Source: Haloferax sp. Q22 (lineage in GTDB: Archaea; Halobacteriota; Halobacteria; Halobacteriales; Haloferacaceae). Taken from it: a stretch of 64,000 nt of DNA. This document shows positions 1 to 64,000 of the stretch, piece after piece. The position numbers and the translations under genes are program-made. The notes below the pieces were generated by a model. It had not been told where the DNA came from. It was given only the letters and a program-made list of their open reading frames with translations, and ran no database searches. Each line of letters starts with the position of its first letter. The first letter of the stretch is position 1. Where the stretch lies: positions 62,001 to 126,000 of the forward strand of contig NZ_LOEP01000009.1 of NCBI RefSeq assembly GCF_001482285.1. The letters run 5' to 3'.

Positions 1-369
1 GATGTTCCCCTGAACGGTGTAGTTGTCTCCTTGGACATCGCCGGCCACGTCGAAGCACTTGTCGCCGGTGAACGCCGCAATGCTCCCGTCCGCCCCCACG
101 ACGCCGACCTGCCTGCTCGGGGCCTCGTCGTCGGCGTCGGTCAGTTCGTCGACGACTTCCTCCGCCGAGTGCCCCTCGCGCAGGAGGTCCAATCCGTCGG
201 GGCCGTAGGCGACGTTTGCGAAGCTCTGGGTGGCGATTGCGCCGGCGTCCGCGCTGACGAACGGGACGACAGAGCCGACGCTCACGAACTTCGACTGGAC
301 GGCCACGCCGACGGCGTCCTGTTCGGGGTCGCGGGCGACGATTGAGAAGGTCGACGGTCGCGGTGTCAT
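1..369 (-). CDS. DUF1028 family protein, N-terminal part (runs off left edge)
   Basis: The first 123 residues of a DUF1028 protein, a family with an Ntn-hydrolase-like fold and no firmly established reaction. The N-terminus (start MTPRPSTFSIVARD, then DAVGVAVQSKF and GAIATQSFAN) has the typical pattern of FSIVARD-like, VAVQSKF and ATQ(S/A)xAN blocks. The 3' end lies outside the window. The ATG at 369 is chosen because it sits just before the conserved block, and a TATA-like stretch lies about 28 bp upstream on the minus strand (near 395-402). DUF1028 genes often lie near amino-acid or peptide catabolism genes; nothing here fixes the substrate. Confidence 0.85.
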   Translation of the reverse strand, partial: MTPRPSTFSIVARDPEQDAVGVAVQSKFVSVGSVVPFVSADAGAIATQSFANVAYGPDGLDLLREGHSAEEVVDELTDADDEAPSRQVGVVGADGSIAAFTGDKCFDVAGDVQGDNYTVQGNI

Positions 370-480
370 GGTCGGAACCGACGGACGCCGGGCGAATAAG
401 GGTTCACCTCTCGGCGGAACCGTTGGAGAGGAGTGTTGTCGTCGCGTCGTCTGCTCGGCGGCCGCGCTCTCCGGCATGGG

Positions 481-1080
481 CTACGCCGAGATGCGGTCAA
501 TGTGCGACTCGATGGCCGCCCGGAGCGACTCGATGGACTCGTCGGGTTCGAACACCGTCAGCCGGCGGGCGCGCGTCCCAGTCAGAATCGAGAGGAACAA
601 CTCGGCCTCGGCGTCGAGGTCGATCGCTTCGAACTCGCCGGCCTCGACTCCGCGTTCGAGAATGTCCCGCAGGTGCGCCGTGAGTTCGTCGTCGATGTGG
701 CGGTACTCATCGCGGTAGTCCTCGTCGTGCCGGGCGTTCATCCGCAGTTCGAACATCGATAGTTGGAGTCGGTAGGCCTCCTCGGAGAGCGTCTCGGGCA
801 GGAGCGCGTCGACCAGCGTTTCGAGTTCTTCCCTGGGCGTGCGGTCCCCCCGCGGGAGGCCGTTCAGGAACTCCGCGAGGACGTAGTCGAGGAAGTCCAC
901 CAGTAGCTCGTCTTTCCCGTCGTAGTGGTAGTACAGAAGCGCCTTGCTGTTCTCGAACTCGTCGGCGATGTCCTGCGTCGTCAGGTTGCCGTAGCCGTGT
1001 TTCCGTAACGCCCTGTACGTCGCCTCCATGATGCGCCGCTTCGCCGGCTCCAGCTCATCGGCGCGCCCGTCCCGCGTCAT
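481..1080 (-). CDS. TetR/AcrR family transcriptional regulator
   Basis: A 199-residue one-component regulator. An N-terminal helix-turn-helix at about residues 32-58 (TTQDIADEFENSKALLYYHY, followed by GKDELL) is the TetR signature. The remaining roughly 140 residues form the variable ligand-binding and dimer domain. The ATG at 1080 gives the usual TetR length; a longer in-frame extension upstream is Arg/Ser-rich and looks non-coding. It stands alone, transcribed toward the DUF1028 gene with about 110 bp between. The ligand and targets cannot be told from sequence; the adjacent DUF1028 gene or its own promoter are the simplest guesses. Confidence 0.9.
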   Translation of the reverse strand: MTRDGRADELEPAKRRIMEATYRALRKHGYGNLTTQDIADEFENSKALLYYHYDGKDELLVDFLDYVLAEFLNGLPRGDRTPREELETLVDALLPETLSEEAYRLQLSMFELRMNARHDEDYRDEYRHIDDELTAHLRDILERGVEAGEFEAIDLDAEAELFLSILTGTRARRLTVFEPDESIESLRAAIESHIDRISA

Positions 1081-1147
1081 GCTAGGGGGTTCTCGTTGGA
1101 CGGAAGTGTCGTTTTCGGGTCGGTGCGGTCGGCGTTTGGGTTCCGAC

Positions 1148-1663
1148 TCAGTCCCGTGCCTGCAACGCGAACAGGAGCGCCACGGCCCCGACGAGGAGCG
1201 CGAGGAGCGCGACAACCGACCGTCCGCCGGTGACGCTGGCGTATATCCCGTAGCCGAGCGTCGCACCGGCCGCATACACGAGAGCGCTGCTCAGCCCGTG
1301 GACGGTCTCGATTCGGAGCGTCGAGGGTTCTCGGCCGACCTCTCGTGCGATGCCGAACCCGTGTTTCCCCACGTCCCACGCGAGGAGTACGAGGAACGCG
1401 GCCGCGAGCAGGAACGGCGGTGTCAGACCAAGGACGCCCGCGAGCACGACTGCCCCCGCGAGGAGCGCAATCCCCGGCGTGTAAACCGATTCGATGCCGA
1501 ACGTGAGGGCACCGGCGAGCGAGAGCACCCCCAGCACGCCCATCGCGAGCGCGGGGACCGAGACCGCGGTAATGACGGCCGCACCGGTCGCGGCCACGAG
1601 CGCACCGCCGCTACTCCGGAGCGGCGGGGCGCTATCCGGACGTCGTGGCATGGCTTCGGCCAT
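1148..1663 (-). CDS. Small polytopic membrane protein (DUF7519-like)
   Basis: A 171-residue hydrophobic protein with about five or six predicted membrane helices (for example VAATGAAVITAVSVPALAMG, IALLAGAVVLAGVLGL, VVALLALLVGAVALLFAL). It is the last gene of the minus-strand cluster and overlaps the 3' end of the DUF58 gene by 32 bp; an internal Met at 1651 would shorten the overlap to 20 bp. I recall similar membrane proteins, termed DUF7519, at the end of haloarchaeal DUF58/DUF4129 clusters, but that family name is from memory. Role unknown, probably part of the same membrane-associated complex or process. Confidence 0.75.
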   Translation of the reverse strand: MAEAMPRRPDSAPPLRSSGGALVAATGAAVITAVSVPALAMGVLGVLSLAGALTFGIESVYTPGIALLAGAVVLAGVLGLTPPFLLAAAFLVLLAWDVGKHGFGIAREVGREPSTLRIETVHGLSSALVYAAGATLGYGIYASVTGGRSVVALLALLVGAVALLFALQARD

Positions 1664-3653
1664 CTCTCGTCACCTCCCGTAGCGGCTCGGACGGGTCCCA
1701 ATCACTCGCGGGAATGCCGACCGCTCGAAGCCGCCGCAGCCGGCGCTCCCTCGCGAGCGACGCGTATCCTGACTCGTAGCCGCGAGCGCGCGAGGGAGCG
1801 GTCGGGTCGGGACTGAGAACCGAAACGGGGTGCCCGTGCGCGTCGAACCGCCGCGCGGCGGTCACACTCGCGTCGTCGGAGAGCGGCGAGACGAAGACGA
1901 TCCGCGTGTCCGCCCGTACCCGCCGGTGAATCTCGCGAACCGCCGCGGACGCGTCCACCTCGCCATCCGGAGCCTCCCACCCGAACGCGGGATGGGTCGC
2001 CAGCACCTCCCGAAGCCGGCGGTGGTGGTCGCCTCCGCGACCGGGCGAGAGCCGACAGGACCGCGGTGAGAGCGCCGCGAGACCGACCGGCACGCCCGCG
2101 GAGCGGAAGCGAGAGACGAGGGCGGCGGCGGCGACGCCCCGTTGGACGACCGGCTCACCGTCACCACCTTCGCCGCCCCCGTCGCTCCCATCGGCCCCGT
2201 CACTCCGTGCGACGTAGGCCTCCGCTCGCGCGTCGACGACGACCAGCACTCGCTGGCGTCGGTGTTCGTGAAACGCCACCGTCGAGAACTCCCCCGTCTT
2301 GGCCTTCCGTCTCCAGTCGATTCGGGACGGGGGGTCTCCCGGCCGGTACTCTCTGACCGAGTGGAACTCGATGCCCGGGCCCGGGGCATCCGACCGCGAC
2401 CGACCCGCTCGCGTCGTCGGTCTCGCGGGGGCACGACCCGAAAGCGGTTCCGCCGGCGGGCGACACGAAACCGCCGTCTCTGTGTCGACGAGCGCTTCTC
2501 GCTTGCGTACCCCGAGAGCGTCGCGTGTGACGACGAGCGCCGGGTCGAACGCGTGGTTGCCACGGACGGCTTCGACCGTGTACGTGACGCTCGCGCGCTT
2601 CCCCGGTCGGAGCGCGGTCGCGAACTTCGGCGACCCGTCGACGACGGTAAGACCCGGCGGAACCCCGTCAACGAGCCGGAGGTCCGCGAGCGTCGTGTCA
2701 CCGACGTTCCGAACCGAGAGGGTCACCTCGACCTCGTCGCCGACCGCGGGTTCGCTATTACTGACTGCCCTCTCGACCGTTACCGCCCGCGACGGGGTCG
2801 GGACCGCGCGGGCGTACCCCGAGACGGTAATTCCGAACAGCGCGAGGAGGAACAGCCCCGGTCGCAACGTGACGATTCCGAGCCCGCCGACTGCGAGCGC
2901 CGCGGCGGTCACTCCGCGGGCCCGGTCAGTCGCTGACTCGTGTTCGCGGCTCACCTCGCCGTCCGGGAGGTATCGACTCGTCCGCACGGCGGGTTCGTCC
3001 TCGAACGCCGTCCGAACGTCGGCTGACGGGGCCGGCGTCACGTCGCCCGCACCGGACCGCTTCGACAGCGCGGTGACGGCGTGACGCGCCCGACGAGCGA
3101 ACGGTGGCTCGCCGCGGACCAGCGCACGGACGTATCCCGAGGGCGACAGCGACGGGACGAGGTCGCCGGCGAAGAACGCCGACGCGAGGGGGTCGTCCGT
3201 CCAACTCCCATCGTCTAGCCACGTTTCGACCTCGCTCGGGCTCGCCCCGTCGGCCCGCGAGAGTGCGCTCGTCGCCACGTCCCGGAGGTCGTCACGGAGC
3301 TCCCGACGGTTTTCTGGTTCCGCGTCGCGTCGGTCGGTCCACCCGATTGCGTCCACTCGCTGGGCGAACCCCGTCCCCGGCGGGTCGTAGCGCGGACGAC
3401 GCTCCGGCGAGGGGAACGCGCCTGCGGTGGCTGCCCTTCCCTCGCCGTCGCCCGGGGTGTCGCCTCCGAGAGCGTTCAACAGTGAGCGGGCGGCGAGGAC
3501 GACGGCGGCGACGCCGACGACGGCGACGGGTGCGGTTCGGGCGCCCCCTGTGAGTGAGACGCCGCGGGCGATGCCCGGGGAGGCGATGAGCAGTACGCCG
3601 ACGAGGCCCGACGCGAGACCGACGAGCAACAGCCCGCGGCGAGTGCGGCTCAC
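1632..3653 (-). CDS. DUF58 domain membrane protein
   Basis: A 673-residue protein. Two hydrophobic segments at the N-terminus (LLLVGLASGLVGVLLIASPG, then a VAVVGVAAVVLAA stretch) and another pair in the middle anchor it. A CARDB-like region (SVRNVGDTTLADLRLVDGVPP) precedes the DUF58 core at about residues 425-455 (EFHSVREYRPGD, then SRIDWRRKAKTGEF), followed by a von-Willebrand-A-like fold with VLVVVDARAE. DUF58 proteins usually act with a MoxR ATPase and DUF4129 proteins, possibly in chaperoning or assembly at the membrane. The start is GTG at 3653, overlapping the upstream stop by 4 bp, which indicates translational coupling. Confidence 0.9.
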   Translation of the reverse strand: MSRTRRGLLLVGLASGLVGVLLIASPGIARGVSLTGGARTAPVAVVGVAAVVLAARSLLNALGGDTPGDGEGRAATAGAFPSPERRPRYDPPGTGFAQRVDAIGWTDRRDAEPENRRELRDDLRDVATSALSRADGASPSEVETWLDDGSWTDDPLASAFFAGDLVPSLSPSGYVRALVRGEPPFARRARHAVTALSKRSGAGDVTPAPSADVRTAFEDEPAVRTSRYLPDGEVSREHESATDRARGVTAAALAVGGLGIVTLRPGLFLLALFGITVSGYARAVPTPSRAVTVERAVSNSEPAVGDEVEVTLSVRNVGDTTLADLRLVDGVPPGLTVVDGSPKFATALRPGKRASVTYTVEAVRGNHAFDPALVVTRDALGVRKREALVDTETAVSCRPPAEPLSGRAPARPTTRAGRSRSDAPGPGIEFHSVREYRPGDPPSRIDWRRKAKTGEFSTVAFHEHRRQRVLVVVDARAEAYVARSDGADGSDGGGEGGDGEPVVQRGVAAAALVSRFRSAGVPVGLAALSPRSCRLSPGRGGDHHRRLREVLATHPAFGWEAPDGEVDASAAVREIHRRVRADTRIVFVSPLSDDASVTAARRFDAHGHPVSVLSPDPTAPSRARGYESGYASLARERRLRRLRAVGIPASDWDPSEPLREVTRDGRSHATTSG

Positions 3654-4348
3654 GGCTCGCGCCCGCCCGGCCAGTCCTCATCTCGCCGCAGCGCGTCGAG
3701 CGCGCCTTCGGCTCGTCGCTCGCGCTCGTCGGTCGGCCGCTTTCCGCCGTACCGAACTGCGCGGAACAGCTCGGTGAGCGATTCAACTGTGTCCGCGGGC
3801 AGGCCGGTATCGACGGCCGTCCGGGCGAGTTCGGCCGGCGTCTGTCGCGGGGTGGCCGCCGCGCCGAGCGCGGACACCATCGAGAACCACGCTTGGGAGA
3901 CGCCATTCGTCGGCGGGCCGCCCCATTCGGACGGGTCCGGCGCGCGCCGGTCCGATGGTTTGTGGTCCGCGCCGCCGCGCTCCTCGGTCACCTCTGACGC
4001 CCGCGCGTCGTCGTCGGTGAATCGGCGGAAGACGAGCATCGCCGCACCGACGACGAGTGCGCCTCCGACGGCGAGGCGCGAGTGCAGTCCGTCGGCCGGC
4101 GACGACTGCTCTCCGAGACCGCCGAGTACACCGTCGCTCGGGAGTACTAGCCGGCCGACTGAGGGTCGGTCCGGACGGTCAGATTGCTCACTCGCTCCTG
4201 ACTGCTCGCGGAGCGTTACCGACCCGTCGGCCGACTCCGAGACAGCCGGTCCGTCCGGTCTCGCGACGTCGAGCGTCCCTGCGGCGAGTCCGAGCGTGGC
4301 GAGCGCGAACACGGTGACGGCGAGGGCAAAGATGTGGGAGGTTCGCAT
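3650..4348 (-). CDS. DUF4129-like membrane-anchored protein
   Basis: A 232-residue protein with an N-terminal signal or membrane segment (IFALAVTVFALATLGLAAG), a polar linker, a second hydrophobic segment (LAVGGALVVGAAMLVF), and a cytosolic C-terminal block at about residues 170-225. The C-terminal block, with TPAELARTAVDTGLPADTVE and then LTELFRAVRYGG, matches the DUF4129 pattern (TPxEhA ... LTxLYxxaRYG). It is the partner gene directly upstream of DUF58 with a 4-bp overlap. The ATG at 4348 directly precedes the hydrophobic segment. Haloarchaeal versions are also called DUF7269, from memory. Biochemical role is not established. Confidence 0.8.
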   Translation of the reverse strand: MRTSHIFALAVTVFALATLGLAAGTLDVARPDGPAVSESADGSVTLREQSGASEQSDRPDRPSVGRLVLPSDGVLGGLGEQSSPADGLHSRLAVGGALVVGAAMLVFRRFTDDDARASEVTEERGGADHKPSDRRAPDPSEWGGPPTNGVSQAWFSMVSALGAAATPRQTPAELARTAVDTGLPADTVESLTELFRAVRYGGKRPTDERERRAEGALDALRRDEDWPGGREP

Positions 4349-4371
4349 GATGTGCGGACTGTGTCGGGCCG

Positions 4372-4773
4372 TCACCGCCTCGCGACGAGTCCGATGAGGG
4401 CGAACAGGGCGACCAGCGCGCACCCGAGCAGTACGCCCGAGAGGTCCGACGACGCGTCGAGACTGAGCCAGAGTCCGCTGACGAGACAGACGAGCGCACC
4501 AGCGGACACGACTGATTCGAGGCGACGGCCGGCAGTCGCTCCCGACCGCACCCGACTGCTCACTGAGCGCCCGAGCACGACGAGCGGGAACACGCCCGCG
4601 ACGATGACGGCGAGGTGAATCGCCACGACGCCGGCGATTTCGAGCGGCGGGACGACGCCACTGGTGGCCGTCCCGAGGGCGTACGTTCCAAGCAGTCCGA
4701 CGAGGAGGGCCGCGAGGAACCGTTCGATACTGTTCGCCGAGACGTGGGGGAGGGGGGCTGTAACGGGGAACAT
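4372..4773 (-). CDS. Four-helix membrane protein, first gene of the DUF58 cluster
   Basis: A 133-residue hydrophobic protein with four likely membrane spans (FLAALLVGLLGTYALG, AIHLAVIVAGVFPLVVLG, AGALVCLVSGLWLSL, GVLLGCALVALFALIGLVA). It lies 23 bp upstream of the DUF4129-like gene and is probably the promoter-proximal gene of the operon. ATG at 4773 is preferred; a TTG two codons upstream is also in frame. AT-rich sequence upstream (about 4775-4805) fits a promoter. I do not recognise the family, and a function beyond the DUF58 context cannot be proposed. Confidence 0.7.
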   Translation of the reverse strand: MFPVTAPLPHVSANSIERFLAALLVGLLGTYALGTATSGVVPPLEIAGVVAIHLAVIVAGVFPLVVLGRSVSSRVRSGATAGRRLESVVSAGALVCLVSGLWLSLDASSDLSGVLLGCALVALFALIGLVARR

Positions 4774-4832
4774 GCTCAATAAATTTCAACTCATTGTTAA
4801 AATATCCACGCCTTCTCACCCCCTTACGCGAA

Positions 4833-4850
4833 TTCTAGGCGACCCTAAAA
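4833..4850. promoter_or_regulatory. Second, imperfect DtxR-type iron box
   Basis: The sequence TTCTAGGCGACCCTAAAA has TAGG and CCTA half-sites in the same arrangement as the perfect box 34 bp downstream, with mismatches in the outer and central positions. Paired sites are common at promoters controlled by dimeric iron-dependent repressors. It is not proven to bind anything. Confidence 0.5.
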
Positions 4851-4866
4851 CGAAGTAGTTTTGTTG

Positions 4867-4884
4867 TTTTAGGCTAGCCTAAAA
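4867..4884. promoter_or_regulatory. Perfect palindromic iron box (DtxR/IdeR/SirR-type operator)
   Basis: TTTTAGGCTAGCCTAAAA is an 18-bp perfect palindrome containing the TTAGGCTAGCCTAA core typical of DtxR/IdeR-family operators. It ends 2 bp before the ATG of the siderophore-binding lipoprotein gene, so a bound repressor would cover the expected transcription start of a leaderless message. This fits iron-repressed uptake; the regulator itself is not in this window. Confidence 0.85.
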
Positions 4885-4886
4885 GC

Positions 4887-6158
4887 ATGGCAGATAACGA
4901 TGACTGTCGGTCCGGGCCGACTCGCCGTGACTACGTAAAATTCGGCGGGACGGTCCTCGGTGGGGGACTCCTCGCGGGGTGTGCGGGCGGCGGCTCCGAC
5001 GCGACGACCACCGCTTCTGACGCCGTATCGACGACTGAGGCGGAAACCAAAGAAGTGACTGAGACGCCGGAAACTGAGACGAGCGACGGGTCGTACTCGG
5101 TGTCGATGGCCCCAGTCGGTGCGGTCGAGTTCGACGCCGTGCCGGAACGCGCCCTGACCTACTACCCGGTCTCGGCCGACGCGGCGGTCGCCTTCGGCCA
5201 CGGCGACGCCATCACCGGCATCGGCTACGACAAGGAACTGTTCGGCAACACGGTCGGCTACTACTACGACGCGCTTGACGGCGTGGACTTCGAGTGGGAG
5301 GACCTCGGCCGCGTCACGCCGGCGTCCAACCCGAACGCCCTCGACAGGGAGCTGTTCTACGAACTGGACAGCGACGTTCACTTCCTCGACCCGTGTCTTC
5401 TCCGGAGTAGCTCCTTCGACTAGACCGAAGACGAGGTGGCGTCAATCGCGGCCGACGTGGGCCCGTGGTTCGGCAACTACTACAGCCGGACAAACGCCGA
5501 ACCGCCGGAACCCTGTCGCGACCGCTACGAGCACTACACGCTCTGGGACTACCTCGGTCATATCGCGGCGGTGTTCCGGGAGGAAGCGCGCTACCGGGCG
5601 TTCAAGTCGCTCCGGGACGACCTCGTCTCCCGGATACGGGCGGACCTCCCACCGGCGTCCGAGCGACCGTCGCTCGCGGTCGTCGCCGACACCGGCGGGA
5701 CGTTCTGGCCGTACGACTTCACGGGAGACGGCTACCTCTGGGCGCACCTCCGCCCGTTCGGGATGCAGAACGCGTTCGCGGCGACCGACGCCGAGACCAG
5801 GTCGGGCGGTTCGTACGACTACGAGGCGATGGTCGAGACCGCGCCCGACGTCGTCCTCCGGTACTGGGGGACCGCGCTCGGCGACTCGTTTCGCTCGAAC
5901 CGCGAGGAGGTGCTTTCGGACCCCCTCGCGGACGAGGTGCCCGCGTTCCGCGACGGTCGATACTACCCATCCGGAAACGGGATGCAGGGACCGATTATGA
6001 ACCTGTTCCAGACCGAGATGACCGCCAAACAGCTCTTTCCCGACCGCTTCGGCGCGTGGCCCGGCTACGGCGACGGCGAGTCGTACCCCGAGATTCCGGC
6101 GGGAGAACGCCTGTTCGACCGCGGTCGCGTCGCCGACATCGTCGCCGGCGAGTTCTGA
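4887..6158 (+). pseudogene. Iron-siderophore ABC transporter substrate-binding lipoprotein, interrupted by in-frame TAG
   Basis: Two consecutive open segments in the same frame (4887-5423 and 5424-6158) together make one FepB/FecB-type periplasmic-binding protein of about 423 residues. The first carries a Tat signal (TRRDYVKF, residues 12-19) and a lipobox with Cys32 (LLAGC), then an acidic/Thr-rich linker. A TAG at 5421-5423 follows SSSFD and precedes TEDEVASIAADVGPWFGNYY; a Trp codon (TGG) is the likely ancestral reading, a single-base change. The downstream half keeps clean coding character to its stop, so the lesion is recent or a sequencing error. No permease or ATPase gene is adjacent. 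Confidence 0.8.
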
Positions 6159-6287
6159 CGAGCGGCCTCGCGACTGCCGGTCGAAGCTGGTCGTCGCCAG
6201 CGCATCGTAGATATCTATTATTAGATTCGAAACCAACCCGTGTATTCACAGGTCCCTAACTATAGAGGTCGAACTTATGTATCGTCC

Positions 6288-6313
6288 CGGTAGTTACTAT
6301 TTGGTAACTACCG
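6288..6313. promoter_or_regulatory. 10-bp perfect inverted repeat abutting kinase start codon
   Basis: CGGTAGTTAC (6288-6297) and GTAACTACCG (6304-6313) are exact inverted repeats separated by TATTTG, ending at the base before the ATG at 6314. The placement over the expected transcription and translation start suggests an operator or an RNA hairpin masking the start. Nothing in the window identifies a binding protein. Confidence 0.6.
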
Positions 6314-8527
6314 ATGACTCCTTCGGAATCCCCACATGTCGTCTACGTAGACGACGATTCGGCGCTCTTGGACCTCGGCGAGACGTACCTCCGAAAGTTC
6401 TCTTCGTTCGAGGTGACGACCTGTGCGGATCCCGAAGCCGTGCTCGATATCGTTCGTGATTCTGATATCGACTGCGTGGTCAGTGACTACGACATGCCGG
6501 CGATGACCGGCGTCGAACTCCTCGAAACGGTCCGCGAGGAACACGGTTCGCTTCCCTTCATCCTCTTTACTGGCAAGGGGAGCGAGGAAGTCGCGAGCGA
6601 CGCCATCTCTGCGGGCGTCACCGACTACCTGCAGAAACAGCCCTCCACCGAGCAGTACGAACTGCTCGTCAACCGCATCGAAAACAGCGTCTCGGAGCAC
6701 CGGGCAACCCGTCGTGCAGAGCGCTACGAGACCGTCCTCGAAGCCCTCGGCTACCCCGTGTACGTCGTCGACGAGCGCGGCCGCTTCACCTACGTGAACG
6801 ACGCCTTCGCGGACCTCTCGGGCTACGCCGTCGACGAGGTTCTCGGAAGCGGCCCGGAGCTCGTGAAAGGCGACGGAGACGTTCGGAAGGCGGCCGGCGA
6901 ACTCGGGGGGATTCTCTCGTCGCGCGGCCCCGACACGACCCAGTTCGAAATCGAGATACGGACGGCTGACGGCGAGGCGGTGCCGTGCCGCGACCACATG
7001 GGCTATCTACCCTACGAGGGCGAGGAGTTCCGCGGTTCGGTCGGCATCCTTCGGGACATCTCCGGCGAGCGGGCGCGCCGGGACGAACTCGCGCGCGACG
7101 AGCACATCATCCGCGCCGCGGGCGACCCGGTCTACTCCCTCGACGCCGACGACCGCTTCGAGTACGTCAACGACGCCTTTGTCGACCTCGTCGGCCACGA
7201 CCGCGAGCGTGTCCTCGGCTCGCACCTCTCGTCGTACCTCCCCGACGCGGACTACGAGACCTACGAGTCGCTCCGGGCGTCGCTCGGCGACGGCGCGGAG
7301 ACTGACCGACTCACCTTCGAAACCCAACTCCTCGCGGCGGACGGCGACGGCCGCGACCGCGTGCCCATGGAGTGTCACCTCACGCTCTTACACGACGACG
7401 GCTGCGAGGTCGTCGGCACGACGGGCATCCTCCGGGACATCTCCGAGCGACTGGCCCAGGAGGCCGAACTGTCGCTGATGCGCCGCGCCATCGACGAGGC
7501 CTCGGTCGGCATCACCATCACGGGCCCGAGCGGGGACGACTGTCCCATCGTCTACGCCAACGACGCCTTCGAGGATCTCACCGGCTACGACACCGAGGAG
7601 GTCCTCGGCGAGAACCACCGCGTCCTGCAGGGACCGGACACCGCCGAAGAGGACTGCGAGCGGTTCCGCGAGGCCATCGCCGACGAAGAGCCGTGCAGCG
7701 TCGAACTCCTCAACTACCGCCGCGACGGGACGCCGTTTTGGAACCAGTCCGAGATAACGCCGGTCCACGGCGACGACGGGACCGTCACGAACTACATCGG
7801 TTTCCAACGCGAGGTGACGGAGCGCAACGCCCGACAGCGCCTGCTCGAACGGCAGAACGAGCGCCTCAGCGAGTTCACGCGCGTCGTCTCCCACGACCTC
7901 CGGACCCCGCTGACGACCGCGCGGGGCTACTTCGACATCGTCGCCGAGTCGCCCGGTGACGCGGACGCCGAGGATCTTCGAAAGCTCGGACAGAGCCTCG
8001 ACCGGGTCGGGGAGTTGCTCTCGGATCTCACTGCGCTCGCCACGCAGGGCGAGGCGGTCGTCGAGACGGAGCCCCTTGACTTCCGGCGCGTGGCCGAACG
8101 CGCGTGGGAGACGGTTCCGACCGCCGACGCCGAACTGCGGTTCGACCGGACCGACGGCGGTGCGTCGCAGACGATACCGGCCGACGAGAGCAGACTCCGA
8201 CAGCTCCTCGAAAACCTGTTCGAGAACGCCGTCGTCTACGGCGGTCCCGAGGTGACGGTGACGGCCGGTCGGACTCGAAGCGGGTTCTTTGTCGAGGACG
8301 ACGGCGAGGGCTTCCCCGACGGAACGCCCCCTCACGAGTGCTTCGAAGCCGGCGTGAGCGAGCGCCGCGGCGGCGGCCTCGGCCTCGCCATCGTCAAGCA
8401 GATCGCGGCCGCCCACGACTGGACGCCCGCCGCAGAGCACGGTTCGACCGGAGGCGCGCGGTTCGTCTTCACCGAGTCGGCGACGGCCGCGGGACCGTCC
8501 GCGCAGCGCCAGCGGAGCGGCGACTGA
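6314..8527 (+). CDS. Receiver-PAS-PAS-LOV-like hybrid sensor histidine kinase
   Basis: A soluble 737-residue kinase. Domains in order: response-regulator receiver (about 8-120, phospho-acceptor Asp58 in VVSDYDMP, Lys in FTGKGS), PAS (about 130-245, YVNDAFADLSGY), PAS (about 255-375, YVNDAFVDLVGH), LOV-like PAS (about 385-505, YANDAFEDLTGY, GENHRVLQG, NYRRDGTPFWN), HisKA with His527 (VVSHDLRTPL) and HATPase (NLFENAV, DDGEGFP, GGGLGLAIV). The LOV-like domain has the flavin-pocket motifs but His435 where photoactive LOV domains have Cys. No transmembrane segment, so it senses a cytoplasmic signal. No dedicated output regulator is adjacent. Confidence 0.92.
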   Translation: MTPSESPHVVYVDDDSALLDLGETYLRKFSSFEVTTCADPEAVLDIVRDSDIDCVVSDYDMPAMTGVELLETVREEHGSLPFILFTGKGSEEVASDAISAGVTDYLQKQPSTEQYELLVNRIENSVSEHRATRRAERYETVLEALGYPVYVVDERGRFTYVNDAFADLSGYAVDEVLGSGPELVKGDGDVRKAAGELGGILSSRGPDTTQFEIEIRTADGEAVPCRDHMGYLPYEGEEFRGSVGILRDISGERARRDELARDEHIIRAAGDPVYSLDADDRFEYVNDAFVDLVGHDRERVLGSHLSSYLPDADYETYESLRASLGDGAETDRLTFETQLLAADGDGRDRVPMECHLTLLHDDGCEVVGTTGILRDISERLAQEAELSLMRRAIDEASVGITITGPSGDDCPIVYANDAFEDLTGYDTEEVLGENHRVLQGPDTAEEDCERFREAIADEEPCSVELLNYRRDGTPFWNQSEITPVHGDDGTVTNYIGFQREVTERNARQRLLERQNERLSEFTRVVSHDLRTPLTTARGYFDIVAESPGDADAEDLRKLGQSLDRVGELLSDLTALATQGEAVVETEPLDFRRVAERAWETVPTADAELRFDRTDGGASQTIPADESRLRQLLENLFENAVVYGGPEVTVTAGRTRSGFFVEDDGEGFPDGTPPHECFEAGVSERRGGGLGLAIVKQIAAAHDWTPAAEHGSTGGARFVFTESATAAGPSAQRQRSGD

Positions 8528-8544
8528 CGCAGTACCGCCGGCCT

Positions 8545-8562
8545 AACAAATTCTAAAATTTT
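8545..8562. repeat. 18-bp AT-rich repeat, copy 1 (possible terminator)
   Basis: AACAAATTCTAAAATTTT recurs at 14376-14393 with one mismatch. Both copies lie downstream of plus-strand genes (the kinase and hyuB). T-rich tracts at 3' ends fit archaeal transcription termination, but sequence-specific repetition is more than a terminator needs. Confidence 0.4.
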
Positions 8563-8659
8563 CACACTTTTTGGACGACTGGTTCCGGTTCGTCACGCGT
8601 TCGCGGCTCGCGGCGGTCGTCCGCACATCCTTAAGAACCCCTCCGAGAGTTAGACACTC

Positions 8660-9205
8660 ATGGTCACGAATCGCATCACGGTGTCGCTCGACGAGGACGC
8701 CCAGTCGGCGCTCGACGGCCTCACCGGGCGGACCGACAAGGCGCAGAGCGAGCTTGTCCGCGAGGCGCTCGTCTTCTACGCGGCTAACTTCGAGGCGGCG
8801 ACGACCGACGCCGGGCCGAACCTCGAAGCCTACCACCAGATGCTGTCGAGCGGCGAGCACGTCCTCCTCGACGTGGACTTCCTGCACACGTTTCTCGACT
8901 ACGTGGAGGACGACGACGGCGACCCGGACCCCGCGTTCCTCGACGCCGTCGACCGGGTCGCAGCGTTCCACGCCCACGAGTACCGCGACCGGTTCGAATC
9001 GCTGGGCGAACTCCTCGACTGGCTGTCGTTCTGCGGCTTTCTCACGGTCCGCGCCTCCGAGGGCGACACCTATCACGTCGTCTTTCCCACCGAGTCGGTC
9101 AAGTGGTTCATGTCGCGGTTCATCGCGCTCAGCACCGAGCAGTCCCCGTTCGACATCGAGGTCGAAGAGGGTGTCTCGAAGGTGCTTCTCACCGAGGTTC
9201 GGTGA
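8660..9205 (+). CDS. Ribbon-helix-helix (CopG/MetJ-type) transcriptional regulator
   Basis: A 181-residue protein whose N-terminus (RITVSLDEDAQSALDGL, then a TDKAQSELVREALVFYAANF helix, residues 5-44) is a ribbon-helix-helix DNA-binding domain. The remaining about 135 residues form an acidic alpha/beta domain without a family I recognise; such C-terminal extensions are common in haloarchaeal RHH proteins. It stands alone between the histidine kinase and the Nramp-like gene. A TTCACAC element at 8571 upstream and three copies of a similar element after the gene could be its binding sites. Confidence 0.85.
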   Translation: MVTNRITVSLDEDAQSALDGLTGRTDKAQSELVREALVFYAANFEAATTDAGPNLEAYHQMLSSGEHVLLDVDFLHTFLDYVEDDDGDPDPAFLDAVDRVAAFHAHEYRDRFESLGELLDWLSFCGFLTVRASEGDTYHVVFPTESVKWFMSRFIALSTEQSPFDIEVEEGVSKVLLTEVR

Positions 9206-9259
9206 GGTTCGAACCCCGCGCCGACCCGGTTCGGTCGCTGGTCTATACTCACCGCTGAC

Positions 9260-9289
9260 TTCACACTCGTTCATACTCCTTCACACGCG
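9260..9289. repeat. Three 10-bp tandem repeats, TTCAYACKC type
   Basis: TTCACACTCG, TTCATACTCC and TTCACACGCG follow each other with an exact 10-bp period, one helical turn, between the RHH regulator gene and the Nramp-hyuAB operon. RHH proteins typically bind tandem short repeats as arrays of dimers, which makes this a reasonable operator candidate, but binding is inferred only. Confidence 0.5.
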
Positions 9290-9325
9290 TCCTCCCTGCC
9301 GTAAACGGCGTTCTCAACCGGGATT

Positions 9326-9344
9326 TATCAATCAGAGTTTGATA
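9326..9344. promoter_or_regulatory. Promoter region of Nramp-hyuAB operon with inverted repeat
   Basis: A TATA-like GATTTATC (about 9322-9329) overlaps one arm of an inverted repeat TATCAA (9326-9331) and TTGATA (9339-9344). The ATG is at 9371, so a short 5' leader of about 20 nt would be expected. The repeat could be a repressor site; arms are only 6 bp. Confidence 0.4.
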
Positions 9345-9370
9345 CGCTAATCCACCTCACAGGTAGAACC

Positions 9371-10588
9371 ATGAACTTCATCGAACGTCTGAAATCTATC
9401 GGCCCGGGCGCGATGGTCGCCGCCGCGTTCATCGGTCCCGGCACGGTCACGACCGCGAGCGTGACGGGTGCTCGATTCGGCTACGCGCTCGTCTGGACTA
9501 TCGCCTTCTCGATTATCGCCACCATCGTCCTCCAGGAGATGAGCGCCCGACTCGGCCTCGTCTCCCGCGAGGGACTCGGCGAGGCGCTCCGGGGGCAGTT
9601 CGACAACCCCGTACTGTCCGGGGTGAGTATCGTGCTCGTCGTCAGTGCTATCGGCATCGGAACGGCCGCCTACGAGACCGGGAACATCCTTGGCGGCGCG
9701 GCCGGACTTGAGGGCTTGACCGGTATCAGCGCCAACCTTTGGGGGCCCGCGATGGGCCTCGTCGCCGGCGCCCTTCTGTGGTCCGGCAAGTACAAACTCA
9801 TCGAGAAAGCGCTCGTCGGCCTCGTCTCCATCATGGCCGTCTCCTTCCTCATCGACGCCATTCTCATCGGTCCCGACCTCGGCGCGCTCGCCCGCGGGTT
9901 CGTCCCGAGCGTCCCGGAGGGGTCGGCGTTCCTCATCACCGGCCTCATCGGGACGACCGTCGTCGGCTACAACCTCTTTCTCCACGCCGGGAGCGTCCAA
10001 GAGCGGTGGGCCGGCCCCGAGGAGTTGAACGAATCGCGGGCCGACACGATTCTCTCTATCGTCCTCGGCGGCTTCATCACCATCTCGATTCTCGTCACCG
10101 CCGCGGCGGCGTTCCCCGTCGGGACGAACATCCAGAACGTCAGCACGATGGCCGAACAGCTCGAACCGCTCGTCGGCACGCAGGCGAAGGTGTTCTTCGG
10201 CATCGGACTGTTCGCCGCGGGCTTCACCAGCGCGACGACCGCTCCGCTGGCCGGCGCGTACGCGACGGCGGGGGCGCTCGGCTGGGACACCGACCTCAAG
10301 TCCACGAAGTTCCGCGCTGTCTGGGGCTCGATTCTGCTCGTGGGTATCGTCTTCTCCGCGGTCGGCTACAGTCCCGTGCAGGCCATCGTCTTCGCGCAGG
10401 TCGCAAACGGCATCCTCCTGCCCATCGTCGCCGTCTTCCTCATCTACGTGATGAACGACCGCGACATCCTCGGATCGTACGCCAACACCACGCCCCAGAA
10501 CGTCGTCGGCGGGCTGGTGACGCTCGTCGTCGTCTGGCTCGGTCTCCGAACGCTCTATACGGTCGCGACCGATATGGGGGTGTTCTGA
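9371..10588 (+). CDS. Nramp-family (SLC11-like) transporter lacking the canonical metal-site motif
   Basis: A 405-residue polytopic membrane protein with about 11 spans and the Nramp layout. At the first helix, canonical Nramps have DPGN; here residues 22-25 are GPGT, inside AAFIGPGTVTTAS. In helix 6 the canonical MPHN is VGYN (residues 198-201), followed by LFLHAGSVQERW. Asp, Asn and Met ligands known in metal-transporting Nramps are therefore replaced. The stop overlaps the hyuA start (TGATG), so the protein is made with hydantoinase/oxoprolinase subunits. A role in importing an organic substrate or a different cation is more likely than Mn/Fe transport; this is inference. Confidence 0.85.
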   Translation: MNFIERLKSIGPGAMVAAAFIGPGTVTTASVTGARFGYALVWTIAFSIIATIVLQEMSARLGLVSREGLGEALRGQFDNPVLSGVSIVLVVSAIGIGTAAYETGNILGGAAGLEGLTGISANLWGPAMGLVAGALLWSGKYKLIEKALVGLVSIMAVSFLIDAILIGPDLGALARGFVPSVPEGSAFLITGLIGTTVVGYNLFLHAGSVQERWAGPEELNESRADTILSIVLGGFITISILVTAAAAFPVGTNIQNVSTMAEQLEPLVGTQAKVFFGIGLFAAGFTSATTAPLAGAYATAGALGWDTDLKSTKFRAVWGSILLVGIVFSAVGYSPVQAIVFAQVANGILLPIVAVFLIYVMNDRDILGSYANTTPQNVVGGLVTLVVVWLGLRTLYTVATDMGVF

Positions 10589-12603
10589 TGGACGCAGAAA
10601 CCCGCATCGGCGTCGACGTCGGCGGCACCTTCACCGACGTGGCGCTGTTGACACCCGAAGGTCGCCTCGTCACCGCGAAGGTTCCGAGCACGGACGACCA
10701 GAGCATCGGCGTCGTCCGCGGTATCGAGAAGGCCTGCGACGACGCCGGCATCGACCCGGCCGAGGTCGACGCGTTCACCCACGCGATGACCGTCTCCGTG
10801 AACGCCCTCCTCGAAGACGACGGGGCGAAGACCGCGCTCGTCACCACCGAGGGCTTCCGCGACGTGCTCGAAATCGGCCGACAGGCCCGCCCCGACCTCT
10901 ACGACGTGACCGCCGACAAGCCCGCCCCGCTCGTCCCGCGCCGCCGCCGCTTCGAGGTGACGGAGCGGGCGACGGTCGACGGCATCCAGACCGAAGTCGA
11001 CGAGTCGGAGGTCCGCGCGCTCGCCGACGACATCCGCGACGCCGGCGCGGAGAGCGTCGCCGTCTCGCTCCTGCACGCCTACCAGCACCCCGAAAACGAG
11101 CGCGTCGTCGCCGACGTGCTCCGCGAGGAACTCGACGCGCCCGTCTCCGCCTCCCACGAGGTGCTCGCCGAGTTCCGCGAGTTCGAGCGCACCTCGACCA
11201 CCGCGGTCGACGCCTACGTGACGCCGGCCATCGACAGCTACCTCGGCCGCCTCGAATCGCGGGCCGCGGACCTCGGCGTCCCGGTCCCGAAAATCATGCA
11301 GGCCAACGGCGGCATCGCCCCGGCTTCGACCGTGCGCGAACACGCCGTGACGACCACGATGTCCGGGCCGGCGGCGGGCGTCGTCGGCGCGGCGGAGACC
11401 GCGACCGACTCCGGCGACGATCTCGCCGGCCTCGTCACCTTCGACATGGGCGGCACGTCGAGCGACGTGAGCCTCGTCCGCGACGGCGAGGTCGAGCGGA
11501 CAACCGACGCCGAAATCAACGGCCGGCCAATCAAGACGCCGATGGTGGACGTGAACACCGTCGGCGCGGGCGGCGGGTCCATCGCGTGGGTCGACTCGGG
11601 CAACGCGCTCCGGGTCGGGCCGCGCTCGTCGGGCGCGAACCCCGGTCCGGCCTGCTACGGCCGCGGCGGGACCGACCCGACCGTGACGGACGCGAACGTC
11701 GTCCTCGGCTACATCGGCGGCAGCTCCGCCCTCGGCGGTGAACTCTCCTTGGACGTGGACGTCGCCCGCGACGCGCTCGCGGGGCTCGCCGACGAGACCG
11801 GACTGGACGACGCGCTCGCGGCCGCTCGCGGCGTCTACCGCGTCGCCAACGCCAACATGACGCGGGCGATTCGCGCCGTGACGGTCGAGCGCGGCCACGA
11901 CCCGCGGCAGTTCGGCCTCGTCGCCTTCGGCGGTGCCGGCCCGATGCACGCCGCCGCGCTCGCCGAGAGCCTCGACATCGAGACCGTGATTGTTCCGCGG
12001 GCCTGCGGCGTCCTCTCGGCGTACGGTCTGCTCGCGGCCGACCAGAAACACGACTCGGTGCGGACGCTCCGCCGACCCCTGTCCGGCCTCGACGCCGCGG
12101 CGGTCGAAGCCGCCTACGACGACCTCGAAGCCGACACGCTCGAAGACGTGGCTGACCCCGACGACGCGGCGGTCCAGCGCGCCGCCGACCTCCGGTACGT
12201 CGGCCAGAGCTTCGAACTGACCGTCCCCGTCGGCGAGACGTTCGACGCCGAGGCGGTCGAAGCGCGGTTCCACGAGGCCCACGAGAGCGCCTACGGCTAC
12301 CGCCTCGACGACCCGGTCGAACTCGTCAACGTCCGGGCGACCGCTGCGGTCGAACGCGACTCCCTCGACGTGACCTACCGCGGCGGCGGCGACGCCCGCA
12401 AGGACACCCGCGAGGCCTTCTTCGACGGCGCGTTCCGCGAGACGCCCGTCTACGACCGCGACGGCCTCGGCGCGGGGACGACCGTCGAGGGACCGGCCAT
12501 CCTCGAACAGCACGAGAGCACCGTTGTCGTGCCGCCGGCGTGGGGTGGGACGGTCGGGGCCGACGGAACGCTCGTCCTGACCAATGGGGGTGACGGCGAA
12601 TGA
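10588..12603 (+). CDS. hyuA: Hydantoinase/oxoprolinase family protein, subunit A
   Basis: A 671-residue ATPase-type subunit of the hydantoinase/5-oxoprolinase/acetone carboxylase family. These open or activate cyclic amides or related substrates using ATP. The N-terminal ASKHA phosphate loop DVGGTFTD lies at residues 10-17; TFDMGGTSSDVSLV and NTVGAGGGSIAWVD are further family signatures, and the C-terminal domain follows. The ATG at 10588 overlaps the transporter stop; an in-frame extension further upstream is read from the transporter gene and is not real. It overlaps hyuB by 4 bp. The exact substrate (hydantoin, oxoproline, a methylated purine derivative or a ketone) cannot be read from sequence. 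Confidence 0.93.
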   Translation: MDAETRIGVDVGGTFTDVALLTPEGRLVTAKVPSTDDQSIGVVRGIEKACDDAGIDPAEVDAFTHAMTVSVNALLEDDGAKTALVTTEGFRDVLEIGRQARPDLYDVTADKPAPLVPRRRRFEVTERATVDGIQTEVDESEVRALADDIRDAGAESVAVSLLHAYQHPENERVVADVLREELDAPVSASHEVLAEFREFERTSTTAVDAYVTPAIDSYLGRLESRAADLGVPVPKIMQANGGIAPASTVREHAVTTTMSGPAAGVVGAAETATDSGDDLAGLVTFDMGGTSSDVSLVRDGEVERTTDAEINGRPIKTPMVDVNTVGAGGGSIAWVDSGNALRVGPRSSGANPGPACYGRGGTDPTVTDANVVLGYIGGSSALGGELSLDVDVARDALAGLADETGLDDALAAARGVYRVANANMTRAIRAVTVERGHDPRQFGLVAFGGAGPMHAAALAESLDIETVIVPRACGVLSAYGLLAADQKHDSVRTLRRPLSGLDAAAVEAAYDDLEADTLEDVADPDDAAVQRAADLRYVGQSFELTVPVGETFDAEAVEARFHEAHESAYGYRLDDPVELVNVRATAAVERDSLDVTYRGGGDARKDTREAFFDGAFRETPVYDRDGLGAGTTVEGPAILEQHESTVVVPPAWGGTVGADGTLVLTNGGDGE

Positions 12604-14207
12604 GCGACCGCGAGGTCGACCCCGTGACGCTCGAAATCATGCGCAACCAGTTCGAGAGCGTCGCCGAGGAGATGGGGCAGGTGCTCATCACCTCGTCGTA
12701 CTCGCCGAACATCAAGGAGCGCCGCGACTGCTCGACGGCGCTGTTCGACGCCGACGGCCGCCTCGTCGCACAGGCCGAACACATCCCGGTCCACCTCGGC
12801 GCGATGCCCGAGGCCGTGGACACGGTCCTCGACTACGACCCGGAACCGGGCGACGTGTTCGTCCTCAACGACCCCTTCGAGGGCGGGACGCACCTCCCCG
12901 ACGTGACGATGGTGTCGCCGCTTTCGGTCGACGGCGAGGTGCTCGGATACGCCGTCTCGCGGGCGCACCACGCCGACGTGGGCGGGATGACGCCCGGAAG
13001 CATGCCCGCCGGCGCGCGCGAAATCTATCAGGAGGGGCTCCGACTCCCGCCGGTCAGACTCGTCGCCGGCGGCGAGACCAACGACGACGTGCTGTCGCTG
13101 CTCCTCGCCAACGTCCGCAACCCCGGCGAGCGCCGCGCCGACATCCGCGCGCAAATCGCGGCGAACGAGCGCGCCGAGGAGCGACTGGCCGACCTCGTGG
13201 CGGACCACGGCCGGCCTCGCGTCCTCGCGGCGTTCGACGCCGTGATGGACTACTCCCGGAACCGCGTCACCGCGGAACTTCGCGACCTGCCGGACGGCGA
13301 GTACCGCGCCCGCGACGTGCTCGAAGGCGACGGCGTGACCGACGACGACATCCCCATCGAGGTGACCGCGACGGTCGACGGCGACACCGTCGCGTTCGAC
13401 TTCGACGGCACGGCCGACCAGGTCGCCGGCAACGTCAACGCGCCGCTCGCGGTCGCGAAAAGCGCGGTGTACTTCGTCGTTCGATGCGTCACCGACCCCG
13501 AAATCCCGCCGAATCAGGGCTGTTACGACCCCATCTCGGTCGAAGTTCCCGACGGCTCGCTCCTCAATCCCGACGCCCCCGCGGCGGTCGTCGGCGGCAA
13601 CGTCGAGACGAGCCAGCGCGTGACCGACGTGGTCTTCTCGGCGCTCGCCGACGCGGCCCCCGAGCGCGTTCCCGCGCAGGGACAGGGGACGATGAACAAC
13701 CTGACCATCGGCAGTCGCGCCGGCGGTTCGGACGGCTTCACCTACTACGAGACCATCGGCGGCGGGTTCGGCGGCCGCGCCGGCGGCGACGGCATGGACG
13801 GCGTGCAGGTCGGGATGACCAACACGCTCAACACGCCGGTCGAGGCGCTGGAAGCCGAGTACCCGCTTTTCGTCGAGGCGTACGGCCTCCGTGAGGGAAG
13901 CGGCGGCCGCGGCGAGTTCCGCGGCGGCCTCGGCATCGTCCGGTCGGTCACGGTCGAGGCGGACGCGACCGTCTCGCTTCTCACCGAGCGCCGGCGGGTC
14001 GCCCCTCGCGGCATCGCGGGCGGCGAGGACGGGGCGACGGGACAGAACCTAGTCGACGGCGAGACAGTCCCGTCGAAGACGACCCGCGACGTGTCCGCCG
14101 GCACGACCGTCACGGTTCGGACGCCGGGCGGCGGCGGCCACGGCGACCCCGATGACCGCGACGCCGACGCGGCCCGTCGGGACCACGAGGACGGCAAGAC
14201 GGAGTAG
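12600..14207 (+). CDS. hyuB: Hydantoinase/oxoprolinase family protein, subunit B
   Basis: A 535-residue HyuB-type subunit that pairs with HyuA in an ATP-dependent cyclic-amide hydrolase or carboxylase complex. Recognisable blocks are PVTLEIMRNQFESVAEEMG near the N-terminus, LNDPFEGGTHLPDVT at about residues 90-105, and the Gly-rich EGSGGRGEFRGGLGI and PGGGGHGDP at the C-terminal end. Its ATG overlaps the hyuA stop (ATGA). It is the last gene of the transporter-hyuA-hyuB operon. Length is usual for HyuB in archaea. Confidence 0.93.
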   Translation: MSDREVDPVTLEIMRNQFESVAEEMGQVLITSSYSPNIKERRDCSTALFDADGRLVAQAEHIPVHLGAMPEAVDTVLDYDPEPGDVFVLNDPFEGGTHLPDVTMVSPLSVDGEVLGYAVSRAHHADVGGMTPGSMPAGAREIYQEGLRLPPVRLVAGGETNDDVLSLLLANVRNPGERRADIRAQIAANERAEERLADLVADHGRPRVLAAFDAVMDYSRNRVTAELRDLPDGEYRARDVLEGDGVTDDDIPIEVTATVDGDTVAFDFDGTADQVAGNVNAPLAVAKSAVYFVVRCVTDPEIPPNQGCYDPISVEVPDGSLLNPDAPAAVVGGNVETSQRVTDVVFSALADAAPERVPAQGQGTMNNLTIGSRAGGSDGFTYYETIGGGFGGRAGGDGMDGVQVGMTNTLNTPVEALEAEYPLFVEAYGLREGSGGRGEFRGGLGIVRSVTVEADATVSLLTERRRVAPRGIAGGEDGATGQNLVDGETVPSKTTRDVSAGTTVTVRTPGGGGHGDPDDRDADAARRDHEDGKTE

Positions 14208-14375
14208 CGTCGGTCGGTCTGCTGGGCTTTGGTGCAGGGACACAGGGAGTCCTCGCCCCGCCGTAATCAGCCGTTATAGATATTCCACACCACTGATCAC
14301 TCGTTCGATATTCAGTGTCGTAATCTCTTATGACGAGTTTTGGTCCGATGAAACTGTGCTCAGACGAATCCGCAC

Positions 14376-14393
14376 AACAAATTCTACAATTTT
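14376..14393. repeat. 18-bp AT-rich repeat, copy 2, in convergent intergenic region
   Basis: AACAAATTCTACAATTTT matches the copy at 8545-8562 at 17 of 18 positions. Here it lies between convergent hyuB and the M24 gene and is followed by TTAAAATTTGT, which makes an imperfect inverted repeat (ACAA-TTTT / AAAATTTGT). A bidirectional terminator is plausible. Confidence 0.4.
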
Positions 14394-14430
14394 TAAAATT
14401 TGTGGGCGGCCCCATCTGTCGTGTCAGGAA

Positions 14431-15705
14431 TCAGGACTCGATAACCGTTATCTCCTCGACGGGCCACTGGCTGAGTAGTTCGACCCCGTCGTCGCGGACG
14501 ACGACCATCTCCTCGACGCGGACGCCCTGTCTCCCCGCCGGCTCTTGGGTCTCGACGGCCATCGTCATCCCCGCCTCGATTTCGATGGGGTGGTCCGGCG
14601 AGAGGCCGCGCCAGATGAGCGGTACCTCGTACAGTTGAAGGCCGAGGCCGTGGGCCCAGTGATTGGTCGTCAACTGCCAGTGGTCGTCCGCGCCGTACCA
14701 GTCGGCGTGTTCGCCCGCCATGTCCGGGAACGCCGCCGCGATCTCGTCGGTAGTCTTCCCCGGCTCGATTTCGTCGAGGACGGCGTAGAGGTTGTCGCGA
14801 GCCGTCTCGTAGGCGTCGCGCTGTTCCTCGGTCGGTTCGCCCATCGAGAAGGTCCGGTAGTAACACGACCGGTAGCCGAGGTAGCCGACGTTGTAGAAGT
14901 CGGCGTAGACGAGGTCGCCGGGGCGAATCAGTCGGTCCGTGGTGTTCGCCTGATGCTTCGGCCACGTGTTCGGTCCCGACGTGAGGTACCCGCCCTGCGC
15001 CATCGCGCCGTGTCGCCAGAGTTCGCGGACGGCGTCGCCCCACACCTCCGACTCCCGCGCGCCCGGTTTCGCGTTCTCGACGATGGCCTGAAAGCCCGCC
15101 TCGCAGATGGCCGCGACCTGCCGCAGACACTCGATTTCGTCTTCGGTCTTGATCTTTCGGGCGTCCTCCATCACCGCCGCGCACTCGGCCGGCCGGGCGT
15201 CGATGCCCTTCGATTCGAAGGCGTCGAGCAACCCCGCGTGGCCGGTGTCGATACCCATCGCCTCGTTCGCGAGGCCGTACTCGTCGAGGGCGTCGACGAC
15301 GGTCTGGGCCATCTTGTCGAGGAGGAACGAGCGGGCCGAGTCGCGGCCGGAAGCCCGCGGGACGTTCCCCAGTCCGGGACAGGCGTAGCGAACGTCGGTC
15401 AGCCACGGGCAGTTGTACCGCTGGTTGCTCGCGTGGTCGGCGGTGTCCCAGTGGACGACCGTGCCGTCTTCCAGAAGCAGCGAGTAGTGGTCCGCGCCCG
15501 ACCCGCCGGTCATCGCCAACCCGGTCACGTACCGGATGTTCGGGTCGTCGATGAGGAGCATACTCCCGAGGCCCGCCTCGCGCATCCGCGAGAGGGCGCG
15601 GTCCTTCCGCACCTCGCGCATCCGCTTCACGTCGATGCGCTGTTCCCAGTCGACGGCCATCGTCCCGCGGGTCCCGCTCATGAACCCCCGCTCGTGGAAA
15701 GGCAT
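14431..15705 (-). CDS. M24 (creatinase/Xaa-Pro peptidase) family protein with altered metal ligands
   Basis: A 424-residue pita-bread-fold protein with an N-terminal creatinase-type domain (SMLLIDDPNIRYVTGL) and a C-terminal M24 domain. In M24 metallopeptidases two Asp, one His and two Glu bind metals. Here the first Asp (YADFYN), a His (AHGLGL) and two Glu (AVETQ, RVEEM) are present, but the second Asp of the GYxSD motif is Cys281 (GYRSCYYRT) and the HExP motif reads YEVP. Peptidase action is doubtful; a creatinase-like or lyase activity on a small molecule is possible. ATG at 15705 has a TATA-like AAATTAATG about 28 bp upstream. It faces hyuB and diverges from the EthD gene. Confidence 0.82.
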   Translation of the reverse strand: MPFHERGFMSGTRGTMAVDWEQRIDVKRMREVRKDRALSRMREAGLGSMLLIDDPNIRYVTGLAMTGGSGADHYSLLLEDGTVVHWDTADHASNQRYNCPWLTDVRYACPGLGNVPRASGRDSARSFLLDKMAQTVVDALDEYGLANEAMGIDTGHAGLLDAFESKGIDARPAECAAVMEDARKIKTEDEIECLRQVAAICEAGFQAIVENAKPGARESEVWGDAVRELWRHGAMAQGGYLTSGPNTWPKHQANTTDRLIRPGDLVYADFYNVGYLGYRSCYYRTFSMGEPTEEQRDAYETARDNLYAVLDEIEPGKTTDEIAAAFPDMAGEHADWYGADDHWQLTTNHWAHGLGLQLYEVPLIWRGLSPDHPIEIEAGMTMAVETQEPAGRQGVRVEEMVVVRDDGVELLSQWPVEEITVIES

Positions 15706-15805
15706 ACGCCCACCACTCGTGACTATCACATTAATTTGTTGTAGACGAGCGTTGGGAACATACCTCATGATTTATTGTCTCATACGTGAATCGGCAGGTG
15801 TACGC

Positions 15806-16531
15806 ATGTACAAGCACGTAGCCCTGCTTGTCCGCAAGGCGGGGATGAGTCACGACGAGTTCGTCACGTACTGGCAGGACAACCACACGCCCATCGCCCG
15901 CGACATCGAAGGCGTCGTCCGCTACCAGACGGTCCTCCCCATCGACGCCGAGGCCTCCGAGTTCGACGGTCTCGCGGAACTCTACTTCGACGACCTCGGC
16001 GTCCTCCACGACGCGCTCGGCAGCGAGGGCTCGCGCGACTACGACCCGGCGAAGGGGACGGCGAGAGAAGCGAGGGCCGACGTGGACAACTTCCTCGACG
16101 TCGAGCGACGCCCTCGAATCATCGGCGAGGAGGTCGTCGAGAAAGACGAGACCGGCGGCGACACGACGGGACTCTACAAGCACTCGGCGTTTCTCGTTCG
16201 CAAAGACGGCATGAGCCACGACGAGTTCCTCGACCACTGGGCGAACACCCACGTCCCCCTCGCACGCGAGATTCCCGGCGTGGTCCGGTACGCCCGCGTC
16301 GTCCCGACCGATCCCGAACGCGCCGAGTTCGACGGCGTTGCAGAACTCTACTTCGAGAGCCTCGATGCGCTCCGGGCGGGCCTCGGTCACGAATCCTCGC
16401 GCGACTACGACCCCGACCACCCGAAGGCGAAAGCGCCCCGCGAAGATGTGGACAACTTCCTCTCCATCGACGACCGCCCGCGGTTCGTCGGCCGCGAGAC
16501 GGTCCAGAAAGACGTGACCGGGGGCCGCTGA
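15806..16531 (+). CDS. Protein of two tandem EthD domains
   Basis: A 241-residue protein made of two copies of an EthD/dimeric alpha-beta-barrel domain. Repeat 1 (about 1-112) begins MYKHVALLVRKAGMSHDEF and repeat 2 (about 122-241) begins LYKHSAFLVRKDGMSHDEF; each has HxP(I/L)AR, VVRY, LYF, and ends with a VDNFL block. EthD proteins are small catabolic helpers, some needed for ether oxidation by P450s, with no defined common reaction. Tandem fusion makes an internal pseudo-dimer. It sits 3 bp before the HD-domain gene, so they are co-transcribed, and diverges from the M24 gene. A single-domain relative lies at 20656. Confidence 0.88.
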   Translation: MYKHVALLVRKAGMSHDEFVTYWQDNHTPIARDIEGVVRYQTVLPIDAEASEFDGLAELYFDDLGVLHDALGSEGSRDYDPAKGTAREARADVDNFLDVERRPRIIGEEVVEKDETGGDTTGLYKHSAFLVRKDGMSHDEFLDHWANTHVPLAREIPGVVRYARVVPTDPERAEFDGVAELYFESLDALRAGLGHESSRDYDPDHPKAKAPREDVDNFLSIDDRPRFVGRETVQKDVTGGR

Positions 16532-16534
16532 GCG

Positions 16535-17125
16535 ATGTCGCGCGACTACCGCGCGCAGGTCGAGGCCGCCTTCCCCGAACTCGCCGACATCGAGGACGAC
16601 GGCCTCCGCGACCGGGTCAGAGAGGCGTGGTGTCTCGGTCTCGCCCGCGGCGGTTGGCGCGACATCGAAGACATCCCCTACGCGTGGAACATCCACGAGG
16701 TGACGAACGCCGAGCACGTCCGCGGCGTGACGCGCATCGCCGTCGGCGCCGCCGAGGAACAGCGGGACTTCCACGGCGCGGACCCGGAGTTCGACGTGGT
16801 CCGCGCGGCCTGTCTCCTCCACGACGTGGGCAAGTGCTACGAGTACGTCGACTTCGTGGACGACGACGCGCTCGACGACCCCGACCCCGAGTACGCCAGC
16901 GGGGAGATTCCGCACTCGCTTTCGGGCTACGCCCTCGCCCACGAGGTCGGCTGCCCGCTCGCGGTCCAGCGCGCCATTCCCCACTTCATCGGCGAGATTC
17001 CGACCCGGACGCTCGAAGCCGAACTCGTCAAGAGCGCGAACTCGGCGTCCTCGAACGCCATCACGCAGGCCGCGATGGGAATCAGCCTACAGGAGTGGGT
17101 CGAACGGTACTCCCAGACCCAGTAG
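16535..17125 (+). CDS. HD-domain metal-dependent phosphohydrolase-like protein
   Basis: A 196-residue HD-superfamily protein. The metal-binding HD motif is in CLLHDVGKCYEY at about residue 95; an upstream His (NAEHVRGVTRIA) and a downstream HSLSGYALAHEVG supply likely further ligands. Members hydrolyse phosphoesters or, in some families, act on small catabolic intermediates. It follows the tandem-EthD gene by 3 bp, which suggests the same pathway. Substrate unknown. Confidence 0.85.
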   Translation: MSRDYRAQVEAAFPELADIEDDGLRDRVREAWCLGLARGGWRDIEDIPYAWNIHEVTNAEHVRGVTRIAVGAAEEQRDFHGADPEFDVVRAACLLHDVGKCYEYVDFVDDDALDDPDPEYASGEIPHSLSGYALAHEVGCPLAVQRAIPHFIGEIPTRTLEAELVKSANSASSNAITQAAMGISLQEWVERYSQTQ

Positions 17126-17190
17126 TCCGACGCGAACCGCCGCGACACTCGTCAGCATACCTATTACCCCGCGCTTCGTAGCTCGCGCCG

Positions 17191-17562
17191 ATGTACGAGC
17201 GCGTCAACCTCGCCGACCTCGAACCGCACGACGTGGAGAACGCCGACGCCCGGGTCAAGGCCGTCGGCTACGAGCTTCGCCCGCGGAAGATGCGCCCGTC
17301 GGTCTGGTCGTTCGACGCGGGCGGGTCGGGACCGATGCACTACCAGCGCGAACAAGAAGAGCTGTATCACGTCCTCTCCGGCGCGTTCGAACTCGTCTTC
17401 GCCGGCGACGACGGCGAGGAGACCGACGCCCTCGACCTCGAACCGGGCGACTTCGTGGTCGTCTCGCCCGACGAGGTTCGGCAACTGCGCTGCGTCGAGG
17501 CGGGCGAGGTGTTCGTCGTCGGCGCGCCGAACGCGAAGGACGACGGCGTCGTCGTGGAGTGA
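17191..17562 (+). CDS. Cupin-fold protein
   Basis: A 123-residue single-domain cupin. The first cupin motif appears as GPMHYQREQEELYHVLSG (about residues 48-65) with one His and the Glu, the second as LEPGDFVVVSPDEVRQL. It begins 65 bp after the HD gene and could belong to the same transcript. Cupins of this size bind a metal or act as small-molecule sensors or isomerases; the reaction is not evident. Confidence 0.85.
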   Translation: MYERVNLADLEPHDVENADARVKAVGYELRPRKMRPSVWSFDAGGSGPMHYQREQEELYHVLSGAFELVFAGDDGEETDALDLEPGDFVVVSPDEVRQLRCVEAGEVFVVGAPNAKDDGVVVE

Positions 17563-17640
17563 GTTGGCGGCGCGCCCTCCGCACTCGTCGGAAACGCGAC
17601 GAGTGCCGTGTTATAAGGGCGCTCGCGACAATTCGGTAGT

Positions 17641-17850
17641 ATGGTCATTCCCGGTTACGACCCGGACGACCTCGACGACAGACTCGAGGAACTGCTCACA
17701 GAACGCGACCTCGCGGAGTATCTCACGCCCGACGAGCGCGAGCGCTACGACTCGGGCGAGAGCCTCGTCGACCTGCTGTCGCCCGACGATATCCGCGACC
17801 TGCTTGACGGTCCCGAGACCGAGGGTGCCGACGACGCTCGGCGGCCGTGA
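17641..17850 (+). CDS. Small acidic hypothetical protein
   Basis: A 69-residue, highly acidic protein (MVIPGYDPDDLDDRLEELLT, ending DGPETEGADDARRP), likely mostly helical, with no recognised domain. Support for a real gene: acidic haloarchaeal composition, a TATA-like TTATAAG near 17610 about 28 bp upstream of the ATG, and clear separation from the cupin gene. It has no Cys and so is not one of the small zinc-finger proteins common in haloarchaea. Confidence 0.65.
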   Translation: MVIPGYDPDDLDDRLEELLTERDLAEYLTPDERERYDSGESLVDLLSPDDIRDLLDGPETEGADDARRP

Positions 17851-17904
17851 CCGACTCCGCGGCGGCGTTTCGGCCGGTCGGACCTTGGCCCGTCGGGTCT
17901 CGGT

Positions 17905-18867
17905 TCAGACCGGCTCCAGTCCGTTTTCCTTCCGAAGCACGTTAAGGTAGTCGCGGAACCCGGATTCGAGGTCGTACTCCGGGTCGTAGCCGAGGTCGGC
18001 TTGCGCCTTGGTCATGTCGAGTTCCTGGGTCCACGGGAGTTCACCCTCGTCGGAGACCGTGAGGTCGGCGTCGGGGAGGAGGCGCTTCACGGTCTCCGCG
18101 GCCTCCCGAACCGTCGCCAACTCCCCGCGGACGTTGTAGACGCGTTGGGTGAGGGCGTCTTCGGGCGCGAACGTCGCCTTGCGGAACGCCTGCGCGATGT
18201 CGCGGACGTGTTGCCAGTCGATAACCTGGTCGCCGTAGTCGACGCTGAAGGGCTCGCCGAGCGCCGGTTTTTCGACGATGTTCGCGAGGAACGCGGACCC
18301 GCCGGTCTTGCGGTACGGGCCGTAGGCGACCGTCGGCCGGAGCGCGACGTGCGAGACGCCGAAGTCCTCGTAGTACACTCGGGCCTGATGCTCGTTGTAC
18401 TCCTTGGTCGCCCCGTAGAGCGTGTCGGGGTAGACGAGGTCGGACTCGGTCACGAAGTCGTCACCGTAGTTCGCGGGCGGGGCGTACACCGCCGCCGACG
18501 ACGCCCACGCGACGCGCTCGACCTGCTCGGGGAGGGCGCGCGCGGCCTCGAAGACGTTGTTCGTCCCCTGGACGTTCACGTCGAGCGCGGCCCGCGGGTT
18601 CTCCCGCGCCGTCGTCGTCAGGAGCGCCGCGAGGTGGACGATGTGCGTCGCGCCGGTCTCTCGCACCGCGCGGAACACGTCGGTCGGGTCGGTCACGTCG
18701 CCACGGCGTATCGTCACGTCGTCCGCGACGCCGAGTCTGTCGAGGATGCGCGGGTCGGTCGAGCGGTCGTAGGCGACCACGTCGTGGCCGGTCGCGACGA
18801 GGTCCGACGCGACGTACGAGCCGATGAAACCGGTCCCACCCGTAACCATCACGGTCGATGATGACAT
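17905..18867 (-). CDS. NAD(P)-dependent epimerase/dehydratase (extended SDR)
   Basis: A 320-residue extended short-chain dehydrogenase. The Rossmann motif GGTGFIGSYVAS is at about residues 10-21, the catalytic YxxxK is in TLYGATKEYN, and the C-terminal substrate domain follows. Such enzymes act on nucleotide sugars or small hydroxy acids. It is alone on the minus strand, separated from the TPP-enzyme gene by about 90 bp, and possibly on the same transcript as EthD and TPP genes upstream. A role in a sugar-acid or hydroxy-acid pathway is as likely as surface-glycan synthesis. Confidence 0.87.
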   Translation of the reverse strand: MSSSTVMVTGGTGFIGSYVASDLVATGHDVVAYDRSTDPRILDRLGVADDVTIRRGDVTDPTDVFRAVRETGATHIVHLAALLTTTARENPRAALDVNVQGTNNVFEAARALPEQVERVAWASSAAVYAPPANYGDDFVTESDLVYPDTLYGATKEYNEHQARVYYEDFGVSHVALRPTVAYGPYRKTGGSAFLANIVEKPALGEPFSVDYGDQVIDWQHVRDIAQAFRKATFAPEDALTQRVYNVRGELATVREAAETVKRLLPDADLTVSDEGELPWTQELDMTKAQADLGYDPEYDLESGFRDYLNVLRKENGLEPV

Positions 18868-18956
18868 GCTATCGTAGTTCTACCTGCGCGCGAGAAAAGT
18901 GTTTCCCGGGGAGCGGACCCCGAGAGGGTCGTCGACGGCCGACTCGTCACCGCGTG

Positions 18957-20651
18957 CTACTCGTGAAGTCCGCCGACCGACGCGTAGAACGACGACTGGA
19001 GCGTCGCGGCCATGTCCTGACTGCGGTCGATGCGGGCGTCGATGACCGTCGGGAGGTTGTGCGTCTTCGCATCGGCGAGCGCGTCGCCGAGTTCCCCCGG
19101 CGTCTCGACACGGACGCCCGTCGCGCCGAACGCCTCAGCGACCCGCGCGAAGTCCGTGTCGTGGAACTCGACGCCCGCGATGTCGTCGGGCGCGTGCTGC
19201 ATCTGTCTGACCATCCCGAGGCTGGTGTCGTTGAGGACGACGAACGTCGGCGCGACACCGTGTTCGACCGCCGTCTCGACGCTCGTCATCGTCATGGCGA
19301 AGCCGCCGTCGCCCGCGACGCCGACGACGTGCTTGTCGGTTGCCAGCGCGGCCGACACCGCGGCGGGCGTCGCCCAACCCATGCCGCCGACGCCGCCGGA
19401 ACCGTAGTACGTCTGCACGGCGGGCACCTGCAGGTAGTTGAGCAACCAAAAGCGGTTGTTGCCGGAGTCGGCGGTGACGATGGTGTCCTCGTCGACGACG
19501 CGCTCGATTTCCTTGACGGCCCGCTGGGGGAGGATTGGCGCGGCGTCTGACTCGCATTCGGGCGCGTGGAACGACTCGCGGGCCTCCCGCGCTCGGTCCT
19601 CGGCCCAGTCGTTGCCAGTGCCGGCGGCGGCCGCGAGTTCGCGCAGCGATTCGGACGCGTCGCCGATGAGTCCCACGTCGGCGGGGTAGACCCAGCCGGC
19701 GTTCCGCGGGTCGATATCGGCGTGGATAATCGTCTGCTCGTCGGGGCGGATGAAGTCGGGGGCCTGCCAGTTGGTGTCCATCGGGTTCATGCGACAGCCG
19801 ACGACGAGGAGCGCGTCGGCCTCGCTGACGAGTCGGTTCGCGCCCTCGTGACCGAACGAGCCGATGACGCCGCCGGCGAGGCGGTGCGTCTCGGGGAACG
19901 TCGATTTCCCGAGGTAGGAGGTGACGACCGCGGCTTCGTAGGCCTCGGCGACCGCCGCCAGTTCGTCGTACGCGCCCGACGCGTGGACGCCGTTGCCCGA
20001 GACAATGACCGGTCGCTCGGCCGCGTCAAGCGCTTCGACAGCGGCGGCGACGTCGCGCGCCGTCGGCGCGGCGGTCCACGTTCTGGTCTGCGTCTCGTCG
20101 TCCCAGACCGGTGGCACGGACTCGTCGGGGAACGCCTCGGTGACGGCGTCGCCGTCGAGGACGACCGCCGTCGGACCGGGCCGGCCGGCGACGGCGTGTT
20201 TGAATGCGAGTTGCAGGCTCCGGACCGTCTCGGTCGGGGTCCGCGGGAACCAGTGTTCCTTCGTCACGGCGTCGAGAATCTTCGGGAGTTCGAGGCCGCC
20301 GTAGTCGCCGCGGGACTGCTGGTAGGGCGCGAGCGTCGAGTAGTTCCCGCGCTCGGAGGCCTCGGTGATGACGACCATCGGCGACGAGGCAAGGCGCGCT
20401 TCCATCTGTCCGATGAGGCCGAGGCTTCCTATCCACGGCCCCTGTCCGGCGAGAACACCCGGTTCACCAGTCAACCGACCGTGCATCTCGGCCATGACGC
20501 TCGCCTCGCGCTCGTCGCGGGGGCGCACGAGGTCGATGTCCGACTCGGGCAGCAGGTCGAACAGTTCGATGACGCGGCCGCCGGGGTAGCCGAAGATTCG
20601 CTCGACGCCGAGCCGTTCGAGGCTCTCGACGAGTCGTTCGCTCGTGTTCAT
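18957..20651 (-). CDS. Thiamine-pyrophosphate-dependent enzyme (acetolactate synthase-like)
   Basis: A 564-residue member of the acetolactate synthase/benzoylformate decarboxylase superfamily: N-terminal PYR domain with activating Glu47 (RDEREASVMAE), central domain, and C-terminal TPP domain with the GDGGFAM motif. The N-terminus FGYPGGRVIELFDLL is typical. The downstream residues do not clearly identify acetolactate synthase, and no regulatory subunit gene is adjacent, so a catabolic decarboxylase or ligase acting on a 2-oxo acid is preferred. Only 4 bp separate it from the EthD gene upstream, which suggests the two are made together. Confidence 0.87.
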   Translation of the reverse strand: MNTSERLVESLERLGVERIFGYPGGRVIELFDLLPESDIDLVRPRDEREASVMAEMHGRLTGEPGVLAGQGPWIGSLGLIGQMEARLASSPMVVITEASERGNYSTLAPYQQSRGDYGGLELPKILDAVTKEHWFPRTPTETVRSLQLAFKHAVAGRPGPTAVVLDGDAVTEAFPDESVPPVWDDETQTRTWTAAPTARDVAAAVEALDAAERPVIVSGNGVHASGAYDELAAVAEAYEAAVVTSYLGKSTFPETHRLAGGVIGSFGHEGANRLVSEADALLVVGCRMNPMDTNWQAPDFIRPDEQTIIHADIDPRNAGWVYPADVGLIGDASESLRELAAAAGTGNDWAEDRAREARESFHAPECESDAAPILPQRAVKEIERVVDEDTIVTADSGNNRFWLLNYLQVPAVQTYYGSGGVGGMGWATPAAVSAALATDKHVVGVAGDGGFAMTMTSVETAVEHGVAPTFVVLNDTSLGMVRQMQHAPDDIAGVEFHDTDFARVAEAFGATGVRVETPGELGDALADAKTHNLPTVIDARIDRSQDMAATLQSSFYASVGGLHE

Positions 20652-20655
20652 GGAT

Positions 20656-20976
20656 TTAGGACCTGTCGAGGTGGACCGTCTCCTCGACGTAGAGCGTCGG
20701 CCCCCGTTCCATGTCGGCGAACGACGCTGCGTCGGCGTTCACGCGCTGGCCGACCTCGGAGTCGAACGCCGCCTTCAGGGCGGCCATGTCCTCGAAGTAG
20801 AGTTCGACGATACCGTCGTACTCGGACCGCTCGGGGTCGGTCGGGACGCTCGTCGCGTACTTCACGAGCCCCGGAAGCTCCCTCGCGAGGTCCGCGTGGC
20901 TCCCCCGCCACCGCTCGACGAACTCCTCGTGCGTGTAGTCGTCGTCCCGGACGAGCATATTTACCAATTTAATCAT
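20656..20976 (-). CDS. Single-domain EthD family protein
   Basis: A 106-residue EthD-type alpha-beta barrel (MIKLVNMLVRDDDYTHEEF, then LPGLVKYATSVPTDPERSEY and VELYFEDM), clearly related to both halves of the tandem protein at 15806. It is the first gene of the EthD-TPP pair and diverges from the IclR regulator gene, whose TTCGAA-box array lies between them. Met7 at 20958 is an alternative start. The conserved pairing with a TPP enzyme suggests it handles an intermediate of the same pathway. Confidence 0.87.
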   Translation of the reverse strand: MIKLVNMLVRDDDYTHEEFVERWRGSHADLARELPGLVKYATSVPTDPERSEYDGIVELYFEDMAALKAAFDSEVGQRVNADAASFADMERGPTLYVEETVHLDRS

Positions 20977-21026
20977 GCACGTCTGCTATCCAATCGGACG
21001 CTACTTTGCTCTATCGCCGACTCGCG

Positions 21027-21085
21027 GTTCGAGCGGCCGTTAGAGGCGTTCGAACGAGTGGAACTACCGTTCGAACTGTTCGAAC
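21027..21085. promoter_or_regulatory. Phased array of GTTCGAAC boxes in the EthD-IclR divergent promoter
   Basis: GTTCGAG/A C half-sites start at 21027, 21048 and 21069, exactly 21 bp apart (two helical turns), and a fourth starts at 21078, giving the composite GTTCGAACTGTTCGAAC at 21069-21085. The array lies just upstream of a TATA-like GATTTATC (about 21088-21095) and the IclR ATG at 21120. Position and symmetry fit an operator for the IclR protein, controlling itself and the divergent EthD-TPP genes. Confidence 0.75.
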
Positions 21086-21119
21086 AAGATTTATCACGAA
21101 CGAACACCGAAGATAGGTG

Positions 21120-21887
21120 ATGACAGACGACGAACAGCGCCGACCGGTGACGACGGCCGCCACGTCGCTCGGTATCCTCGAACAGCTCAAATCAGGGGGC
21201 CCGATGGGGCCGACGGGGCTCGCCTCGGAGCTCGGGTTGGCCAAGAGCACGGTCCACCGGCATCTGAAGACGCTCGAACGCGAGGGGTTCGTCGTCCCCG
21301 GCGACGACGGCTACCGGGTCGGCCTTCGGCTCCTCGACTTCGGCATCTACGCGCGCAACCAGCACCAGCTGTACGAGGTGGCCAAGCCGAAACTGGACGA
21401 ACTCGCCGAGCAAACCGGCGAGAAAGTGTGGTGTGTCACGGAAGAACAGGGCCGTGGGTTCCACCTCTACGGCGCGGCCGGCGCGCACTCGGTGCGGACG
21501 CCGGCCCGGGAGGGGACGCGCTCGTACCTCCATCAGCTCGCCGCCGGCAAGGCCATCCTGTCGGCGTTCTCGGACGAGCGCGTCCGCCACATCGTCGACC
21601 GACACGGCCTCCCGGCGAAGACGCCGCAGACGATAACCGACTCGGACGCGCTCTTCGAGGAACTGGCGACGATTCGCGAGCGCGGGTTCGCGCTCAATCG
21701 CGAGGAAATCGTCCCGAAACTCCACGCCGTCGGCGTCGCCGTCACCGACAACGAGGGCCACCCCGTCGGGGCGATAAGCATCTCGGGACCCTCGAACCGG
21801 CTTCGAGGTGACCGACTGACCGGCGACCTCGCCGACCTCCTCCTCGGCGCGGCCAACGAGGTCGAAATCAACCTCAACTTCTCTTGA
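21120..21887 (+). CDS. IclR family transcriptional regulator
   Basis: A 255-residue regulator: winged helix-turn-helix at the N-terminus (GPTGLASELGLAKSTVHRHL) and an IclR effector domain with SVRTPAREGTRSYLHQLAAG and PVGAISISGPSNRL. IclR proteins sense aromatic or organic-acid intermediates. ATG at 21120 is chosen over the overlapping GTG at 21117 because a TATA-like box is 28 bp upstream. Divergent from EthD and TPP genes, with TTCGAA boxes in between; two similar boxes lie beyond its 3' end. The likely ligand is an intermediate of the neighbouring undefined pathway. Confidence 0.93.
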   Translation: MTDDEQRRPVTTAATSLGILEQLKSGGPMGPTGLASELGLAKSTVHRHLKTLEREGFVVPGDDGYRVGLRLLDFGIYARNQHQLYEVAKPKLDELAEQTGEKVWCVTEEQGRGFHLYGAAGAHSVRTPAREGTRSYLHQLAAGKAILSAFSDERVRHIVDRHGLPAKTPQTITDSDALFEELATIRERGFALNREEIVPKLHAVGVAVTDNEGHPVGAISISGPSNRLRGDRLTGDLADLLLGAANEVEINLNFS

Positions 21888-21931
21888 CCCGGTGTCTCGT
21901 CCCGCCGGTGCACCGAGTATGCGGAACGTTC

Positions 21932-21948
21932 GTTCGAATCATTCGAAC
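21932..21948. promoter_or_regulatory. GTTCGAA-type 17-bp box beyond iclR
   Basis: GTTCGAATCATTCGAAC has the same GTTCGAA-N3-TTCGAAC architecture as the composite box in the iclR promoter. It lies 45 bp after the iclR stop codon, not upstream of any visible protein gene. Confidence 0.55.
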
Positions 21949-22032
21949 TCACTCAGCGGACGCTCTCTCGTACGAAGTCCGAGAATCGCGCTTTCGAGGT
22001 GCTGAGACGACGATTCAATTCCGGTGATTTTT

Positions 22033-22049
22033 GTTCGAACTACTCGAAC
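22033..22049. promoter_or_regulatory. GTTCGAA-type 17-bp box beside AT-rich core
   Basis: GTTCGAACTACTCGAAC repeats the composite-box architecture with one half-site change. The adjacent sequence 22050-22080 is AT-rich and could hold a TATA box for leftward transcription starting over this box. Confidence 0.55.
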
Positions 22050-22467
22050 ATATTGTGTTATATGCTTATTATATTATTGTAGATTGACGCGATGGGAACG
22101 CGAGTAATTACAAAATTACACCTGTCACGGACTGTGGCGTGGGAGACGAACCATCCGTCTGCTGTCCGGTGGACCGGACACGTCGTCGTTGGGCCTCGTT
22201 TGTCCCGAAACCATCGTTTATCCGTAATTCGAGACTCGGTGTTCGGTTCGTGCTCGAGACGGCCTCGATAGCGACTGCTGATACGACGGCGTAACTCGAT
22301 TACTGACTCGCGTTCGAAAGGACGGAACGCTCGGTCCACCACCGCTGCGCCCCCGATTCGGCCTCGATCGCGGGCGGGTCGCTCCCGAAGACGTGTTCGC
22401 GTCGTGAAACTAGCGCTCGTGCCTGCGCTGCGAGTTCTCGCCCGACGATCGCGGCGGTTCCGAAGCT

Positions 22468-22484
22468 GTTCGAGCAGTTCGAAC
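22468..22484. promoter_or_regulatory. GTTCGAA-type 17-bp box near 3' end of the enoyl-CoA hydratase gene
   Basis: GTTCGAGCAGTTCGAAC is the fourth copy of the composite box. It lies 17 bp beyond the stop codon of the minus-strand hydratase gene, so it cannot be a conventional promoter operator for that gene. Confidence 0.5.
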
Positions 22485-22500
22485 GGCACGGTCGAGGGGT

Positions 22501-23397
22501 CTATCGCTCGCGCTCGTGCCATTCGGGTTCGCGGTCCTCGAAGAACGCGTCGATACCCTCGTCCTTGTCTGGCGAGCCGAACAGTTGGGCGAACAGTTCC
22601 GCCTCGTACTCGATGCCCTGTTCGAGGTCCGTCCGCGACGCGGCCTTGACGGCCTTCTTGGCGAACTCCAGGGCCACGGGGCTCTTCGTCGCCATCTGCT
22701 CGGCGAGTTCGTACACCCGGTCGTCGAAGGTATCGTCGCCGTGGACCTCCTCTACGAGGCCGATGTCCGCGGCCTCCTCGGCGGAGATGAGCTCGCCCGT
22801 CAGGATGAGCCGCATGGCGTGTCCCTCGCCGACGAGACGCGCGAGTCGCTGGGTGCCGCCCCCGCCGGGCATGATGCCGAGGTTGATTTCGGGTTGGCCG
22901 AGTTTCGCCCGCTCGTGGGCGATGCGCACGTCGCAGGCCTGCATCAGTTCGCAGCCGCCGCCGAGGGCATGGCCGTTCACGCGGGCAATGACCGGCTGTC
23001 GGAGGTCGTCGACGCGCTCGTACACTCGCGGGCGCTTGCTCGCCTCGCGCTGTTCGAGCATATCGCGCTCGCGGAGCTCCGTTACGTCCGCGCCGGCGAC
23101 GAACGCCTTCGCCTCGTCGGAGCCGGTGAGGACGACGACGCGGGCGCTGCTCTCTTCGATGGCGTCGAGGACGCGCTTGAGTTCTGCCCGGAGCGTCGCG
23201 TTGAGCGCGTTCCGCGCGTCGGGGCGGTTCAGCGTCACGGTGACGACGCCTTCGACACGGTCACCGACGACGGCGTCGACCGTCTGGCACTCGGCGTCGA
23301 CCGACTCGATGGTCGGCGTTCCGCCGTCGGCTCGGGGGCCGCCCACCTCTCGGTCGTCGGTGTTCGGGCTGTCGGCGCTCGGGTCGTCACCGCTCAT
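22501..23397 (-). CDS. Enoyl-CoA hydratase/isomerase family protein (PaaF-like)
   Basis: A 298-residue crotonase-fold enzyme. The oxyanion-hole blocks are KAFVAGADVTEL and HALGGGCELMQACD; both catalytic Glu are present (GGGCELM and QPEINLGIMPGGGGTQRL), as in true hydratases. The first about 45 residues are a polar, disordered extension not needed for catalysis; a later start is possible. Its start overlaps the stop of the hydroxyacyl-CoA dehydrogenase gene by 4 bp, so successive beta-oxidation steps are translationally coupled. Likely substrates are enoyl-CoAs from aromatic or fatty acid catabolism. Confidence 0.93.
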   Translation of the reverse strand: MSGDDPSADSPNTDDREVGGPRADGGTPTIESVDAECQTVDAVVGDRVEGVVTVTLNRPDARNALNATLRAELKRVLDAIEESSARVVVLTGSDEAKAFVAGADVTELRERDMLEQREASKRPRVYERVDDLRQPVIARVNGHALGGGCELMQACDVRIAHERAKLGQPEINLGIMPGGGGTQRLARLVGEGHAMRLILTGELISAEEAADIGLVEEVHGDDTFDDRVYELAEQMATKSPVALEFAKKAVKAASRTDLEQGIEYEAELFAQLFGSPDKDEGIDAFFEDREPEWHERER

Positions 23398-24278
23398 CGG
23401 TCCATCACGTCCTCGCTCGCGCCGACGATTTCGCCGTCTTCCCAGACGTAGAAGCCCTCGCCGGTCTTCTTGCCGAGCTTGCCGGCGCGGACCTTTCGCT
23501 TGAGAATCTGCGGCGGGCGGAAGCGCTCGCCGAGTTCCTCGCGCAGGTACTCGAGGATGTCGAGTCGAACGTCGAGGCCGACCACGTCGCCGAGTTCGAC
23601 GGGTCCCATCGGGTGGTTGTAGCCGAGTTCCATCGCGGTGTCGATGTCCGCGGGCGACGCGACGCCCTCCTGAACCATGCGCATGGCCTCGACGCCGAGG
23701 GCGACGCCGAGCCGCGAGGAGGCGAAGCCGGGCGAGTCACCGACCTCGACGGCCGTCTTATCGATGCCCTCGACGAACTCTGTGGCGAACACCAGCGTCG
23801 ACTCGCTGGTCTGTTCTGCGACGACGACTTCCACGAGCCCCATGATGTGGACCGGGTTGAAGAAGTGGAGTCCGAGGCCGCGCTCGGGACGTTCGAGGGC
23901 GCTCAGTATCTCGGTCACGGAGAGCGACGACGTGTTCGACGCGATGACGGCGTCATCGTCGACGAGGGATTCGACCTCCGCGACCGTCTCGCGCTTGAGT
24001 TCCATGTCCTCGGGAACCGCCTCGACGACGAGGTCGGCGTCGGCGACCGCCGCCTCCAGCGAGGTCGTCCCCGAGAGCCGGTCGAGCGTCGCCGCCATCT
24101 CGTCGGGCGTCACCTTGTCGCGGTCGACGCCGCCCCGGAGGTTCGACTCGATGGCGTCCAGTCCGTCTTCGACGTACGCCGCTTCGATGTCACGCATCGT
24201 CACCTCGTGACCGGCCATCGCGGCCACCTGCGCGATGCCGTGGCCCATGGTTCCCGCACCGAGTACACTCACTTGCAT
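23394..24278 (-). CDS. 3-hydroxyacyl-CoA dehydrogenase (PaaH-like)
   Basis: A 294-residue NAD-dependent dehydrogenase. The N-terminal Rossmann motif GAGTMGHGIAQ follows the start directly; catalytic His is in GLHFFNPVHIMGLVEVV, and the C-terminal helical dimer domain contains the GYNHPMGPVELGDVVGLD signature. The ATG at 24278 is preferred over one eight codons upstream because a TATA-like ATTATGAT (24301-24308) then lies at the leaderless distance of about 27 bp. It oxidises a 3-hydroxyacyl-CoA made by the coupled hydratase downstream. Confidence 0.94.
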   Translation of the reverse strand: MQVSVLGAGTMGHGIAQVAAMAGHEVTMRDIEAAYVEDGLDAIESNLRGGVDRDKVTPDEMAATLDRLSGTTSLEAAVADADLVVEAVPEDMELKRETVAEVESLVDDDAVIASNTSSLSVTEILSALERPERGLGLHFFNPVHIMGLVEVVVAEQTSESTLVFATEFVEGIDKTAVEVGDSPGFASSRLGVALGVEAMRMVQEGVASPADIDTAMELGYNHPMGPVELGDVVGLDVRLDILEYLREELGERFRPPQILKRKVRAGKLGKKTGEGFYVWEDGEIVGASEDVMDR

Positions 24279-24362
24279 CACCGAAAGGGGTTCGGGAACC
24301 ATCATAATCGTTTGCCCTCGTTAGGACCGGGCCGACCCCGACAACTCCGGCGGTGTCCTAAC

Positions 24363-25943
24363 CTACCGTCGTGCCGCGATCGGGACGACCTTGAACCCGT
24401 ATCTGACGACGCCCTCCTGCTCGTAGATGCGGCGCGGGACGGCCCCGACGCGGTCGCCGATTGCGGGCGTTCCGGCGGGCGAGTGGACGACCTGCGCGGG
24501 CGCGCTCACGGCTCGGCCGTCGGCCTCGCCGCCCTCGCCGCCCGGCCCGTCGAAGGCGACGACGGCGACCGGGAACGACCCGGCGCGCTGCTGTTGCTCG
24601 ACGAACTCCGGCGGCGCGCCCCCCTGTCCGATAGCGGTCGCGGCCTCGACGGTCCCCGTTCCCGGGAGCGTCACGTCGTCGTACTCCGCGAGCGCTCCGC
24701 ACTCGGCGCACGCGCCCTCTGGCGGGAACGAGAGCGCGCCGCACTCGGTACACTCGCCGGCGACGAGGCGGTGGCGCTGTGGAATCGTCCGCTTCCACGC
24801 CGGCACGCTGACGTACGCGCCGCCGCCCGCCGGCTCCTCGCCGGTGATGGTCCCGCGCCGCCGGAGCGCCTCCGCGTAGGTGAGTTCCACGTCGCCGTCG
24901 AGGGCCGCTTCGACCGGGACGGCGGAGGTGGCGGAGGTGGCGGAGGCGGCGGAAGCGGCATCTGACACCCCCGTACTGAGCACGAGCGCGGTCGCACCCG
25001 CACCGCCGCCGTAGCCGACGAGAAGTACCGAGGTCGCGGGGGACTGCCCATCCGACTCGTCGCCTCCCGCGTCGCCCGCGGAGTCGAGCGCCGACGCGAG
25101 TCCGAGAAACGGCCCGGCGGCCCCGGCGTCACCGGTTCGTGAGACGACGCTCCCGGCTGCGATTCGCGCCGGTTCGACGCCGAGCGCGTTGGCCGCGCGG
25201 TACGGGAGTTTCCCGTCCGGCGCGGTGAGCGCCACGGCGTCGGGGTCCAGTTCGGCGGCGTCGACGCCGAGGGCCTCGACCGCCCCGGCGACCGCCCGCG
25301 TGTAGGCGTCGCGCTCGTACTGCGTGACGCCGATGGACTCCGTCTCGGCGCTCCCGAACTCTCGGAACCGCGTGCCGGGCGCGGGGTCGCCGAACTCGCC
25401 CACGGCGTCAACGACGAGCGGTCCGTCTTCGGCGAGGACGAGCGCGGCCGCCCCTGCCCCGGCACCGGCTGCCTCGTCGCTTTCGGGCGCTCCTCGCGGG
25501 CTGTCGGCGACGACGACGAGTGCCGGACTGCTCGCGCCGTCGCCCACGTTCTGTGTCGCCTCGCTCGTCGCCGCCAGCGCCACCGCGCCGGCGCGGGTGC
25601 TCCCGCTGAACTGCCGGGTCGGAACCGACGGGCCGACGCCGAGGAGTGAGGCCAGCCGGACCGCGCTTTCTTCCTCGTCGTTCGGCGGCGTCGTGGTCGC
25701 AAGGGCGAGGTGGTCGATGTCACCGGCGTCCACCCCGGCCGCGCGGAGTGCGCGTTGGCCCGCCTCGGTCGCCATCGTCAGGGTGTCTTCGTCGGCATCG
25801 GCGACGGCGACCCGTTCGACGCCCGGCGCGCCGCCGTTGCCCCACGCCTCGCGGTAGGCCGACGCGGGGAGGTACAGTCGGGGAACGTATGCGCCGACGC
25901 CGGCGATTCCGAGGGTCGTCCGAGTCGGGCCGTCGGCGCTCAT
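24363..25943 (-). CDS. HMG-CoA-synthase-like protein fused to a DUF35 zinc-ribbon/OB domain
   Basis: A 526-residue fusion. Residues about 10-350 resemble archaeal HMG-CoA synthase/thiolase-fold proteins (GVGAYVPRLYLP, EDTLTMA), but the expected nucleophile region ACKAGT reads FSGSTRAG (residues 112-119), with no Cys. The C-terminus is a DUF35 module: two CxxC pairs (CTECG, CAECG, about residues 396-417) then an OB fold. DUF35 proteins scaffold thiolase-HMG-CoA-synthase complexes. Its start overlaps the stop of the thiolase gene by 4 bp, so the likely job is a structural or acyl-channelling partner of that thiolase. A low-complexity Ala/Ser/Thr segment (about 330-345) joins the domains. Confidence 0.85.
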   Translation of the reverse strand: MSADGPTRTTLGIAGVGAYVPRLYLPASAYREAWGNGGAPGVERVAVADADEDTLTMATEAGQRALRAAGVDAGDIDHLALATTTPPNDEEESAVRLASLLGVGPSVPTRQFSGSTRAGAVALAATSEATQNVGDGASSPALVVVADSPRGAPESDEAAGAGAGAAALVLAEDGPLVVDAVGEFGDPAPGTRFREFGSAETESIGVTQYERDAYTRAVAGAVEALGVDAAELDPDAVALTAPDGKLPYRAANALGVEPARIAAGSVVSRTGDAGAAGPFLGLASALDSAGDAGGDESDGQSPATSVLLVGYGGGAGATALVLSTGVSDAASAASATSATSAVPVEAALDGDVELTYAEALRRRGTITGEEPAGGGAYVSVPAWKRTIPQRHRLVAGECTECGALSFPPEGACAECGALAEYDDVTLPGTGTVEAATAIGQGGAPPEFVEQQQRAGSFPVAVVAFDGPGGEGGEADGRAVSAPAQVVHSPAGTPAIGDRVGAVPRRIYEQEGVVRYGFKVVPIAARR

Positions 25944-27103
25944 AGCGCCCCTCCTTCGAGGACGTGGACGACGGCGGCACCGCCCGACCCGCCGACGTTG
26001 TGGGTGAGGCCGACGTTCGCGCCCGCGACTTGCCTGTCCCCTGCCCGTCCGGCGAGCTGTTTGTACGCCTCGACGACCTGCCCCGCGCCCGTCGCGCCGA
26101 TGGGGTGGCCCTTCGACTTCAGGCCGCCGGAGGGGTTGACGGGCAACTCGCCGCCGAGTTCGGTCGCGCCCGAATCGACCAGTTTGGGCGCGTGCCCGCG
26201 CTCGCAGAGGCCGAGGTCCTCGTACGCCAGCAACTCGGCGATGGCGAAGCAGTCGTGGACCTCCGCGAAGTCCACGTCGTCGGGGCCGAGACCGGCCATC
26301 TCGTAGGCGGCCGCGGCGGCCCGCTCGGACGATTCGACGGCGGTGTAGCTGTCGCGCTGGAAGAGGCCGACGCGCTCGGAGGCGGCACCCACGCCCGCGA
26401 CGCGGACCGCGTCGTCGCACGCGCTCGCCACGTCCTCGCTGGCGACGAGAACCGCGGCCGCGCCGTCGGAGGTCGGACAGCAGTGATAGAGGTTCAGGGG
26501 GTCGGCCACGACGGGCGCGCTCCGCGCGTCGTCGAGCGAGCATTCGAAACCGAGGTGCGCCTTCGGGTTCTTCGCGCCGTTCGCGTGGTTCTTCACGGCG
26601 ACCTTCGAGAAGTGGTCCGGGGAGGCGTCGTAGGCGTCGAGGTACGCCGAGGCCATCTGGGCGTAGACGCCCGCGAACGTCGTCCCGGTGAGCCGCTCCC
26701 ACTCCGTCTCGCCGCTGACGCCGAGCCAGTACTTCGCCACGTCGCCGCTCATGTCGGTCATGACCTCGTAGCCGCCCGCGAGGGCCACGTCCGCCATCCC
26801 GCTTTTGACCGCCTGCACCGCCTGTCTGACCGCGTAGCCGCTCGCGGCGCAGGCGTTTTCGATTCGGGAACAGGGGACGCCGTGGAGTCCGACGTGCTCC
26901 GTCACGGCCGGCCCCGATAAGCCGAGTTGCCGCCCGCCGACACCGAGCGACCCGACGACGGCCTCGTCGATATCGGCCGCCTCGACGCCGCCGGCGCTCC
27001 CCAGCGCCTCCTCGAACGCGGTCGCGAACAGCGACCGATAGCTCTCGTCCGGAAACGCGCCGTACTTCGATTGGCCCGCTCCGACGATGTATGCGTCTCG
27101 CAT
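25940..27103 (-). CDS. Thiolase family protein (SCP2/acetyl-CoA acetyltransferase type)
   Basis: A 387-residue thiolase-fold enzyme with nucleophile Cys85 (SRIENACAASGYAV), a His in EVHDCFAIAELL and the KSKGHPIGATG block. The C-terminal second Cys motif of classical thiolases is replaced by NVGGSGGAAVVH, as in the SCP2/archaeal type. It would cleave or form 3-oxoacyl-CoA and is co-translated with the HMGCS-like/DUF35 partner. The neighbouring hydratase and dehydrogenase make a complete beta-oxidation set. It diverges from the paaK-like gene. Confidence 0.92.
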   Translation of the reverse strand: MRDAYIVGAGQSKYGAFPDESYRSLFATAFEEALGSAGGVEAADIDEAVVGSLGVGGRQLGLSGPAVTEHVGLHGVPCSRIENACAASGYAVRQAVQAVKSGMADVALAGGYEVMTDMSGDVAKYWLGVSGETEWERLTGTTFAGVYAQMASAYLDAYDASPDHFSKVAVKNHANGAKNPKAHLGFECSLDDARSAPVVADPLNLYHCCPTSDGAAAVLVASEDVASACDDAVRVAGVGAASERVGLFQRDSYTAVESSERAAAAAYEMAGLGPDDVDFAEVHDCFAIAELLAYEDLGLCERGHAPKLVDSGATELGGELPVNPSGGLKSKGHPIGATGAGQVVEAYKQLAGRAGDRQVAGANVGLTHNVGGSGGAAVVHVLEGGAL

Positions 27104-27203
27104 GATAGTCGATTACGTATCCCTCGCGAAATAGGTTCGCCCCGCAGTGCAGTCGGGTGACCGCATCATTTTTATCATATTCTATCATCGAGTTCAAACG
27201 TAC

Positions 27204-28493
27204 ATGGTATTCGATAGCACGGAGACCGCCTCGCGGGAGGAACTCCGCGAGGTGCAGGATGGTCGCCTGCGGGAGACGGTTCGGAACGCGTACGAGAACG
27301 TCGAGTTCTATCGCGAGACGTTCGACGAGGCCGGACTCTCGCCCGCGGACATCGGGAGCGTCGAAGACCTGTCGAAACTGCCGTTCACGACGAAGGAGGA
27401 CTTCCGCGACCACTACCCCACGGGGATGTTCGCGGTCGACATGGACGACGTGATTCGCGTCCACGCGTCGTCGGGTACGACCGGCAAGCCCAAAATCGTC
27501 GGCTACACCCGCGAAGACCTCGACGTGTGGAGCAAGGCCGTCGCGCGGTGTCTCGTCGCGGCCGGCGTCGGTTCGGACGACGTGGTTCAGAACGCCTACG
27601 GCTACGGCCTGTTCACCGGTGGTCTCGGCCTCCACCAGGGCGTCGAGGAACTCGGCGCGACGGTCATCCCCATCGGCGGCGGCAACACCCAGCGACAGGT
27701 GGAACTGCTCTCCGACCTCGGAAGCGACGTCATCGCGTGTACCCCGTCGTACGCGCTCTATCTCGCCGAAGTCGCAGACGACATGGGAATCGACATCCGC
27801 GACCTGCCGCTTCGGACGGTCATCTTCGGCGCGGAGCCCTGCACCGAACCGATGCGAAACGAAATCGAAGCGCGACTCGGCGTGACCGGCATCGACATCT
27901 ACGGCCTCTCGGAAATCGTCGGCCCCGGCGTCTCCGTCGAGTGCGAGGCGCAGGACGGCCTGCACATCTGGGAGGACTACTTCTACCCCGAGGTGGTCGA
28001 CCCGAACACGGGCGACCCCGTCGAGGAGGGCGAGGAGGGAGAACTCGTGTTGACGACCCTCGCGAAGGACGCGTTGCCGGTCCTCCGGTATCGGACGGGC
28101 GACCTGACCACGCTGGACTACGGTACCTGTGAGTGCGGCCGAACCTGCGTCCGCATGGACAACATCACGGGCCGGTCGGACGACCTGATAATCGTTCGCG
28201 GCGTGAACTTCTACCCGAGCGAGATCGAGTCGGTCGTCCTCGAGTTCGACGAAATCGCGCCGCACTACCGCATCGACCTCCGCCGCGAGGGGACCCTCGA
28301 CCGGGTCGAAATCACGGTCGAACTTGTCGAGGAGTTCGGCGGGTCGCTGTCGGACCTCGAAGGGCGGATTCAAAAGCGGCTCTCGAACGTGCTCTCGTTT
28401 ACGCCCGACGAACTGAATCTCGTCGAGTACGGCGACATCGCGCGCACCGAGGTCGGAAAGGTCCAGCGCGTCTACGACCACCGCGGCCAGTAA
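27204..28493 (+). CDS. paaK: Phenylacetate-CoA ligase family enzyme
   Basis: A 429-residue adenylate-forming enzyme of the PaaK family, activating phenylacetate or a related aryl acid to its CoA thioester with ATP. The phosphate-binding loop SSGTTGKPK is at residues 89-97; GLSEIVGPG, YRTGDL and GRSDDLIIVRGVNFYPSEIE are the later adenylation motifs, and the C-terminal AMP-binding-C domain is present. Length is normal. The ATG at 27204 lies 30 bp after TTTATCATAT, a TATA-like box; two TATCAT direct repeats flank it. It diverges from the thiolase gene. Substrate identity rests on family and on paaABCD 10 kb away. Confidence 0.92.
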   Translation: MVFDSTETASREELREVQDGRLRETVRNAYENVEFYRETFDEAGLSPADIGSVEDLSKLPFTTKEDFRDHYPTGMFAVDMDDVIRVHASSGTTGKPKIVGYTREDLDVWSKAVARCLVAAGVGSDDVVQNAYGYGLFTGGLGLHQGVEELGATVIPIGGGNTQRQVELLSDLGSDVIACTPSYALYLAEVADDMGIDIRDLPLRTVIFGAEPCTEPMRNEIEARLGVTGIDIYGLSEIVGPGVSVECEAQDGLHIWEDYFYPEVVDPNTGDPVEEGEEGELVLTTLAKDALPVLRYRTGDLTTLDYGTCECGRTCVRMDNITGRSDDLIIVRGVNFYPSEIESVVLEFDEIAPHYRIDLRREGTLDRVEITVELVEEFGGSLSDLEGRIQKRLSNVLSFTPDELNLVEYGDIARTEVGKVQRVYDHRGQ

Positions 28494-28502
28494 CGCGCGC
28501 CG

Positions 28503-28913
28503 TCAGCGACCGCCGGGCTTGTAGACGCGCCCCCGAAACGTCGCGATTCGCTCGCCGTCCCCGCCGGAGACGACGACCTCGTACTCCGCGGTCCGTCCCC
28601 CGAGGTGCGTCTCCCGGGCGACCGCGCGGAGCGTCTCGCCCACCTCGGCGGCCGCGAGGTACGAGATGTTCGTCTCCAGTGCGAACGCGGCGTCGCCGTG
28701 GCTGTTCGAGGCGGCCGCGAAGGCCGCGTCCGCGAGGCTGTACACCGCGCCCCCGTGGGGTGTCCCGTGGAAGTTCAGGTGGTCTTCGGCCACGGTCAGC
28801 GTCGTCTCCGCGTACCCGTCGCCGACCTCGGCGAGGTCGATGCCGACGCGCCCGCAGTAGGGGTCGTTCGAGGCGCGCTCCCGTATCTCCGCGTAGTCGT
28901 CTTGCTCCGACAT
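28503..28913 (-). CDS. Hotdog-fold thioesterase (PaaI-like)
   Basis: A 136-residue PaaI-type acyl-CoA thioesterase. The signature HLNFHGTPHGGAVYSLADAAFA (about residues 45-66) contains the NFHGxxHGG motif of the family. PaaI releases CoA from dead-end ring-hydroxylated CoA esters. It converges on the paaK-like gene, with 9 bp between stops. A second, shorter relative is at 35996. ATG 28913 gives the usual length. Confidence 0.9.
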   Translation of the reverse strand: MSEQDDYAEIRERASNDPYCGRVGIDLAEVGDGYAETTLTVAEDHLNFHGTPHGGAVYSLADAAFAAASNSHGDAAFALETNISYLAAAEVGETLRAVARETHLGGRTAEYEVVVSGGDGERIATFRGRVYKPGGR

Positions 28914-29009
28914 GCGACCACACGTCGTCCTGCGCTCCCCAAGTAGACATCGACTGTCAGGAAAGATAGGTATGTAAACTACTTTATCTGCTGGCGGTGA
29001 CGGTGAGGT

Positions 29010-29480
29010 ATGGCATACAGCTACGAACCGCACTACTTCGAGGACTTCGAGGAGGGCAAAGAGTTCCAGAGCGTCGGTCGCACCGTCACCGAGGCGGACT
29101 TCATGATGCACTCCGCGCTCTCGGGCGACTGGACCGAACTCCACACGAACAGCGAGTACGCGGAAGACACCCAGTTCGGCCAGCGAATCGCCCACGGGCC
29201 GATGACGTTCGTCCAGTCGACCGGCTTCGTGTACCGGTCGGGCATCGTCGAGCGCACCGCCATCGCCTTCCTTGGGATGAACTACATGGACCTGCCGAAC
29301 CCGGTGTTTATCGGCGACACGCTCTCGCAGACGATGGTCGTCTCGGAGCGGAAGGACCTCGGGAGCCGCGACGACGCCGGCTTGGTCGTCCTCGAAATCG
29401 AGATGACGAAGCAGGACGGTACCGTCGTCCTCGAAGGCGACATGAAGTTCCTCATCAAGACGAAGTCGGCCGCAGAGTAA
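29010..29480 (+). CDS. MaoC-like (R)-specific enoyl-CoA hydratase
   Basis: A 156-residue single hotdog MaoC-type hydratase. Catalytic Asp40 and His45 lie in SGDWTELHTNSEYA, followed by FGQRIAHGPMTFVQ, the hydratase-2 pattern. In bacteria PaaZ fuses an aldehyde dehydrogenase to a MaoC-like hydratase; here both activities exist as separate genes (the dehydrogenase at 36448), though whether they replace PaaZ is a guess. A TATA-like CTTTATC sits about 28 bp upstream (near 28980). Confidence 0.9.
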   Translation: MAYSYEPHYFEDFEEGKEFQSVGRTVTEADFMMHSALSGDWTELHTNSEYAEDTQFGQRIAHGPMTFVQSTGFVYRSGIVERTAIAFLGMNYMDLPNPVFIGDTLSQTMVVSERKDLGSRDDAGLVVLEIEMTKQDGTVVLEGDMKFLIKTKSAAE

Positions 29481-29502
29481 GGCGGCTTCCCGACCCCTGG
29501 AC

Positions 29503-30021
29503 TCACGAATCTAACCGCTCGCCGTGGACGAACAACGCGTCGTCGGCTCCCTTCTCGCCGTAGTCGTCGTGGTACTCCATCAACTGAAAGAGCGCGCCGG
29601 TCGGGTTTCGCGGCGAGACGAACGCCTCGGTCCAGCCGTCTTCCACCGCGTACCCCACGACACGCTCGCCCGCGGTTTCGAGGGCGGCGACCATCGCGTC
29701 GATGTCCGACACCTCCAGCGTGACGTGGTGGAGGCCGGGGCCGTGCTCGTCGAGGAAGGTCGTCAGAAACGATTCTCCGTTGACGGGCGCGACGAGTTCG
29801 ATTCTGGAGGCGTCGCCGAGGACGTAGGTCGCCCACTCGAACGAGCCGTCCGCGACCGTCTCGCGGTGGACGCGCTCGCAGCCGAGCGCGAACAGCGTCG
29901 GCTCGGCGGCCTCGACGTCATCGACTGCGATTCCCACGTGGTCGACGCGCGCGGCCGGCGGCGCCGGCTCCGTCGCGGCCGCGGTCGTCGAATCCGAGGG
30001 TACCGAGTCGTCGGGACTCAT
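29503..30021 (-). CDS. VOC-family protein, methylmalonyl-CoA epimerase-like
   Basis: A 172-residue vicinal-oxygen-chelate protein with two beta-alpha-beta-beta-beta units. Metal-ligand positions are suggested by VDHVGIAVDD, SRIELVAP, GLHHVTLEVSD and LFQLMEY (His, Glu, His, Glu). Closest in pattern to methylmalonyl-CoA epimerase, which would fit propionyl-CoA-yielding catabolism, but a glyoxalase/dioxygenase-like role cannot be excluded. The N-terminal about 25 residues are a polar Ala/Glu extension. It shares a symmetric TATA element with the divergent LLM oxidoreductase gene. Confidence 0.87.
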   Translation of the reverse strand: MSPDDSVPSDSTTAAATEPAPPAARVDHVGIAVDDVEAAEPTLFALGCERVHRETVADGSFEWATYVLGDASRIELVAPVNGESFLTTFLDEHGPGLHHVTLEVSDIDAMVAALETAGERVVGYAVEDGWTEAFVSPRNPTGALFQLMEYHDDYGEKGADDALFVHGERLDS

Positions 30022-30040
30022 CTCTGACGAACTCGGTGTT

Positions 30041-30060
30041 CCTAACTATTAATAGCTAAG
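30041..30060. promoter_or_regulatory. Symmetric TATA element shared by two divergent leaderless genes
   Basis: CCTAACTATTAATAGCTAAG has a perfectly palindromic core CTATTAATAG centred at 30050/30051. The plus-strand ATG is at 30077 and the minus-strand ATG at 30021, 27 and 30 bp from the centre, both at the archaeal TATA-to-start distance expected for leaderless transcripts. One element probably serves both directions. Confidence 0.65.
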
Positions 30061-30076
30061 GTACGAACGCAGAGTC

Positions 30077-31081
30077 ATGGAACTCGGGACGGGACTGTTC
30101 ACCTGCCAACGGCGGCCGGACGACGACCGGCCGATGGCCGACCTGTACGACGAGATGCTGACGCTCGGTCGCGAGATAGACGACGCGGGCCTCGACAGCG
30201 CCTGGGTGTCCGAACACCACTTCATGCCGGACGGCTACCTCTCGGGGACGATGCCCGCGCTCGGGGCGCTCGCGGCGGCGACCGAGTCGGTCGAACTCGG
30301 CACGTGTATCGCGCTCGCGCCGCTGTACGACCCGATTCGGCTCGCAGAGGACGCGGCGACGGTCGACCTCATCTCGGGCGGGCGAACAACGCTCGGCCTC
30401 GCAATCGGCTCGAACCCCCGCGAGTTCGACGCCTTCGGCGTTCCGCGAGACGAGCGCGTCGACCGCCTCGCCGACACGGTCTCTCTCCTCCGCGACTCGT
30501 GGTCAGACGGTCCGATAGCGCACGAGTCGCCGTTTCACGAGGGTGCGACCGGTGTCGACGTGACGCCCAAACCGGCACACGACGTGCCCCTCATGCTCGG
30601 CGGCGCGGCCAAGCCCGCGGTTCGCCGGGCGGCCCGGACGGCGGACGCGTGGTGCGCGCCGTCGTCGCTCTCTCTCGGCGGCCTGCGCAAGCGCGTCGAG
30701 GACATCCGGAGCGTCCGGGAGGCCGAGGGACTCGACGGTGAGTTCACGATATACGTCCTCCAACACGGTTTCGTCGGCGACTCGAAGGCCGAGGCGTGGG
30801 ACGCGATGAGAGACGGCTACCTCTACCTCCAGCGCCGGTACGCCGAGATATTCTCCGGCGACGAGGTCCCCGAACTGTCCGACGAGCGCCGGGCGGAACT
30901 CAAAGCACAGGCCATCTTCGGCACGCCCGACGACGTGGTCGCGGAACTCGACCGCTACCGCGACGCTCTCGGCGACGACATCCACTTCATCTTCCGCACC
31001 TACCACCCCGGAATCGGCACCGACCGGATGGTCGAGTGCGTCCGCCGACTCGGCGACGAGGTCCGTCCGCGACTCGCCTGA
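30077..31081 (+). CDS. LLM-class flavin-dependent oxidoreductase
   Basis: A 334-residue luciferase-like monooxygenase/F420-dependent reductase fold protein. Supporting blocks are SAWVSEHHFMPDGYLSGTMP near the N-terminus, ELGTCIALAPLYDPIRLAED, SGGRTTLGLAIGSNPREF and PLMLGGAAKPAVRRAAR. It could use FMNH2 or F420, both present in haloarchaea. It neighbours aromatic and CoA-ester catabolism and precedes the Liv-type transporter by about 100 bp, so oxygenation or reduction of an imported acid derivative is likely. Exact reaction unknown. Confidence 0.9.
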   Translation: MELGTGLFTCQRRPDDDRPMADLYDEMLTLGREIDDAGLDSAWVSEHHFMPDGYLSGTMPALGALAAATESVELGTCIALAPLYDPIRLAEDAATVDLISGGRTTLGLAIGSNPREFDAFGVPRDERVDRLADTVSLLRDSWSDGPIAHESPFHEGATGVDVTPKPAHDVPLMLGGAAKPAVRRAARTADAWCAPSSLSLGGLRKRVEDIRSVREAEGLDGEFTIYVLQHGFVGDSKAEAWDAMRDGYLYLQRRYAEIFSGDEVPELSDERRAELKAQAIFGTPDDVVAELDRYRDALGDDIHFIFRTYHPGIGTDRMVECVRRLGDEVRPRLA

Positions 31082-31186
31082 GAGGGACGAATCAGTAGTT
31101 CAGGGCCGAACGCGACGTTCTTGTCGCCGTCGAAACGCAAACATTTAAACGTGAAGTTTTTCATGTTACATGTGAACATACACACC

Positions 31187-32446
31187 ATGAGAGACGATTG
31201 TTCAGCGGACAGCGGCGCACAGCCGCGTCCGTCGCGGCGACGGTTCGTACAGGCGGCTGGGTTGGCGGGCGTGACCGGGCTGACGGGCGTCGCCGGCTGT
31301 CTCGGTGGCGGTGGGGGCGGCGGGTCGAACGCCATCACCTATGGAGTGATTAGCCCGATGACCGGCCCGTACGGCGGCCTCGCGGTCGGCCAGCGAAACG
31401 GGGCCGAGTTAGCGATACGGCACGTCAACGAGAACGCGGACATCGACGTGGAGATAACGGGCGTCTACGAGGACACCGAGGCGGACCCCTCGACCGGCCG
31501 GCGGAAGGCGCAGTCGGTCGTCGAACAGGACGGGGCGTCGTATCTCATGGGCGCGATATCGTCCAGCGTCGCGCTCGCGCTCAACGAGTTCGCGGCCGAA
31601 GAGGAGATTATCTACAACCCCGGCGGGGCCGCGGTTCCAATCACGGGGTCGAACTGCAACGAGTGGGTGTTCCGCGCCGAGACGAACACGGCGCAGATGG
31701 CCGAAGCCGTCTCCGACTACACCGCCGAGAACCTCGGCACCAAGGTGTGGTTCCACATCGCCGACTACGCCTACGGCGAGTCGGTGATGCAGCGCGTCGA
31801 GCGCCGCATGCGCGACGGCCACGACATCGAAGTCGTCGGCCGGAGCCGCTCGCAACTCGGCTCGACCAACTACAACTCCTACGTCAGTCAAATCGCCAAC
31901 TCCGACGCCGAGGTGGCGGTTCTCGGCATGACCGGCGGTGACCTCATCAACTTCGTCAAGCAGGCGGCGAGCCAGGGGCTCAAAGAGAGCGTGAACCTCA
32001 TGTCGCCGACGATGACGTTCTCGGTCGTCCGCGGCGCGCTCGGCGAAGCCGCCTACGGCACCTACGGCGGAGTTCGCTACCTGCCGACGCTCGAAACGGG
32101 CGACAACCAGTCGTTCGTCGAGGCCTACCGGAGCGAGTACGACTCTCTCCCGGACAACTTCGCGCGGGCCGCGTACATGTCCATCCGGATGACTGCGCGG
32201 GGCATCGCGGAGGCCGGGTCGACCGACCCCGCGGAGGTCAAGGAGGTGCTCCCGGGCCTCGAAATGGACACGATTCTCGGGCCGAACCAGTTCCGCGACT
32301 GCGACCATCAGGCGATGAACCCGGTGTGGCCGGGCGAACTCGTCGCGCCGGACGGTGGGAGCGGTCCCGCGACCGTCGAACTCGGCGAGATGATCGCCGG
32401 GGCGGACGCGCTCCCCGACTGCGGCGAACTCGGCTGCTCGCTCTAG
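31187..32446 (+). CDS. Branched-chain/aromatic-acid-type ABC transporter substrate-binding lipoprotein
   Basis: A 419-residue LivJ-type binding protein. The Tat signal RRRFVQAAGLAG (residues 17-28) and lipobox VAGC (Cys38) are followed by a Gly-rich linker, then the type I periplasmic-binding fold (ITYGVISPMTGPYGGLAVGQ, LMGAISSSVALALNEFAAEE). LivJ relatives in aromatic-degradation islands bind benzoates, phenylacetate or other acids as well as amino acids. ATG 31187 is preferred; longer in-frame Mets upstream are before the promoter-like CATTTAAAC at 31142. Stop and permease start are 1 bp apart. Confidence 0.93.
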   Translation: MRDDCSADSGAQPRPSRRRFVQAAGLAGVTGLTGVAGCLGGGGGGGSNAITYGVISPMTGPYGGLAVGQRNGAELAIRHVNENADIDVEITGVYEDTEADPSTGRRKAQSVVEQDGASYLMGAISSSVALALNEFAAEEEIIYNPGGAAVPITGSNCNEWVFRAETNTAQMAEAVSDYTAENLGTKVWFHIADYAYGESVMQRVERRMRDGHDIEVVGRSRSQLGSTNYNSYVSQIANSDAEVAVLGMTGGDLINFVKQAASQGLKESVNLMSPTMTFSVVRGALGEAAYGTYGGVRYLPTLETGDNQSFVEAYRSEYDSLPDNFARAAYMSIRMTARGIAEAGSTDPAEVKEVLPGLEMDTILGPNQFRDCDHQAMNPVWPGELVAPDGGSGPATVELGEMIAGADALPDCGELGCSL

Positions 32447-32447
32447 C

Positions 32448-34436
32448 ATGTCGGTCGCTAGTGCCGTCGCCGAACAGGTCCTCAACGGGCTCGTCGTCGG
32501 GATGGTGTACGTCCTGCTCGCGGCCGGACTCTCTATCATCTTCGGCGTCATGGACGTCATCAACTTCGCCCACGGCGAGCTGTTCGCTCTCGGCGCGTAC
32601 TTCGCGTTCGCCATCGCCGGCCCTCTCGGCGGCGCGGGCTTCTGGGTCGCGCTCGTCGTCGCGCCCCTCCTCGTCGGCGTCGTCGGGATGGGCATCGAGC
32701 GGCTCACCGTCAAGCGGCTGTACGGCCGCGACCCGCTGTACCACATCCTCCTGACGTTCGGGCTCGTCCTCATCATCAACGACCTCATCACGTCGGTGTG
32801 GGGCAAGTCCGCCCAGCCGTTTCCGGTTCCCTCGGTCCTCGACCAGCCGGTCGCGCTGTTCGGGTTCAACTACTCGCTGTACAACTACGGCATCATCGTC
32901 TTCGGCTCGGCGCTGGCGCTCGGCACGTGGCTCCTGTTGAACCGCACCCGCTTCGGGATGATAATCCGCGCCGGCTCCGAGGACCGCGAGATGGTCCGTA
33001 CCCTCGGCATCAACATCGACCGCTACTACACTCTGACGTTCGGGTTCGGCGCGGCGCTCGCCGGCGTCGCCGGCATCGTCCTCGGCGCGTACCAGAACGT
33101 CAGCCCGACGATGGGGAGTTCGGTCATCATCCCGGCGTTCGTCATCGTCGTTCTCGGCGGCCTCGGGTCGTTCCGCGGGGCCGTGGTCGGCGGTCTGTTC
33201 GTCGGTCTCGTCCAGACGTTCGCCCGGACGTACACGCCGTTCTTGGAGGGACTCATCGTCTTCCTGCTCATGATTGCCGTGCTCGTCGTCAAGCCGACGG
33301 GGCTGTTCGGCACGAGCGTCGGCGCGGGCGACCACCACGACGGTGCGCTCCTTCACGGCTCCGGCGGCGGCGTGCTGTCCGCGGAAACCCGCGCGAAACT
33401 CGGCTACGCCGGCGTTGGCGCGCTCCTCATCGTCCCGCTTCTCGCGGAGGTGACCGGCGTCACCTACTCCGTGACGCTCCTCGAAGACATCCTCATCTGG
33501 GCACTGTTCGCGCTCAGCCTCGACCTCGTGCTCGGCTACGCGGGCCTCGTCTCGCTCGGTCACACGCTGTTTTACGGGGTCGGCGCGTACGCCTCGGTTC
33601 TCACGCTCATGCACGTCTCACCGTCGGTGTTCGTCGCGCTCGTCGTCGCCGTCGCCGTCTGCGCGGCCATCGCGTGGGGCGTCGGCTACCTCTCGATACG
33701 CGTGTCCGGGGTGTTCTTCGCCATGATAACCCTCGGGTTCGCGGAGCTGTTCTACAACGCCGTGTTCAAGTTCGACTTCACCGGCGGCTCCGACGGCCTG
33801 TTCGGCGTCGACGCGTTCTACGGTCTCGCCGGCCTCGGCATCGACCCCGGCGAGTTCACGGTCCCGCTGGGTCCGTTCGTCCTCGACGGCGGCGTCGTCC
33901 AGTACTACTTCCTCCTCGCCGTCGTGGTCGGGTCGTACCTGCTGGCCCGCCGCCTCATCCGCGCACCGTTCGGCTCGGTGCTGCAGTCCATCCGCGAGAG
34001 CGAAGAACGCGCCTCGTTCATCGGCTACGACGTGACCGCCTACAAGCGCCGCGCCTTCGTCGTCTCCGGCGGCCTCGCGGGGCTCGCCGGCGGGCTGTTC
34101 GCCGCCAACAACGGCTACGTCGCGCCGTCGTTTCTCCACTGGATAAACTCGGGCGAGGTAATCGTGATGACGGTCCTCGGCGGCATGGGGACGCTCTACG
34201 GGCCGATGCTCGGCGCGGGCGTCTTCGTCGCCGCGGAGGACGTGCTCTCGTCGTACATCGACCAGTGGCAGCTCGTTATCGGCGTGCTGTTCGTCCTGTT
34301 CGTCATCTTCGTGCCGCGGGGGCTCGTGTCGCTCCCGCAGACGGTGGCGGACCACCCGATTTTCGAATCGGCCGTCGGCGACCGCGTCGGCGAACAGGCC
34401 GGCGTCACCGACCCGGAGGTAGACCGCCATGAGTGA
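32448..34436 (+). CDS. Fused LivH-LivM permease of a branched-chain-type ABC transporter
   Basis: A 662-residue membrane protein that joins two permeases normally encoded separately. Residues 1 to about 300 are LivH-like (FGVMDVINFAHGELFALGAY, LLNRTRFGMIIRA, VVLGGLGSFRGAVVGGLFVG); after a polar linker (SVGAGDHHDGALLHGSGGG) residues about 325-640 are LivM-like (LDLVLGYAGLVSLGHTLFYG, RRLIRAPFGSVLQSIRES, VLGGMGTLYGPMLGAGVF). Frame and coding character are continuous through the join, so it is a true fusion. The single chain would form both halves of the membrane channel with LivG and LivF. It overlaps livG by 8 bp. Confidence 0.93.
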   Translation: MSVASAVAEQVLNGLVVGMVYVLLAAGLSIIFGVMDVINFAHGELFALGAYFAFAIAGPLGGAGFWVALVVAPLLVGVVGMGIERLTVKRLYGRDPLYHILLTFGLVLIINDLITSVWGKSAQPFPVPSVLDQPVALFGFNYSLYNYGIIVFGSALALGTWLLLNRTRFGMIIRAGSEDREMVRTLGINIDRYYTLTFGFGAALAGVAGIVLGAYQNVSPTMGSSVIIPAFVIVVLGGLGSFRGAVVGGLFVGLVQTFARTYTPFLEGLIVFLLMIAVLVVKPTGLFGTSVGAGDHHDGALLHGSGGGVLSAETRAKLGYAGVGALLIVPLLAEVTGVTYSVTLLEDILIWALFALSLDLVLGYAGLVSLGHTLFYGVGAYASVLTLMHVSPSVFVALVVAVAVCAAIAWGVGYLSIRVSGVFFAMITLGFAELFYNAVFKFDFTGGSDGLFGVDAFYGLAGLGIDPGEFTVPLGPFVLDGGVVQYYFLLAVVVGSYLLARRLIRAPFGSVLQSIRESEERASFIGYDVTAYKRRAFVVSGGLAGLAGGLFAANNGYVAPSFLHWINSGEVIVMTVLGGMGTLYGPMLGAGVFVAAEDVLSSYIDQWQLVIGVLFVLFVIFVPRGLVSLPQTVADHPIFESAVGDRVGEQAGVTDPEVDRHE

Positions 34437-35193
34437 CCCTATACTGCGGACCGAGAACCTGACGAAAGAGTTCGGCAAGCTCGTCGCCGTCGACGACGTG
34501 ACCCTCGACGTGGAACGCGGCGAGTTCCGGAGTCTCATCGGCCCGAACGGGGCCGGCAAGACGACGACGTTCAATCTCTTGACCGGCGCGCTCCGGCCGA
34601 CCCGCGGTACCGTGACGTTCAACGGCGAGAACGTGACCGCGCTCCCGCCGCACGAGCGCGTGCGCCGCGGCCTCGGCCGGTCGTTCCAAATCACGAACGT
34701 CTTCTCGGGGCTCACGGTCCGCGAGAACGTCCGCCTCGCCGCGCAGGCGGCCCGCGAGGGCGGTTTCACGCCGGTCGAAGAGTACCTCCGGCGAAGCGAC
34801 GCCTTCAACGACGTGAACGAGCACACCGACCGCGTGCTCGACCGCTCCGGCCTCTTGGGCCGCGGCGACGAACCCGCGGACGTGCTCGCCTACGGTGACA
34901 AGCGCCGGCTCGAAATCGCCATCGTGCTCGCCACCGACCCCGACATGGTGCTTCTGGACGAACCGACCGCCGGCATGAGTGCCGAGGAGACGCGGGCCAC
35001 GATGGACCTCATCGACGAGGTGCTGTCGGACCGGACGCTCCTGCTCATCGAACACGATATCGACCTCGTGATGCGGGTGTCCGACCGCATCACGGTTCTC
35101 CACCGCGGCGAGGTACTGGCCGAGGGGACGCCCGAGGCCGTCTCGGAGGATCCGGAGGTCCGCGAGGCCTACTTCGGGGGTGTCGAGGCGTGA
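34429..35193 (+). CDS. livG: ABC transporter ATPase, LivG-type
   Basis: A 254-residue ATPase of the branched-chain amino-acid/aromatic-acid importer. Walker A GPNGAGKT is at residues 38-45, the signature loop is the LivG-type LAYGDKRRLEIA, and Walker B/D-loop is MVLLDEPTAGMS, followed by H-loop LLLIEHDIDLVM. Overlaps both the fused permease (8 bp) and livF (4 bp), consistent with one message. Confidence 0.95.
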   Translation: MSDPILRTENLTKEFGKLVAVDDVTLDVERGEFRSLIGPNGAGKTTTFNLLTGALRPTRGTVTFNGENVTALPPHERVRRGLGRSFQITNVFSGLTVRENVRLAAQAAREGGFTPVEEYLRRSDAFNDVNEHTDRVLDRSGLLGRGDEPADVLAYGDKRRLEIAIVLATDPDMVLLDEPTAGMSAEETRATMDLIDEVLSDRTLLLIEHDIDLVMRVSDRITVLHRGEVLAEGTPEAVSEDPEVREAYFGGVEA

Positions 35194-35918
35194 CCGACGA
35201 ACCGCTCTTGTCCGTCCGCGGACTCGTCTCGGGCTACGGGTCGACCCGTGTCCTGCAGGGCATCGACCTCGACGTGCCTCGGGGGTCGGTCGTCACGCTC
35301 ATCGGGCGCAACGGCGTCGGCAAGACGACGACGCTCCGGAGCATCCTCGGGAACGTCCCGCCGTCCGAGGGGACTATCACCTTCGACGGGACGGACATCA
35401 CGACGCTGTCGCCGGAGAAGACCGCCCGCGAGGGCATCGCACTCGTCCCCGAGGAGCGCCGCGTCTTCCCCGGCCTGACCGTCACCGAGAACGTCGAAAT
35501 CGGCCGCATCGGCGGTCGTCGAGATGTCGAGAAACCGAGTGTCGACGCCATCGTCGACGAGTTCGAGAACCTCGCGCGCCACCGGAACAGCCGGGGGGCG
35601 AACCTCTCGGGCGGCGAACAGCAGATGCTCGCTATCGCCCGCGCGCTCGTCTCCGCGCCGGACCTCCTGTTGCTCGACGAACCGACCGAAGGGCTCGCGC
35701 CCGCTATCGTCAAACAGGTCCAGCGAAAAATCGAGGAACTGAACGACGACGGCGCGACCATCCTTCTGGTCGAACAGAACGTACAGGTCGCCCTCGACGC
35801 CGCGGACTACGTCTACATCCTCGACAAGGGCCGGGTCGTCCACGAGGGCCCCGCCGACGAGGTCGCGGCCGCCGACGAAGTGCTCGACCGGTACCTCGGC
35901 GTCTCGATGGCCGACTGA
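35190..35918 (+). CDS. livF: ABC transporter ATPase, LivF-type
   Basis: A 242-residue ATPase, second nucleotide-binding subunit of the importer. Walker A GRNGVGKT is at residues 39-46, the signature is LSGGEQQMLAIARAL, and Walker B is LLLLDEPTEGLAP. The start is GTG at 35190, overlapping the livG stop by 4 bp. It closes the SBP-LivHM-LivG-LivF set. Confidence 0.95.
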   Translation: MTDEPLLSVRGLVSGYGSTRVLQGIDLDVPRGSVVTLIGRNGVGKTTTLRSILGNVPPSEGTITFDGTDITTLSPEKTAREGIALVPEERRVFPGLTVTENVEIGRIGGRRDVEKPSVDAIVDEFENLARHRNSRGANLSGGEQQMLAIARALVSAPDLLLLDEPTEGLAPAIVKQVQRKIEELNDDGATILLVEQNVQVALDAADYVYILDKGRVVHEGPADEVAAADEVLDRYLGVSMAD

Positions 35919-35995
35919 CGGCCACCGGTCTCGTCGGCCGCCCGGCCGTGGCCGACCGACGAAACGAACTTAACGCACCTGTGCGAACTGGTGGC

Positions 35996-36379
35996 ATGGA
36001 CATCGAAGAGTTCTTCGAGAGCATGCCGTTCGCGCGGCTTTTGGGCGTCGAAGTCACCGAGGCAGTAGACGGGCACGCGGAGGGTCGAATCGAGATGCGC
36101 GAGGAGCTGTCATGGAATGCCGACCGGGTGATGGCCCACGGCGGCGTGACGTTCACGCTTGCGGACACGGTCGGTGGTGCGGCGCTCGTCAGCGAGGTCG
36201 ACCAACCCGTTCCGACTATCGACATGCGAATCGACTACCTCAACGCGGGAACCGGAGACCTCCGCGCCGAGGCCGACGTGGTCCGACTCGGTGGCGACGT
36301 GGGAACCGTGGACGTGGACGTGTACGCGACGGACGGGAATCACGTGGCGACCGCGAGGGGAGTCTACAAGACCGGTTGA
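35996..36379 (+). CDS. Hotdog-fold thioesterase, second PaaI-like copy
   Basis: A 127-residue PaaI/YdiI-type thioesterase. The core RVMAHGGVTFTLADTVGGAA (residues about 44-63) gives the HGG motif, and VPTIDMRIDYLNAG the following strand. It lies 77 bp after livF and before the aldehyde dehydrogenase. With the copy at 28503, the island has two thioesterases, suggesting need to recycle CoA from more than one intermediate. Confidence 0.9.
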   Translation: MDIEEFFESMPFARLLGVEVTEAVDGHAEGRIEMREELSWNADRVMAHGGVTFTLADTVGGAALVSEVDQPVPTIDMRIDYLNAGTGDLRAEADVVRLGGDVGTVDVDVYATDGNHVATARGVYKTG

Positions 36380-36447
36380 GTCCCCCGCCCGCCGCGAAGT
36401 TAGTAATCAACAATAGTTAATATTGTGCGCGAAAAGGGTATTTCGTA

Positions 36448-37899
36448 ATGGAATACAGTGGCCCGACCAGTCTCTACATCGACGGGGACTGGGTAGCCGC
36501 GGCATCGGACGAGACCATCGAGACGCGCGACCCGGCGACCGAAGCGCCGTACGCCGAGGTCGCCCGCGCTGGCGAGGCGGACGTCGACGCCGCGGTGCGG
36601 GCGGCGAACTCGGCGGGCGCTCGCGGCGGCGAGTGGGAGACCACGAGCGCGGCCGAGCGCGGCGAGAAACTGCGCGCGATGGCCGACTTCATCGAGGCGC
36701 GGAAAGACGAGATCGCGCTCGTCGAGTCCCACGATAACGGCAAGACACCGTTCGAGGCCGGTATGGAGGTCCAGATGGTCGTCGACACCTTCCGCTACTA
36801 CGCCGGGTGGACCGACAAGGTGACCGGCGAGTACAACCCCGTCCCCGGCCGGCGCGTCAACTACACGACCCGCGAACCGCTCGGCGTCACCGGACACATC
36901 GTCCCGTGGAACTACCCCTTCCAACTCGCGGGGCGCAGTCTCGCGCCGGCGCTCGCCTGCGGCAACACGGCGGTGGTAAAGCCGTCCAGCCAGACGCCGC
37001 TTTCGGCGCTCTACTACGGCCTCGCGGCCGAGGAAGCCGGCCTCCCCGACGGCGTGGTGAACGTGGTTCCCGGAAGCGGGTCCGAGGCGGGGTCGGCGCT
37101 CGCGTCGCACCCCGACGTGGCGCACGTCACCTTCACCGGCAGCACCGACGTCGGCAAAGGCGTCATGGCCGACGCCGCGGCCAACGTGACTGGGGTCACG
37201 CTCGAACTCGGCGGGAAGGGCCCCAACGTCGTCTTCCCCGACGCCGACCTCGACGCCGCCGCCAAGGGCGTCCACTACGGCATCTTCATGAACGCCGGCC
37301 AGATGTGCTGGGCCGGCTCGCGCCTGCTCGTCCACGAGGACGTTGCCGACGACCTCGTCGAGCGAATCGTCGCGCGCGCCGAGTCGACCCCGCTGGGATC
37401 TGGCATCGACGACGACGGCCGGATGGGACCGGTCGTCAGCGAGTCTCACCGCGAGGACGTGTTGGAGTACATCTCCCTCGGCGTCGAGGAGGGAGCGACC
37501 GTCGCCTGCGGCGGGGGCGTCCCCGAGGACAAGGAGACCGGCTACTTCGTGGAACCGACGGTTCTCACCGACGTGACGAACGACATGACCGTGGCCCGCG
37601 AGGAGATATTCGGCCCGGTCCTCGTCGTCACCGAGTTCTCGGACCGAACGGAGGCAGTCGAACTCGCCAACGACTCGCCGTACGGGCTTCTCGCCGGCGT
37701 CTGGACCGACGGGCTCTCTCGTGCTCACGGCGTCGCCGACGCGCTCGACTACGGAATGGTCAGCGTCAACGAGTACCCGGTCACGTTCCCGCAGACGCCC
37801 TTCGGCGGCACGAAACAGAGCGGCCACGGCCGCGAGCAGGGTGCGGAAGCCGTCCGCGAGTTCACGCAGGCGAAGAACGTGAACCTCAACCTCGGCTGA
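36448..37899 (+). CDS. NAD(P)-dependent aldehyde dehydrogenase
   Basis: A 483-residue ALDH-superfamily enzyme. Catalytic Cys287 is in AGQMCWAGSRL, general-base Glu253 in VTLELGGKGPNVVF, and the cofactor motif FTGSTDVGKGVM precedes. The pattern is of the betaine/general aldehyde dehydrogenase type rather than obviously the PaaZ N-terminal domain. It would oxidise an aldehyde intermediate of the aromatic or diol branch to an acid. Immediately downstream are 31-bp hairpin repeats and the convergent paa operon. Confidence 0.94.
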   Translation: MEYSGPTSLYIDGDWVAAASDETIETRDPATEAPYAEVARAGEADVDAAVRAANSAGARGGEWETTSAAERGEKLRAMADFIEARKDEIALVESHDNGKTPFEAGMEVQMVVDTFRYYAGWTDKVTGEYNPVPGRRVNYTTREPLGVTGHIVPWNYPFQLAGRSLAPALACGNTAVVKPSSQTPLSALYYGLAAEEAGLPDGVVNVVPGSGSEAGSALASHPDVAHVTFTGSTDVGKGVMADAAANVTGVTLELGGKGPNVVFPDADLDAAAKGVHYGIFMNAGQMCWAGSRLLVHEDVADDLVERIVARAESTPLGSGIDDDGRMGPVVSESHREDVLEYISLGVEEGATVACGGGVPEDKETGYFVEPTVLTDVTNDMTVAREEIFGPVLVVTEFSDRTEAVELANDSPYGLLAGVWTDGLSRAHGVADALDYGMVSVNEYPVTFPQTPFGGTKQSGHGREQGAEAVREFTQAKNVNLNLG

Positions 37900-37954
37900 T
37901 TCGCCCGCGAATTCGGCCCGCAACTCGCTGCAGTTTCGGGCCGCAACCCGCAAT

Positions 37955-38027
37955 CCGCTGAACGCTTCGGCGTTCACTCCGTTGCCCGCTGAACGCTTCG
38001 GCGTTCACTCCGTTGCCCGCTGAACGC
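37955..38027. repeat. 31-bp tandem repeat with TTCG-loop hairpins
   Basis: Two identical 31-bp units (37955-37985 and 37986-38016) and an 11-bp start of a third. Each unit contains TGAACGC-TTCG-GCGTTCA, a perfect 7-bp stem closed by a TTCG tetraloop, an exceptionally stable RNA hairpin. The repeat lies between the converging aldehyde dehydrogenase and paa operon and may stop or protect transcripts. Confidence 0.8.
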
Positions 38028-38122
38028 CCCAGCCTTCGACCCGCCGCCCCCGGACCGACCGCCGCGGCGCTCCGCGGACGTCGGTCCCGAAAAATCGCGC
38101 GTCTCCAGTCTCTCCGCCGACG

Positions 38123-38290
38123 CTATTCGAATCGCTGGAACGGCTCTTGACAGTCGTTACAGAAGTGCATCGACCGGCACAGTCCCGGCCCCTTCGGGTG
38201 CTCGCGGACGGTGTTCGTGCCGCCGCAGTACGGGCACTCCGCGCCCGACGTTTCGCCCCCCGTCTCGGTGCTGGGGTCGAAGCGGCGCAT
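38123..38290 (-). CDS. Detached PaaD-type zinc-ribbon protein
   Basis: A 55-residue protein, MRRFDPSTETGGETSGAECP at the start, with two Cys pairs: CPYC (residues 19-22) and CNDC (44-47), plus Cys38 and a C-terminal QEPFQRFE. Bacterial PaaD carries such a zinc ribbon at its C-terminus; here PaaD lacks it and this separate gene begins 3 bp after the paaD stop. It presumably binds Zn and works with PaaD in maturing the phenylacetyl-CoA epoxidase. ATG at 38290; stop TAG at 38123. Confidence 0.85.
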   Translation of the reverse strand: MRRFDPSTETGGETSGAECPYCGGTNTVREHPKGPGLCRSMHFCNDCQEPFQRFE

Positions 38291-38293
38291 CGC

Positions 38294-38737
38294 TCACACC
38301 CCCAGTCCGAACTTGCGGAGGGCCTCGCGGCCCGCCTCGGTCACCATGTCGACGGTCCACTCCGGCGTGAACCGGAGCCGGACAGACGCCTCGTCGACGC
38401 CGGCCGCCAGAATCGCGCACTGCACGTCGTTTTCGAGGTAGTCGCGCGCCGGACAGCCGGTGTAGGTCAGCGTCATCTCGACGATACCGAGCGTCTTCGC
38501 CTCGCCGTCTTCGCCCTCCCGCTCGACGACGCGAACGTCGTAGATGAGGCCGAGGTCGACGATGCTCACCGGCATCTCGGGGTCCTCGATTTCGTAGAGG
38601 GCGTCCCAGATGTCGGCTTCGACGCCCGTGGCTCCGACACCCGTCTTCGGGAAGCCCTCGGGAACCGCGCCGTCGACGTACTCGGTGTGGCCGCAGGCGG
38701 TCGCGTCAGGGGCGTCGTCGGCGCTCACGTCAGACAC
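38294..38737 (-). CDS. paaD: Phenylacetyl-CoA epoxidase maturation protein PaaD (MIP18 domain only)
   Basis: A 147-residue DUF59/MIP18-family protein. The domain spans about residues 41-145, with IEDPEMPVSIVDLGLIYDVR and the Cys-containing TYTGCPARDYLENDVQ. PaaD helps assemble the metal centre of the ring epoxidase. The N-terminal about 40 residues are an acidic extension. Start is GTG at 38737, overlapping the paaC stop by 8 bp. The usual C-terminal zinc ribbon is encoded by the next gene. Confidence 0.92.
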   Translation of the reverse strand: MSDVSADDAPDATACGHTEYVDGAVPEGFPKTGVGATGVEADIWDALYEIEDPEMPVSIVDLGLIYDVRVVEREGEDGEAKTLGIVEMTLTYTGCPARDYLENDVQCAILAAGVDEASVRLRFTPEWTVDMVTEAGREALRKFGLGV

Positions 38738-39548
38738 GCTCCCTGCCGATTCGCGCCGGCTCGGGCGCTTCGAGCTCCTCGTACGTCCGCCGGAACTCCG
38801 CGGCCAGTTCGTCCCAGTGGTCGGTGTGGGTGCCGTCGCGACCGCGGGCGCTCGGGCGTTCGACCTCGTCGGGTTCGGGCACGTCGAGCCCGAGCGATTC
38901 GAGGTACGGGATGACCGTCTCCAGCCACTCGATGCGGAGGTCGGCGGTGGACATCGTCCGGAAGCCGTTGTCGATGATTGCCTCCTCGTGGTCGGGCTCG
39001 GCGAAAAGCGAGAGCGCGTGGGGGAACAGCCGGTCGAGCGCGTCCTGCACGCGGTCGCGGCTGTCGCCCTCGGCGAGGCGGTCGAGCCAGCTCTGGGCGT
39101 TTTCGAGGTGGTAACGCTCCTCGCTCAGCACCTTGCCGACGCGGTCGGCGAGCGGCGCGTAGCTGGTGTCGACGAGCGCGTCGAGACGCAGGCGTTCGGC
39201 GGCGTCGTAGAGGTAGCACCGCAGGATGACGTCGGCCCAGTCGCCCTCCGCGAACGGGAGTTCGACCAGCGTGGCGTGCCTGAACTCGTCGGCGGGGCGC
39301 TCCCAGATGAGTTCCGCTTCGGTGTGGCCGAGCTCTTCGAGCAGGTCGTACCACAGCCGAGCGTGGCCGAACTCGTCCTGCGCGACGTTCGCCAACGCGA
39401 GGTCGGACTCCAGCGTCGGCGCGTAAATCTGCCACTCGATGAGGCGCTCGCCGTGGACGTACTCGTCGTCCGCGAGGCGGAACAGCAGCTCTTCGAGCGC
39501 GGCGCGCTGTTCGGCGTCGAGGTCTTCGGGGTTGAGCGTCGCTGGCAT
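38730..39548 (-). CDS. paaC: Phenylacetyl-CoA epoxidase subunit PaaC, with ferritin-like metal motif retained
   Basis: A 272-residue ferritin-fold subunit, structural partner of PaaA in the phenylacetyl-CoA 1,2-epoxidase. The first conserved helix reads ALANVAQDEFGHARLWYD with Glu59 and His62; the second SEERYHLENAQSWLDRL also has a Glu-His pair. In the enterobacterial PaaC as I recall it the first motif is degenerate (DLLGQAR), so these residues are noteworthy. Starts 2 bp before the paaB stop region boundary (39548 against 39551), i.e. tightly packed in the operon. Confidence 0.93.
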   Translation of the reverse strand: MPATLNPEDLDAEQRAALEELLFRLADDEYVHGERLIEWQIYAPTLESDLALANVAQDEFGHARLWYDLLEELGHTEAELIWERPADEFRHATLVELPFAEGDWADVILRCYLYDAAERLRLDALVDTSYAPLADRVGKVLSEERYHLENAQSWLDRLAEGDSRDRVQDALDRLFPHALSLFAEPDHEEAIIDNGFRTMSTADLRIEWLETVIPYLESLGLDVPEPDEVERPSARGRDGTHTDHWDELAAEFRRTYEELEAPEPARIGRERV

Positions 39549-39550
39549 GG

Positions 39551-39871
39551 TTAGCTGTCCGCCTCGAGCGATTTCTCCACGTCGGCCTGCTCGGCCTCGC
39601 TTTCGGCGACTTCCGGCGCGGCCGGTTCGATGTCCGTGTACGAGGTGGCCCAGCGGTAGGTCTTGTCGGTCGTTCCGCCGAAGCTCGTCTCGTCGGCGTC
39701 GATTTCGCCGATTTCGTCGTGCGGGACGACCCACAGGCTGTGGGTCTTCATCCGCCGGCCGTGCTGGACGGCCGCGAACTGCAGCGCCAACTCGCGGTCC
39801 GGCGCGTGGACGTTGCCGCAGTGTTTGTGGTACGCTCCCGGTTTATCCTGTCTGAACACTTCCCAAATCAT
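39551..39871 (-). CDS. paaB: Phenylacetyl-CoA epoxidase subunit PaaB
   Basis: A 106-residue small subunit that bridges PaaA-PaaC heterodimers. WEVFRQDKPGAYHKHCGNVH, with HAPDRELALQFAA and SLWVVPHDEI, is the family pattern. A roughly 30-residue acidic tail follows. ATG 39871 lies 5 bp after the paaA stop; an in-frame upstream extension overlapping paaA is rejected. Confidence 0.94.
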   Translation of the reverse strand: MIWEVFRQDKPGAYHKHCGNVHAPDRELALQFAAVQHGRRMKTHSLWVVPHDEIGEIDADETSFGGTTDKTYRWATSYTDIEPAAPEVAESEAEQADVEKSLEADS

Positions 39872-39876
39872 GGCTC

Positions 39877-40821
39877 TCAGTCCGCCGCCTGCGGGGTTCC
39901 GGCCCCCGACGCGCCCTCCCAGCTGTGCATCGATTCGCGCACCCACTCGACCGCCGCTTGCGCCTGCGAGCGGGAGTTAATCTGCTCGTGGCTCCCCTCG
40001 GAGGCGTTCTTGGCGATGGTCCAGAACTCGTCCCAGTTCAGGTCGTCCTCGTTGACGTGGTAGGTGTCGAGTTCCTCGTCGTACTCGATGCGCGGGTACT
40101 CGGGGACGACGAGGCCGTACTTCTCGGCTTTCGGGACGTACGTGTCGAGGAAGGTGTCGCGCAGCTCGTCGTTGGACTTCGTCTTCAGGCCGACCTCCTG
40201 CGCGAAGTCGTTGTGGACGGATTTGTCGTTGGTCGGGCCGAAGAACTGGATGATCCGCGGCCACCACGTCTCGAAGGCGGCCTGCGTCTTCTCTTGTGTC
40301 GCCTTCGACCCGTTCATCAACTCGGAGAGGATGGATTCGCCGTGTTTGACGTGGAAGCCCTCCTCGAAGCACACCTTGTCCATCGCGTGGGCGTACGGCG
40401 TCCACGACGTGTTTTTGAGCGTCGCCTGCCGGTGCATGGCCGCGCCGTCGACGAAAAACGCTATCATCGGCACCTCGTGCCACGACTCCATCGGGTAGTG
40501 GAAGCAGTTGAGGAACTTCCCCTCACCGCGGGCGAGTTCGTCGAGCATCTCGTCGCGCGTCTTGACGCCGAGGGACTCGGCGGCGCGGTAGAGCAGTTGT
40601 GCGTGGCCGATTTCGTCCTGTACTTTCGCCGAGAACGCCAACTTTCGGTCGATGCTCGGCGCTTGCCGGATGAACGGCTTTTCGAGATACCCGCCCATCA
40701 CCTCGCTGTTCGCGTGGAACTGAATCATCCGCGTCGCGGCCTTGCGGTACTCCTCGGGCATGTCGTCTTTCGGAGCGAACTGCCGCGGGCCCGCTCGTTC
40801 TTTGACGGTTTCGAGGTCCAT
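39877..40821 (-). CDS. paaA: Phenylacetyl-CoA epoxidase catalytic subunit PaaA
   Basis: A 314-residue ferritin-like di-iron oxygenase subunit that epoxidises the ring of phenylacetyl-CoA. Metal-binding motifs are HANSEV, KVQDEIGHAQLLYRA and KVCFEEGFHVKHGE (Glu and ExxH pairs). First gene of the paaABCD-zinc ribbon operon on the minus strand. ATG 40821 has a TATA-like AGTTATAGAT (40841-40850) about 25 bp upstream. It diverges from a Bat-type regulator gene. No PaaE reductase gene appears in the window. Confidence 0.95.
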   Translation of the reverse strand: MDLETVKERAGPRQFAPKDDMPEEYRKAATRMIQFHANSEVMGGYLEKPFIRQAPSIDRKLAFSAKVQDEIGHAQLLYRAAESLGVKTRDEMLDELARGEGKFLNCFHYPMESWHEVPMIAFFVDGAAMHRQATLKNTSWTPYAHAMDKVCFEEGFHVKHGESILSELMNGSKATQEKTQAAFETWWPRIIQFFGPTNDKSVHNDFAQEVGLKTKSNDELRDTFLDTYVPKAEKYGLVVPEYPRIEYDEELDTYHVNEDDLNWDEFWTIAKNASEGSHEQINSRSQAQAAVEWVRESMHSWEGASGAGTPQAAD

Positions 40822-40840
40822 TGGTCTATCAGGAACTATC

Positions 40841-40890
40841 ATCTATAACTACTTACGAATTGACCCGTCCATGGCCTGCCTTTTTATATC
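40841..40890. promoter_or_regulatory. Divergent TATA boxes for paaA and its probable regulator
   Basis: On the minus strand AGTTATAGAT (40841-40850) lies about 25 bp before the paaA ATG. On the plus strand TTTTTATATC (40881-40890) lies about 27 bp before the ATG at 40913. Both fit leaderless haloarchaeal promoters in a 91-bp shared region, where a regulator could affect both. Confidence 0.65.
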
Positions 40891-40912
40891 CCTGTCGCGT
40901 ACATACACGCCG

Positions 40913-41551
40913 ATGATAGCGGAGTGCTTGGTGGCCGAGTTTCGAATCGACGGCGACGACTGCCCGTTGGCGCGGGCGACCGACGCGGTCCCCGTCGCGG
41001 TCGATGCGAACGCGCCGCAACTCCGCGCCGACGGCAACGTCCTGCTTCACTTTTCCGCCCCCGCGGACGACCGACTCCCCGAGGCCCTCGACGACGACGA
41101 CGCCATCCGCTACCTCCACGTCACCCGCGGCGACGACACGTACACTTTCCGCTGTCTCTCGAAACACCCCTGCGTCGTTCACGAACTCGTCGACGCCGGC
41201 TTCCTCGTCGAGTCGATGCGGTACGACGACGGCGGCGCGACGATGCGCGGGGCGGTCGTCGGCTACGACGTGCTCCGCGGCGTGATGGAGACGGCCGGCG
41301 GCACTGTCGGCATCCAACTCCAGCGCGTCTACCCCCTCCGGGCGGACGAGGAATCACCCATCGGTCGGGCGTGGGACCTCACGCCCGCGCAGGAAGCCGC
41401 TCTCCGGGCGGCCGTCGAGATGGGGTACTTCGACCTCCCCCGGAGTATCACGGCTCAGGACGTTGCGGACGAACTCGGAATCAGCAAGTCGGCGTTCCTC
41501 GAACGGCTCCGCAGGGCACAACAGTCGGTGTTCGGGGCGCTGCTCGCGTGA
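40913..41551 (+). CDS. Bat-type HTH-10 regulator, probable paa regulator
   Basis: A 212-residue regulator of the Bat/HTH-10 type found in haloarchaea. The N-terminal domain (about 1-140) is an alpha/beta ligand- or interaction domain; the C-terminal HTH-10 (LTPAQEAALRAAVEMGYFDL, ITAQDVADELGISKSAFLER) binds DNA. It is divergent from paaA and adjacent to paaG, so control of the paa genes is likely. A second member lies at 51299. No PAS or GAF domain, unlike full-length Bat. Confidence 0.9.
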   Translation: MIAECLVAEFRIDGDDCPLARATDAVPVAVDANAPQLRADGNVLLHFSAPADDRLPEALDDDDAIRYLHVTRGDDTYTFRCLSKHPCVVHELVDAGFLVESMRYDDGGATMRGAVVGYDVLRGVMETAGGTVGIQLQRVYPLRADEESPIGRAWDLTPAQEAALRAAVEMGYFDLPRSITAQDVADELGISKSAFLERLRRAQQSVFGALLA

Positions 41552-41641
41552 GCCGGGATCGACGTCGACTCGCTCGACTCGCTCGACTCGCCCGGCAGTC
41601 CGCCGGCGAGGCTATTTACCCCGCGTCCCCGTAGCGCGGGT

Positions 41642-42406
41642 ATGCGAGTCGACGACGCCGACGGCGTCCGGACCGTGACGTTCGACAGACCCGAGGCGAA
41701 AAACGCGTTCACCGCCGACGTGGCCCGAGAGCTCTCGGCGGCGCTCGAACAACTCACGCCCGAGGCGTTCGACGCCGCGGTGATAACGGGTGACGGCGAC
41801 GCCTTCAGCGCCGGCGGTGACATTCGGGCGATGGCCGAACGCGACGAGACCGCCCGCGAGGCCTACGAGCGCGTCCGCGGCACCCTCGGCCGCGTCGCCG
41901 AGGCGATTCTCACCGCCCCGGTGCCGGTCGTCGCCCGCGTCAACGGCGACGCCGTGGGCGCGGGAACCTCCGTCGTCGCCGCCTGCGACTTCGCCTACGC
42001 CGCCAGCGACGCCCGGTTCGGCGCGTCGTTCGTCAACGTCGGTCTCGTCCCCGACGCGGGCGCGACAGTGACGCTTCCCCGGTTGGTCGGCCTCCGCGCC
42101 GCGAAGGAACTCGCCTTCACCGGGAAACTCATTTCGGCCGAGCGCGCCGCGGCACTCGACCTCGTGAACGAGGCGGTCGAGCCCGCCGACCTCGATGCCG
42201 TCGTGGACGAGACGGTGGAGACGCTCGCCGCACAGCCGACGGAGACGCTCGCGCTGGCGAAAGAAGCGATACACGCGAACCTCGGCCGGTCGTGGGCGGA
42301 CGGCCTCGAACGCGAGGCCCACGCCCAGACCCTCGCCTACGACACTGACGCCCACGAGGAGGGCGTTTCCGCGTTCTTGGAGAAGCGGCCGCCGGAGTTC
42401 GACTGA
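41642..42406 (+). CDS. paaG: Enoyl-CoA hydratase/isomerase, PaaG-like
   Basis: A 254-residue crotonase-fold enzyme. NGDAVGAGTSVVAACDFA forms the oxyanion hole; FVNVGLVPDAGATVTLPRLVG replaces the second catalytic Glu of hydratases by the LVPDxG Asp seen in PaaG, which isomerises ring-epoxy-phenylacetyl-CoA to the oxepin form. This, and location beside paaA and its regulator, favour PaaG over a general hydratase. It begins 90 bp after the regulator, behind a 9-bp GACTCGCTC tandem repeat. Confidence 0.85.
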   Translation: MRVDDADGVRTVTFDRPEAKNAFTADVARELSAALEQLTPEAFDAAVITGDGDAFSAGGDIRAMAERDETAREAYERVRGTLGRVAEAILTAPVPVVARVNGDAVGAGTSVVAACDFAYAASDARFGASFVNVGLVPDAGATVTLPRLVGLRAAKELAFTGKLISAERAAALDLVNEAVEPADLDAVVDETVETLAAQPTETLALAKEAIHANLGRSWADGLEREAHAQTLAYDTDAHEEGVSAFLEKRPPEFD

Positions 42407-42485
42407 GTCGGGGGCCCCGGCCTTGGCCCGTTTTGGTCCCGTTTCACTCACCCGTTCTATCTCGCCTCGTCTCGTCGTCCTCCCC

Positions 42486-43361
42486 TCAGTCGAGTCCGAG
42501 GAACCGCTCCGCGTTCTCCCAGAGGAGCTTTCGCTTTACTTCCTCGGGGGCGTCGAAGTGCTCCTCGAAGGATTCGAACCACCGACCCGGCCGAATCATC
42601 GGATAGTCGGTGCCGAACATCACCTTGTCTTGGAGGACAGTTTTCGCGTAGTGGAGCACCTGCTCGTCGATGTACTTCGGCAGCCACCCCGAGAGGTCCA
42701 TGTAGACGTTGCCCTTCTGCTGGCAGATGGCGAGTTGCTCTTTCTCCCACGGGTACGCCGGATGGGCGATGAGAATCTGGAGGTCCGGATGCTCGGCGGC
42801 CACGTCGTCGATGAGCATCGGGTTGCCGTACTTGATTTTCAGGCCGCGGCCGCCGGGCGAGCACGCCCCGAGCGTGGAGTTCCCGCCGTGGAAGACGACC
42901 GGGACGCCGAGGTCCTCGATGGTGTCGAACAGCGCCGCGTGCTCGTCGTCGCTCGGGTCGAACCCCTGGGCGATTTGCTGGAACTTGAACCCCGAGAGAC
43001 CGAGGTCTTCGACGCACCGAACCGCCTCCTCGACGCAGTCGTCTTTCAGCGGGTCGACGCTCCCGAAGCCGACGAAGAAGTCGGGGTGTGCGTCTCTGAC
43101 CTCGGCCACGTAGTCGTTCGGAACCGGGGGATTCCCGGTGTTCGTCTCGGCGTCCCACCCGAGGAGCACCGCCCGCCCGATGTTGTGCTCGCGGTACTCG
43201 GCTATCATCTCCTCGTAGCTCCACGTCTCCATCTCCGCGCCGAACCTGTTCGCCGCGTCCCGCATCATCTCCCCGCCGGCGTCTTCGAGGAACTCCGCGG
43301 TCGGCTGATGGGCGTGCGTGTCGATGATGCGCGGCTCGTCGAGCCAATCCAACACGGTCAT
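42486..43361 (-). CDS. Amidohydrolase family 2 (metal-dependent hydrolase/decarboxylase)
   Basis: A 291-residue TIM-barrel amidohydrolase-2 protein. Metal ligands appear as HAH (RIIDTHAHQP, residues about 11-20), VVFHGGNST, LIAHPAYPW and FGTDYPM. Relatives include aromatic acid decarboxylases and lactone hydrolases. ATG 43361 has a TATA-like TTTTTATC about 25 bp upstream. At the edge of the paa island it could act on a ring-derived acid, but the substrate is unknown. Confidence 0.88.
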   Translation of the reverse strand: MTVLDWLDEPRIIDTHAHQPTAEFLEDAGGEMMRDAANRFGAEMETWSYEEMIAEYREHNIGRAVLLGWDAETNTGNPPVPNDYVAEVRDAHPDFFVGFGSVDPLKDDCVEEAVRCVEDLGLSGFKFQQIAQGFDPSDDEHAALFDTIEDLGVPVVFHGGNSTLGACSPGGRGLKIKYGNPMLIDDVAAEHPDLQILIAHPAYPWEKEQLAICQQKGNVYMDLSGWLPKYIDEQVLHYAKTVLQDKVMFGTDYPMIRPGRWFESFEEHFDAPEEVKRKLLWENAERFLGLD

Positions 43362-43503
43362 TCGTGTATGACTATCGCCGAGCGATAAAAATCGAACGGA
43401 CGGAGCCGACCGAATGATGGCGCGGCGGCGTTGGCGTACCGCCACGGGAGGCGATTCGACGCGCAGCCCAATCAGTCACCGGCCAATCCTGTTTGGGTCC
43501 TGC

Positions 43504-44406
43504 TCAGTCGTCGTCTCGGTTCGAACCCTCTCCTCCGTCCTCGGCGAGGGCGCGCGTTCGCGGGTCGATGGCGGGGTCGCGCTGCTGTTTTCGAGCCCGA
43601 CGCTTCGCCGCCCCGACGAGCGAGTCGTCGTCCGATTGCGTCTCGACGAACGTCTCGTCACCAATGGCGTTCTCGACGATATTTCGAAGACTTCCGAGTT
43701 TCTCGCGGTCATCTGGTGACCGACTCCGTGTTCGATCGCTGATGTGTCTCGACCCGTGGACGCCTTCACCTGACGACGTGCGCTGAGTGAACTGCGTTGC
43801 GTCGGTTATCATCAACTGTACTTGGTCTTTCGCGCGGTAGTGGTGGTCCTTCGCACCAGCGAACTCGAACCGCGCGCCCTCGCCGAGGTACGGGTGACTC
43901 ACGCCGTCGGGGACGACGAACGCGACGCCTTCGGGCGCGCTCTCGTCGGTGAGGTAGCCGAGGATGTCCGGCGTCCCGGGGTCGTTCTTGTTGACCCACG
44001 CGACCTCGTCGACGGTCGCCTCCACGGTCACGTACGCCCCGCTCCCAGTGAGCTCCGAGAGCGTTCGGGTTGGCTTCTGAGTCTCGGTATCGCCTGAATC
44101 TGTGTTCGAGGCCGCTGTTCCTTCCCTGTCTACCGACGATTCCGTGGCCTTGGAACTTGAGCTCGATGGGTCATCTCCGATTGAGGCGAAAAGGTAGTTC
44201 ACCTCATTGCCGCGCCCCCTCATGTAATTTGAGACGGTGATACTGACTCGTTGGGGACCCGACGAAGCCGAGAGCGAACTGTCGTCCTCGAAGATACATT
44301 TCACCTCAGAATCGGACTCGGTTGATTGTAGAAACCACGCACCGTCGCGCTTTTCGACGGTCAGTTCTCCCGTCGAACCGGATTCGGCGAACCAGTCCGT
44401 TGACAT
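43504..44406 (-). CDS. OB-fold-like nucleic-acid-binding hypothetical protein
   Basis: A 300-residue acidic, Ser/Thr-rich protein. Residues about 125-225 resemble an RPA/SSB-type OB fold (AYVTVEATVDEVAWVNKND, ILGYLTDESAPEGVAFVV, GARFEFAGAKDHHYRAKD, VQLMITDATQ). The N-terminal about 70 residues form a second beta-rich unit (VSITVSNYMRGRGNEVNYLF), and both ends of the OB region are low-complexity. It stands alone beside an AT-rich intergenic region and has lower GC than its neighbours, so it looks accessory, perhaps from a mobile element. ATG 44406 is preferred over 44433. Confidence 0.65.
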   Translation of the reverse strand: MSTDWFAESGSTGELTVEKRDGAWFLQSTESDSEVKCIFEDDSSLSASSGPQRVSITVSNYMRGRGNEVNYLFASIGDDPSSSSSKATESSVDREGTAASNTDSGDTETQKPTRTLSELTGSGAYVTVEATVDEVAWVNKNDPGTPDILGYLTDESAPEGVAFVVPDGVSHPYLGEGARFEFAGAKDHHYRAKDQVQLMITDATQFTQRTSSGEGVHGSRHISDRTRSRSPDDREKLGSLRNIVENAIGDETFVETQSDDDSLVGAAKRRARKQQRDPAIDPRTRALAEDGGEGSNRDDD

Positions 44407-44827
44407 ACTATCGGTTCGAACTCGGAAGAACATATGTGTTTCTCAGATTAGAGAACCGAATCCGGACGGGTCGTCAGCCCGACTTCGTGGCCGGGACATC
44501 GTCTGAACCCTATCTGCTCTCGCCGACCGGCGAGCCTAGTTGAAATGCCGAAAATAATATTCATTTGATATTTTCTCAAAAGAAGGCAGCGTGTCGTTGG
44601 GATTTTCCCGTAACAAACATTTTAGTAAATATTATTTCAAATGCTTATTGTGTTTCTAATTCTATCGTCGCCATCCTAATAAATGGGTTGCTGTCGACTG
44701 TACCCGTAATTTAACTCGGGAAGAAAAGACGAGTACCTTGGAAACGTACTCTATGTTTATTTCATTTCGGTCGTTATGGCGCGTATCTGAATCCCTATGT
44801 CGCTCCCAATTTGGTGTGGCAATCTTT
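44407..44827. other. 421-bp AT-rich intergenic region
   Basis: Much lower GC than the rest of the window, especially 44545-44770 (for example ATTTGATATTTTCTC, TTTTAGTAAATATTATTTC). No credible protein gene on either strand and no tRNA cloverleaf was recognised. It separates the OB-fold gene from the methyltransferase and may be a mobile-element scar or a promoter-rich zone. Confidence 0.5.
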
Positions 44828-45433
44828 TTATTGTTCTATTCCTCTCCGCGGATACGACTGCGCCCCACCCCGGGTGTTCCGCGCGATAATCGTCGCCGTC
44901 GCGGACCGTCGCTCGTCGCGCGGCTCCGTCGACTCGTCGTAGTAGAGCACGGTGAGGTCGAGGCAGGCCCGGAGCAGTTCGTTGGAGTCGAAGCGGTATC
45001 TGTCGGTGCTCGGCCCAACGGTCGCCGGCGGGTCGGCCCGCAGATGGTGCTGGTAGAACAGCACGCCGCCGGGCTTCAGCGCCGCCTTGATGTCCGCGAG
45101 GCGGTCCAGCGTCCGGAAGTAGCTGATGGTGACGAGGTCGTACGTCGACTCGGGAAAGTCGTGGGTCGTCGCATCGGCTTGAACCGTCTCCACGCGGTCG
45201 GCGAACCCGCGGGACCGAGCGCGCTCGTCGATGATGCTGAGTCCCTCTCCCGACTGGTCGAGCGCGTCGACCCGGTAGCCGTTTTCAGCGAGAAAGAGCG
45301 TGTTGCGCCCGTTTCCGGCGGCCACGTCGAGGGCGCGACCGTCGGGAAGTTCGTCGAGGTACGCCCGCAGCACCGGCGACGGCTCGGGGTCGGTCGGGTA
45401 CGTTCCGGTCCGGTAGCGCTCGTCCCACTCCAT
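44828..45433 (-). CDS. Class I SAM-dependent methyltransferase (TehB-like)
   Basis: A 201-residue methyltransferase. Motif I is ALDVAAGNGRNTLFLAENGY (residues about 34-53), followed by VDALDQSGEGL and ALKPGGVLFYQHH, the usual post-I and motif-IV/V positions. Starts MEWDERYRTG, the TehB/YpfP-like pattern, so tellurite/selenite or small-molecule methylation is possible. Its stop is at the edge of the AT-rich region. Confidence 0.88.
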   Translation of the reverse strand: MEWDERYRTGTYPTDPEPSPVLRAYLDELPDGRALDVAAGNGRNTLFLAENGYRVDALDQSGEGLSIIDERARSRGFADRVETVQADATTHDFPESTYDLVTISYFRTLDRLADIKAALKPGGVLFYQHHLRADPPATVGPSTDRYRFDSNELLRACLDLTVLYYDESTEPRDERRSATATIIARNTRGGAQSYPRRGIEQ

Positions 45434-45579
45434 AGAGGCGCTACGCGGACCGCCGTGTTCAAGTTACGGCGTCGTTCCCGGCGGACGGGACGGCGTCGAA
45501 CGCTCACGTGGAACCGACGGCGGAGCGCCGGACCACCGGAAGCACCAGCGCTTTCCGCGCCAGCGACGTGGGGAGAGCC

Positions 45580-45948
45580 GTGACCACGATTCGCCCCGAC
45601 GAACTCGACGCCCGCCTCGCCGACGGGGACGACCTCTTCGTCCTCGACATCCGCCCGGAGTCGAACTACCAGCGCGGCGCAATCGAGGGGTGCCAAAACA
45701 TCCCCGTCTACGACGACCTCCGGTCGGGTGACGACGCCCCGCTTCGGGGTCGGCTGGACGAGATTCCGCGAGACCGCGACGTGGTCGTCGTCTGTAAGAT
45801 GGGCATCGTCGCGAAGCGGGCGACGGGGCTCCTCCGCGAGGAGGGATACGACGCGGCGACGCTCGCGGGCGGGATGAGCGGGTGGAACGGCTACCAGCGC
45901 GGGTCGCTGGGCTACAAACTCCGGTCGCTCATTTGGCGACTGTTCTGA
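45580..45948 (+). CDS. Rhodanese-domain protein
   Basis: A 122-residue single-domain rhodanese that transfers sulfur through a persulfide. DLFVLDIRPESNYQRGAI, GCQNIPVYDDL and the catalytic loop with Cys72 (VVVVCKMGIVAKRA) define it. GTG at 45580, preceded by GGGGAG, is preferred; another GTG 24 codons upstream (45508) is in frame. Its 3' end overlaps the convergent hydrolase gene by 20 bp. Possible roles include thiolation of tRNA or cofactors. Confidence 0.87.
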   Translation: MTTIRPDELDARLADGDDLFVLDIRPESNYQRGAIEGCQNIPVYDDLRSGDDAPLRGRLDEIPRDRDVVVVCKMGIVAKRATGLLREEGYDAATLAGGMSGWNGYQRGSLGYKLRSLIWRLF

Positions 45949-46759
45949 GGCCGTCGAGGAACTCCCGAAGGGCGTCCTCGAAGAACGCGGGGTTGTCGAG
46001 GTTCGACGCGTGGCCCGCGTCGGGAACCGCGCGGACCGTGGCGGTCGCAATCCCGTCGCCGAACGCCGCGGCGTGCCTGCGCACGAACGGGAGTTCGTTC
46101 TCGCCGTACAGAACCAGCGTCGGGACGTCGATGTCGCCGAGGACGACCGACGAGTCGGTGAACCGACTGATCGCCCGAATCACTTTGGCGAACTCGTCGG
46201 TCGCCATCGGCGGGCCGCGCTCCCGAAGACGCTCTACGTTTCCGTAGTCGCCGCCCGCGGCCGTTCCCGACAACCGCTCTTGGAACCAGACCATGACCTT
46301 CTCCACGCGCTCGTAGCCGACGAGTCGAACGAACGGAATCGTCAACCGCGGGACGACGAGTCGCTGGAACCGTTCGAGACGGTCGAAGACGACCGGGGAG
46401 AACGTGTCCGCGAGGACGAGCCCCGAGAGCCCGTCGGGATACCGCATCGCGTACGCCTGCGCCACGCAGCCGCCGGTCGACAGCCCGCAAATGACGGGCC
46501 TGTCGAGGCCTAACTCCGAGACGAGCGCGGCGAGGTCGTCGGCGAACAGTTCCATCGAGTACGTCGCCAAGTCGGACCCGCCGGTTCGGCCGTGTCCTCG
46601 AACGTCGTACGAGACGGTGGTGTAGTCGTCGCACAGCGCCTCAGTCTGGCGGTCCCACTGGCCGTGGTCGAGAATCGCCCCGTGGACGAAGACCACCGGC
46701 GGCCCCTCGCCTCGTCGTTCGTAGTAGGTGTCGATACCGTTCGTTCGGGCGAACGCCAT
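45929..46759 (-). CDS. Alpha/beta-fold hydrolase
   Basis: A 276-residue alpha/beta hydrolase. The nucleophile elbow is GLSTGG with Ser94; acid and His are likely in DVPTLVLYGENE and DAGHASNLDNP. The N-terminus (VVFVHGAILDHGQWDRQ) shows the oxyanion HG motif. Similar enzymes act on esters, lactones or 3-oxoadipate enol-lactone. Substrate unclear; convergent with the rhodanese gene. Confidence 0.92.
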   Translation of the reverse strand: MAFARTNGIDTYYERRGEGPPVVFVHGAILDHGQWDRQTEALCDDYTTVSYDVRGHGRTGGSDLATYSMELFADDLAALVSELGLDRPVICGLSTGGCVAQAYAMRYPDGLSGLVLADTFSPVVFDRLERFQRLVVPRLTIPFVRLVGYERVEKVMVWFQERLSGTAAGGDYGNVERLRERGPPMATDEFAKVIRAISRFTDSSVVLGDIDVPTLVLYGENELPFVRRHAAAFGDGIATATVRAVPDAGHASNLDNPAFFEDALREFLDGLRTVAK

Positions 46760-46869
46760 GCGACCTAGTGGCGCGCTGAGAGCATGAGCACGCGCCCCTA
46801 TGTATCAGACTGCTTATATTCTCATCGCCAGTACGGTCACTTATCCGTCTCCGGCAGAGAGTAGGCGGT

Positions 46870-47337
46870 ATGACGATAGAAACCGGCGACTCCGTTTCGC
46901 TCGAATACGTTGGAAAGCTCCCCGACGGCACGGTTTTCGACACGTCGCGGCAGGACGTGGCCGACGCCGAAGGGCTCTCCGAGGCGCAGGGCGACCGCGA
47001 CTACGAACCGCTCGTGGTCGAAGTCGGCGCGGGGACCGTCATCGAGGGCCTCGACGAGGCGCTCGTCGGCATGTCCGTCGGCGACGAAGAGAGCATCGAG
47101 ATTCCGCCGGAGAAGGCCTACGGCGAGCACGACGAAGATCTCATTCGCGAGCACGAGACCGAACAGCTCCGCGAAGTGCTGGGCGACGAACCCGAGGAAG
47201 GGCTGTACGTCCAGACCCAGCAGGGCGGTCTCGGCGAAATCGTCCACGCCGACGACGACGTGGTGCGCATCGACTTCAACCACGAGCTCGCCGGCGAGAC
47301 GCTCGTCTTCGACGTCGAAATCGTCGACGCGAACTAA
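46870..47337 (+). CDS. FKBP-type peptidyl-prolyl isomerase (SlyD-like)
   Basis: A 155-residue FKBP/SlyD-type foldase: FKBP core (DSVSLEYVGKLPDGTVFDTS, VVEVGAGTVIEGLDEALVGM, VGDEESIEIPPEKAYGEHDE) with an inserted flap domain (about residues 83-130), then the last strand NHELAGETLVFDVEIVDAN. Cytoplasmic, assists Pro isomerisation in folding. Normal length for archaeal short FKBP. It stands alone with its own promoter region. Confidence 0.94.
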   Translation: MTIETGDSVSLEYVGKLPDGTVFDTSRQDVADAEGLSEAQGDRDYEPLVVEVGAGTVIEGLDEALVGMSVGDEESIEIPPEKAYGEHDEDLIREHETEQLREVLGDEPEEGLYVQTQQGGLGEIVHADDDVVRIDFNHELAGETLVFDVEIVDAN

Positions 47338-47373
47338 GCCGCCGTCTCGCGGTTCGTTGCGGTTCTTCTCCCG

Positions 47374-48150
47374 CTATTCGCGCCACCGAGCGACGGCGTA
47401 CACCACGCCCCCCACGAGAATCAGGACCGCGCCGACTCCGGCGACCCCGAGGCCGACGACGAACGCGCCCCCGACGCCGAAGCCGTCGACGTGCACGTAG
47501 GCGGTGATGCTGTGGAGCGTGCCCTCTTTTTCGACGAGCGCGGGGAAGCGGTCCACGAAGGCGTCGTTCACCCGCGGTCGGTAGCCGAAGTCGTCGCCCG
47601 AGGAGTTCCGGAGGATTCTATCGACCGTCTCTCTCGCTTCCGGTGAGAGGCGTTCATAGCTGTACGCCCCTCGCTCGACGGTGGTGTTGGCGACGCGCTG
47701 GAGCGTGACGTTTCGGGCGGTGACGAGCGAGCCGTTTTCTTCCACGCTGAGCCGGTAGTACTGCTCGCGGTCGCCGTAGGCGTCGTGGACGAACGTGTTG
47801 TTCCGCGCTATCGCGCGGAGGTCGGCTTGCGCGCCCGCCGCCGTCGTCCGGGCGGTCCCGTTCCGCATCGCCGTCGCCAGCGCCTCGCGGGTCTCGTTCG
47901 GCGCGCGGTACTCGCCGGCCGAGTATCGGTGGCTGACTTGGTGTACCGAAATCGAGACCGTCCGCCCGTGGCGACTCACGATAGTCTCGACGTCCGATTG
48001 GTTCGCGAGCGACACGGTCTCGGCTCGGTACGACTGCGAGGTTTGCGGCGGCGGCGACGTCGCCTCCGCGAGCGCGGGCAGGTACACCGGCGCGGGGAGA
48101 CAGACGAGACCGACCACCGCGAGGAGGAGGGCGAGTTTCCGGAGACGCAT
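47374..48150 (-). CDS. Exported membrane-anchored hypothetical protein
   Basis: A 258-residue protein with an N-terminal signal sequence (LALLLAVVGLVCLPAPVYLP), an extracellular domain of about 190 residues rich in NxT/S glycosylation sequons (for example NQS, NET, NGT, NNT, NGS, NVT, NTT, NSS), and a C-terminal membrane helix (VVGLGVAGVGAVLILVGGVVYAV). Likely a type I surface protein of unknown function. It precedes the DUF7118-like gene on the minus strand but is separated by about 70 bp. Confidence 0.8.
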   Translation of the reverse strand: MRLRKLALLLAVVGLVCLPAPVYLPALAEATSPPPQTSQSYRAETVSLANQSDVETIVSRHGRTVSISVHQVSHRYSAGEYRAPNETREALATAMRNGTARTTAAGAQADLRAIARNNTFVHDAYGDREQYYRLSVEENGSLVTARNVTLQRVANTTVERGAYSYERLSPEARETVDRILRNSSGDDFGYRPRVNDAFVDRFPALVEKEGTLHSITAYVHVDGFGVGGAFVVGLGVAGVGAVLILVGGVVYAVARWRE

Positions 48151-48219
48151 CGTCGGATGTTCCGCCGAGCGCGGTAAGTGTTTTTTGTCGCTATCAGGTG
48201 TCCACGCGTCCGCAGTCTC

Positions 48220-49359
48220 CTACTCGTCCAGCCGCGGGTGGGCGTCGAGGCAGTCTCGAACCCGCTCACGCTCCTCGCGGGCCGAGGCCAACTCGTCGGC
48301 AACGACGCCCCGCCGGAGGCGGTCGCGCTGGTCTTCGGTGAGTTCGGCGCGGGCGACCGCAGCGGTGCGGAGGTGGTCGTACGACTCGTCGTACGTCAGT
48401 TCGTGGACCTCGCGGGCCCGCGCGACCGCTTCGTCGCCGGCGAACCGACTCACCACGGTGACGAGTTCCTTCGTCCGCCAGCGGAGTTCCGAGGCGGGCT
48501 CCGGCGGCCACGACACGGTCAGTGGGTCGGCGTCGAGCGTCTCCAGAAACCGCTTGTTCGTCCCGACGGCCGCGGAGAACCGCTTGGGGTCGTCCACGTA
48601 GTGGTCGAGTTTCGACCGCGAGTAGCCGGCGTACTCGACGAGTGTGGGAATCGGCTCGTCGCCGATGGCGGCGGTTTCGAGGTACTCGCGGAGTCGCTCG
48701 GGAGGACTGGGCGTCTCGACGAGCGGATAAGACTCCGCGGCCGCCAGCCACGCGAGCACCTCGCGGGCGGGCGACTCGGCGCGGAACCGGTCGAACGCCT
48801 CGGTCACGGCGTCGTCGTACCGTTCGATGGGATCGCGGAGCTCGTCCACCGGCGCGTCGATGTCGACCTCGCCGAGCCGTTCTACGCGTTCGAGGCGTTC
48901 GATTCGCGCGTCGAGTTCGTCTGCACGCTCCTGCACTCGGCGGTGGGCGTTCCGGTAGTCGTCTTTCGCCTCGTCCAGTTCGTCGAGAAGCGCCGCCTCC
49001 TCGCGGGCGGGGGCCAACTCGCGTCTGGCCTGCTCGAAGTCCGACGCCGACAGCGACGACGTGATGCCGGTCGTGAGCGAGTCGTTTGCGTCGATGAAGG
49101 CGTCGCTGTGGCGCACGTCCGCGGGGACCTCCTCAAGTCGGTTCGACAGCGCCTCGCGGAACGCGACGTAGCCTTCGAGGTCGTCGGTCGCCTGCTCCTC
49201 GTAGCGGTCGAGAATCCCCGTCACGTCGCGGACGGCGGACGCGAGCGTCCGAAGCTCCTCGCGGCCGATTTCGTCGACCGCCTCGCGTCGGCCGCGGAGG
49301 GTGTCGGCCGCCGTGCGGAGCGCCGCCACGGGGTCGTCGGCGAGCGCGGCGTCAGTCAC
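48220..49359 (-). CDS. Coiled-coil cytoplasmic protein (DUF7118-like)
   Basis: A 379-residue, very acidic, mostly helical protein without hydrophobic segments. A long predicted coiled coil spans about residues 110-165 (EEAALLDELDEAKDDYRNAH, RRVQERADELDARIERLERV). I recall haloarchaeal proteins of this kind under DUF7118, not verified here. Start is GTG at 49359. Possible structural or DNA/chromosome-associated role is speculation. Confidence 0.7.
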   Translation of the reverse strand: MTDAALADDPVAALRTAADTLRGRREAVDEIGREELRTLASAVRDVTGILDRYEEQATDDLEGYVAFREALSNRLEEVPADVRHSDAFIDANDSLTTGITSSLSASDFEQARRELAPAREEAALLDELDEAKDDYRNAHRRVQERADELDARIERLERVERLGEVDIDAPVDELRDPIERYDDAVTEAFDRFRAESPAREVLAWLAAAESYPLVETPSPPERLREYLETAAIGDEPIPTLVEYAGYSRSKLDHYVDDPKRFSAAVGTNKRFLETLDADPLTVSWPPEPASELRWRTKELVTVVSRFAGDEAVARAREVHELTYDESYDHLRTAAVARAELTEDQRDRLRRGVVADELASAREERERVRDCLDAHPRLDE

Positions 49360-49483
49360 GCCGCGGCACCTCGGGAGGGCGTCCCGTTCGCGGAATCGGT
49401 GTCATGCCCGACGAGTCGGTGCGCGAGGGTTGAAAACTTGGTGACCGAGGAAGACGGCGGGCGGTCGGCCGAAGTCGGCCGAG

Positions 49484-50155
49484 TCAGCGCCCGTCCCGGC
49501 CGGTCGCCACGTCGAACGCGGCGGCGACCGCGACCGCGAGCACGCAGAGCACGACCGACGGCGACAGGGAGAACAGGTCGACCATCCCGGGGAACGTGGT
49601 GACGACGAGGAGCGAAACGGTGTAGTAGACGCCGGCTACCGCGGCCGACGTGGGGGCTGGCGCGGCGCGCAGTCGGGGAAGCGCGAGCATCGCACAGAGC
49701 GCGACGCCGCCGGCGACGACGACCGAGCCGAAGAGCCCCGCTCCGGCGATGTCGGCGCGCGCGCCGAGGAACGTCCCGAGGCCGAGCGTCGCGTTCAGAT
49801 AGGCCGCTCGGCGGAGGAGAAAGCCGTACCCCGCGTCGGGACCGAGACCGATTTCGTTGTCCTCGATGCGGTGCCACGGCGCGCCGACGGAGACGGCATC
49901 CATGCGGAGCGCACCGATGGCGAGACAGGCGACCGCCAGCGAGACGACGGCCGCGGTCGTGACCGCCACGGGCGTCGAGACGGTCATGAAGGCGACCCAG
50001 AGCATCGGCAGCGCGAGGAGGAGGTGCTGTCCGAGCCCGAAGTAAACCGTCGCGTCGAGCCACGCGTCGACGCCGGTTTCGTCGTCGTCTCCGCTCTGTC
50101 GGCGGTGGCGTCGCGTCCGCGTGCTGCCGCGGGGGGACTCGTCTGTCGGTGCCAT
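49484..50155 (-). CDS. Polytopic membrane hypothetical protein
   Basis: A 223-residue protein with about five or six membrane spans (LLLALPMLWVAFMTV, AAVVSLAVACLAIGAL, GSVVVAGGVALCAMLAL, VYYTVSLLVVTTFPG, VVLCVLAVAVAAAF) and a basic, disordered N-terminus of about 30 residues. No family recognised. It diverges from the UspA gene. Confidence 0.75.
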   Translation of the reverse strand: MAPTDESPRGSTRTRRHRRQSGDDDETGVDAWLDATVYFGLGQHLLLALPMLWVAFMTVSTPVAVTTAAVVSLAVACLAIGALRMDAVSVGAPWHRIEDNEIGLGPDAGYGFLLRRAAYLNATLGLGTFLGARADIAGAGLFGSVVVAGGVALCAMLALPRLRAAPAPTSAAVAGVYYTVSLLVVTTFPGMVDLFSLSPSVVLCVLAVAVAAAFDVATGRDGR

Positions 50156-50283
50156 GACCGTTCGATTGTGACTATCGAGTGATAACTGTGTGGTGCGGTT
50201 GGAGCTAGCGGTGCCGGCGATGGGGGAGTCCGCGGTCGCCGTCCGGCGAAAGGACTTACCGGCGACCGGGTGTATGACAAGCC

Positions 50284-51156
50284 ATGTACGAGCGCATCCT
50301 CCTGCCCGTCGACGAGAGCACGTCGTCGAGCGCGGTTCTCCACCACGCCAGCGAACTCGCCCACTGGGACGACGCGGAGATACGACTGCTCTTCGTCGCC
50401 GACACGACCCGCGACAGCGTCACCGTGGTCGGGAACGACGTGGTCGACGCGCTCGAACGCGAGGGCGAGAGCGTCGTCGAGGAGGCGGCGGAGACGCTCC
50501 AGAACCTCGGCGTCGATTACTCGACGGACGTGGTGCAGGGCAACCCTGCCCCCACCATCGTCGAGTACGCCGACGAGTACGACTACGACCTCGTCGTGAT
50601 GCCGACCCGCGGGCGCAAAGGCATCTCCCGACAGCTCCGCGGGAGCGTCACGGAGAAGGTCGTCCGCCTGTCGGACCGGCCGGTACTCACCGCCCGCATG
50701 AAGCCCGACGAGGAGCTGACGTTCCCCTACGAGCGCATCCTCATCCCGACCGACGGAAGCCGCTCCGCGAAACGAGCGACGAGCCACGGCCTCGCACTCG
50801 CAGCCGAACTCGACGCGACGGTTCACGTGCTGTCGGTCGTGGACGACTCCGCGCTCGGCTTCGACGTTCGGTCGATGCTCTCCGGCGAAGAGAGCGAGCG
50901 CGGCGCGAACGAGGCGATTTCGAAGGTCGTCGAGGAGGCGAACGAACGCGGCGTCACGAAGCTCGCCGAGACCATCGAACACGGCTCGCCGAGCGAATCG
51001 ATTCGGGAGTACGTCGAAGGTAACGACATCCACGCCGTCGTGATGGGGACCACCGGTAGAAGCGGCGTGGACCGAATCCTCCTCGGGAGCGTCGCCGAGC
51101 AGACGGTTCGGAGCGCACCCGTCCCCGTCATCACGGTGTCGCCCGGCGAGGAGTAA
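50284..51156 (+). CDS. Universal stress protein with two tandem UspA domains
   Basis: A 290-residue protein of two UspA units: about 1-140 (MYERILLPVDESTSSSAVLH, VVMPTRGRKGISRQLRGS) and about 145-290 (YERILIPTDGSRSAKRATSH, VVMGTTGRSGVDRILLGSVA). Both contain the Gx2Gx9G(S/T)-type ATP motif, so nucleotide binding is likely. Haloarchaea commonly use tandem Usp proteins in stress adaptation. The regulator gene at 51299 follows. Confidence 0.94.
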   Translation: MYERILLPVDESTSSSAVLHHASELAHWDDAEIRLLFVADTTRDSVTVVGNDVVDALEREGESVVEEAAETLQNLGVDYSTDVVQGNPAPTIVEYADEYDYDLVVMPTRGRKGISRQLRGSVTEKVVRLSDRPVLTARMKPDEELTFPYERILIPTDGSRSAKRATSHGLALAAELDATVHVLSVVDDSALGFDVRSMLSGEESERGANEAISKVVEEANERGVTKLAETIEHGSPSESIREYVEGNDIHAVVMGTTGRSGVDRILLGSVAEQTVRSAPVPVITVSPGEE

Positions 51157-51298
51157 CCCGAGCGGGTCGCGGGCGGCGGGGTCGTCCGTCTCGGGATACA
51201 GCTATTACCCACGGGCGACGTATCGGCGCAGTAGCCGTGGTCGAACAGGACCGTCTCGGACGCCCGTCCAGCCCCGACAGCCGGAGGTCTCGATAGCG

Positions 51299-51937
51299 AT
51301 GCTCCGCGCGACCATCCTCCTCGAACTGAACGAGGACTACGTGCTGTCGCACGTGAGTGACCTCGTCGACGGGCCGGTCGTCGTGACGAACTGCGAGGTG
51401 CTCGGCGAGACGGACATCCGCTTCGTCGTCGACGCCGGAGAACACCGCGACGAGATGGCCGACCGGCTCGCCGCCAGCGAGGTGGTCCGCGACCTCGAAC
51501 TCGTCGGCGACGACCAACTGCTCATCACCAAGCGGTCCTCCGGCGCGCTCCCCGTCATCCGCGAGAACCACGGGATGCTCCAGCGGATGAGCCAGTTCTA
51601 CGGGCGCTCGCGCGTCTTCGACGTGGTCGTGTTTCGGCGGGCCGACCTCAAGGCCATCATCTCGGGGCTCCGGTCGCTCGGCACCGTCGAACTCCGGCGG
51701 CTGAAACCCTTCGTCGGCCCCTCCACGCGGCTCTCGAAGCGGCAGGCCGAGGTCGTCGGCTACGCGCTCGAACGCGGCTACTACGACTGGCCGCGGGGCG
51801 TCACGGTCGAGGAAATCGCGGCGGCGTTCGAGGTGAGCAGACCGACCGTGTTGGAACACCTCCGCCGGGCCGAAAAGAAACTCCTCAGCGACGCGCTCGC
51901 CGACGCGACGACGCCGGCGAACCCCGATAGCACCTGA
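51299..51937 (+). CDS. Bat-type HTH-10 transcriptional regulator
   Basis: A 212-residue regulator with an N-terminal alpha/beta domain (about 1-140) and a C-terminal HTH-10 (LSKRQAEVVGYALERGYYDW, GVTVEEIAAAFEVSRPTVLE). It lies between uspA and the carbohydrate-type ABC operon, transcribed toward the latter with a 177-bp gap; either could be its target. Same length as the regulator at 40913 but with different N-terminal sequence. Confidence 0.9.
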   Translation: MLRATILLELNEDYVLSHVSDLVDGPVVVTNCEVLGETDIRFVVDAGEHRDEMADRLAASEVVRDLELVGDDQLLITKRSSGALPVIRENHGMLQRMSQFYGRSRVFDVVVFRRADLKAIISGLRSLGTVELRRLKPFVGPSTRLSKRQAEVVGYALERGYYDWPRGVTVEEIAAAFEVSRPTVLEHLRRAEKKLLSDALADATTPANPDST

Positions 51938-52098
51938 TCTCGACTGACTCCGATACCGACCGCGTCGGCTCTCCGCGCACGCCGCGGGTCGGGTTTTAAG
52001 CGCCTAAGACACCTGAAACACGTCACCATTTTCGCGGGAACCAATATAAAGAGCCAACAGGGGTAGGCACTACTGACGTGGCCTCTACCGGTGTACGT

Positions 52099-52110
52099 AT
52101 TGTTTACAAT
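52099..52110. promoter_or_regulatory. Inverted repeat just before the ABC operon start
   Basis: ATTGTTTACAAT has 5-bp arms (ATTGT/ACAAT) and ends 4 bp before the ATG at 52115. A TATA-like AATATAAA is at 52043-52050, so the repeat would lie in a short 5' leader, a reasonable roadblock site. Arms are short; support is weak. Confidence 0.35.
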
Positions 52111-52114
52111 TACC

Positions 52115-53449
52115 ATGATAGATGGGAATCACTCTCGTGGTGGAGACGGGCGGCAAACGCGCGGGTCGTCGCGCCGGACGTTCCTCGCGGCGGTCGGGAG
52201 CGCCGCGGCGGTGACGACGGCGGGCTGTCTGGGTGGCGGTGGTGGCGGCGGCTCCAACGAGCCGATTCGATACCTCTCGGACCGCGGCGACTCGAAGGAC
52301 GTGATGGACGAGATTATCGCCGAGTTCGAGGAGGAGACCGACCACACGGTCGAGATGATTTACACGGCGAAGGGGACATCTTCGGACGCCGAGATGCAGA
52401 AGATGGTCGCCGCGGGCAACCCGCCGGACCTGCTTTTCGACACCTCGACGGACGCGTATCGGCTCCAGCGCGACGGCGTCCTCGCGCCGGTCACGGGGGC
52501 CGTCCAAGATAACGACCTGCCCGACCCGGTCAACGTCGGCGGCGAGTCGTACTTCGCGGCCGCGATGGTCGAACCGCTCATGGGCTGGTACCGAAACGAC
52601 GTGTACTCGGAGATGCCCGCGTCGTGGAGCGAGTGGGTCGAGGCCGCCGGTGAGGTGTCGGCCAACGAGTCGATGGAGGGCTACGTCATCCAGTCGGGCC
52701 AGACGAACAACGCCGACACCCAGATGACGCAGTACCTCTGGCAGAACGACGTGGAGATTTACGGCGGTCCCTCCGACGGCATCGAGGTCAGACTCGACAA
52801 CGACGACAACCGACAGGCGGCCGTCGAGACGTTCGAGTGGGTCCAGTCGATGGCCGAGTACTCGCCGAACGGCTCTGGGTGGGCGTGGGGCGACGCCATC
52901 GGCGCGCTCCAACAGGAGAACGCCGCGGCCATCGCCAGCGTCGGCGGCCTCCCCATCCTCACGATTCAGGCCAACCGCCCCGACCTCGTCGAGAACCTCA
53001 GTCCGATGCCGTTCCCCGTGCCGAGCGGGGCCGCACAGGACAAGTGGTGGTCGTACATGGAGGGCCACCTCGTCCGCAACGACGGCCAGAACACCGAGGG
53101 CGCACAGGCGTTCGTGGACTTCTTCACGAGTTCGTCGCGCTTCTTCGACTTCGTGCTCTCCGCGCCGCTGTTCCAGTTCCCGCCGACGCGGGAGCAACTC
53201 GACGCGCCCGAGGTGACCGAAAACGAGGTCATCCAACAGCACCCCGACGTGATGAATCTCGTCCGCGACAACTGGGACGCCTTTACGAGCGTCCTCGCCA
53301 CCGGCGACGACGGCGCGCCGAACATCGTCGCGGCCGACGCCTACAGCGAACAGCTCTTCGGACAGGCGGCTGACCAGCTTCTCGTCGGCGGGCTCACGCC
53401 CGACGAGACGGTCGACTGGCTGGCCGAGCAACTCCGCGGGTTGCAATGA
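52115..53449 (+). CDS. Carbohydrate-type ABC transporter substrate-binding lipoprotein
   Basis: A 444-residue UgpB/MalE-type binding protein. Tat signal SSRRTFLAAVG (residues 18-28) and lipobox TAGC (Cys38) precede a Gly-rich linker; the mature fold has IAEFEEETDHTVEMIY, GNPPDLLFDTS and MEGHLVRN. The family binds oligosaccharides, glycerophosphodiesters or polyols, but the downstream CoA genes suggest an acid or acyl ester here. ATG 52115 is chosen; a GTG at 52091 is possible. First gene of a seven-cistron-length operon of six genes. Confidence 0.93.
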   Translation: MIDGNHSRGGDGRQTRGSSRRTFLAAVGSAAAVTTAGCLGGGGGGGSNEPIRYLSDRGDSKDVMDEIIAEFEEETDHTVEMIYTAKGTSSDAEMQKMVAAGNPPDLLFDTSTDAYRLQRDGVLAPVTGAVQDNDLPDPVNVGGESYFAAAMVEPLMGWYRNDVYSEMPASWSEWVEAAGEVSANESMEGYVIQSGQTNNADTQMTQYLWQNDVEIYGGPSDGIEVRLDNDDNRQAAVETFEWVQSMAEYSPNGSGWAWGDAIGALQQENAAAIASVGGLPILTIQANRPDLVENLSPMPFPVPSGAAQDKWWSYMEGHLVRNDGQNTEGAQAFVDFFTSSSRFFDFVLSAPLFQFPPTREQLDAPEVTENEVIQQHPDVMNLVRDNWDAFTSVLATGDDGAPNIVAADAYSEQLFGQAADQLLVGGLTPDETVDWLAEQLRGLQ

Positions 53450-54375
53450 GTACGGCCCTCAAATCGCGGTTGGCGGCCGCCGGGTCGGCCCTCCGAGAGC
53501 GCGACGTGGACGGTACGACGCTCCTGTTGGCGGCGTGTTTCGTTCCGATGCTCGCGTTCTTCGTCGTGGTCTGGGTCATCCCCATCGTCTACGCGCTCGG
53601 AATGAGCCTGTTCGCGTCGCCGGTGCGGAACCCCGAGTTCGTCGGCCTTGGCAACTACGCCGAACTCCTCGGAAACGGCGCGTTCTGGGGCTTTCTCTGG
53701 AACAGCGTCGTCTACGCGGTGGCGACCACGGGGCTGAGCCTCATCATCGGGCTGGGGCTCGCGCTCGTCATCAACCAGCGCATCCGCGGCGGCGACGCCC
53801 TGCGGACGCTGATGATCTTCCCGTACCTCCTACCGACGCTCGTTGTCATCTTCATGTGGAAGTTCATCCTCGATCCCAACATCGGGATTCTGAACCAGTT
53901 CCTCGTCGACGCCGGGCTCATCGACAAGCCGATCGCGTTCTTCTCGACCCTGGAGTTTGCTATGCCGGCGGTCGTCGTCACGAGCGTCTGGAAGTTCGCC
54001 AGTTTCGCCTTCTTCATCCTGCTCGCGCGCCTGCAGGCCATCGACCCCGACCTCTACGAGCGGGCGCGGGTCGAGGGCGCGACGACGTGGCAGGCGTTCC
54101 GCGACATCACCTTCCCGCACCTCCGTGGCGCGATTCTCATCATCCTCCTCGTCAGGGGCATCTGGATGTTCAACAAGTTCGACATCATCTACCTCTCGAC
54201 CCGCGGCGGCCCGCTCCAGCAGACGACGACGCTCCCGATTCGCGTCTACCAACTCGCGTTCAGCGAGGTGAACTTCGGCATGGCGACGGCGCTCGCCGGC
54301 GTCATGTTCTTCCTCCTCGCCGGCGTCGCGGTGGTCTACTTCCGGGCGTTCGCCCCCGAAAAGGAGGTGGCGTGA
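53446..54375 (+). CDS. ABC transporter permease, UgpA/MalF-type
   Basis: A 309-residue permease with six membrane spans (first ACFVPMLAFFVVVWVIPIVY) and the EAA-type coupling motif LYERARVEGATTWQAFRDIT, which docks to the ATPase. It overlaps the binding-protein stop by 4 bp and pairs with the second permease downstream. Confidence 0.94.
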   Translation: MSTALKSRLAAAGSALRERDVDGTTLLLAACFVPMLAFFVVVWVIPIVYALGMSLFASPVRNPEFVGLGNYAELLGNGAFWGFLWNSVVYAVATTGLSLIIGLGLALVINQRIRGGDALRTLMIFPYLLPTLVVIFMWKFILDPNIGILNQFLVDAGLIDKPIAFFSTLEFAMPAVVVTSVWKFASFAFFILLARLQAIDPDLYERARVEGATTWQAFRDITFPHLRGAILIILLVRGIWMFNKFDIIYLSTRGGPLQQTTTLPIRVYQLAFSEVNFGMATALAGVMFFLLAGVAVVYFRAFAPEKEVA

Positions 54376-54376
54376 G

Positions 54377-55243
54377 ATGGCGACGTCTTCCGGTCGCGGT
54401 CTCGTCTCCCACGACACCCAGAAACGCCTCCAGCGAATCGCCGTCTACCTGACGGCGCTTCTCATCTCGGTGTTCACCATCATCCCGGTGTACGTGATGG
54501 TGGTCATCGCCATCCAGTCGCCGGCGACGACGTTCGCCGGCGGGCGGGTGAACCTGCTGCCCACCGAGCCGTCGCTCCGGAACTTCCTCGTGCTCCTCGG
54601 GTCGACCGACACGGTCCGGTACTTCGTCAACAGCCTCGTCGTCACCCTCGGGTCGACCGTCCTCTCGACGACTATCGCGGTCGCGGCGGGCTACGGCCTG
54701 ACGCGCTTCGACTTCACCGGGAAGTCGCTGGCGGCGCGGGCGGTGCTGTTCTCGTACATGTTCAGTCCCATCGTCCTCGCTATCCCGCTGTACGTCGTCT
54801 TCTCGACGCTCGGCCTCCTCAACAGCCACTTCGCGCTCACCCTCGCGCTGACGGCCATCTCCGCGCCGTTCTGCATCTGGCTGATGTGGCAGTACTTCCA
54901 GACCGTCCCCATCGCGCTCGAAGAGTCCGCGTGGGTCCGCGGCGCGAGCCGCTGGCGCACCGTCAGAGACGTGGTCCTGCCGGTCGCCCGGCCCGGCTAC
55001 ATCTCCGCGGCCATCTTCGCGTTCGCCGTCGCGTGGAACGACTTCACCATGGCGCGCGTCGTCATGAGCCGCGACGAGATGTACACCATCACCGTCGGCG
55101 CGTCGCTGTTCTTGGACCGCGTCAGCATCGGCTGGGGCGAGACGATGGCCGTCTCGCTTCTCATCTCGATTCCGCCGTTCCTCATCACACTGTTCCTGCA
55201 ACGATACCTCCTCCAGGGCTTCAGCGTTGGAGGCCTCGAATAA
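54377..55243 (+). CDS. ABC transporter permease, UgpE/MalG-type
   Basis: A 288-residue permease with six spans; coupling motif EESAWVRGASRWRTVRDVVL, and MALG-type FTIIPVYVMVVIAIQSP at the first span. One base separates it from the previous gene and its stop overlaps the ATPase start by one base. Confidence 0.94.
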   Translation: MATSSGRGLVSHDTQKRLQRIAVYLTALLISVFTIIPVYVMVVIAIQSPATTFAGGRVNLLPTEPSLRNFLVLLGSTDTVRYFVNSLVVTLGSTVLSTTIAVAAGYGLTRFDFTGKSLAARAVLFSYMFSPIVLAIPLYVVFSTLGLLNSHFALTLALTAISAPFCIWLMWQYFQTVPIALEESAWVRGASRWRTVRDVVLPVARPGYISAAIFAFAVAWNDFTMARVVMSRDEMYTITVGASLFLDRVSIGWGETMAVSLLISIPPFLITLFLQRYLLQGFSVGGLE

Positions 55244-56394
55244 TGGCAACCAGCATCCACCTCGACACCGTCAGAAAGGAGTTTCGCACCCTCGGAAACA
55301 CGCACGTCGCCGTCGACGACCTCAGCCTCGACATCCCCGAAGGCTCGTTTACGACCTTCGTCGGCCCCTCGGGCTGCGGGAAGACGACGACCCTGCGCAT
55401 GTTGGCCGGACTGGAGACGCCCACCTCGGGCACCGTCTCGTTCGGCGACGAGGACGTGACCGACCTCCCGCCGCAGGAGCGCAACGTCTCGATGGTGTTC
55501 CAGTCCATCGCGCTCTACCCGCACATGTCCGTCCGCGAGAACATCGGCTACGGCCTGAAGATTCACGGCGTTCCGAAGGCCGAACGCGACGAGCGCATCG
55601 ACGAGGCCGCCGAAGTCCTCCAAATCGAGGCGCAGTTGGAGAAGATGCCCGCCGAACTCTCCGGCGGCCAACAACAGCGCGTCGCCCTCGGCGGCGCGTT
55701 CGTGCAGGACCCCGACGTGCTGCTTCTGGACGAGCCGATGTCCGACCTCGACGCGAAGCTCAAATCCGACCTCCGCGTCGAGATTCAGCGGCTCCACCAG
55801 GAGCTCGACACCACCGTCGTCTACGTCACCCACGACCAGACCGAGGCGATGACGATGAGCGACCAGGTGGTCCTCCTGCGCGACGGCGAACTCGCGCAGG
55901 TCGACCCGCCGAAACAGCTGTTCGACTACCCGAACTCGGAGTACGTCGCGCAGTTCATCGGCATGCCCTCGACCAACGTCGTCGACTGCGCGGTCGAGGA
56001 GCGAGACGGCGGGACCGCACTCGTCGGCCCCGGGTTCGAGCTTTCGCTCCCTGCCGGCGTCGACGTCTCGCCCGCCGGTCGCGTCAGACTCGGCATCAGG
56101 CCGCAGTATCTCGACGTGGGCTCCGCCGGGGCGTGTCGGCTCTCTGTCGACGTGGAGGTCGTCGAAACCCTCGGAACCGAGTCCGTGGTCCACGGCCGCC
56201 TCGAAGACGGCACCCCCTTCGACGTGGTGAGCGACGCCGTCGACGACGCGGTCGCGGGCGACCGTCTCGACGTGTCGTTCGACCTCGCCGACGCCTTCGT
56301 CTTCGGTGAGGATGGCGAGACGATACTCTTCGGCTCCGAGCGCGCCGGCGAGCGCTCGTCGTCGCCCGCGGGGACCGGGGGCGTCACTCCATGA
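55243..56394 (+). CDS. ABC transporter ATPase, UgpC/MalK-type
   Basis: A 383-residue ATPase. Walker A GPSGCGKT at residues 41-48, signature LSGGQQQRVALGGA at about 139, Walker B LLLDEPMSDLD, H-loop VTHDQTEAM, and a C-terminal MalK-type TOBE domain. The usual ALGRA after the signature reads ALGGA, a minor change outside the catalytic residues. It overlaps the CoA-transferase gene by 4 bp, so import and metabolism are co-translated. ATG 55243; longer in-frame reading upstream is inside the permease gene. Confidence 0.94.
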   Translation: MATSIHLDTVRKEFRTLGNTHVAVDDLSLDIPEGSFTTFVGPSGCGKTTTLRMLAGLETPTSGTVSFGDEDVTDLPPQERNVSMVFQSIALYPHMSVRENIGYGLKIHGVPKAERDERIDEAAEVLQIEAQLEKMPAELSGGQQQRVALGGAFVQDPDVLLLDEPMSDLDAKLKSDLRVEIQRLHQELDTTVVYVTHDQTEAMTMSDQVVLLRDGELAQVDPPKQLFDYPNSEYVAQFIGMPSTNVVDCAVEERDGGTALVGPGFELSLPAGVDVSPAGRVRLGIRPQYLDVGSAGACRLSVDVEVVETLGTESVVHGRLEDGTPFDVVSDAVDDAVAGDRLDVSFDLADAFVFGEDGETILFGSERAGERSSSPAGTGGVTP

Positions 56395-57659
56395 GCGGCG
56401 ACAGCGCCGAGCGCGCCAAGAGCGCCGAAAGTGCCGAGACTACCGCGGACGCGACCGACTCTGCGACCGCGTCGGCGACATCCGGGCTCCCGCTCGACGG
56501 CGTTCGCGTCCTCGAACTCGGCCACATCATCGCCGGGCCGTTTTGTTCGATGCTCCTCGCCGACCTCGGCGCGGACGTCATCAAGGTCGAACACCCGAAG
56601 GGCGGCGATCTCATCCGCGGGTCGTCGCCGGTCGGAAACAGCTCGTTCAACTACGTCAACCGGGACAAGCGGAGCATCACGCTCGACCTCAAGTCCGACG
56701 CGGCGCTCGACGCGTTCTTCGACCTGCTCGACGAGACCGACGTGGTCGTCGAGAACTACGCGCCGGGGACCGCCGAACGACTCGGCATCGGCTACGAGCA
56801 GTTGCGAGAGACGCATCCGGGCCTCGTCTACTGCTCCATCAAGGGGTTCAACCCCGGCCCCTACGAGTCGTACCCCGCGCTCGACCCCATCGCCGAGGCG
56901 CTGTCCGGGCTGATGAGCGTCACCGGCCACGAGGGGATGCCCCCGGTCCGGTCGGGCACGAGCATCGCCGACATGGCGGCGTCGTTCTACGGCGCGATAG
57001 CGGTCCTCGGGGCGCTCTACCGCCGCGACCGGACCGGCGAGGGATCGAAGGTGACCGCGCCGCTGTTCGAGTCCACCGTCTCGATGATGGGCTACTGGCT
57101 CGCGTACACCGAGGCCTACGACGACGTGCCGGGACCGATGGGCGCGTCGCACCCCAACTGGGCACCCTACGACGTGTTCGAGACGGCCGACGACGAGTGG
57201 GTGTTCATCGGCCCCTCCGGCGAGCGTCAATGGACGGCGCTCTGCGAGGCGCTCGGTCTCGACCTCCACGAAGACGAGCGGTTCGACACGCTCCCGGACC
57301 GCCGGGAGAACCTCGACGAACTCATGGACCTGCTCCGCGCCGAATGCGAGACCTACCCGGCGGACGACCTCGTCGCCGGTCTGCGCGAGGTCGGTGTTCC
57401 CGTCGCCAAGGTAAACTCGATGGACGAGGTCGCGGCGGACCCGCACTTGCGGGCGACCGACTTCTTCACCGAGGTCGAGACCGCCGAGGGAACGTCGCGG
57501 TCGGTCAGCGTCCCGCGGTTTCCCGTCGTCGCCAGCGGCTTCGACCGCCCCGAATCGACCGACCCGCCGAAGCTCGGCGAGCACACCGAGGCCATCCTCT
57601 CGTCGCTCGGCTACGACGACGCGGCCATCGACGCGCTCCGGCGCGCGGGAGGGGTCTGA
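56391..57659 (+). CDS. Type III (CaiB/BaiF) CoA-transferase
   Basis: A 422-residue family III CoA-transferase that moves CoA between carboxylic acids. LPLDGVRVLELGHIIAGPFC at the start of the fold (after about 30 disordered residues), DLGADVIKVEHPKGGDLIRG, and catalytic Asp194 in SGTSIADMAASFYGA. It is coupled to the transporter ATPase upstream (4-bp overlap) and abuts the HMGL-like gene with no spacing, so it probably activates the imported acid for the next enzyme. Confidence 0.94.
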   Translation: MSGDSAERAKSAESAETTADATDSATASATSGLPLDGVRVLELGHIIAGPFCSMLLADLGADVIKVEHPKGGDLIRGSSPVGNSSFNYVNRDKRSITLDLKSDAALDAFFDLLDETDVVVENYAPGTAERLGIGYEQLRETHPGLVYCSIKGFNPGPYESYPALDPIAEALSGLMSVTGHEGMPPVRSGTSIADMAASFYGAIAVLGALYRRDRTGEGSKVTAPLFESTVSMMGYWLAYTEAYDDVPGPMGASHPNWAPYDVFETADDEWVFIGPSGERQWTALCEALGLDLHEDERFDTLPDRRENLDELMDLLRAECETYPADDLVAGLREVGVPVAKVNSMDEVAADPHLRATDFFTEVETAEGTSRSVSVPRFPVVASGFDRPESTDPPKLGEHTEAILSSLGYDDAAIDALRRAGGV

Positions 57660-58748
57660 ATGGCGGCCGCGGAGCCAGTCCTCCTCGACGTGACCTGCCG
57701 CGAGGGCGAACAGCGACCCGGCACGTCCTACACGACGGGACAGAAAGTCGCGGCGGTGCGCGCCCTCGACGACCTCGGCGTCGACTACGTGCAGGTCGGC
57801 TTCCCCATCGCGGGCGCACAGACCGGCGACGTATGCGACGCCGTAGACGTGGAGACGAAGTTGACGGGCATCGCCCGCGCCGTCCCGAAGGACGTCGAGG
57901 CCGCGGTCGACGCCGGCGTCGACGTCATCGACGTGTTCGCGCCGACCAGCGAGCGACAGCGGACCGAACTGCTCGGGAAAGACGAGGACGAACTGCGCTC
58001 GCTCGTCTGCGAGACGGTCGATGCCGCGATCGAGACCGGGCTTGAGGTCCACTTCACCGCGATGGACGGCTTCCGGACCGACCCCGCGTTCCTCGACGAC
58101 CTGTTCGACTCGATAGACGCGACGTACCTCACTATCGCGGACACCGTGGGCTCGAAGACGCCGTTCGAGGTGTCGTCGTTCCTCCACGACCTCGACGCCG
58201 ACCCGACCCGCCTCGGGGTCCACTTCCACGACGACCTCGGCGTCGCCACGGCCAACGCGCTCACCGCGGTCGCTCACGACGTACAGAAAGTTGACGTGTC
58301 GGTCGGCGGTATCGGCGAGCGCGCCGGCAACGTCCCCGTCGAGGAGTTCGTCGTCGCGGCCGAGACGAGCCGCGCCGTGAACCGCCCCGCGCTCGACCCC
58401 TCGACGCTCATCCCCCGGGCGAACGACGTGCTGACGGCGCTCGGCGAGTCGGTGCCGGCGGAGAAATCGGTGCTCGGCGCGGACGTGTTCTCTCACGAGT
58501 CCGGGCTCCACACGGCGGCGATGCTCGACGACCCGGCGACGTTCGAGCCGTTCGACCCGGCCGTCTTCGGCGGGTCGCGGACGCTCTACTTCGGCCCGCA
58601 GAGCGGGACCGGCGCGGCCCGTCGGCTCTTGGAGCGGGTCGGCGACGACCCCGACGAAACGAAGGTCGCGGCGCTCGTCGAGACGCTCCGGTCGCTCGAC
58701 GAGCCGGTGCCGACCGACGAGGCGCTGGACATCGCCCGACGGCTCTGA
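57660..58748 (+). CDS. HMGL-like/LeuA-NifV family acyltransferase or lyase
   Basis: A 362-residue TIM-barrel protein of the pyruvate-carboxylase/HMG-CoA-lyase superfamily. The N-terminal metal motif, RDGEQ in canonical members, reads CREGEQRPG (residues 13-21), so the metal-binding Asp is Glu15. The second ligand pair is His188-x-His190 (GVHFHDD). GGIGERAGN and HESGLH resemble homocitrate/isopropylmalate synthases, but the LeuA regulatory domain is absent. With the CoA-transferase it may condense or cleave a branched hydroxyacyl-CoA. Direction of reaction is unknown. Confidence 0.87.
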   Translation: MAAAEPVLLDVTCREGEQRPGTSYTTGQKVAAVRALDDLGVDYVQVGFPIAGAQTGDVCDAVDVETKLTGIARAVPKDVEAAVDAGVDVIDVFAPTSERQRTELLGKDEDELRSLVCETVDAAIETGLEVHFTAMDGFRTDPAFLDDLFDSIDATYLTIADTVGSKTPFEVSSFLHDLDADPTRLGVHFHDDLGVATANALTAVAHDVQKVDVSVGGIGERAGNVPVEEFVVAAETSRAVNRPALDPSTLIPRANDVLTALGESVPAEKSVLGADVFSHESGLHTAAMLDDPATFEPFDPAVFGGSRTLYFGPQSGTGAARRLLERVGDDPDETKVAALVETLRSLDEPVPTDEALDIARRL

Positions 58749-58808
58749 GTCGGCGCTGCCTCAGCCTCAGTCGGTGCTCAGTCGGCACTGAGCCGGCATC
58801 AACGCGGT

Positions 58809-59528
58809 TCAGTATTCCGTTCCTTTTCTCGCGCGCTGGCCGGCGTCGATGGGGTGTTTCTCCTTTCGGACGTTGGTCACGAGGTCCGCGGCGTCGGAGA
58901 GGTAGGTCGGCTTCTCGTGGCTCCCGGTCAACACGAGTTCGAGGTTCTCGGGCTTTCGTTCCACGAGGTCGAGCACGTCTTCCTCGTCGAGCAGCCCCAT
59001 CGCGACGGCGTAGAGAAGCTCGTCGATGATGAGGAAGTGGACGCCGTCCTCGGGGGGGCCGTCGAGGTCGAGGGGGTTCGAGAGGTCGGCGTCGGCCGCG
59101 GCGTCGACGAGTTCGCGCGCCCGGTCGAGGCCGGCGGCGACCTGCGCCTCGTGGTCGGCGTCGTCGCTCCCGTCGGCCATCCCGGCCCAGCCGTAGTGGC
59201 CGAGGTTCTCGAAGGAGAAGCCGGGCATCGCCGCGATGGCGTTGTACTCCCCGCGGACGGCCTCGACGGAGTCCGCGCCGCCCTTCAGGAACTGGAGCAT
59301 GTGGACGCGATAGCCGTGGCCGGCGGCGCGGAAGCCCATGCCCATCGCGGCCGTGGTCTTCCCCTTGCCGTCGCCCCACCACACCTGTACGAGGCCGAAG
59401 TCGTCGGGCGCGGCGGGTTCGATGGCGGCCGCTTCGGGGCGGACGCCGCGGCCAGGGGTGTTCGCCCGAACCGAGTCGGGGGTGGTCTCGTCGCCTGTCT
59501 CGTGGGTTCCGTCGGGTTCGTCGGTCAT
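58809..59528 (-). CDS. cobA: Cob(I)yrinic acid a,c-diamide/cob(I)alamin adenosyltransferase
   Basis: A 239-residue CobA/CobO-type ATP:corrinoid adenosyltransferase. Walker A GDGKGKTT is at residues 52-59, after a disordered acidic N-terminus; LQFLKGG, LIIDELLYAV and LTGSHEKPTYL are family blocks. It adds the upper adenosyl ligand during coenzyme B12 synthesis or salvage. A TATA-like box at about 59630-59637 leaves a leader of roughly 80-100 nt with a strong hairpin. Downstream of cobB on the minus strand. Confidence 0.93.
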   Translation of the reverse strand: MTDEPDGTHETGDETTPDSVRANTPGRGVRPEAAAIEPAAPDDFGLVQVWWGDGKGKTTAAMGMGFRAAGHGYRVHMLQFLKGGADSVEAVRGEYNAIAAMPGFSFENLGHYGWAGMADGSDDADHEAQVAAGLDRARELVDAAADADLSNPLDLDGPPEDGVHFLIIDELLYAVAMGLLDEEDVLDLVERKPENLELVLTGSHEKPTYLSDAADLVTNVRKEKHPIDAGQRARKGTEY

Positions 59529-59566
59529 CGTAGTGGGTTCGAAGTCGGTGTCGCAGTCGGGTCGGC

Positions 59567-59590
59567 GCGGACCGAACCGGTCCGGTCCGC
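59567..59590 (-). promoter_or_regulatory. Hairpin in the cobA 5' leader
   Basis: GCGGACCG and CGGTCCGC form a perfect 8-bp stem around an 8-base loop. It lies between a TATA-like CTATATACC on the minus strand (about 59630-59638) and the cobA ATG at 59528. Most haloarchaeal genes are leaderless, so a structured leader is unusual. No cobalamin-riboswitch B12 box was recognised. Confidence 0.45.
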
Positions 59591-59690
59591 CCTGCGTTGG
59601 TCGGTCGTCGGTCGGTGCTTGTCGCGGCTTGGTATATAGAGGTTCGCCGCCCCGTCGCCCGCGCTCTCACGCTCCGCGCTCTCGCCGCGG

Positions 59691-61019
59691 TCAGTCCGTC
59701 AGCCGCGAGACGAAGCGGTCGAACGCCCCGCTTTCGGGGTGGACGTGGGCGTAGGTTCCGAGAGTCCGGTACTCGGTGAGTCCTTCGCGGCCGTTGATGC
59801 CGGTCCCACGCTCCACGTTGAAGGCGAACCGGGCGTCGGTCGCCGGGTCCGCCGACGAGTAGTGGAACTCGTGGCCGCGGAGCGTCTCGCCCGCGTCGGC
59901 GGTCAGCGTCCCGTCGGTCGCGCGGAGTTCCACGTGGTCGAGCGCCTGATAGCGCTCCCGCATCGTCACGTCGGCGGGGAGGATACCGGCCATCTCGTGG
60001 GTGTCGCCGTCAGTCGTCGTCAGCGACTCGGTGAGCGCCATGAGGCCGCCGCACTCGCCGAACACCGGGAGGCCGTCGGCGGCGCGGTCGGAAAGCGCCG
60101 GGAGCGTCGGCGACGACGCGAGGTCCGCGGCGAACCGCTCGGGGTAGCCGCCGGGGAGGTAGACGCCGTCGCAGTCGGGGAGGTCGTCGCCGGCGACCGG
60201 CGAGAAGTACGAGACGGTGCCGAGCGATTCCAGTCTGTCGAGGGTCGAGGGGTAGACGAAACAGAACGCCTCGTCGCGGGCGACGGCGACCGTCGGACCG
60301 TCCGAACTCGTGGGTTGAACTGGCTCGGCTCGAATGCCCGCTTCGAACTCCTCGGTGTTCCACTCCGGTTCCCGCGCCACTTCCGCGAGCGCGTCGGCGC
60401 GAATGCCCTCGGCCGCGGCGTCGAGCGCCTCGTCGGATAGCGGGGCCTCGTCGCCGAGGTGGAGCCCGAGGTGGCGCTCCGGGATTTCGAGGTCGTCGCT
60501 CGGCGGGATTCGACCGAGGTACGGCAGTTCCTCGGGGAGCGCATCGCGGATGCCCTCGGCGTGGCGGCCGCCGTGAGCGCGGGAGGCGATGACGCCGGCC
60601 ACGTCGGCGTCGATGCCCATCCGGTCCGCGTAGGTCCGGAAGCCGTAGGCTGTCGCCGCGACGCTTTGCATCCCGGCTCTCGCGTCCGCGACGAGGACGA
60701 CGGGGAGGTCGAGGAGGGCGGCGACGCGGGCCGTCGAGGTGTCGCCGTCGTAGAGGCCCATCATGCCCTCGACGACGCAGATGTCGCCCTCACCACGGGC
60801 GTAGGTCCGGCGCATGCCGTCCTCGCCTTCGAGCCACGGGTCGAGCGTCCGCGACGGCTTCCCGACGACTGCGGCGTGGTGCGAGGGGTCGATGAAGTCG
60901 GGGCCGGCCTTGGCCGGTTGGACCGCGTACCCCTCGCGTTCGAGCGCGCGGCACACCGCGAGCGTCGTGACCGTCTTCCCGACGCCGGAGGCCGTGCCGG
61001 CGACGACGATGCCTCTCAT
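59691..61019 (-). CDS. cobB: Cobyrinic acid a,c-diamide synthase
   Basis: A 442-residue ATP- and glutamine-dependent amidase of the CobB/CbiA family. N-terminal ATP loop GTASGVGKT (residues 8-16), PAKAGPDFIDPSHH, and a class I glutamine-amidotransferase domain with Cys323 in FGECGGLMAL and a C-terminal RGHEFHYS block. It amidates carboxylates a and c of the corrin ring. Its ATG overlaps the stop of a 26-codon upstream frame. Confidence 0.94.
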   Translation of the reverse strand: MRGIVVAGTASGVGKTVTTLAVCRALEREGYAVQPAKAGPDFIDPSHHAAVVGKPSRTLDPWLEGEDGMRRTYARGEGDICVVEGMMGLYDGDTSTARVAALLDLPVVLVADARAGMQSVAATAYGFRTYADRMGIDADVAGVIASRAHGGRHAEGIRDALPEELPYLGRIPPSDDLEIPERHLGLHLGDEAPLSDEALDAAAEGIRADALAEVAREPEWNTEEFEAGIRAEPVQPTSSDGPTVAVARDEAFCFVYPSTLDRLESLGTVSYFSPVAGDDLPDCDGVYLPGGYPERFAADLASSPTLPALSDRAADGLPVFGECGGLMALTESLTTTDGDTHEMAGILPADVTMRERYQALDHVELRATDGTLTADAGETLRGHEFHYSSADPATDARFAFNVERGTGINGREGLTEYRTLGTYAHVHPESGAFDRFVSRLTD

Positions 61020-61096
61020 CTGGTCACCGCGGTCCGCGTCGTGGACGGCGCTTCCGGCGGGTCGCTCGCGAGTCGAGACGGGCGTTCGGCAGTCAT
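61016..61096 (-). CDS. 26-residue upstream reading frame coupled to cobB
   Basis: A short frame MTAERPSRLASDPPEAPSTT (26 residues in all, ending RTAVTR) whose TGA overlaps the cobB ATG as ATGA. Third codon positions are GC-rich like the coding genes, and a promoter-like AATACAA lies about 33 bp upstream of its ATG. It may be a leader peptide or translation-coupling device for cobB. Too short to judge by composition alone. Confidence 0.35.
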   Translation of the reverse strand: MTAERPSRLASDPPEAPSTTRTAVTR

Positions 61097-61184
61097 GTCT
61101 ACAAGTGCATCTTCAGTAGTCAAAGTTGTATTGGGTTCGGCCGGCGTCGGCGGGGGCAGCGTAGGTCGGCGACTCGCGTTCGGC

Positions 61185-62198
61185 TCAGTCCCAGAGGTCG
61201 TACATGTCGTCTTCAACGCCGTCGGCGTAGTGCGTCCCGTCGTAGACGACGCCCGCGTCCGAACCAACGTCGGTGTCTCCGGCCGCGTTTGCACCCGGGC
61301 CGTCTCCAGTCGCTTCGACGGTTCCGACGACCGTCGCCTCGATTCCCTCGTCGTCGAGCGCGGCGAGAACCTCGTCGGCCTCGTCGCCGGGGACCGCCGC
61401 GAGGAGCGCCCCGGAGCCGAGAATCCGCATCGGGTCGACGCCCATCGCGTCACAGAGCGCCCGCGTCTCGGGGTGGACGGGCACGTCGTCGGCGTCGACC
61501 TCGATTCGGACGCCGGAGGCACAGGCGAGTTCGACCAGTCCGTTGAGGACGCCGCCCTCGGTCGGGTCGTGCATCGCGGTTGCGGCGGCGGCGAGCACCG
61601 CGGACTCGGGGAGGACGCTGATGTCGTCGAAGAAACCCGCGGCGCGGTCGACCGTCTCGGCGTCGACGCCGGCGGCATCGAGGTCGGCGCGGAAGTCGGT
61701 GGCGAGGACGGCGGTGCCCTCGACGCCGGCACCCTTGGTGAGAATCACCGCGTCGCCGGGTTCCGCGCCGCCGGTCGGGACGTACCGGTCGGTCGGACCC
61801 ATACAGGTGAGCGACAGGAGCGGCCGGGAGAGACCGGCGACCGTCTCGGTGTGGCCGCCGACGATACTGATGCCGAGTCTGTTGGCCTCCGCGTCGAGTT
61901 GGGCGGTGATGTCGTCGAGCAGGTCCACGTCGGGTTCGGGGAGGAGGACGGTGCTCACGAGCCACTCGGGCACGCCCCCGCAGGCGGCCACGTCGTTGCT
62001 GGCGATAGCGACGCCGAGGGTGCCGATGCGCTCGGCGGCGAGCGAGATGGGGTCGGTGCTGACGACCATCGTCCCCTCGCCGGTGGCGACGGCGGCGGCG
62101 TCCTCGCCGTAGCCGGCCCCGACGAGCAGGTCGTCGTTGGGGGCCCCCGTCCGCGAGAAGACGTAGCGGTCGAGGTCCGCAGGTGAGAGTTTGCCCAT
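61185..62198 (-). CDS. AIR synthase-related/HypE-like protein
   Basis: A 337-residue ATP-dependent PurM-superfamily protein. DLLVGAGYGEDAAAV, TDPISLAAERIGTLGVAIAS and SNDVAACGG near the N-terminus, and MHDPTEGGVLNGLVELA in the C-terminal domain, match HypE/ThiL/AIR-synthase relatives. HypE's C-terminal Cys, needed for hydrogenase cyanide ligand synthesis, is absent (the tail ends MYDLWD), so another phosphorylation reaction is likely. Next to cobB, a corrinoid or cofactor role is possible. Confidence 0.87.
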   Translation of the reverse strand: MGKLSPADLDRYVFSRTGAPNDDLLVGAGYGEDAAAVATGEGTMVVSTDPISLAAERIGTLGVAIASNDVAACGGVPEWLVSTVLLPEPDVDLLDDITAQLDAEANRLGISIVGGHTETVAGLSRPLLSLTCMGPTDRYVPTGGAEPGDAVILTKGAGVEGTAVLATDFRADLDAAGVDAETVDRAAGFFDDISVLPESAVLAAAATAMHDPTEGGVLNGLVELACASGVRIEVDADDVPVHPETRALCDAMGVDPMRILGSGALLAAVPGDEADEVLAALDDEGIEATVVGTVEATGDGPGANAAGDTDVGSDAGVVYDGTHYADGVEDDMYDLWD

Positions 62199-62399
62199 AC
62201 ACGTGGGTGACGGCGAGGGCGCTTTTGTGCCTTCCCGTCCGCTGCCAGCCGGACGGTCGTGCCCGCCGGCCGCATCTGCCGGCTACGTCCGCCGACTGCT
62301 GGCCACGTCCGCTGACCGCCGCCCCCGACGAGCAGGCCGTGGGCGGACACCCACCGCGGATGCCGTACTGCTAAGACGCTCTGTTCGTAACGGGAATCC

Positions 62400-63446
62400 A
62401 TGCTGATGACACCCGGCCCCACGGCCGTTCCGCCGCGGGTCCGCGACCGGCTGAGCGAGCCGATGCCGAACCCCGACATCGAGCAGTCCTTCTTCGACAC
62501 CTACGACGGCGTCTGCGACAAACTCGGGCGCGTCTACGACACCGACGACGACGTGGTCGTCATGGGCGGCGAGGGTATCCTCGGTCTCGAAGCCGCCATC
62601 GCCTCCACGGTCACCCCCGGCGACGGCGTGCTCTGCGTCTCGAACGGACTCTACGGCGACGGCTTCGCGGACTTCGTCGAGAGTTACGGTGGTGAGCCGA
62701 CCGTCGTCGGCGCCGACTACACCGACCCGCTCGACCTCGCTGGCGTCGAAGCGGCGCTCGACGAGAGCGAGTTCGAGGTTGCCACGATGGTTCACTGCGA
62801 GACGCCGACGGGCACGCTCAACGACATCGAGCCGGTGCTCGAACTGCTCTCCGACCACGGTGTGCTGACCATCGTCGACGCCGTCTCATCGCTCGGCGGG
62901 ACGCCCGTCCCGAGCGAACACATCGACATCAACCTCGGCGCGTCCCAGAAGGCGTTTAGCTCGCCGCCGGGGCTGACGACGGCCGCCGTCAGCGACCGCG
63001 CGTGGGAGGTCATCGAGGAGCGCGATCCCGACTCCCTCTACACGAACCTCTTGCCGTGGCGCGACACGAGCGAGGGCTTCCCGTACACCCACCTCGGCGC
63101 GAACGTCGCCGCCCTCGACGAGTCGCTGTCGATGCTCCTCGAGGAGGGCCTCGATTCCGTCTACGAGCGCCACGAGGAGGCCGCCGCGTACTGCCGCGAG
63201 TGCGGGACCGACCTCGGACTCGATATCTATCCCGACGCCGACCGGAGCGCCCCGACGGTGACGGCGTTCCACCTCCCCGGCGAGGCGAAACGTGTCCAAT
63301 CGGAACTCGAAGCCGAACACGACATCGTCCTCGCGACCGGTCTCGCCGACCTCGAAGACGACATCCTCCGGGTCGGCCACATGGGTTACAACGCCGACAT
63401 GGAGAAGGTCGACCGCGTGATGGACGCGCTCTCGTCCGTCGTCTGA
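62400..63446 (+). CDS. Alanine-glyoxylate/serine-pyruvate-type aminotransferase
   Basis: A 348-residue fold-type I PLP enzyme. MTPGPTAVPPRV at the start, MHF-type VHCETPTGTLND and PLP-Lys184 in GASQKAFSSPPG define the class V AGAT family. It transaminates glyoxylate or pyruvate with alanine or serine; phosphonate-pathway relatives are similar. Met1 at 62400 and Met3 at 62406 are both possible starts. It diverges from the HypE-like gene. Confidence 0.93.
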   Translation: MLMTPGPTAVPPRVRDRLSEPMPNPDIEQSFFDTYDGVCDKLGRVYDTDDDVVVMGGEGILGLEAAIASTVTPGDGVLCVSNGLYGDGFADFVESYGGEPTVVGADYTDPLDLAGVEAALDESEFEVATMVHCETPTGTLNDIEPVLELLSDHGVLTIVDAVSSLGGTPVPSEHIDINLGASQKAFSSPPGLTTAAVSDRAWEVIEERDPDSLYTNLLPWRDTSEGFPYTHLGANVAALDESLSMLLEEGLDSVYERHEEAAAYCRECGTDLGLDIYPDADRSAPTVTAFHLPGEAKRVQSELEAEHDIVLATGLADLEDDILRVGHMGYNADMEKVDRVMDALSSVV

Positions 63447-63506
63447 GGACGCGGACCGGTCGCTGCTGGCTGTCAACGCTTTTACCCGAAGCCGACGACA
63501 GTCTCC

Positions 63507-64000
63507 GTGAGAACAATCGTGACCGAGACAAGCGATTCGAGGGCGTGGCCGGAACCGGACGACGGAATCAGATACGCAATCGTCGTCGTGTTTCTGGCAG
63601 GGCTCCGCCGCCGCAACCCCGCGGCGATGGTGAACGCCACGTTCGGGCTCGCGGGCACGTACCTCCCCGACGCCGTCGAGCGACTGGTCGGCGTCGAGTT
63701 CCGCCCGTGGCAGCGTCTTTACGTCGAATCGGCGATGCTGACTCACTCGGTCGGGATGCTCGGCCCCTACGACGACGTGTGGTGGTGGGACCACCTCACT
63801 CACGCCCACTCGGCGACGATTCTCGGCGGGGTCGTCCACGTCCTCTCGCGCCGTCGCGGCCGCGACCCCTCGACGCGCGTCCTCGCGGCCGTGGTTTGCG
63901 CCGGCGTGCTCTGGGAACTCGCGGAGTACGCCATCCACCGCGGGGCCGACGCGCTCGGCATCGACCCCGTGCTCGTCTCCTACGGCCGGGTCGACACCGC
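63507..64000 (+). CDS. Polytopic membrane protein (YjdF/DUF2238-like), 5' part, runs off right edge
   Basis: An open frame continuing to the window end, about 164 residues visible. It starts at GTG 63507 (another GTG at 63519) with a TATA-like CTTTTA about 27 bp upstream. Hydrophobic segments and the blocks YDDVWWWDHLTHAHSATILGG and CAGVLWELAEYAIH match the DUF2238/YjdF pattern of His-rich membrane proteins of unknown role. The C-terminal half lies outside. Confidence 0.75.
   Translation, partial: MRTIVTETSDSRAWPEPDDGIRYAIVVVFLAGLRRRNPAAMVNATFGLAGTYLPDAVERLVGVEFRPWQRLYVESAMLTHSVGMLGPYDDVWWWDHLTHAHSATILGGVVHVLSRRRGRDPSTRVLAAVVCAGVLWELAEYAIHRGADALGIDPVLVSYGRVDT

Follow-up and report, generated by a model that had tools for sequence, protein, structure and literature searches.

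The iclR gene of Haloferax sp. Q22 carries conserved 17-bp palindromes on both sides, predicted to be operators of its own product, together with a separate 22-bp dyad on the 3' side. The overall reading, which we hold to be fairly likely, is that an IclR tetramer would occupy a main operator (O1) and its partner (OB), repress iclR and control the divergent operon, with auxiliary operators 3' of the gene and a dyad that would serve a second regulator. The 5' array is of the kind known from bacterial IclR proteins; the 3' operators and the dyad are less ordinary.

Gene organization of the locus

The 64,000-nucleotide stretch of DNA analysed here (the window) encodes at positions 21120–21887 an IclR-family protein of about 250 aa, with an N-terminal HTH_IclR domain (45.5 bits, Pfam cut-off 22) and a C-terminal IclR_C domain (113.4 bits, cut-off 24). 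Its orthologue in H. alexandrinus is annotated as IclR, and the genome contains 14 IclR paralogues as well as other regulators. A 143-bp intergenic region (20977–21119) separates iclR from a divergent operon for EthD-family, ThDP (TPP)-dependent and epimerase proteins, and an enoyl-CoA hydratase (ECH) gene is convergent with iclR (Table 1). The TATA-like box of iclR is conserved and lies a few base pairs past O1 in the orthologues too; its position about 27 bp upstream of the ATG suggests a leaderless transcript. The core-promoter-like box AGCAAAG of the divergent operon is kept in Haloferax, Halegenticoccus and Salinigranum, and also upstream of a relocated TPP gene (locus L011). This highly conserved box, present also where TPP replaces EthD, is not a canonical TATA box.

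Table 1. Genes and predicted regulatory sites of the iclR locus, numbered within the window
Feature	Position	Strand	Evidence or remark
NAD-dependent epimerase/dehydratase, third gene of the divergent operon	17905–18867	-	Pfam Epimerase 5.2e-44
ThDP (TPP)-dependent enzyme, acetolactate-synthase-like	18957–20651	-	Pfam TPP_enzyme N/M/C
EthD-family protein, first gene of the divergent operon	20656–20976	-	Pfam EthD 2.9e-16
Core-promoter-like box AGCAAAG, divergent operon	21004–21010	-	28–34 bp upstream of the EthD ATG
Distal half-site GTTCGAG	21027–21033		42 bp upstream of O1; visible in the sequence
OB, degenerate partner GTTCGAACGAGTGGAAC	21048–21064		exactly 21 bp upstream of O1
O1, main operator GTTCGAACTGTTCGAAC	21069–21085		exact match to GTTCGAANNNTTCGAAC
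TATA-like box TTTATC of iclR	21090–21095	+	sequence; ~27 bp upstream of the ATG
iclR, IclR-family regulator, 255 aa	21120–21887	+	Pfam IclR_C 1.1e-32, HTH_IclR 6.4e-12
D1, operator GTTCGAATCATTCGAAC	21932–21948		exact match; ~45 bp 3' of iclR
D2, operator GTTCGAACTACTCGAAC	22033–22049		one mismatch; conserved in Haloferax
Dyad ATTACAAAATTACACCTGTCAC	22107–22128		one mismatch to RTTACAN4TAN4TGTAAY
D4, degenerate operator GTTCGAAAGGACGGAAC	22312–22328		conserved in Haloferax
D5, operator GTTCGAGCAGTTCGAAC	22468–22484		one mismatch; 16 bp 3' of the ECH gene; conserved in Haloferax
Enoyl-CoA hydratase (ECH), convergent with iclR	22501–23397	-	Pfam ECH_1 2.9e-69

Predicted tandem operators 5' of iclR

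The operator consensus is the 17-bp palindrome GTTCGAANNNTTCGAAC. The sequence GTTCGAAC starts at 21048, 21069 and 21078, and at 21027 only the half-site GTTCGAGC is present. O1, built from the two right-hand copies of GTTCGAAC (21069 and 21078), is a perfect palindrome save for its central base and ends 4 bp before the TTTATC box.

The tandem array is genuine. None of 20,000 dinucleotide shuffles of the 143-bp intergenic region contained a site with 0–1 mismatches to GTTCGAANNNTTCGAAC, one being observed, and none reached the observed count of three sites at ≤2 mismatches. The 3.98-Mb genome has two exact matches to the consensus, at 21069 and 21932, both in this locus. Sites with ≤1 mismatch number four at the locus versus five elsewhere; the latter, all one-mismatch matches within predicted reading frames, were rejected as further strong operators.

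The half-sites at 21027, 21048 and 21069, which the first-pass annotation had described as two helical turns apart, are indeed separated by two steps of exactly 21 bp. Of the three- or four-unit array proposed there, O1 and OB are dependable units; the half-site at 21027 is conserved in the closest clade only. The 17-bp palindromic pair placed near the TATA box corresponds to O1, and its supposed fourth half-site is the right half of O1, not a separate unit.

Conservation and assignment to the IclR protein

Orthologous loci were taken from named genomes, annotated plasmids and further genomes. O1 was found 5' of iclR in 14/14 Haloferax loci, which are not independent and represent about seven independent lineages, and at ≤3 mismatches in 24/27 loci of other haloarchaea. 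All 14 Haloferax loci also have a partner at -21 bp from O1, mostly with GTTCGA on the left and GAAC on the right. Among 100 offsets tested in the seven Haloferax lineages, -21 was the best, with a mean of 2.6 mismatches out of 14 versus 10.6 over the other offsets; the second best, -30, is due to 9-bp overlaps in some species. Among the 53 Haloferax sites that passed a cut-off of ≤1 mismatch, the outer GTT and AAC do not vary. Conservation of the array upstream of orthologues, suggested earlier as a check, thus holds for the 21-bp pair within Haloferax, but outside the genus the partner is missing or lies about 30 bp away. Halegenticoccus and Salinigranum keep O1 and lack the 21-bp partner, and several loci of family f7 have the main site GTTCGAATAGCGGGAAC or a similar one with a second site 30 bp upstream. 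Judged from these loci, the spacing of 21 bp holds as a rule for the genus, and tandem arrangements of some form occur more widely.

The attribution of the motif to the adjacent IclR protein, already made in the first-pass annotation, is well supported by comparative evidence, since the motif tracks the iclR orthologue across genera despite changing neighbours. EthD is absent from the Halegenticoccus and Salinigranum loci and O1 is still there, H. mediterranei has lost TPP from the locus and retains O1, and the gene 3' of iclR, ECH in some genera, is elsewhere an unrelated convergent gene. Among the sampled Haloferax genomes, each of the eight with an iclR orthologue contains 2–4 exact 17-mers, and none was found in the three genomes without it. 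A family search with the motif alone led to an orthologous locus, L095 of genus g50; its IclR protein has 69% identity, and its ECH–iclR spacer contains two sites. The TPP operon is a likely target, because the L011 TPP gene, located apart from iclR, has the AGCAAAG box and a pair of operators in its upstream region. An exact intergenic operator in H. elongans and H. larsenii (L091:2027 and L093:1976) lies about 85 bp upstream of a gene for a dipeptide-type ABC transporter ATPase, which is a possible additional target.

With 14 IclR paralogues and other regulators encoded in the genome, the sites could in principle be recognised by a different DNA-binding protein. We consider this improbable, given that across genera the motif is consistently accompanied by the iclR orthologue, that the two stay linked as neighbours change, that Haloferax genomes without the orthologue have no exact copies and that the geometry of the sites is that of the IclR family. 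An origin by chance or codon bias has in its favour that GTTCGA is common in haloarchaeal coding DNA, that GTTCG is over-represented in the window (519 observed versus 353 expected), that the off-locus near matches are coding and that a site with ≤2 mismatches occurs inside 3/27 iclR bodies of other genera. However, the sites of the locus are intergenic, are kept in fixed positions and do not arise in shuffles; conservation already contradicts this explanation, and its probability is negligible. A tRNA-like origin, considered because GTTCGAA resembles a T-loop, was ruled out, as ARAGORN finds no tRNA.

Conserved putative operators 3' of iclR

The first-pass annotation confined the array to the 5' side and overlooked the conserved operators and the dyad 3' of iclR. 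The numbers of sites in the 613-bp iclR–ECH spacer were reached in 0/5,000 shuffles. Between Haloferax clades this convergent spacer cannot be aligned except at the operators and the dyad; a conserved small protein was rejected for the same reason. D1 is conserved in Haloferax, Salinigranum and genus g50, a 3' operator is present in 20/27 loci of other haloarchaea, and orthologues in other families keep the 3' operators and the dyad even with a different next gene. The iclR body of the other haloarchaea holds an operator in 3/27 loci and the dyad in 0/27.

In other Haloferax lineages (loci L004–L008, L065, L067 and L090), D4 is preceded by two degenerate units, each step being exactly 21 bp, which is a second occurrence of the two-turn step. 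This three-unit array lies about 360–560 bp 3' of iclR, and its units are mostly of the GTTC...CGNAC type, the last being GTTCGAA-N5-GGAAC. The distance between D1 and D2 is 100–101, 112–113 or 123–124 bp in Haloferax and 167–168 bp in Salinigranum and g50. These values share a helical phase with a best period of 11.05–11.15 bp (p 0.001–0.01, Monte Carlo, post hoc). Distances between 3' sites in other families (149, 155, 232 and 261 bp) fall outside the Haloferax phase, which weakens a looping interpretation of these sites; general phasing was rejected, as it holds in Haloferax and the two related genera only.

A 22-bp dyad associated with IclR genes and catabolic loci

The dyad is found 3' of iclR in 14/14 Haloferax loci and in 21/27 other loci, and in none of them within the iclR body. 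Its exact form, RTTACAN4TAN4TGTAAY, occurs 11 times in this genome versus 0 in the reversed control, and exact copies are present in 44/99 sampled genomes of the order, every listed control count being 0. Counting copies with up to one mismatch, the dyad is found no more than 700 bp 3' of 7/14 IclR genes here, 9/16 in a g50 genome and 9/22 in a genome of family f7. It is thus near 41–56% of IclR genes in three genera, compared with 0.04–0.09 genes expected per genome. Copies in the Q22 genome lie at C9, C31, C51, C56 and C6. Further copies have as neighbours genes for the catabolism of sugars or acids (rhamnose mutarotase, Gfo/Idh, DHDPS-type aldolase, FAA hydrolase and ThuA) and a gene for a TrmB regulator. 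Five Haloferax loci (L004, L007, L008, L065 and L067) have a second dyad 59–61 bp past the first.

Since the dyad is enriched and occurs both 3' of many IclR genes and at catabolic loci, it is probably the binding site of a shared catabolic regulator. That haloarchaeal iclR genes are modules bracketed by operators of their own products, and that the dyad marks a global regulator acting together with many IclR proteins from a 3' hub, is a more tentative proposal, to which we give somewhat less than an even chance.

Alternatively, the 3' sites could activate or repress a transcript of the convergent spacer, a small RNA or an antisense RNA, that is missing from the annotation. Two kinds of regulatory site are clustered there, the spacing from D2 to the dyad is kept at 73–77 bp in Haloferax, and in the closest clade the sequence after D2 is AT-rich. 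Yet no TATA box, reading frame or RNA family was seen to be conserved in the spacer (Rfam matches in the region were all far below threshold), and the sequence between the sites is unalignable between clades, which makes such a transcript unlikely. We give slightly less credit still to the idea that the sites are roadblocks or 3'-end elements parting two convergent transcription units. In Haloferax, Salinigranum and g50 they do follow both stop codons at short distance, and each palindrome could form a 7-bp hairpin, but the same palindrome is a predicted operator 5' of iclR. Moreover, the innermost pair of the stem is often broken and the outer half-sites are invariant, as expected for protein sites, and neither the extra D4 array nor the dyad would be explained.

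Comparison with known IclR systems

IclR proteins bind as dimers or tetramers, and tandem sites 18–22 bp apart, about two helical turns, occur in 94 bacterial orthologous groups and are an established, common but not universal trait of the family (Suvorova and Gelfand 2021; PMC8222616). The array most likely represents an ordinary IclR-type tandem operator with new details. Like the GTT-11-AAC subgroup of group 1 in that survey, it has palindromic sites spanning 17 bp with outer GTT...AAC, and its spacing falls within the 18–22 bp between centres of group 1, being 21 bp in 14/14 Haloferax loci and not outside the genus. Group 1 sites are near gene starts and provide autoregulation and control of the adjacent operon, with which position and conservation here are consistent (PMC8222616). 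The inner sequence is different: the half-sites are GTTCGAA/TTCGAAC instead of GTTYCRY/RYGRAAC (PMC8222616), and relative to GKTYCRY...RYGRAMC there is a G in place of C at position 5 and an A in place of Y at position 7, with the mirror half deviating likewise. The survey covered bacterial genomes and searched the region from -400 to +50 of gene starts (PMC8222616), and so would miss sites 3' of a regulator gene.

The three-box operators of PcaU and PobR share GTTCG-type half-sites and the combination of a palindrome with direct-repeat half-sites (PMC8222616). However, the PcaU operator is GTTCG-N5-CGMAC, whereas here it is GTTCG-N7-CGAAC, with a complete degenerate site as the additional unit at a distance of 21 bp. 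In the DNA-bound structures of TtgV (2xrn/2xro), the two dimers of the tetramer sit on the same side of one operator and the DNA is bent (PMC8222616); a similar arrangement may be envisaged here, although TtgV is a bacterial efflux repressor with only remote sequence likeness to this IclR protein. Four characterised haloarchaeal IclR proteins, XacR, GacR, RhcR and MscR, are activators of sugar or sugar-alcohol genes (PMC11519228). They resemble the present protein as haloarchaeal IclR-type regulators of carbon catabolism. The open-access literature searched, which does not include the original papers on XacR, GacR and RhcR, contained no account of 3' operators or of the dyad, and earlier knowledge of the dyad is possible.

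Proposed mechanism

By the family rule, one dimer would bind O1 and the second dimer of the same tetramer would bind OB, a weaker site that lies two turns further upstream and faces the same side of the DNA. Cooperative one-face binding had been postulated in the first-pass annotation, and by analogy the two-turn spacing matches the known rule for IclR proteins (PMC8222616). Because O1 abuts the BRE/TATA region of iclR, its occupancy would occlude these elements and repress the gene. The same complex could control the divergent EthD–TPP–epimerase operon, probably as an effector-dependent activator, since XacR, GacR, RhcR and MscR are activators (PMC11519228). It had also been suggested that the DNA loops or bends between the promoters of EthD and iclR, which is unsupported: O1 stands at various distances from the divergent promoter box (34, 45–46, 65, 68 and 70 bp), and these values fit one helical phase only weakly (Monte Carlo p 0.03–0.17). 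The 3' operators are most likely auxiliary and might raise the local concentration of the regulator or form a loop around the 0.77-kb iclR gene. The dyad would probably be bound by the second regulator, shared among haloarchaeal catabolic loci.

Significance

With the operator motif, the regulon of an uncharacterised haloarchaeal IclR protein can be tested directly, and the two-turn rule for tandem operators, known from bacterial members of the family, is extended to archaea. The 3' hub is unusual in that sites have long been kept between two gene ends, where operator searches seldom look. From the linked dyad, a shared regulator of carbon catabolism may be suspected in halophilic archaea, and the dyad provides exact bait sequences for capturing that protein.

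Follow-up and report, generated by a model that had tools for sequence, protein, structure and literature searches.

In the 64,000-nucleotide stretch of Haloferax sp. Q22 DNA analysed here (the window), the PaaC subunit of the 1,2-phenylacetyl-CoA epoxidase carries all six iron-ligand positions of the catalytic subunit PaaA of E. coli, namely E29, E59, H62, D115, E144 and H147. The existence of this ligand set is firm, and a metal bound by it is predicted. We consider it probable, from the sequences compared below, that haloarchaeal PaaC both binds metal at a second, predicted site and retains an ancestral state. In the literature searched, which excluded the primary PaaAC structure papers, no account of the metal ligands of archaeal PaaC was found, and within that literature the complete PaaC ligand set in haloarchaea is an undescribed variant of a known subunit. 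PaaC ligands go unmentioned in the accessible portions of PMC13186573, PMC9493321, and PMC2653477; the first of these, a 2026 pathway survey, uses PaaA and PaaC as markers and reports 32 haloarchaeal cases in the portion available.

Four genes in the order paaA-paaB-paaC-paaD, the order typical of a PaaC locus, run on the minus strand from 40842 down to 38294. The first, paaA (39877..40842, minus), encodes the catalytic diiron subunit (TIGR02156, 287.1 bits, cut-off 280), with ligands EEHDEH and both the lysine and the glutamate of the lysine bridge present in the alignment. It is followed by paaB (39551..39871, minus), encoding the bridging subunit (NF041867 paab_haloarch, 179.9 bits, cut-off 150), whose start was placed at the ATG at 39871 within a longer ORF. 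The paaC gene (38730..39548, minus) encodes a protein of 272 aa that scores 176.3 bits with the PaaC model TIGR02158, above its cut-off of 133.35, and 86.7 bits with the PaaA model TIGR02156, far under the cut-off of 280, and is thus a member of the PaaC family and not of the PaaA family. Finally, paaD (38294..38737, minus), for a SufT-like assembly factor (NF041868 paad_haloarch, 180 bits, cut-off 180), overlaps the 3' end of paaC by 8 bases. A scan of contigs with the single window PaaC protein retrieved 29 loci, all haloarchaeal, the four nearest being from Haloferax species at 94-98% identity, and a profile search found that Haloferax volcanii also encodes the PaaC family.

The surrounding genes include further candidates for phenylacetate catabolism. 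A divergent gene of the HTH_10/BAT type (40913..41551, plus; PF04967 and PF15915), with an inferred start that was picked by eye, is likely the regulator of the paa cluster. An enoyl-CoA hydratase/isomerase family gene (41642..42406, plus) is a candidate of the PaaG/oxepin-CoA type and an aldehyde dehydrogenase gene (36448..37899, plus) is a candidate for the PaaZ dehydrogenase step, both scoring below the cut-offs of the NCBIfam models. Farther away lies paaK, for a phenylacetate-CoA ligase of the haloarchaeal type (27147..28493, plus; NF041878, 796.1 bits, cut-off 700). Between paaK and paaDCBA, at 31121-35918, are the genes of an ABC transporter of the branched-chain amino acid/urea type, comprising a binding protein, a permease fusion, and two ATPases, which is a candidate importer of aromatic acids.

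An earlier sequence-only reading of this DNA had stated that enterobacterial PaaC has lost the first ligand pair, with DLLGQAR in its place, and had claimed a Glu-His pair in each of two motifs of the window PaaC. E. coli K-12 PaaC (locus L032) indeed has DLLGQAR in the same helix, and the translation of 38730-39548 on the minus strand contains NVAQDEFGHARLW (E59 and H62) and a second motif, SEERYHLE (E144 and H147). That reading overlooked E29 in helix 1 and D115 in helix 3, and so understated what is a complete six-residue set. The E. coli PaaA iron ligands are E42, E72, H75, D126, E155, and H158 per the accessible part of PMC4498308, with an identical set in that of PMC7497051. We aligned PaaA and PaaC of E. 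coli, Deinococcus, Thermus, Saprospira, Streptomyces, and Haloterrigena, plus the window proteins, with L-INS-i. In this alignment, and with all codons on the minus strand, Glu29 (39462..39464) corresponds to PaaA Glu42 and is Cys in E. coli PaaC; Glu59 (39372..39374) corresponds to Glu72 and is Leu in E. coli PaaC; His62 (39363..39365) corresponds to His75 and is Gln; Asp115 (39204..39206) corresponds to Asp126 and is Asp in E. coli PaaC as well; Glu144 (39117..39119) corresponds to Glu155 and is Ala; and His147 (39108..39110) corresponds to His158, which is retained in every canonical PaaC aligned. BLASTP of the window PaaC against E. coli PaaA confirmed the register for the last five ligands; when haloarchaeal PaaC and PaaA were aligned profile to profile, it agreed for all six. 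The window PaaC thus shows the diiron pattern E, ExxH, D/E, ExxH on four helices (E29, E59xxH62, D115, E144xxH147); the absence of other required ligands, which the earlier reading had named as counting against it, is not seen in the sequence alignment, where all six are present.

To place this set among its relatives, we assembled a family set from 125 loci and four named reference rows, yielding 252 sequences, or 227 after duplicate removal; rows L001 (the window PaaC) and L032 (E. coli PaaA and PaaC) are repeats, and the alignment excludes family matches spanning fewer than 140 residues. The haloarchaeal canonical PaaC sample consists of 76 aligned rows, 75 of them distinct, and all 75 distinct sequences read EEHDEH (the six positions in order); their pairwise identity averages 57%, with a minimum of 29%. 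Across the 76 rows only 21 of the 272 columns do not vary, and these include all six ligand columns. The six are likewise among the 29 invariant columns obtained without the divergent row L053, and they are also invariant in 55 representatives at 90% identity. The hypergeometric probability of finding six ligands among the invariant columns is about 1e-7 (about 9e-7 without L053), a value that serves as a guide only, the rows being related. The invariance of the ligand columns in haloarchaeal PaaC is not due to chance. Row L053 comes from one haloarchaeal genome with a strongly divergent canonical pair, in which both subunits have the six ligands.

The bacterial canonical PaaC sample comprises 13 sequences, with Bacilli, Clostridia, and chromosomal Deinococcota lying outside it; the divergent PaaA/PaaC-like sequences L122, the second copy in L113, L119, and L123, as well as the Thermus row, were not counted as bacterial canonical PaaC. 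Eleven of the 13, from three phyla, are degenerate and lack between three and five of the six ligands. Their six positions read CLQDAH in E. coli, QLQDVH in Acinetobacter, -LQDAH in Halomonas (where the N-terminus falls outside the frame read), SLHDVH in Azospirillum, TLQDVH in Paracoccus and Sinorhizobium, NLQDIH in Saprospira, ALQGTH in Streptomyces, ALQALH in Gordonia and Embleya, and ALQSVH in Nonomuraea. The remaining two are from Deinococcus: D. psychrotolerans PaaC reads DEHDKH, with two substitutions, and that of Deinococcus sp. QL22 reads EEHDEH, the only intact set among the bacterial sequences. Within the phyla reached, then, the motif is not common among bacterial PaaCs (full set in 1/13), and the other outcome that the earlier reading had named as speaking against it, common retention in bacteria, is not seen either. 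The last His is present in 13/13 bacterial canonical PaaCs, and among the 11 degenerate PaaCs 7 have D126 (PaaA numbering); these two residues therefore have some further use. A scan of viral contigs with a four-sequence PaaC alignment returned 79 stretches fitting a pattern, none of which was confirmed as a bacterial relative.

We generated a predicted structure of the window PaaC with AlphaFold2, using as input 30 sequences (the window and 29 haloarchaeal loci, some beginning inside the gene). The model, which is of high confidence (pLDDT 87.4, pTM 0.87), places the ligands on four helices, at residues 12-40, 46-72, 104-123, and 131-160. Its best fold match is E. coli PaaC itself (1OTK; Z 31.4, rmsd 1.6 over 240 residues), so that the predicted fold is that of PaaC, and the top eight structural matches are all PaaC chains from E. 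coli and Klebsiella (Z 30-31, rmsd 1.6-1.9). The next match is 4MUD, SSO1313 of Sulfolobus solfataricus, a PaaA/PaaC-like protein that shares the fold (Z 23.3, rmsd 2.2) and has six ligand-type residues, as read by eye in a printed alignment to PaaA, but is only 24% identical to the window PaaC in the structural alignment. Aldehyde-deformylating oxygenases and BoxB follow at Z 18-19. PaaA chains also appear in the Foldseek list for the model. The diiron fold is shared more distantly with bacterial multicomponent monooxygenases such as methane monooxygenase and phenol hydroxylase, whose hydroxylase chains match at Z of about 16; the beta subunits of these enzymes are not known to carry a diiron site. 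The E. coli and Klebsiella PaaCs (1OTK, 3PVR, 4IIT), structural subunits of PaaABCE, share the family model, operon order, and fold with the window PaaC; E. coli PaaC differs at the six ligand positions, which read C, L, Q, D, A, and H in it and E, E, H, D, E, and H in the window protein. Bacterial PaaC is described as the 'non-iron containing' subunit in the accessible text of PMC7497051, and the site loss behind that description, which is not part of the family model, is absent from the window PaaC. Since E. coli PaaC keeps the fold without the ligands, the fold by itself does not account for their invariance in haloarchaea.

Residues around the site were compared as well. In the available part of PMC4498308, F108 of PaaA orients the phenyl ring, K103 covers the pocket, and K68 and E49 form a lysine bridge. 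Among 88 PaaA rows, K68 and K103 are found in 88, F108 in 87, and Glu or Asp at position 49 in 88; residue 286 was left out, being Trp in the E. coli sequence used and Leu according to the review. Haloarchaeal PaaC instead has Ile, Asn, Val, or Leu at the K68 position in 76/76, Tyr, Leu, or Phe at the E49 position in 76/76, Lys at the K103 position in just 2/76, and Val at the F108 position in 58/76, and so has neither the lysine bridge nor the substrate residues of PaaA. Near the metal site, the PaaA-invariant residues Q70 and Y80 (PaaA numbering; Q57 and Y67 of PaaC) are present in 100% and 96% of haloarchaeal PaaCs, as against 0% and 18% of degenerate PaaCs, while H158, D71, and E154 (H147, D58, and E143 of PaaC) are at 100% in both. 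As judged from sequence, haloarchaeal PaaC has retained the metal-site side of PaaA and not the substrate side. It resembles the window PaaA in having all six ligands, at 29% identity over 231 columns, and differs from it in the missing K68/E49 bridge, K103, and F108 and in scoring under the PaaA cut-off.

These comparisons bear on two alternatives. That PaaC could be a second catalytic oxygenase in the complex, acting on another substrate or repeating the PaaA reaction, is suggested by the completeness of the ligand set and by the presence of active diiron oxygenases (BoxB and aldehyde-deformylating oxygenase) among the near folds beyond PaaC and 4MUD. However, PaaC has not retained the PaaA residues K103, F108, K68, and E49 and is more variable than PaaA (mean column identity of 59% over 30 rows versus 78% over 16 rows), and we regard such a role as very improbable. 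The lack of the lysine bridge and of K103/F108 in turn makes a second phenylacetyl-CoA epoxidase site unlikely, and the earlier statement that PaaA is the only catalytic subunit, made for enterobacteria, may still hold here. We also think it unlikely, though less so, that the six residues form a metal-free hydrogen-bond and salt-bridge network or a folding core in a PaaC as purely structural as that of bacteria. H147, D58, and E143 persist even where PaaC has lost its ligands, which points to a non-metal role for part of the motif, and in the second, PaaC-like subunit PaaC2 (described below) a Lys replaces the first Glu in 21/21 sequences, suggesting that the scaffold tolerates charges there without a full ligand set. 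Yet E. coli PaaC has the same fold although Cys, Leu, Gln, and Ala occupy four of its six sites, and haloarchaea show little or no variation at the ligands and the neighbouring Q57 and Y67, most of which degenerate PaaC has lost. Ligand conservation is not proof of metal occupancy. Nevertheless, the second metal site that the earlier reading had raised is favoured by six invariant ligands and the right predicted fold, and it stands as a prediction from alignment and model.

For the history of the site, a maximum-likelihood tree was built from 65 rows (28 of the 76 canonical haloarchaeal PaaCs, 13 bacterial PaaCs, 8 PaaC2, and 16 PaaA/PaaA2) with the six ligand columns removed and the root placed between the PaaA and PaaC types. 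Haloarchaeal PaaCs form a clade containing 27 of the 28 rows (support 100/97). The exception is the L053 PaaC (EEHDEH), whose long branch attaches basally to the bacterial side, a placement that is unsure. All 13 bacterial PaaCs form a clade (99/97) in which the Deinococcus pair (100/99) stands beside the 11 degenerate sequences (100/99), and PaaC2 lies outside canonical PaaC (85/46). The PaaC-like genes of a Thermus plasmid were considered as canonical PaaC and rejected, since in the tree they group, weakly supported (85/46), with PaaC2. With states coded as full, Lys-first, or other, a minimum of four changes is needed: a loss before the 11 degenerate PaaCs, the decay in D. psychrotolerans, the Lys in PaaC2, and one further change, in a divergent PaaA2. 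Within this sample, the ancestral state of canonical PaaC is therefore the full ligand set, and its single loss falls on the branch from which the sampled proteobacterial, actinobacterial, and Bacteroidota PaaCs descend. The ancestral state before PaaC degeneration, which had been offered as a possibility, is well supported by this tree.

The reverse course, in which a degenerate bacterial PaaC was transferred to haloarchaea and there regained the full set, would fit the distribution of matches in a phylum-wide search, which fell in 47 of 392 genomes, all in the order of the window's organism, as acquisition from bacteria would have it. But haloarchaeal PaaC is not nested in the degenerate clade, and at least three ligand changes would have to reverse together; regain was rejected from the tree, and we find it barely credible. 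A further reading concerns rarity only and is compatible with an ancestral, metal-binding PaaC: many bacterial PaaCs, in Bacilli, Clostridia, and chromosomal Deinococcota, may be intact, and the E. coli type may be the exception of one large clade. The intact PaaC of Deinococcus sp. QL22 lies between haloarchaea and the degenerate clade, and Bacilli, which are outside the present sample, make up 8.8% of the bacterial set of the 2026 survey (PMC13186573, in the part available). On the other side, 11/13 bacterial canonical PaaCs have lost three to five ligands and D. psychrotolerans has two substitutions. We hold this reading to be a real possibility, if not the one we would favour; should Bacilli or Deinococcota share the ligand set, intact PaaC would be less rare than E. 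coli implies.

The best explanation, in our view, is that haloarchaeal PaaC is a true PaaC, the heterodimer partner of PaaA, that never underwent degeneration of the E. coli type. It would hold a carboxylate-bridged dimetal site, most likely diiron, formed by Glu29, Glu59/His62, Asp115, and Glu144/His147 on the four helices of a ferritin-like bundle. PaaA would remain the phenylacetyl-CoA epoxidase, and the PaaC site might be auxiliary, in redox or electron transfer or O2 support, or at least structural. The ancestral full set would have been lost once, toward the sampled proteobacterial, actinobacterial, and Bacteroidota PaaCs, all of which occur with PaaE.

PaaE is a fused FAD/[2Fe-2S] reductase. 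It is encoded with 11/11 degenerate PaaC copies: that of E. coli is known from annotation, those of Saprospira, Streptomyces, Paracoccus, Azospirillum, Embleya, Gordonia, Halomonas, and Sinorhizobium (8 of the 11 records) were matched by a profile search of the records, and those of Acinetobacter and Nonomuraea were found by scanning the stretch around paaC. Six of the eight profile matches are above the cut-off; the other two are Streptomyces, at 391 bits, and Saprospira, where the gene is split by the start of the record. The same search found no match on the two Deinococcus plasmids or the Thermus PaaC2 plasmid, having covered the plasmid records of these organisms. Thermus composti and Deinobacterium chartae have a PaaC-model match and are not among the PaaE-model matches at E 0.001. 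Across 116 haloarchaeal genomes, 55 of which have a PaaC above its own cut-off, none has PaaE above 420.8 bits, with three partial matches at E 1e-20, the best at 83.8. In the window's own genome the best score is 55.4 bits against 420.8, all five matches being partial, and this search thus found no PaaABCE set there. Ligand loss and the presence of PaaE are correlated through a single transition on the tree (effective n of one), which may be coincidence, and a causal link is weakened because the site of D. psychrotolerans decays on a plasmid without PaaE. It would be a decidedly speculative step to propose a two-site epoxidase in haloarchaea and partly in Deinococcus, in which a redox-active PaaC site serves as a ferredoxin entry port or reservoir feeding PaaA, and in which the gain of PaaE made the site dispensable and let PaaC decay.

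In haloarchaea, the complex would run without the fused reductase, with electrons probably coming from a separate ferredoxin. Six Fer2 matches were found in the window's own genome and none on the contig with the paa cluster (C56); those on contigs C28, C45, C16, C15, C10, and C22 are candidate electron donors replacing PaaE. The PaaC site would probably be loaded via PaaD, whose gene adjoins paaC in 29/29 haloarchaeal loci and in both Deinococcus loci. It has been proposed that PaaD matures subunit A and/or E (PMC7497051, in the part available), and the presence of PaaD without PaaE favours a role in serving the diiron subunit or subunits rather than the reductase only, and so bears on what PaaD matures.

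According to the accessible text of PMC4498308, the complex contains six irons, of which two PaaA carry four and PaaE the other two. The picture of one iron site in the epoxidase may fail outside bacteria with degenerate PaaC, and if the haloarchaeal PaaC site is loaded, the epoxidase would differ between lineages in its metal stoichiometry and possibly in its electron path. Haloferax (intact), Deinococcus (intact and decaying), and E. coli (lost) would represent an ordered series from a diiron oxygenase subunit to a pseudo-enzyme. The presence of the PaaC family in a laboratory archaeon, Haloferax volcanii, makes these predictions testable.

A second PaaA/PaaC-like pair, PaaA2/PaaC2, was found in haloarchaea and Thermus (L067 3851-6144, L125 1959-4217, L094-L111, and the Thermus plasmid L064 2302-4705). 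It is accompanied by a PaaD-like gene, with a 2Fe-2S ferredoxin gene nearby in L067 and L125. PaaA2 has the six ligands in nearly all sequences, and PaaC2 differs from the window PaaC in the first Glu, the position of the Lys, while of the five remaining ligand positions it retains at least four; four of the 21 PaaC2 sequences also have Gln for the first His. This Glu-to-Lys change loosely resembles, by analogy, the metal-free R2e ribonucleotide reductases treated in the available part of PMC11846895. Additional copies were seen singly or in other contexts. An Alteromonas plasmid (L121 3303-5658) has a lone PaaA/PaaC-like gene, reading EEHEEH, beside a radical SAM gene and a MaoC-family dehydratase gene, and Paracoccus sp. 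TOH (L113 5423-6175) has a third PaaA/PaaC-like gene, reading EKHGEH, immediately after paaE. On a plasmid of Streptomyces sp. Mut1 (L123 1266-7678), two PaaA/PaaC-like genes lie among ketoacyl-ACP synthase III genes, a cluster that is perhaps a biosynthetic use of the fold.
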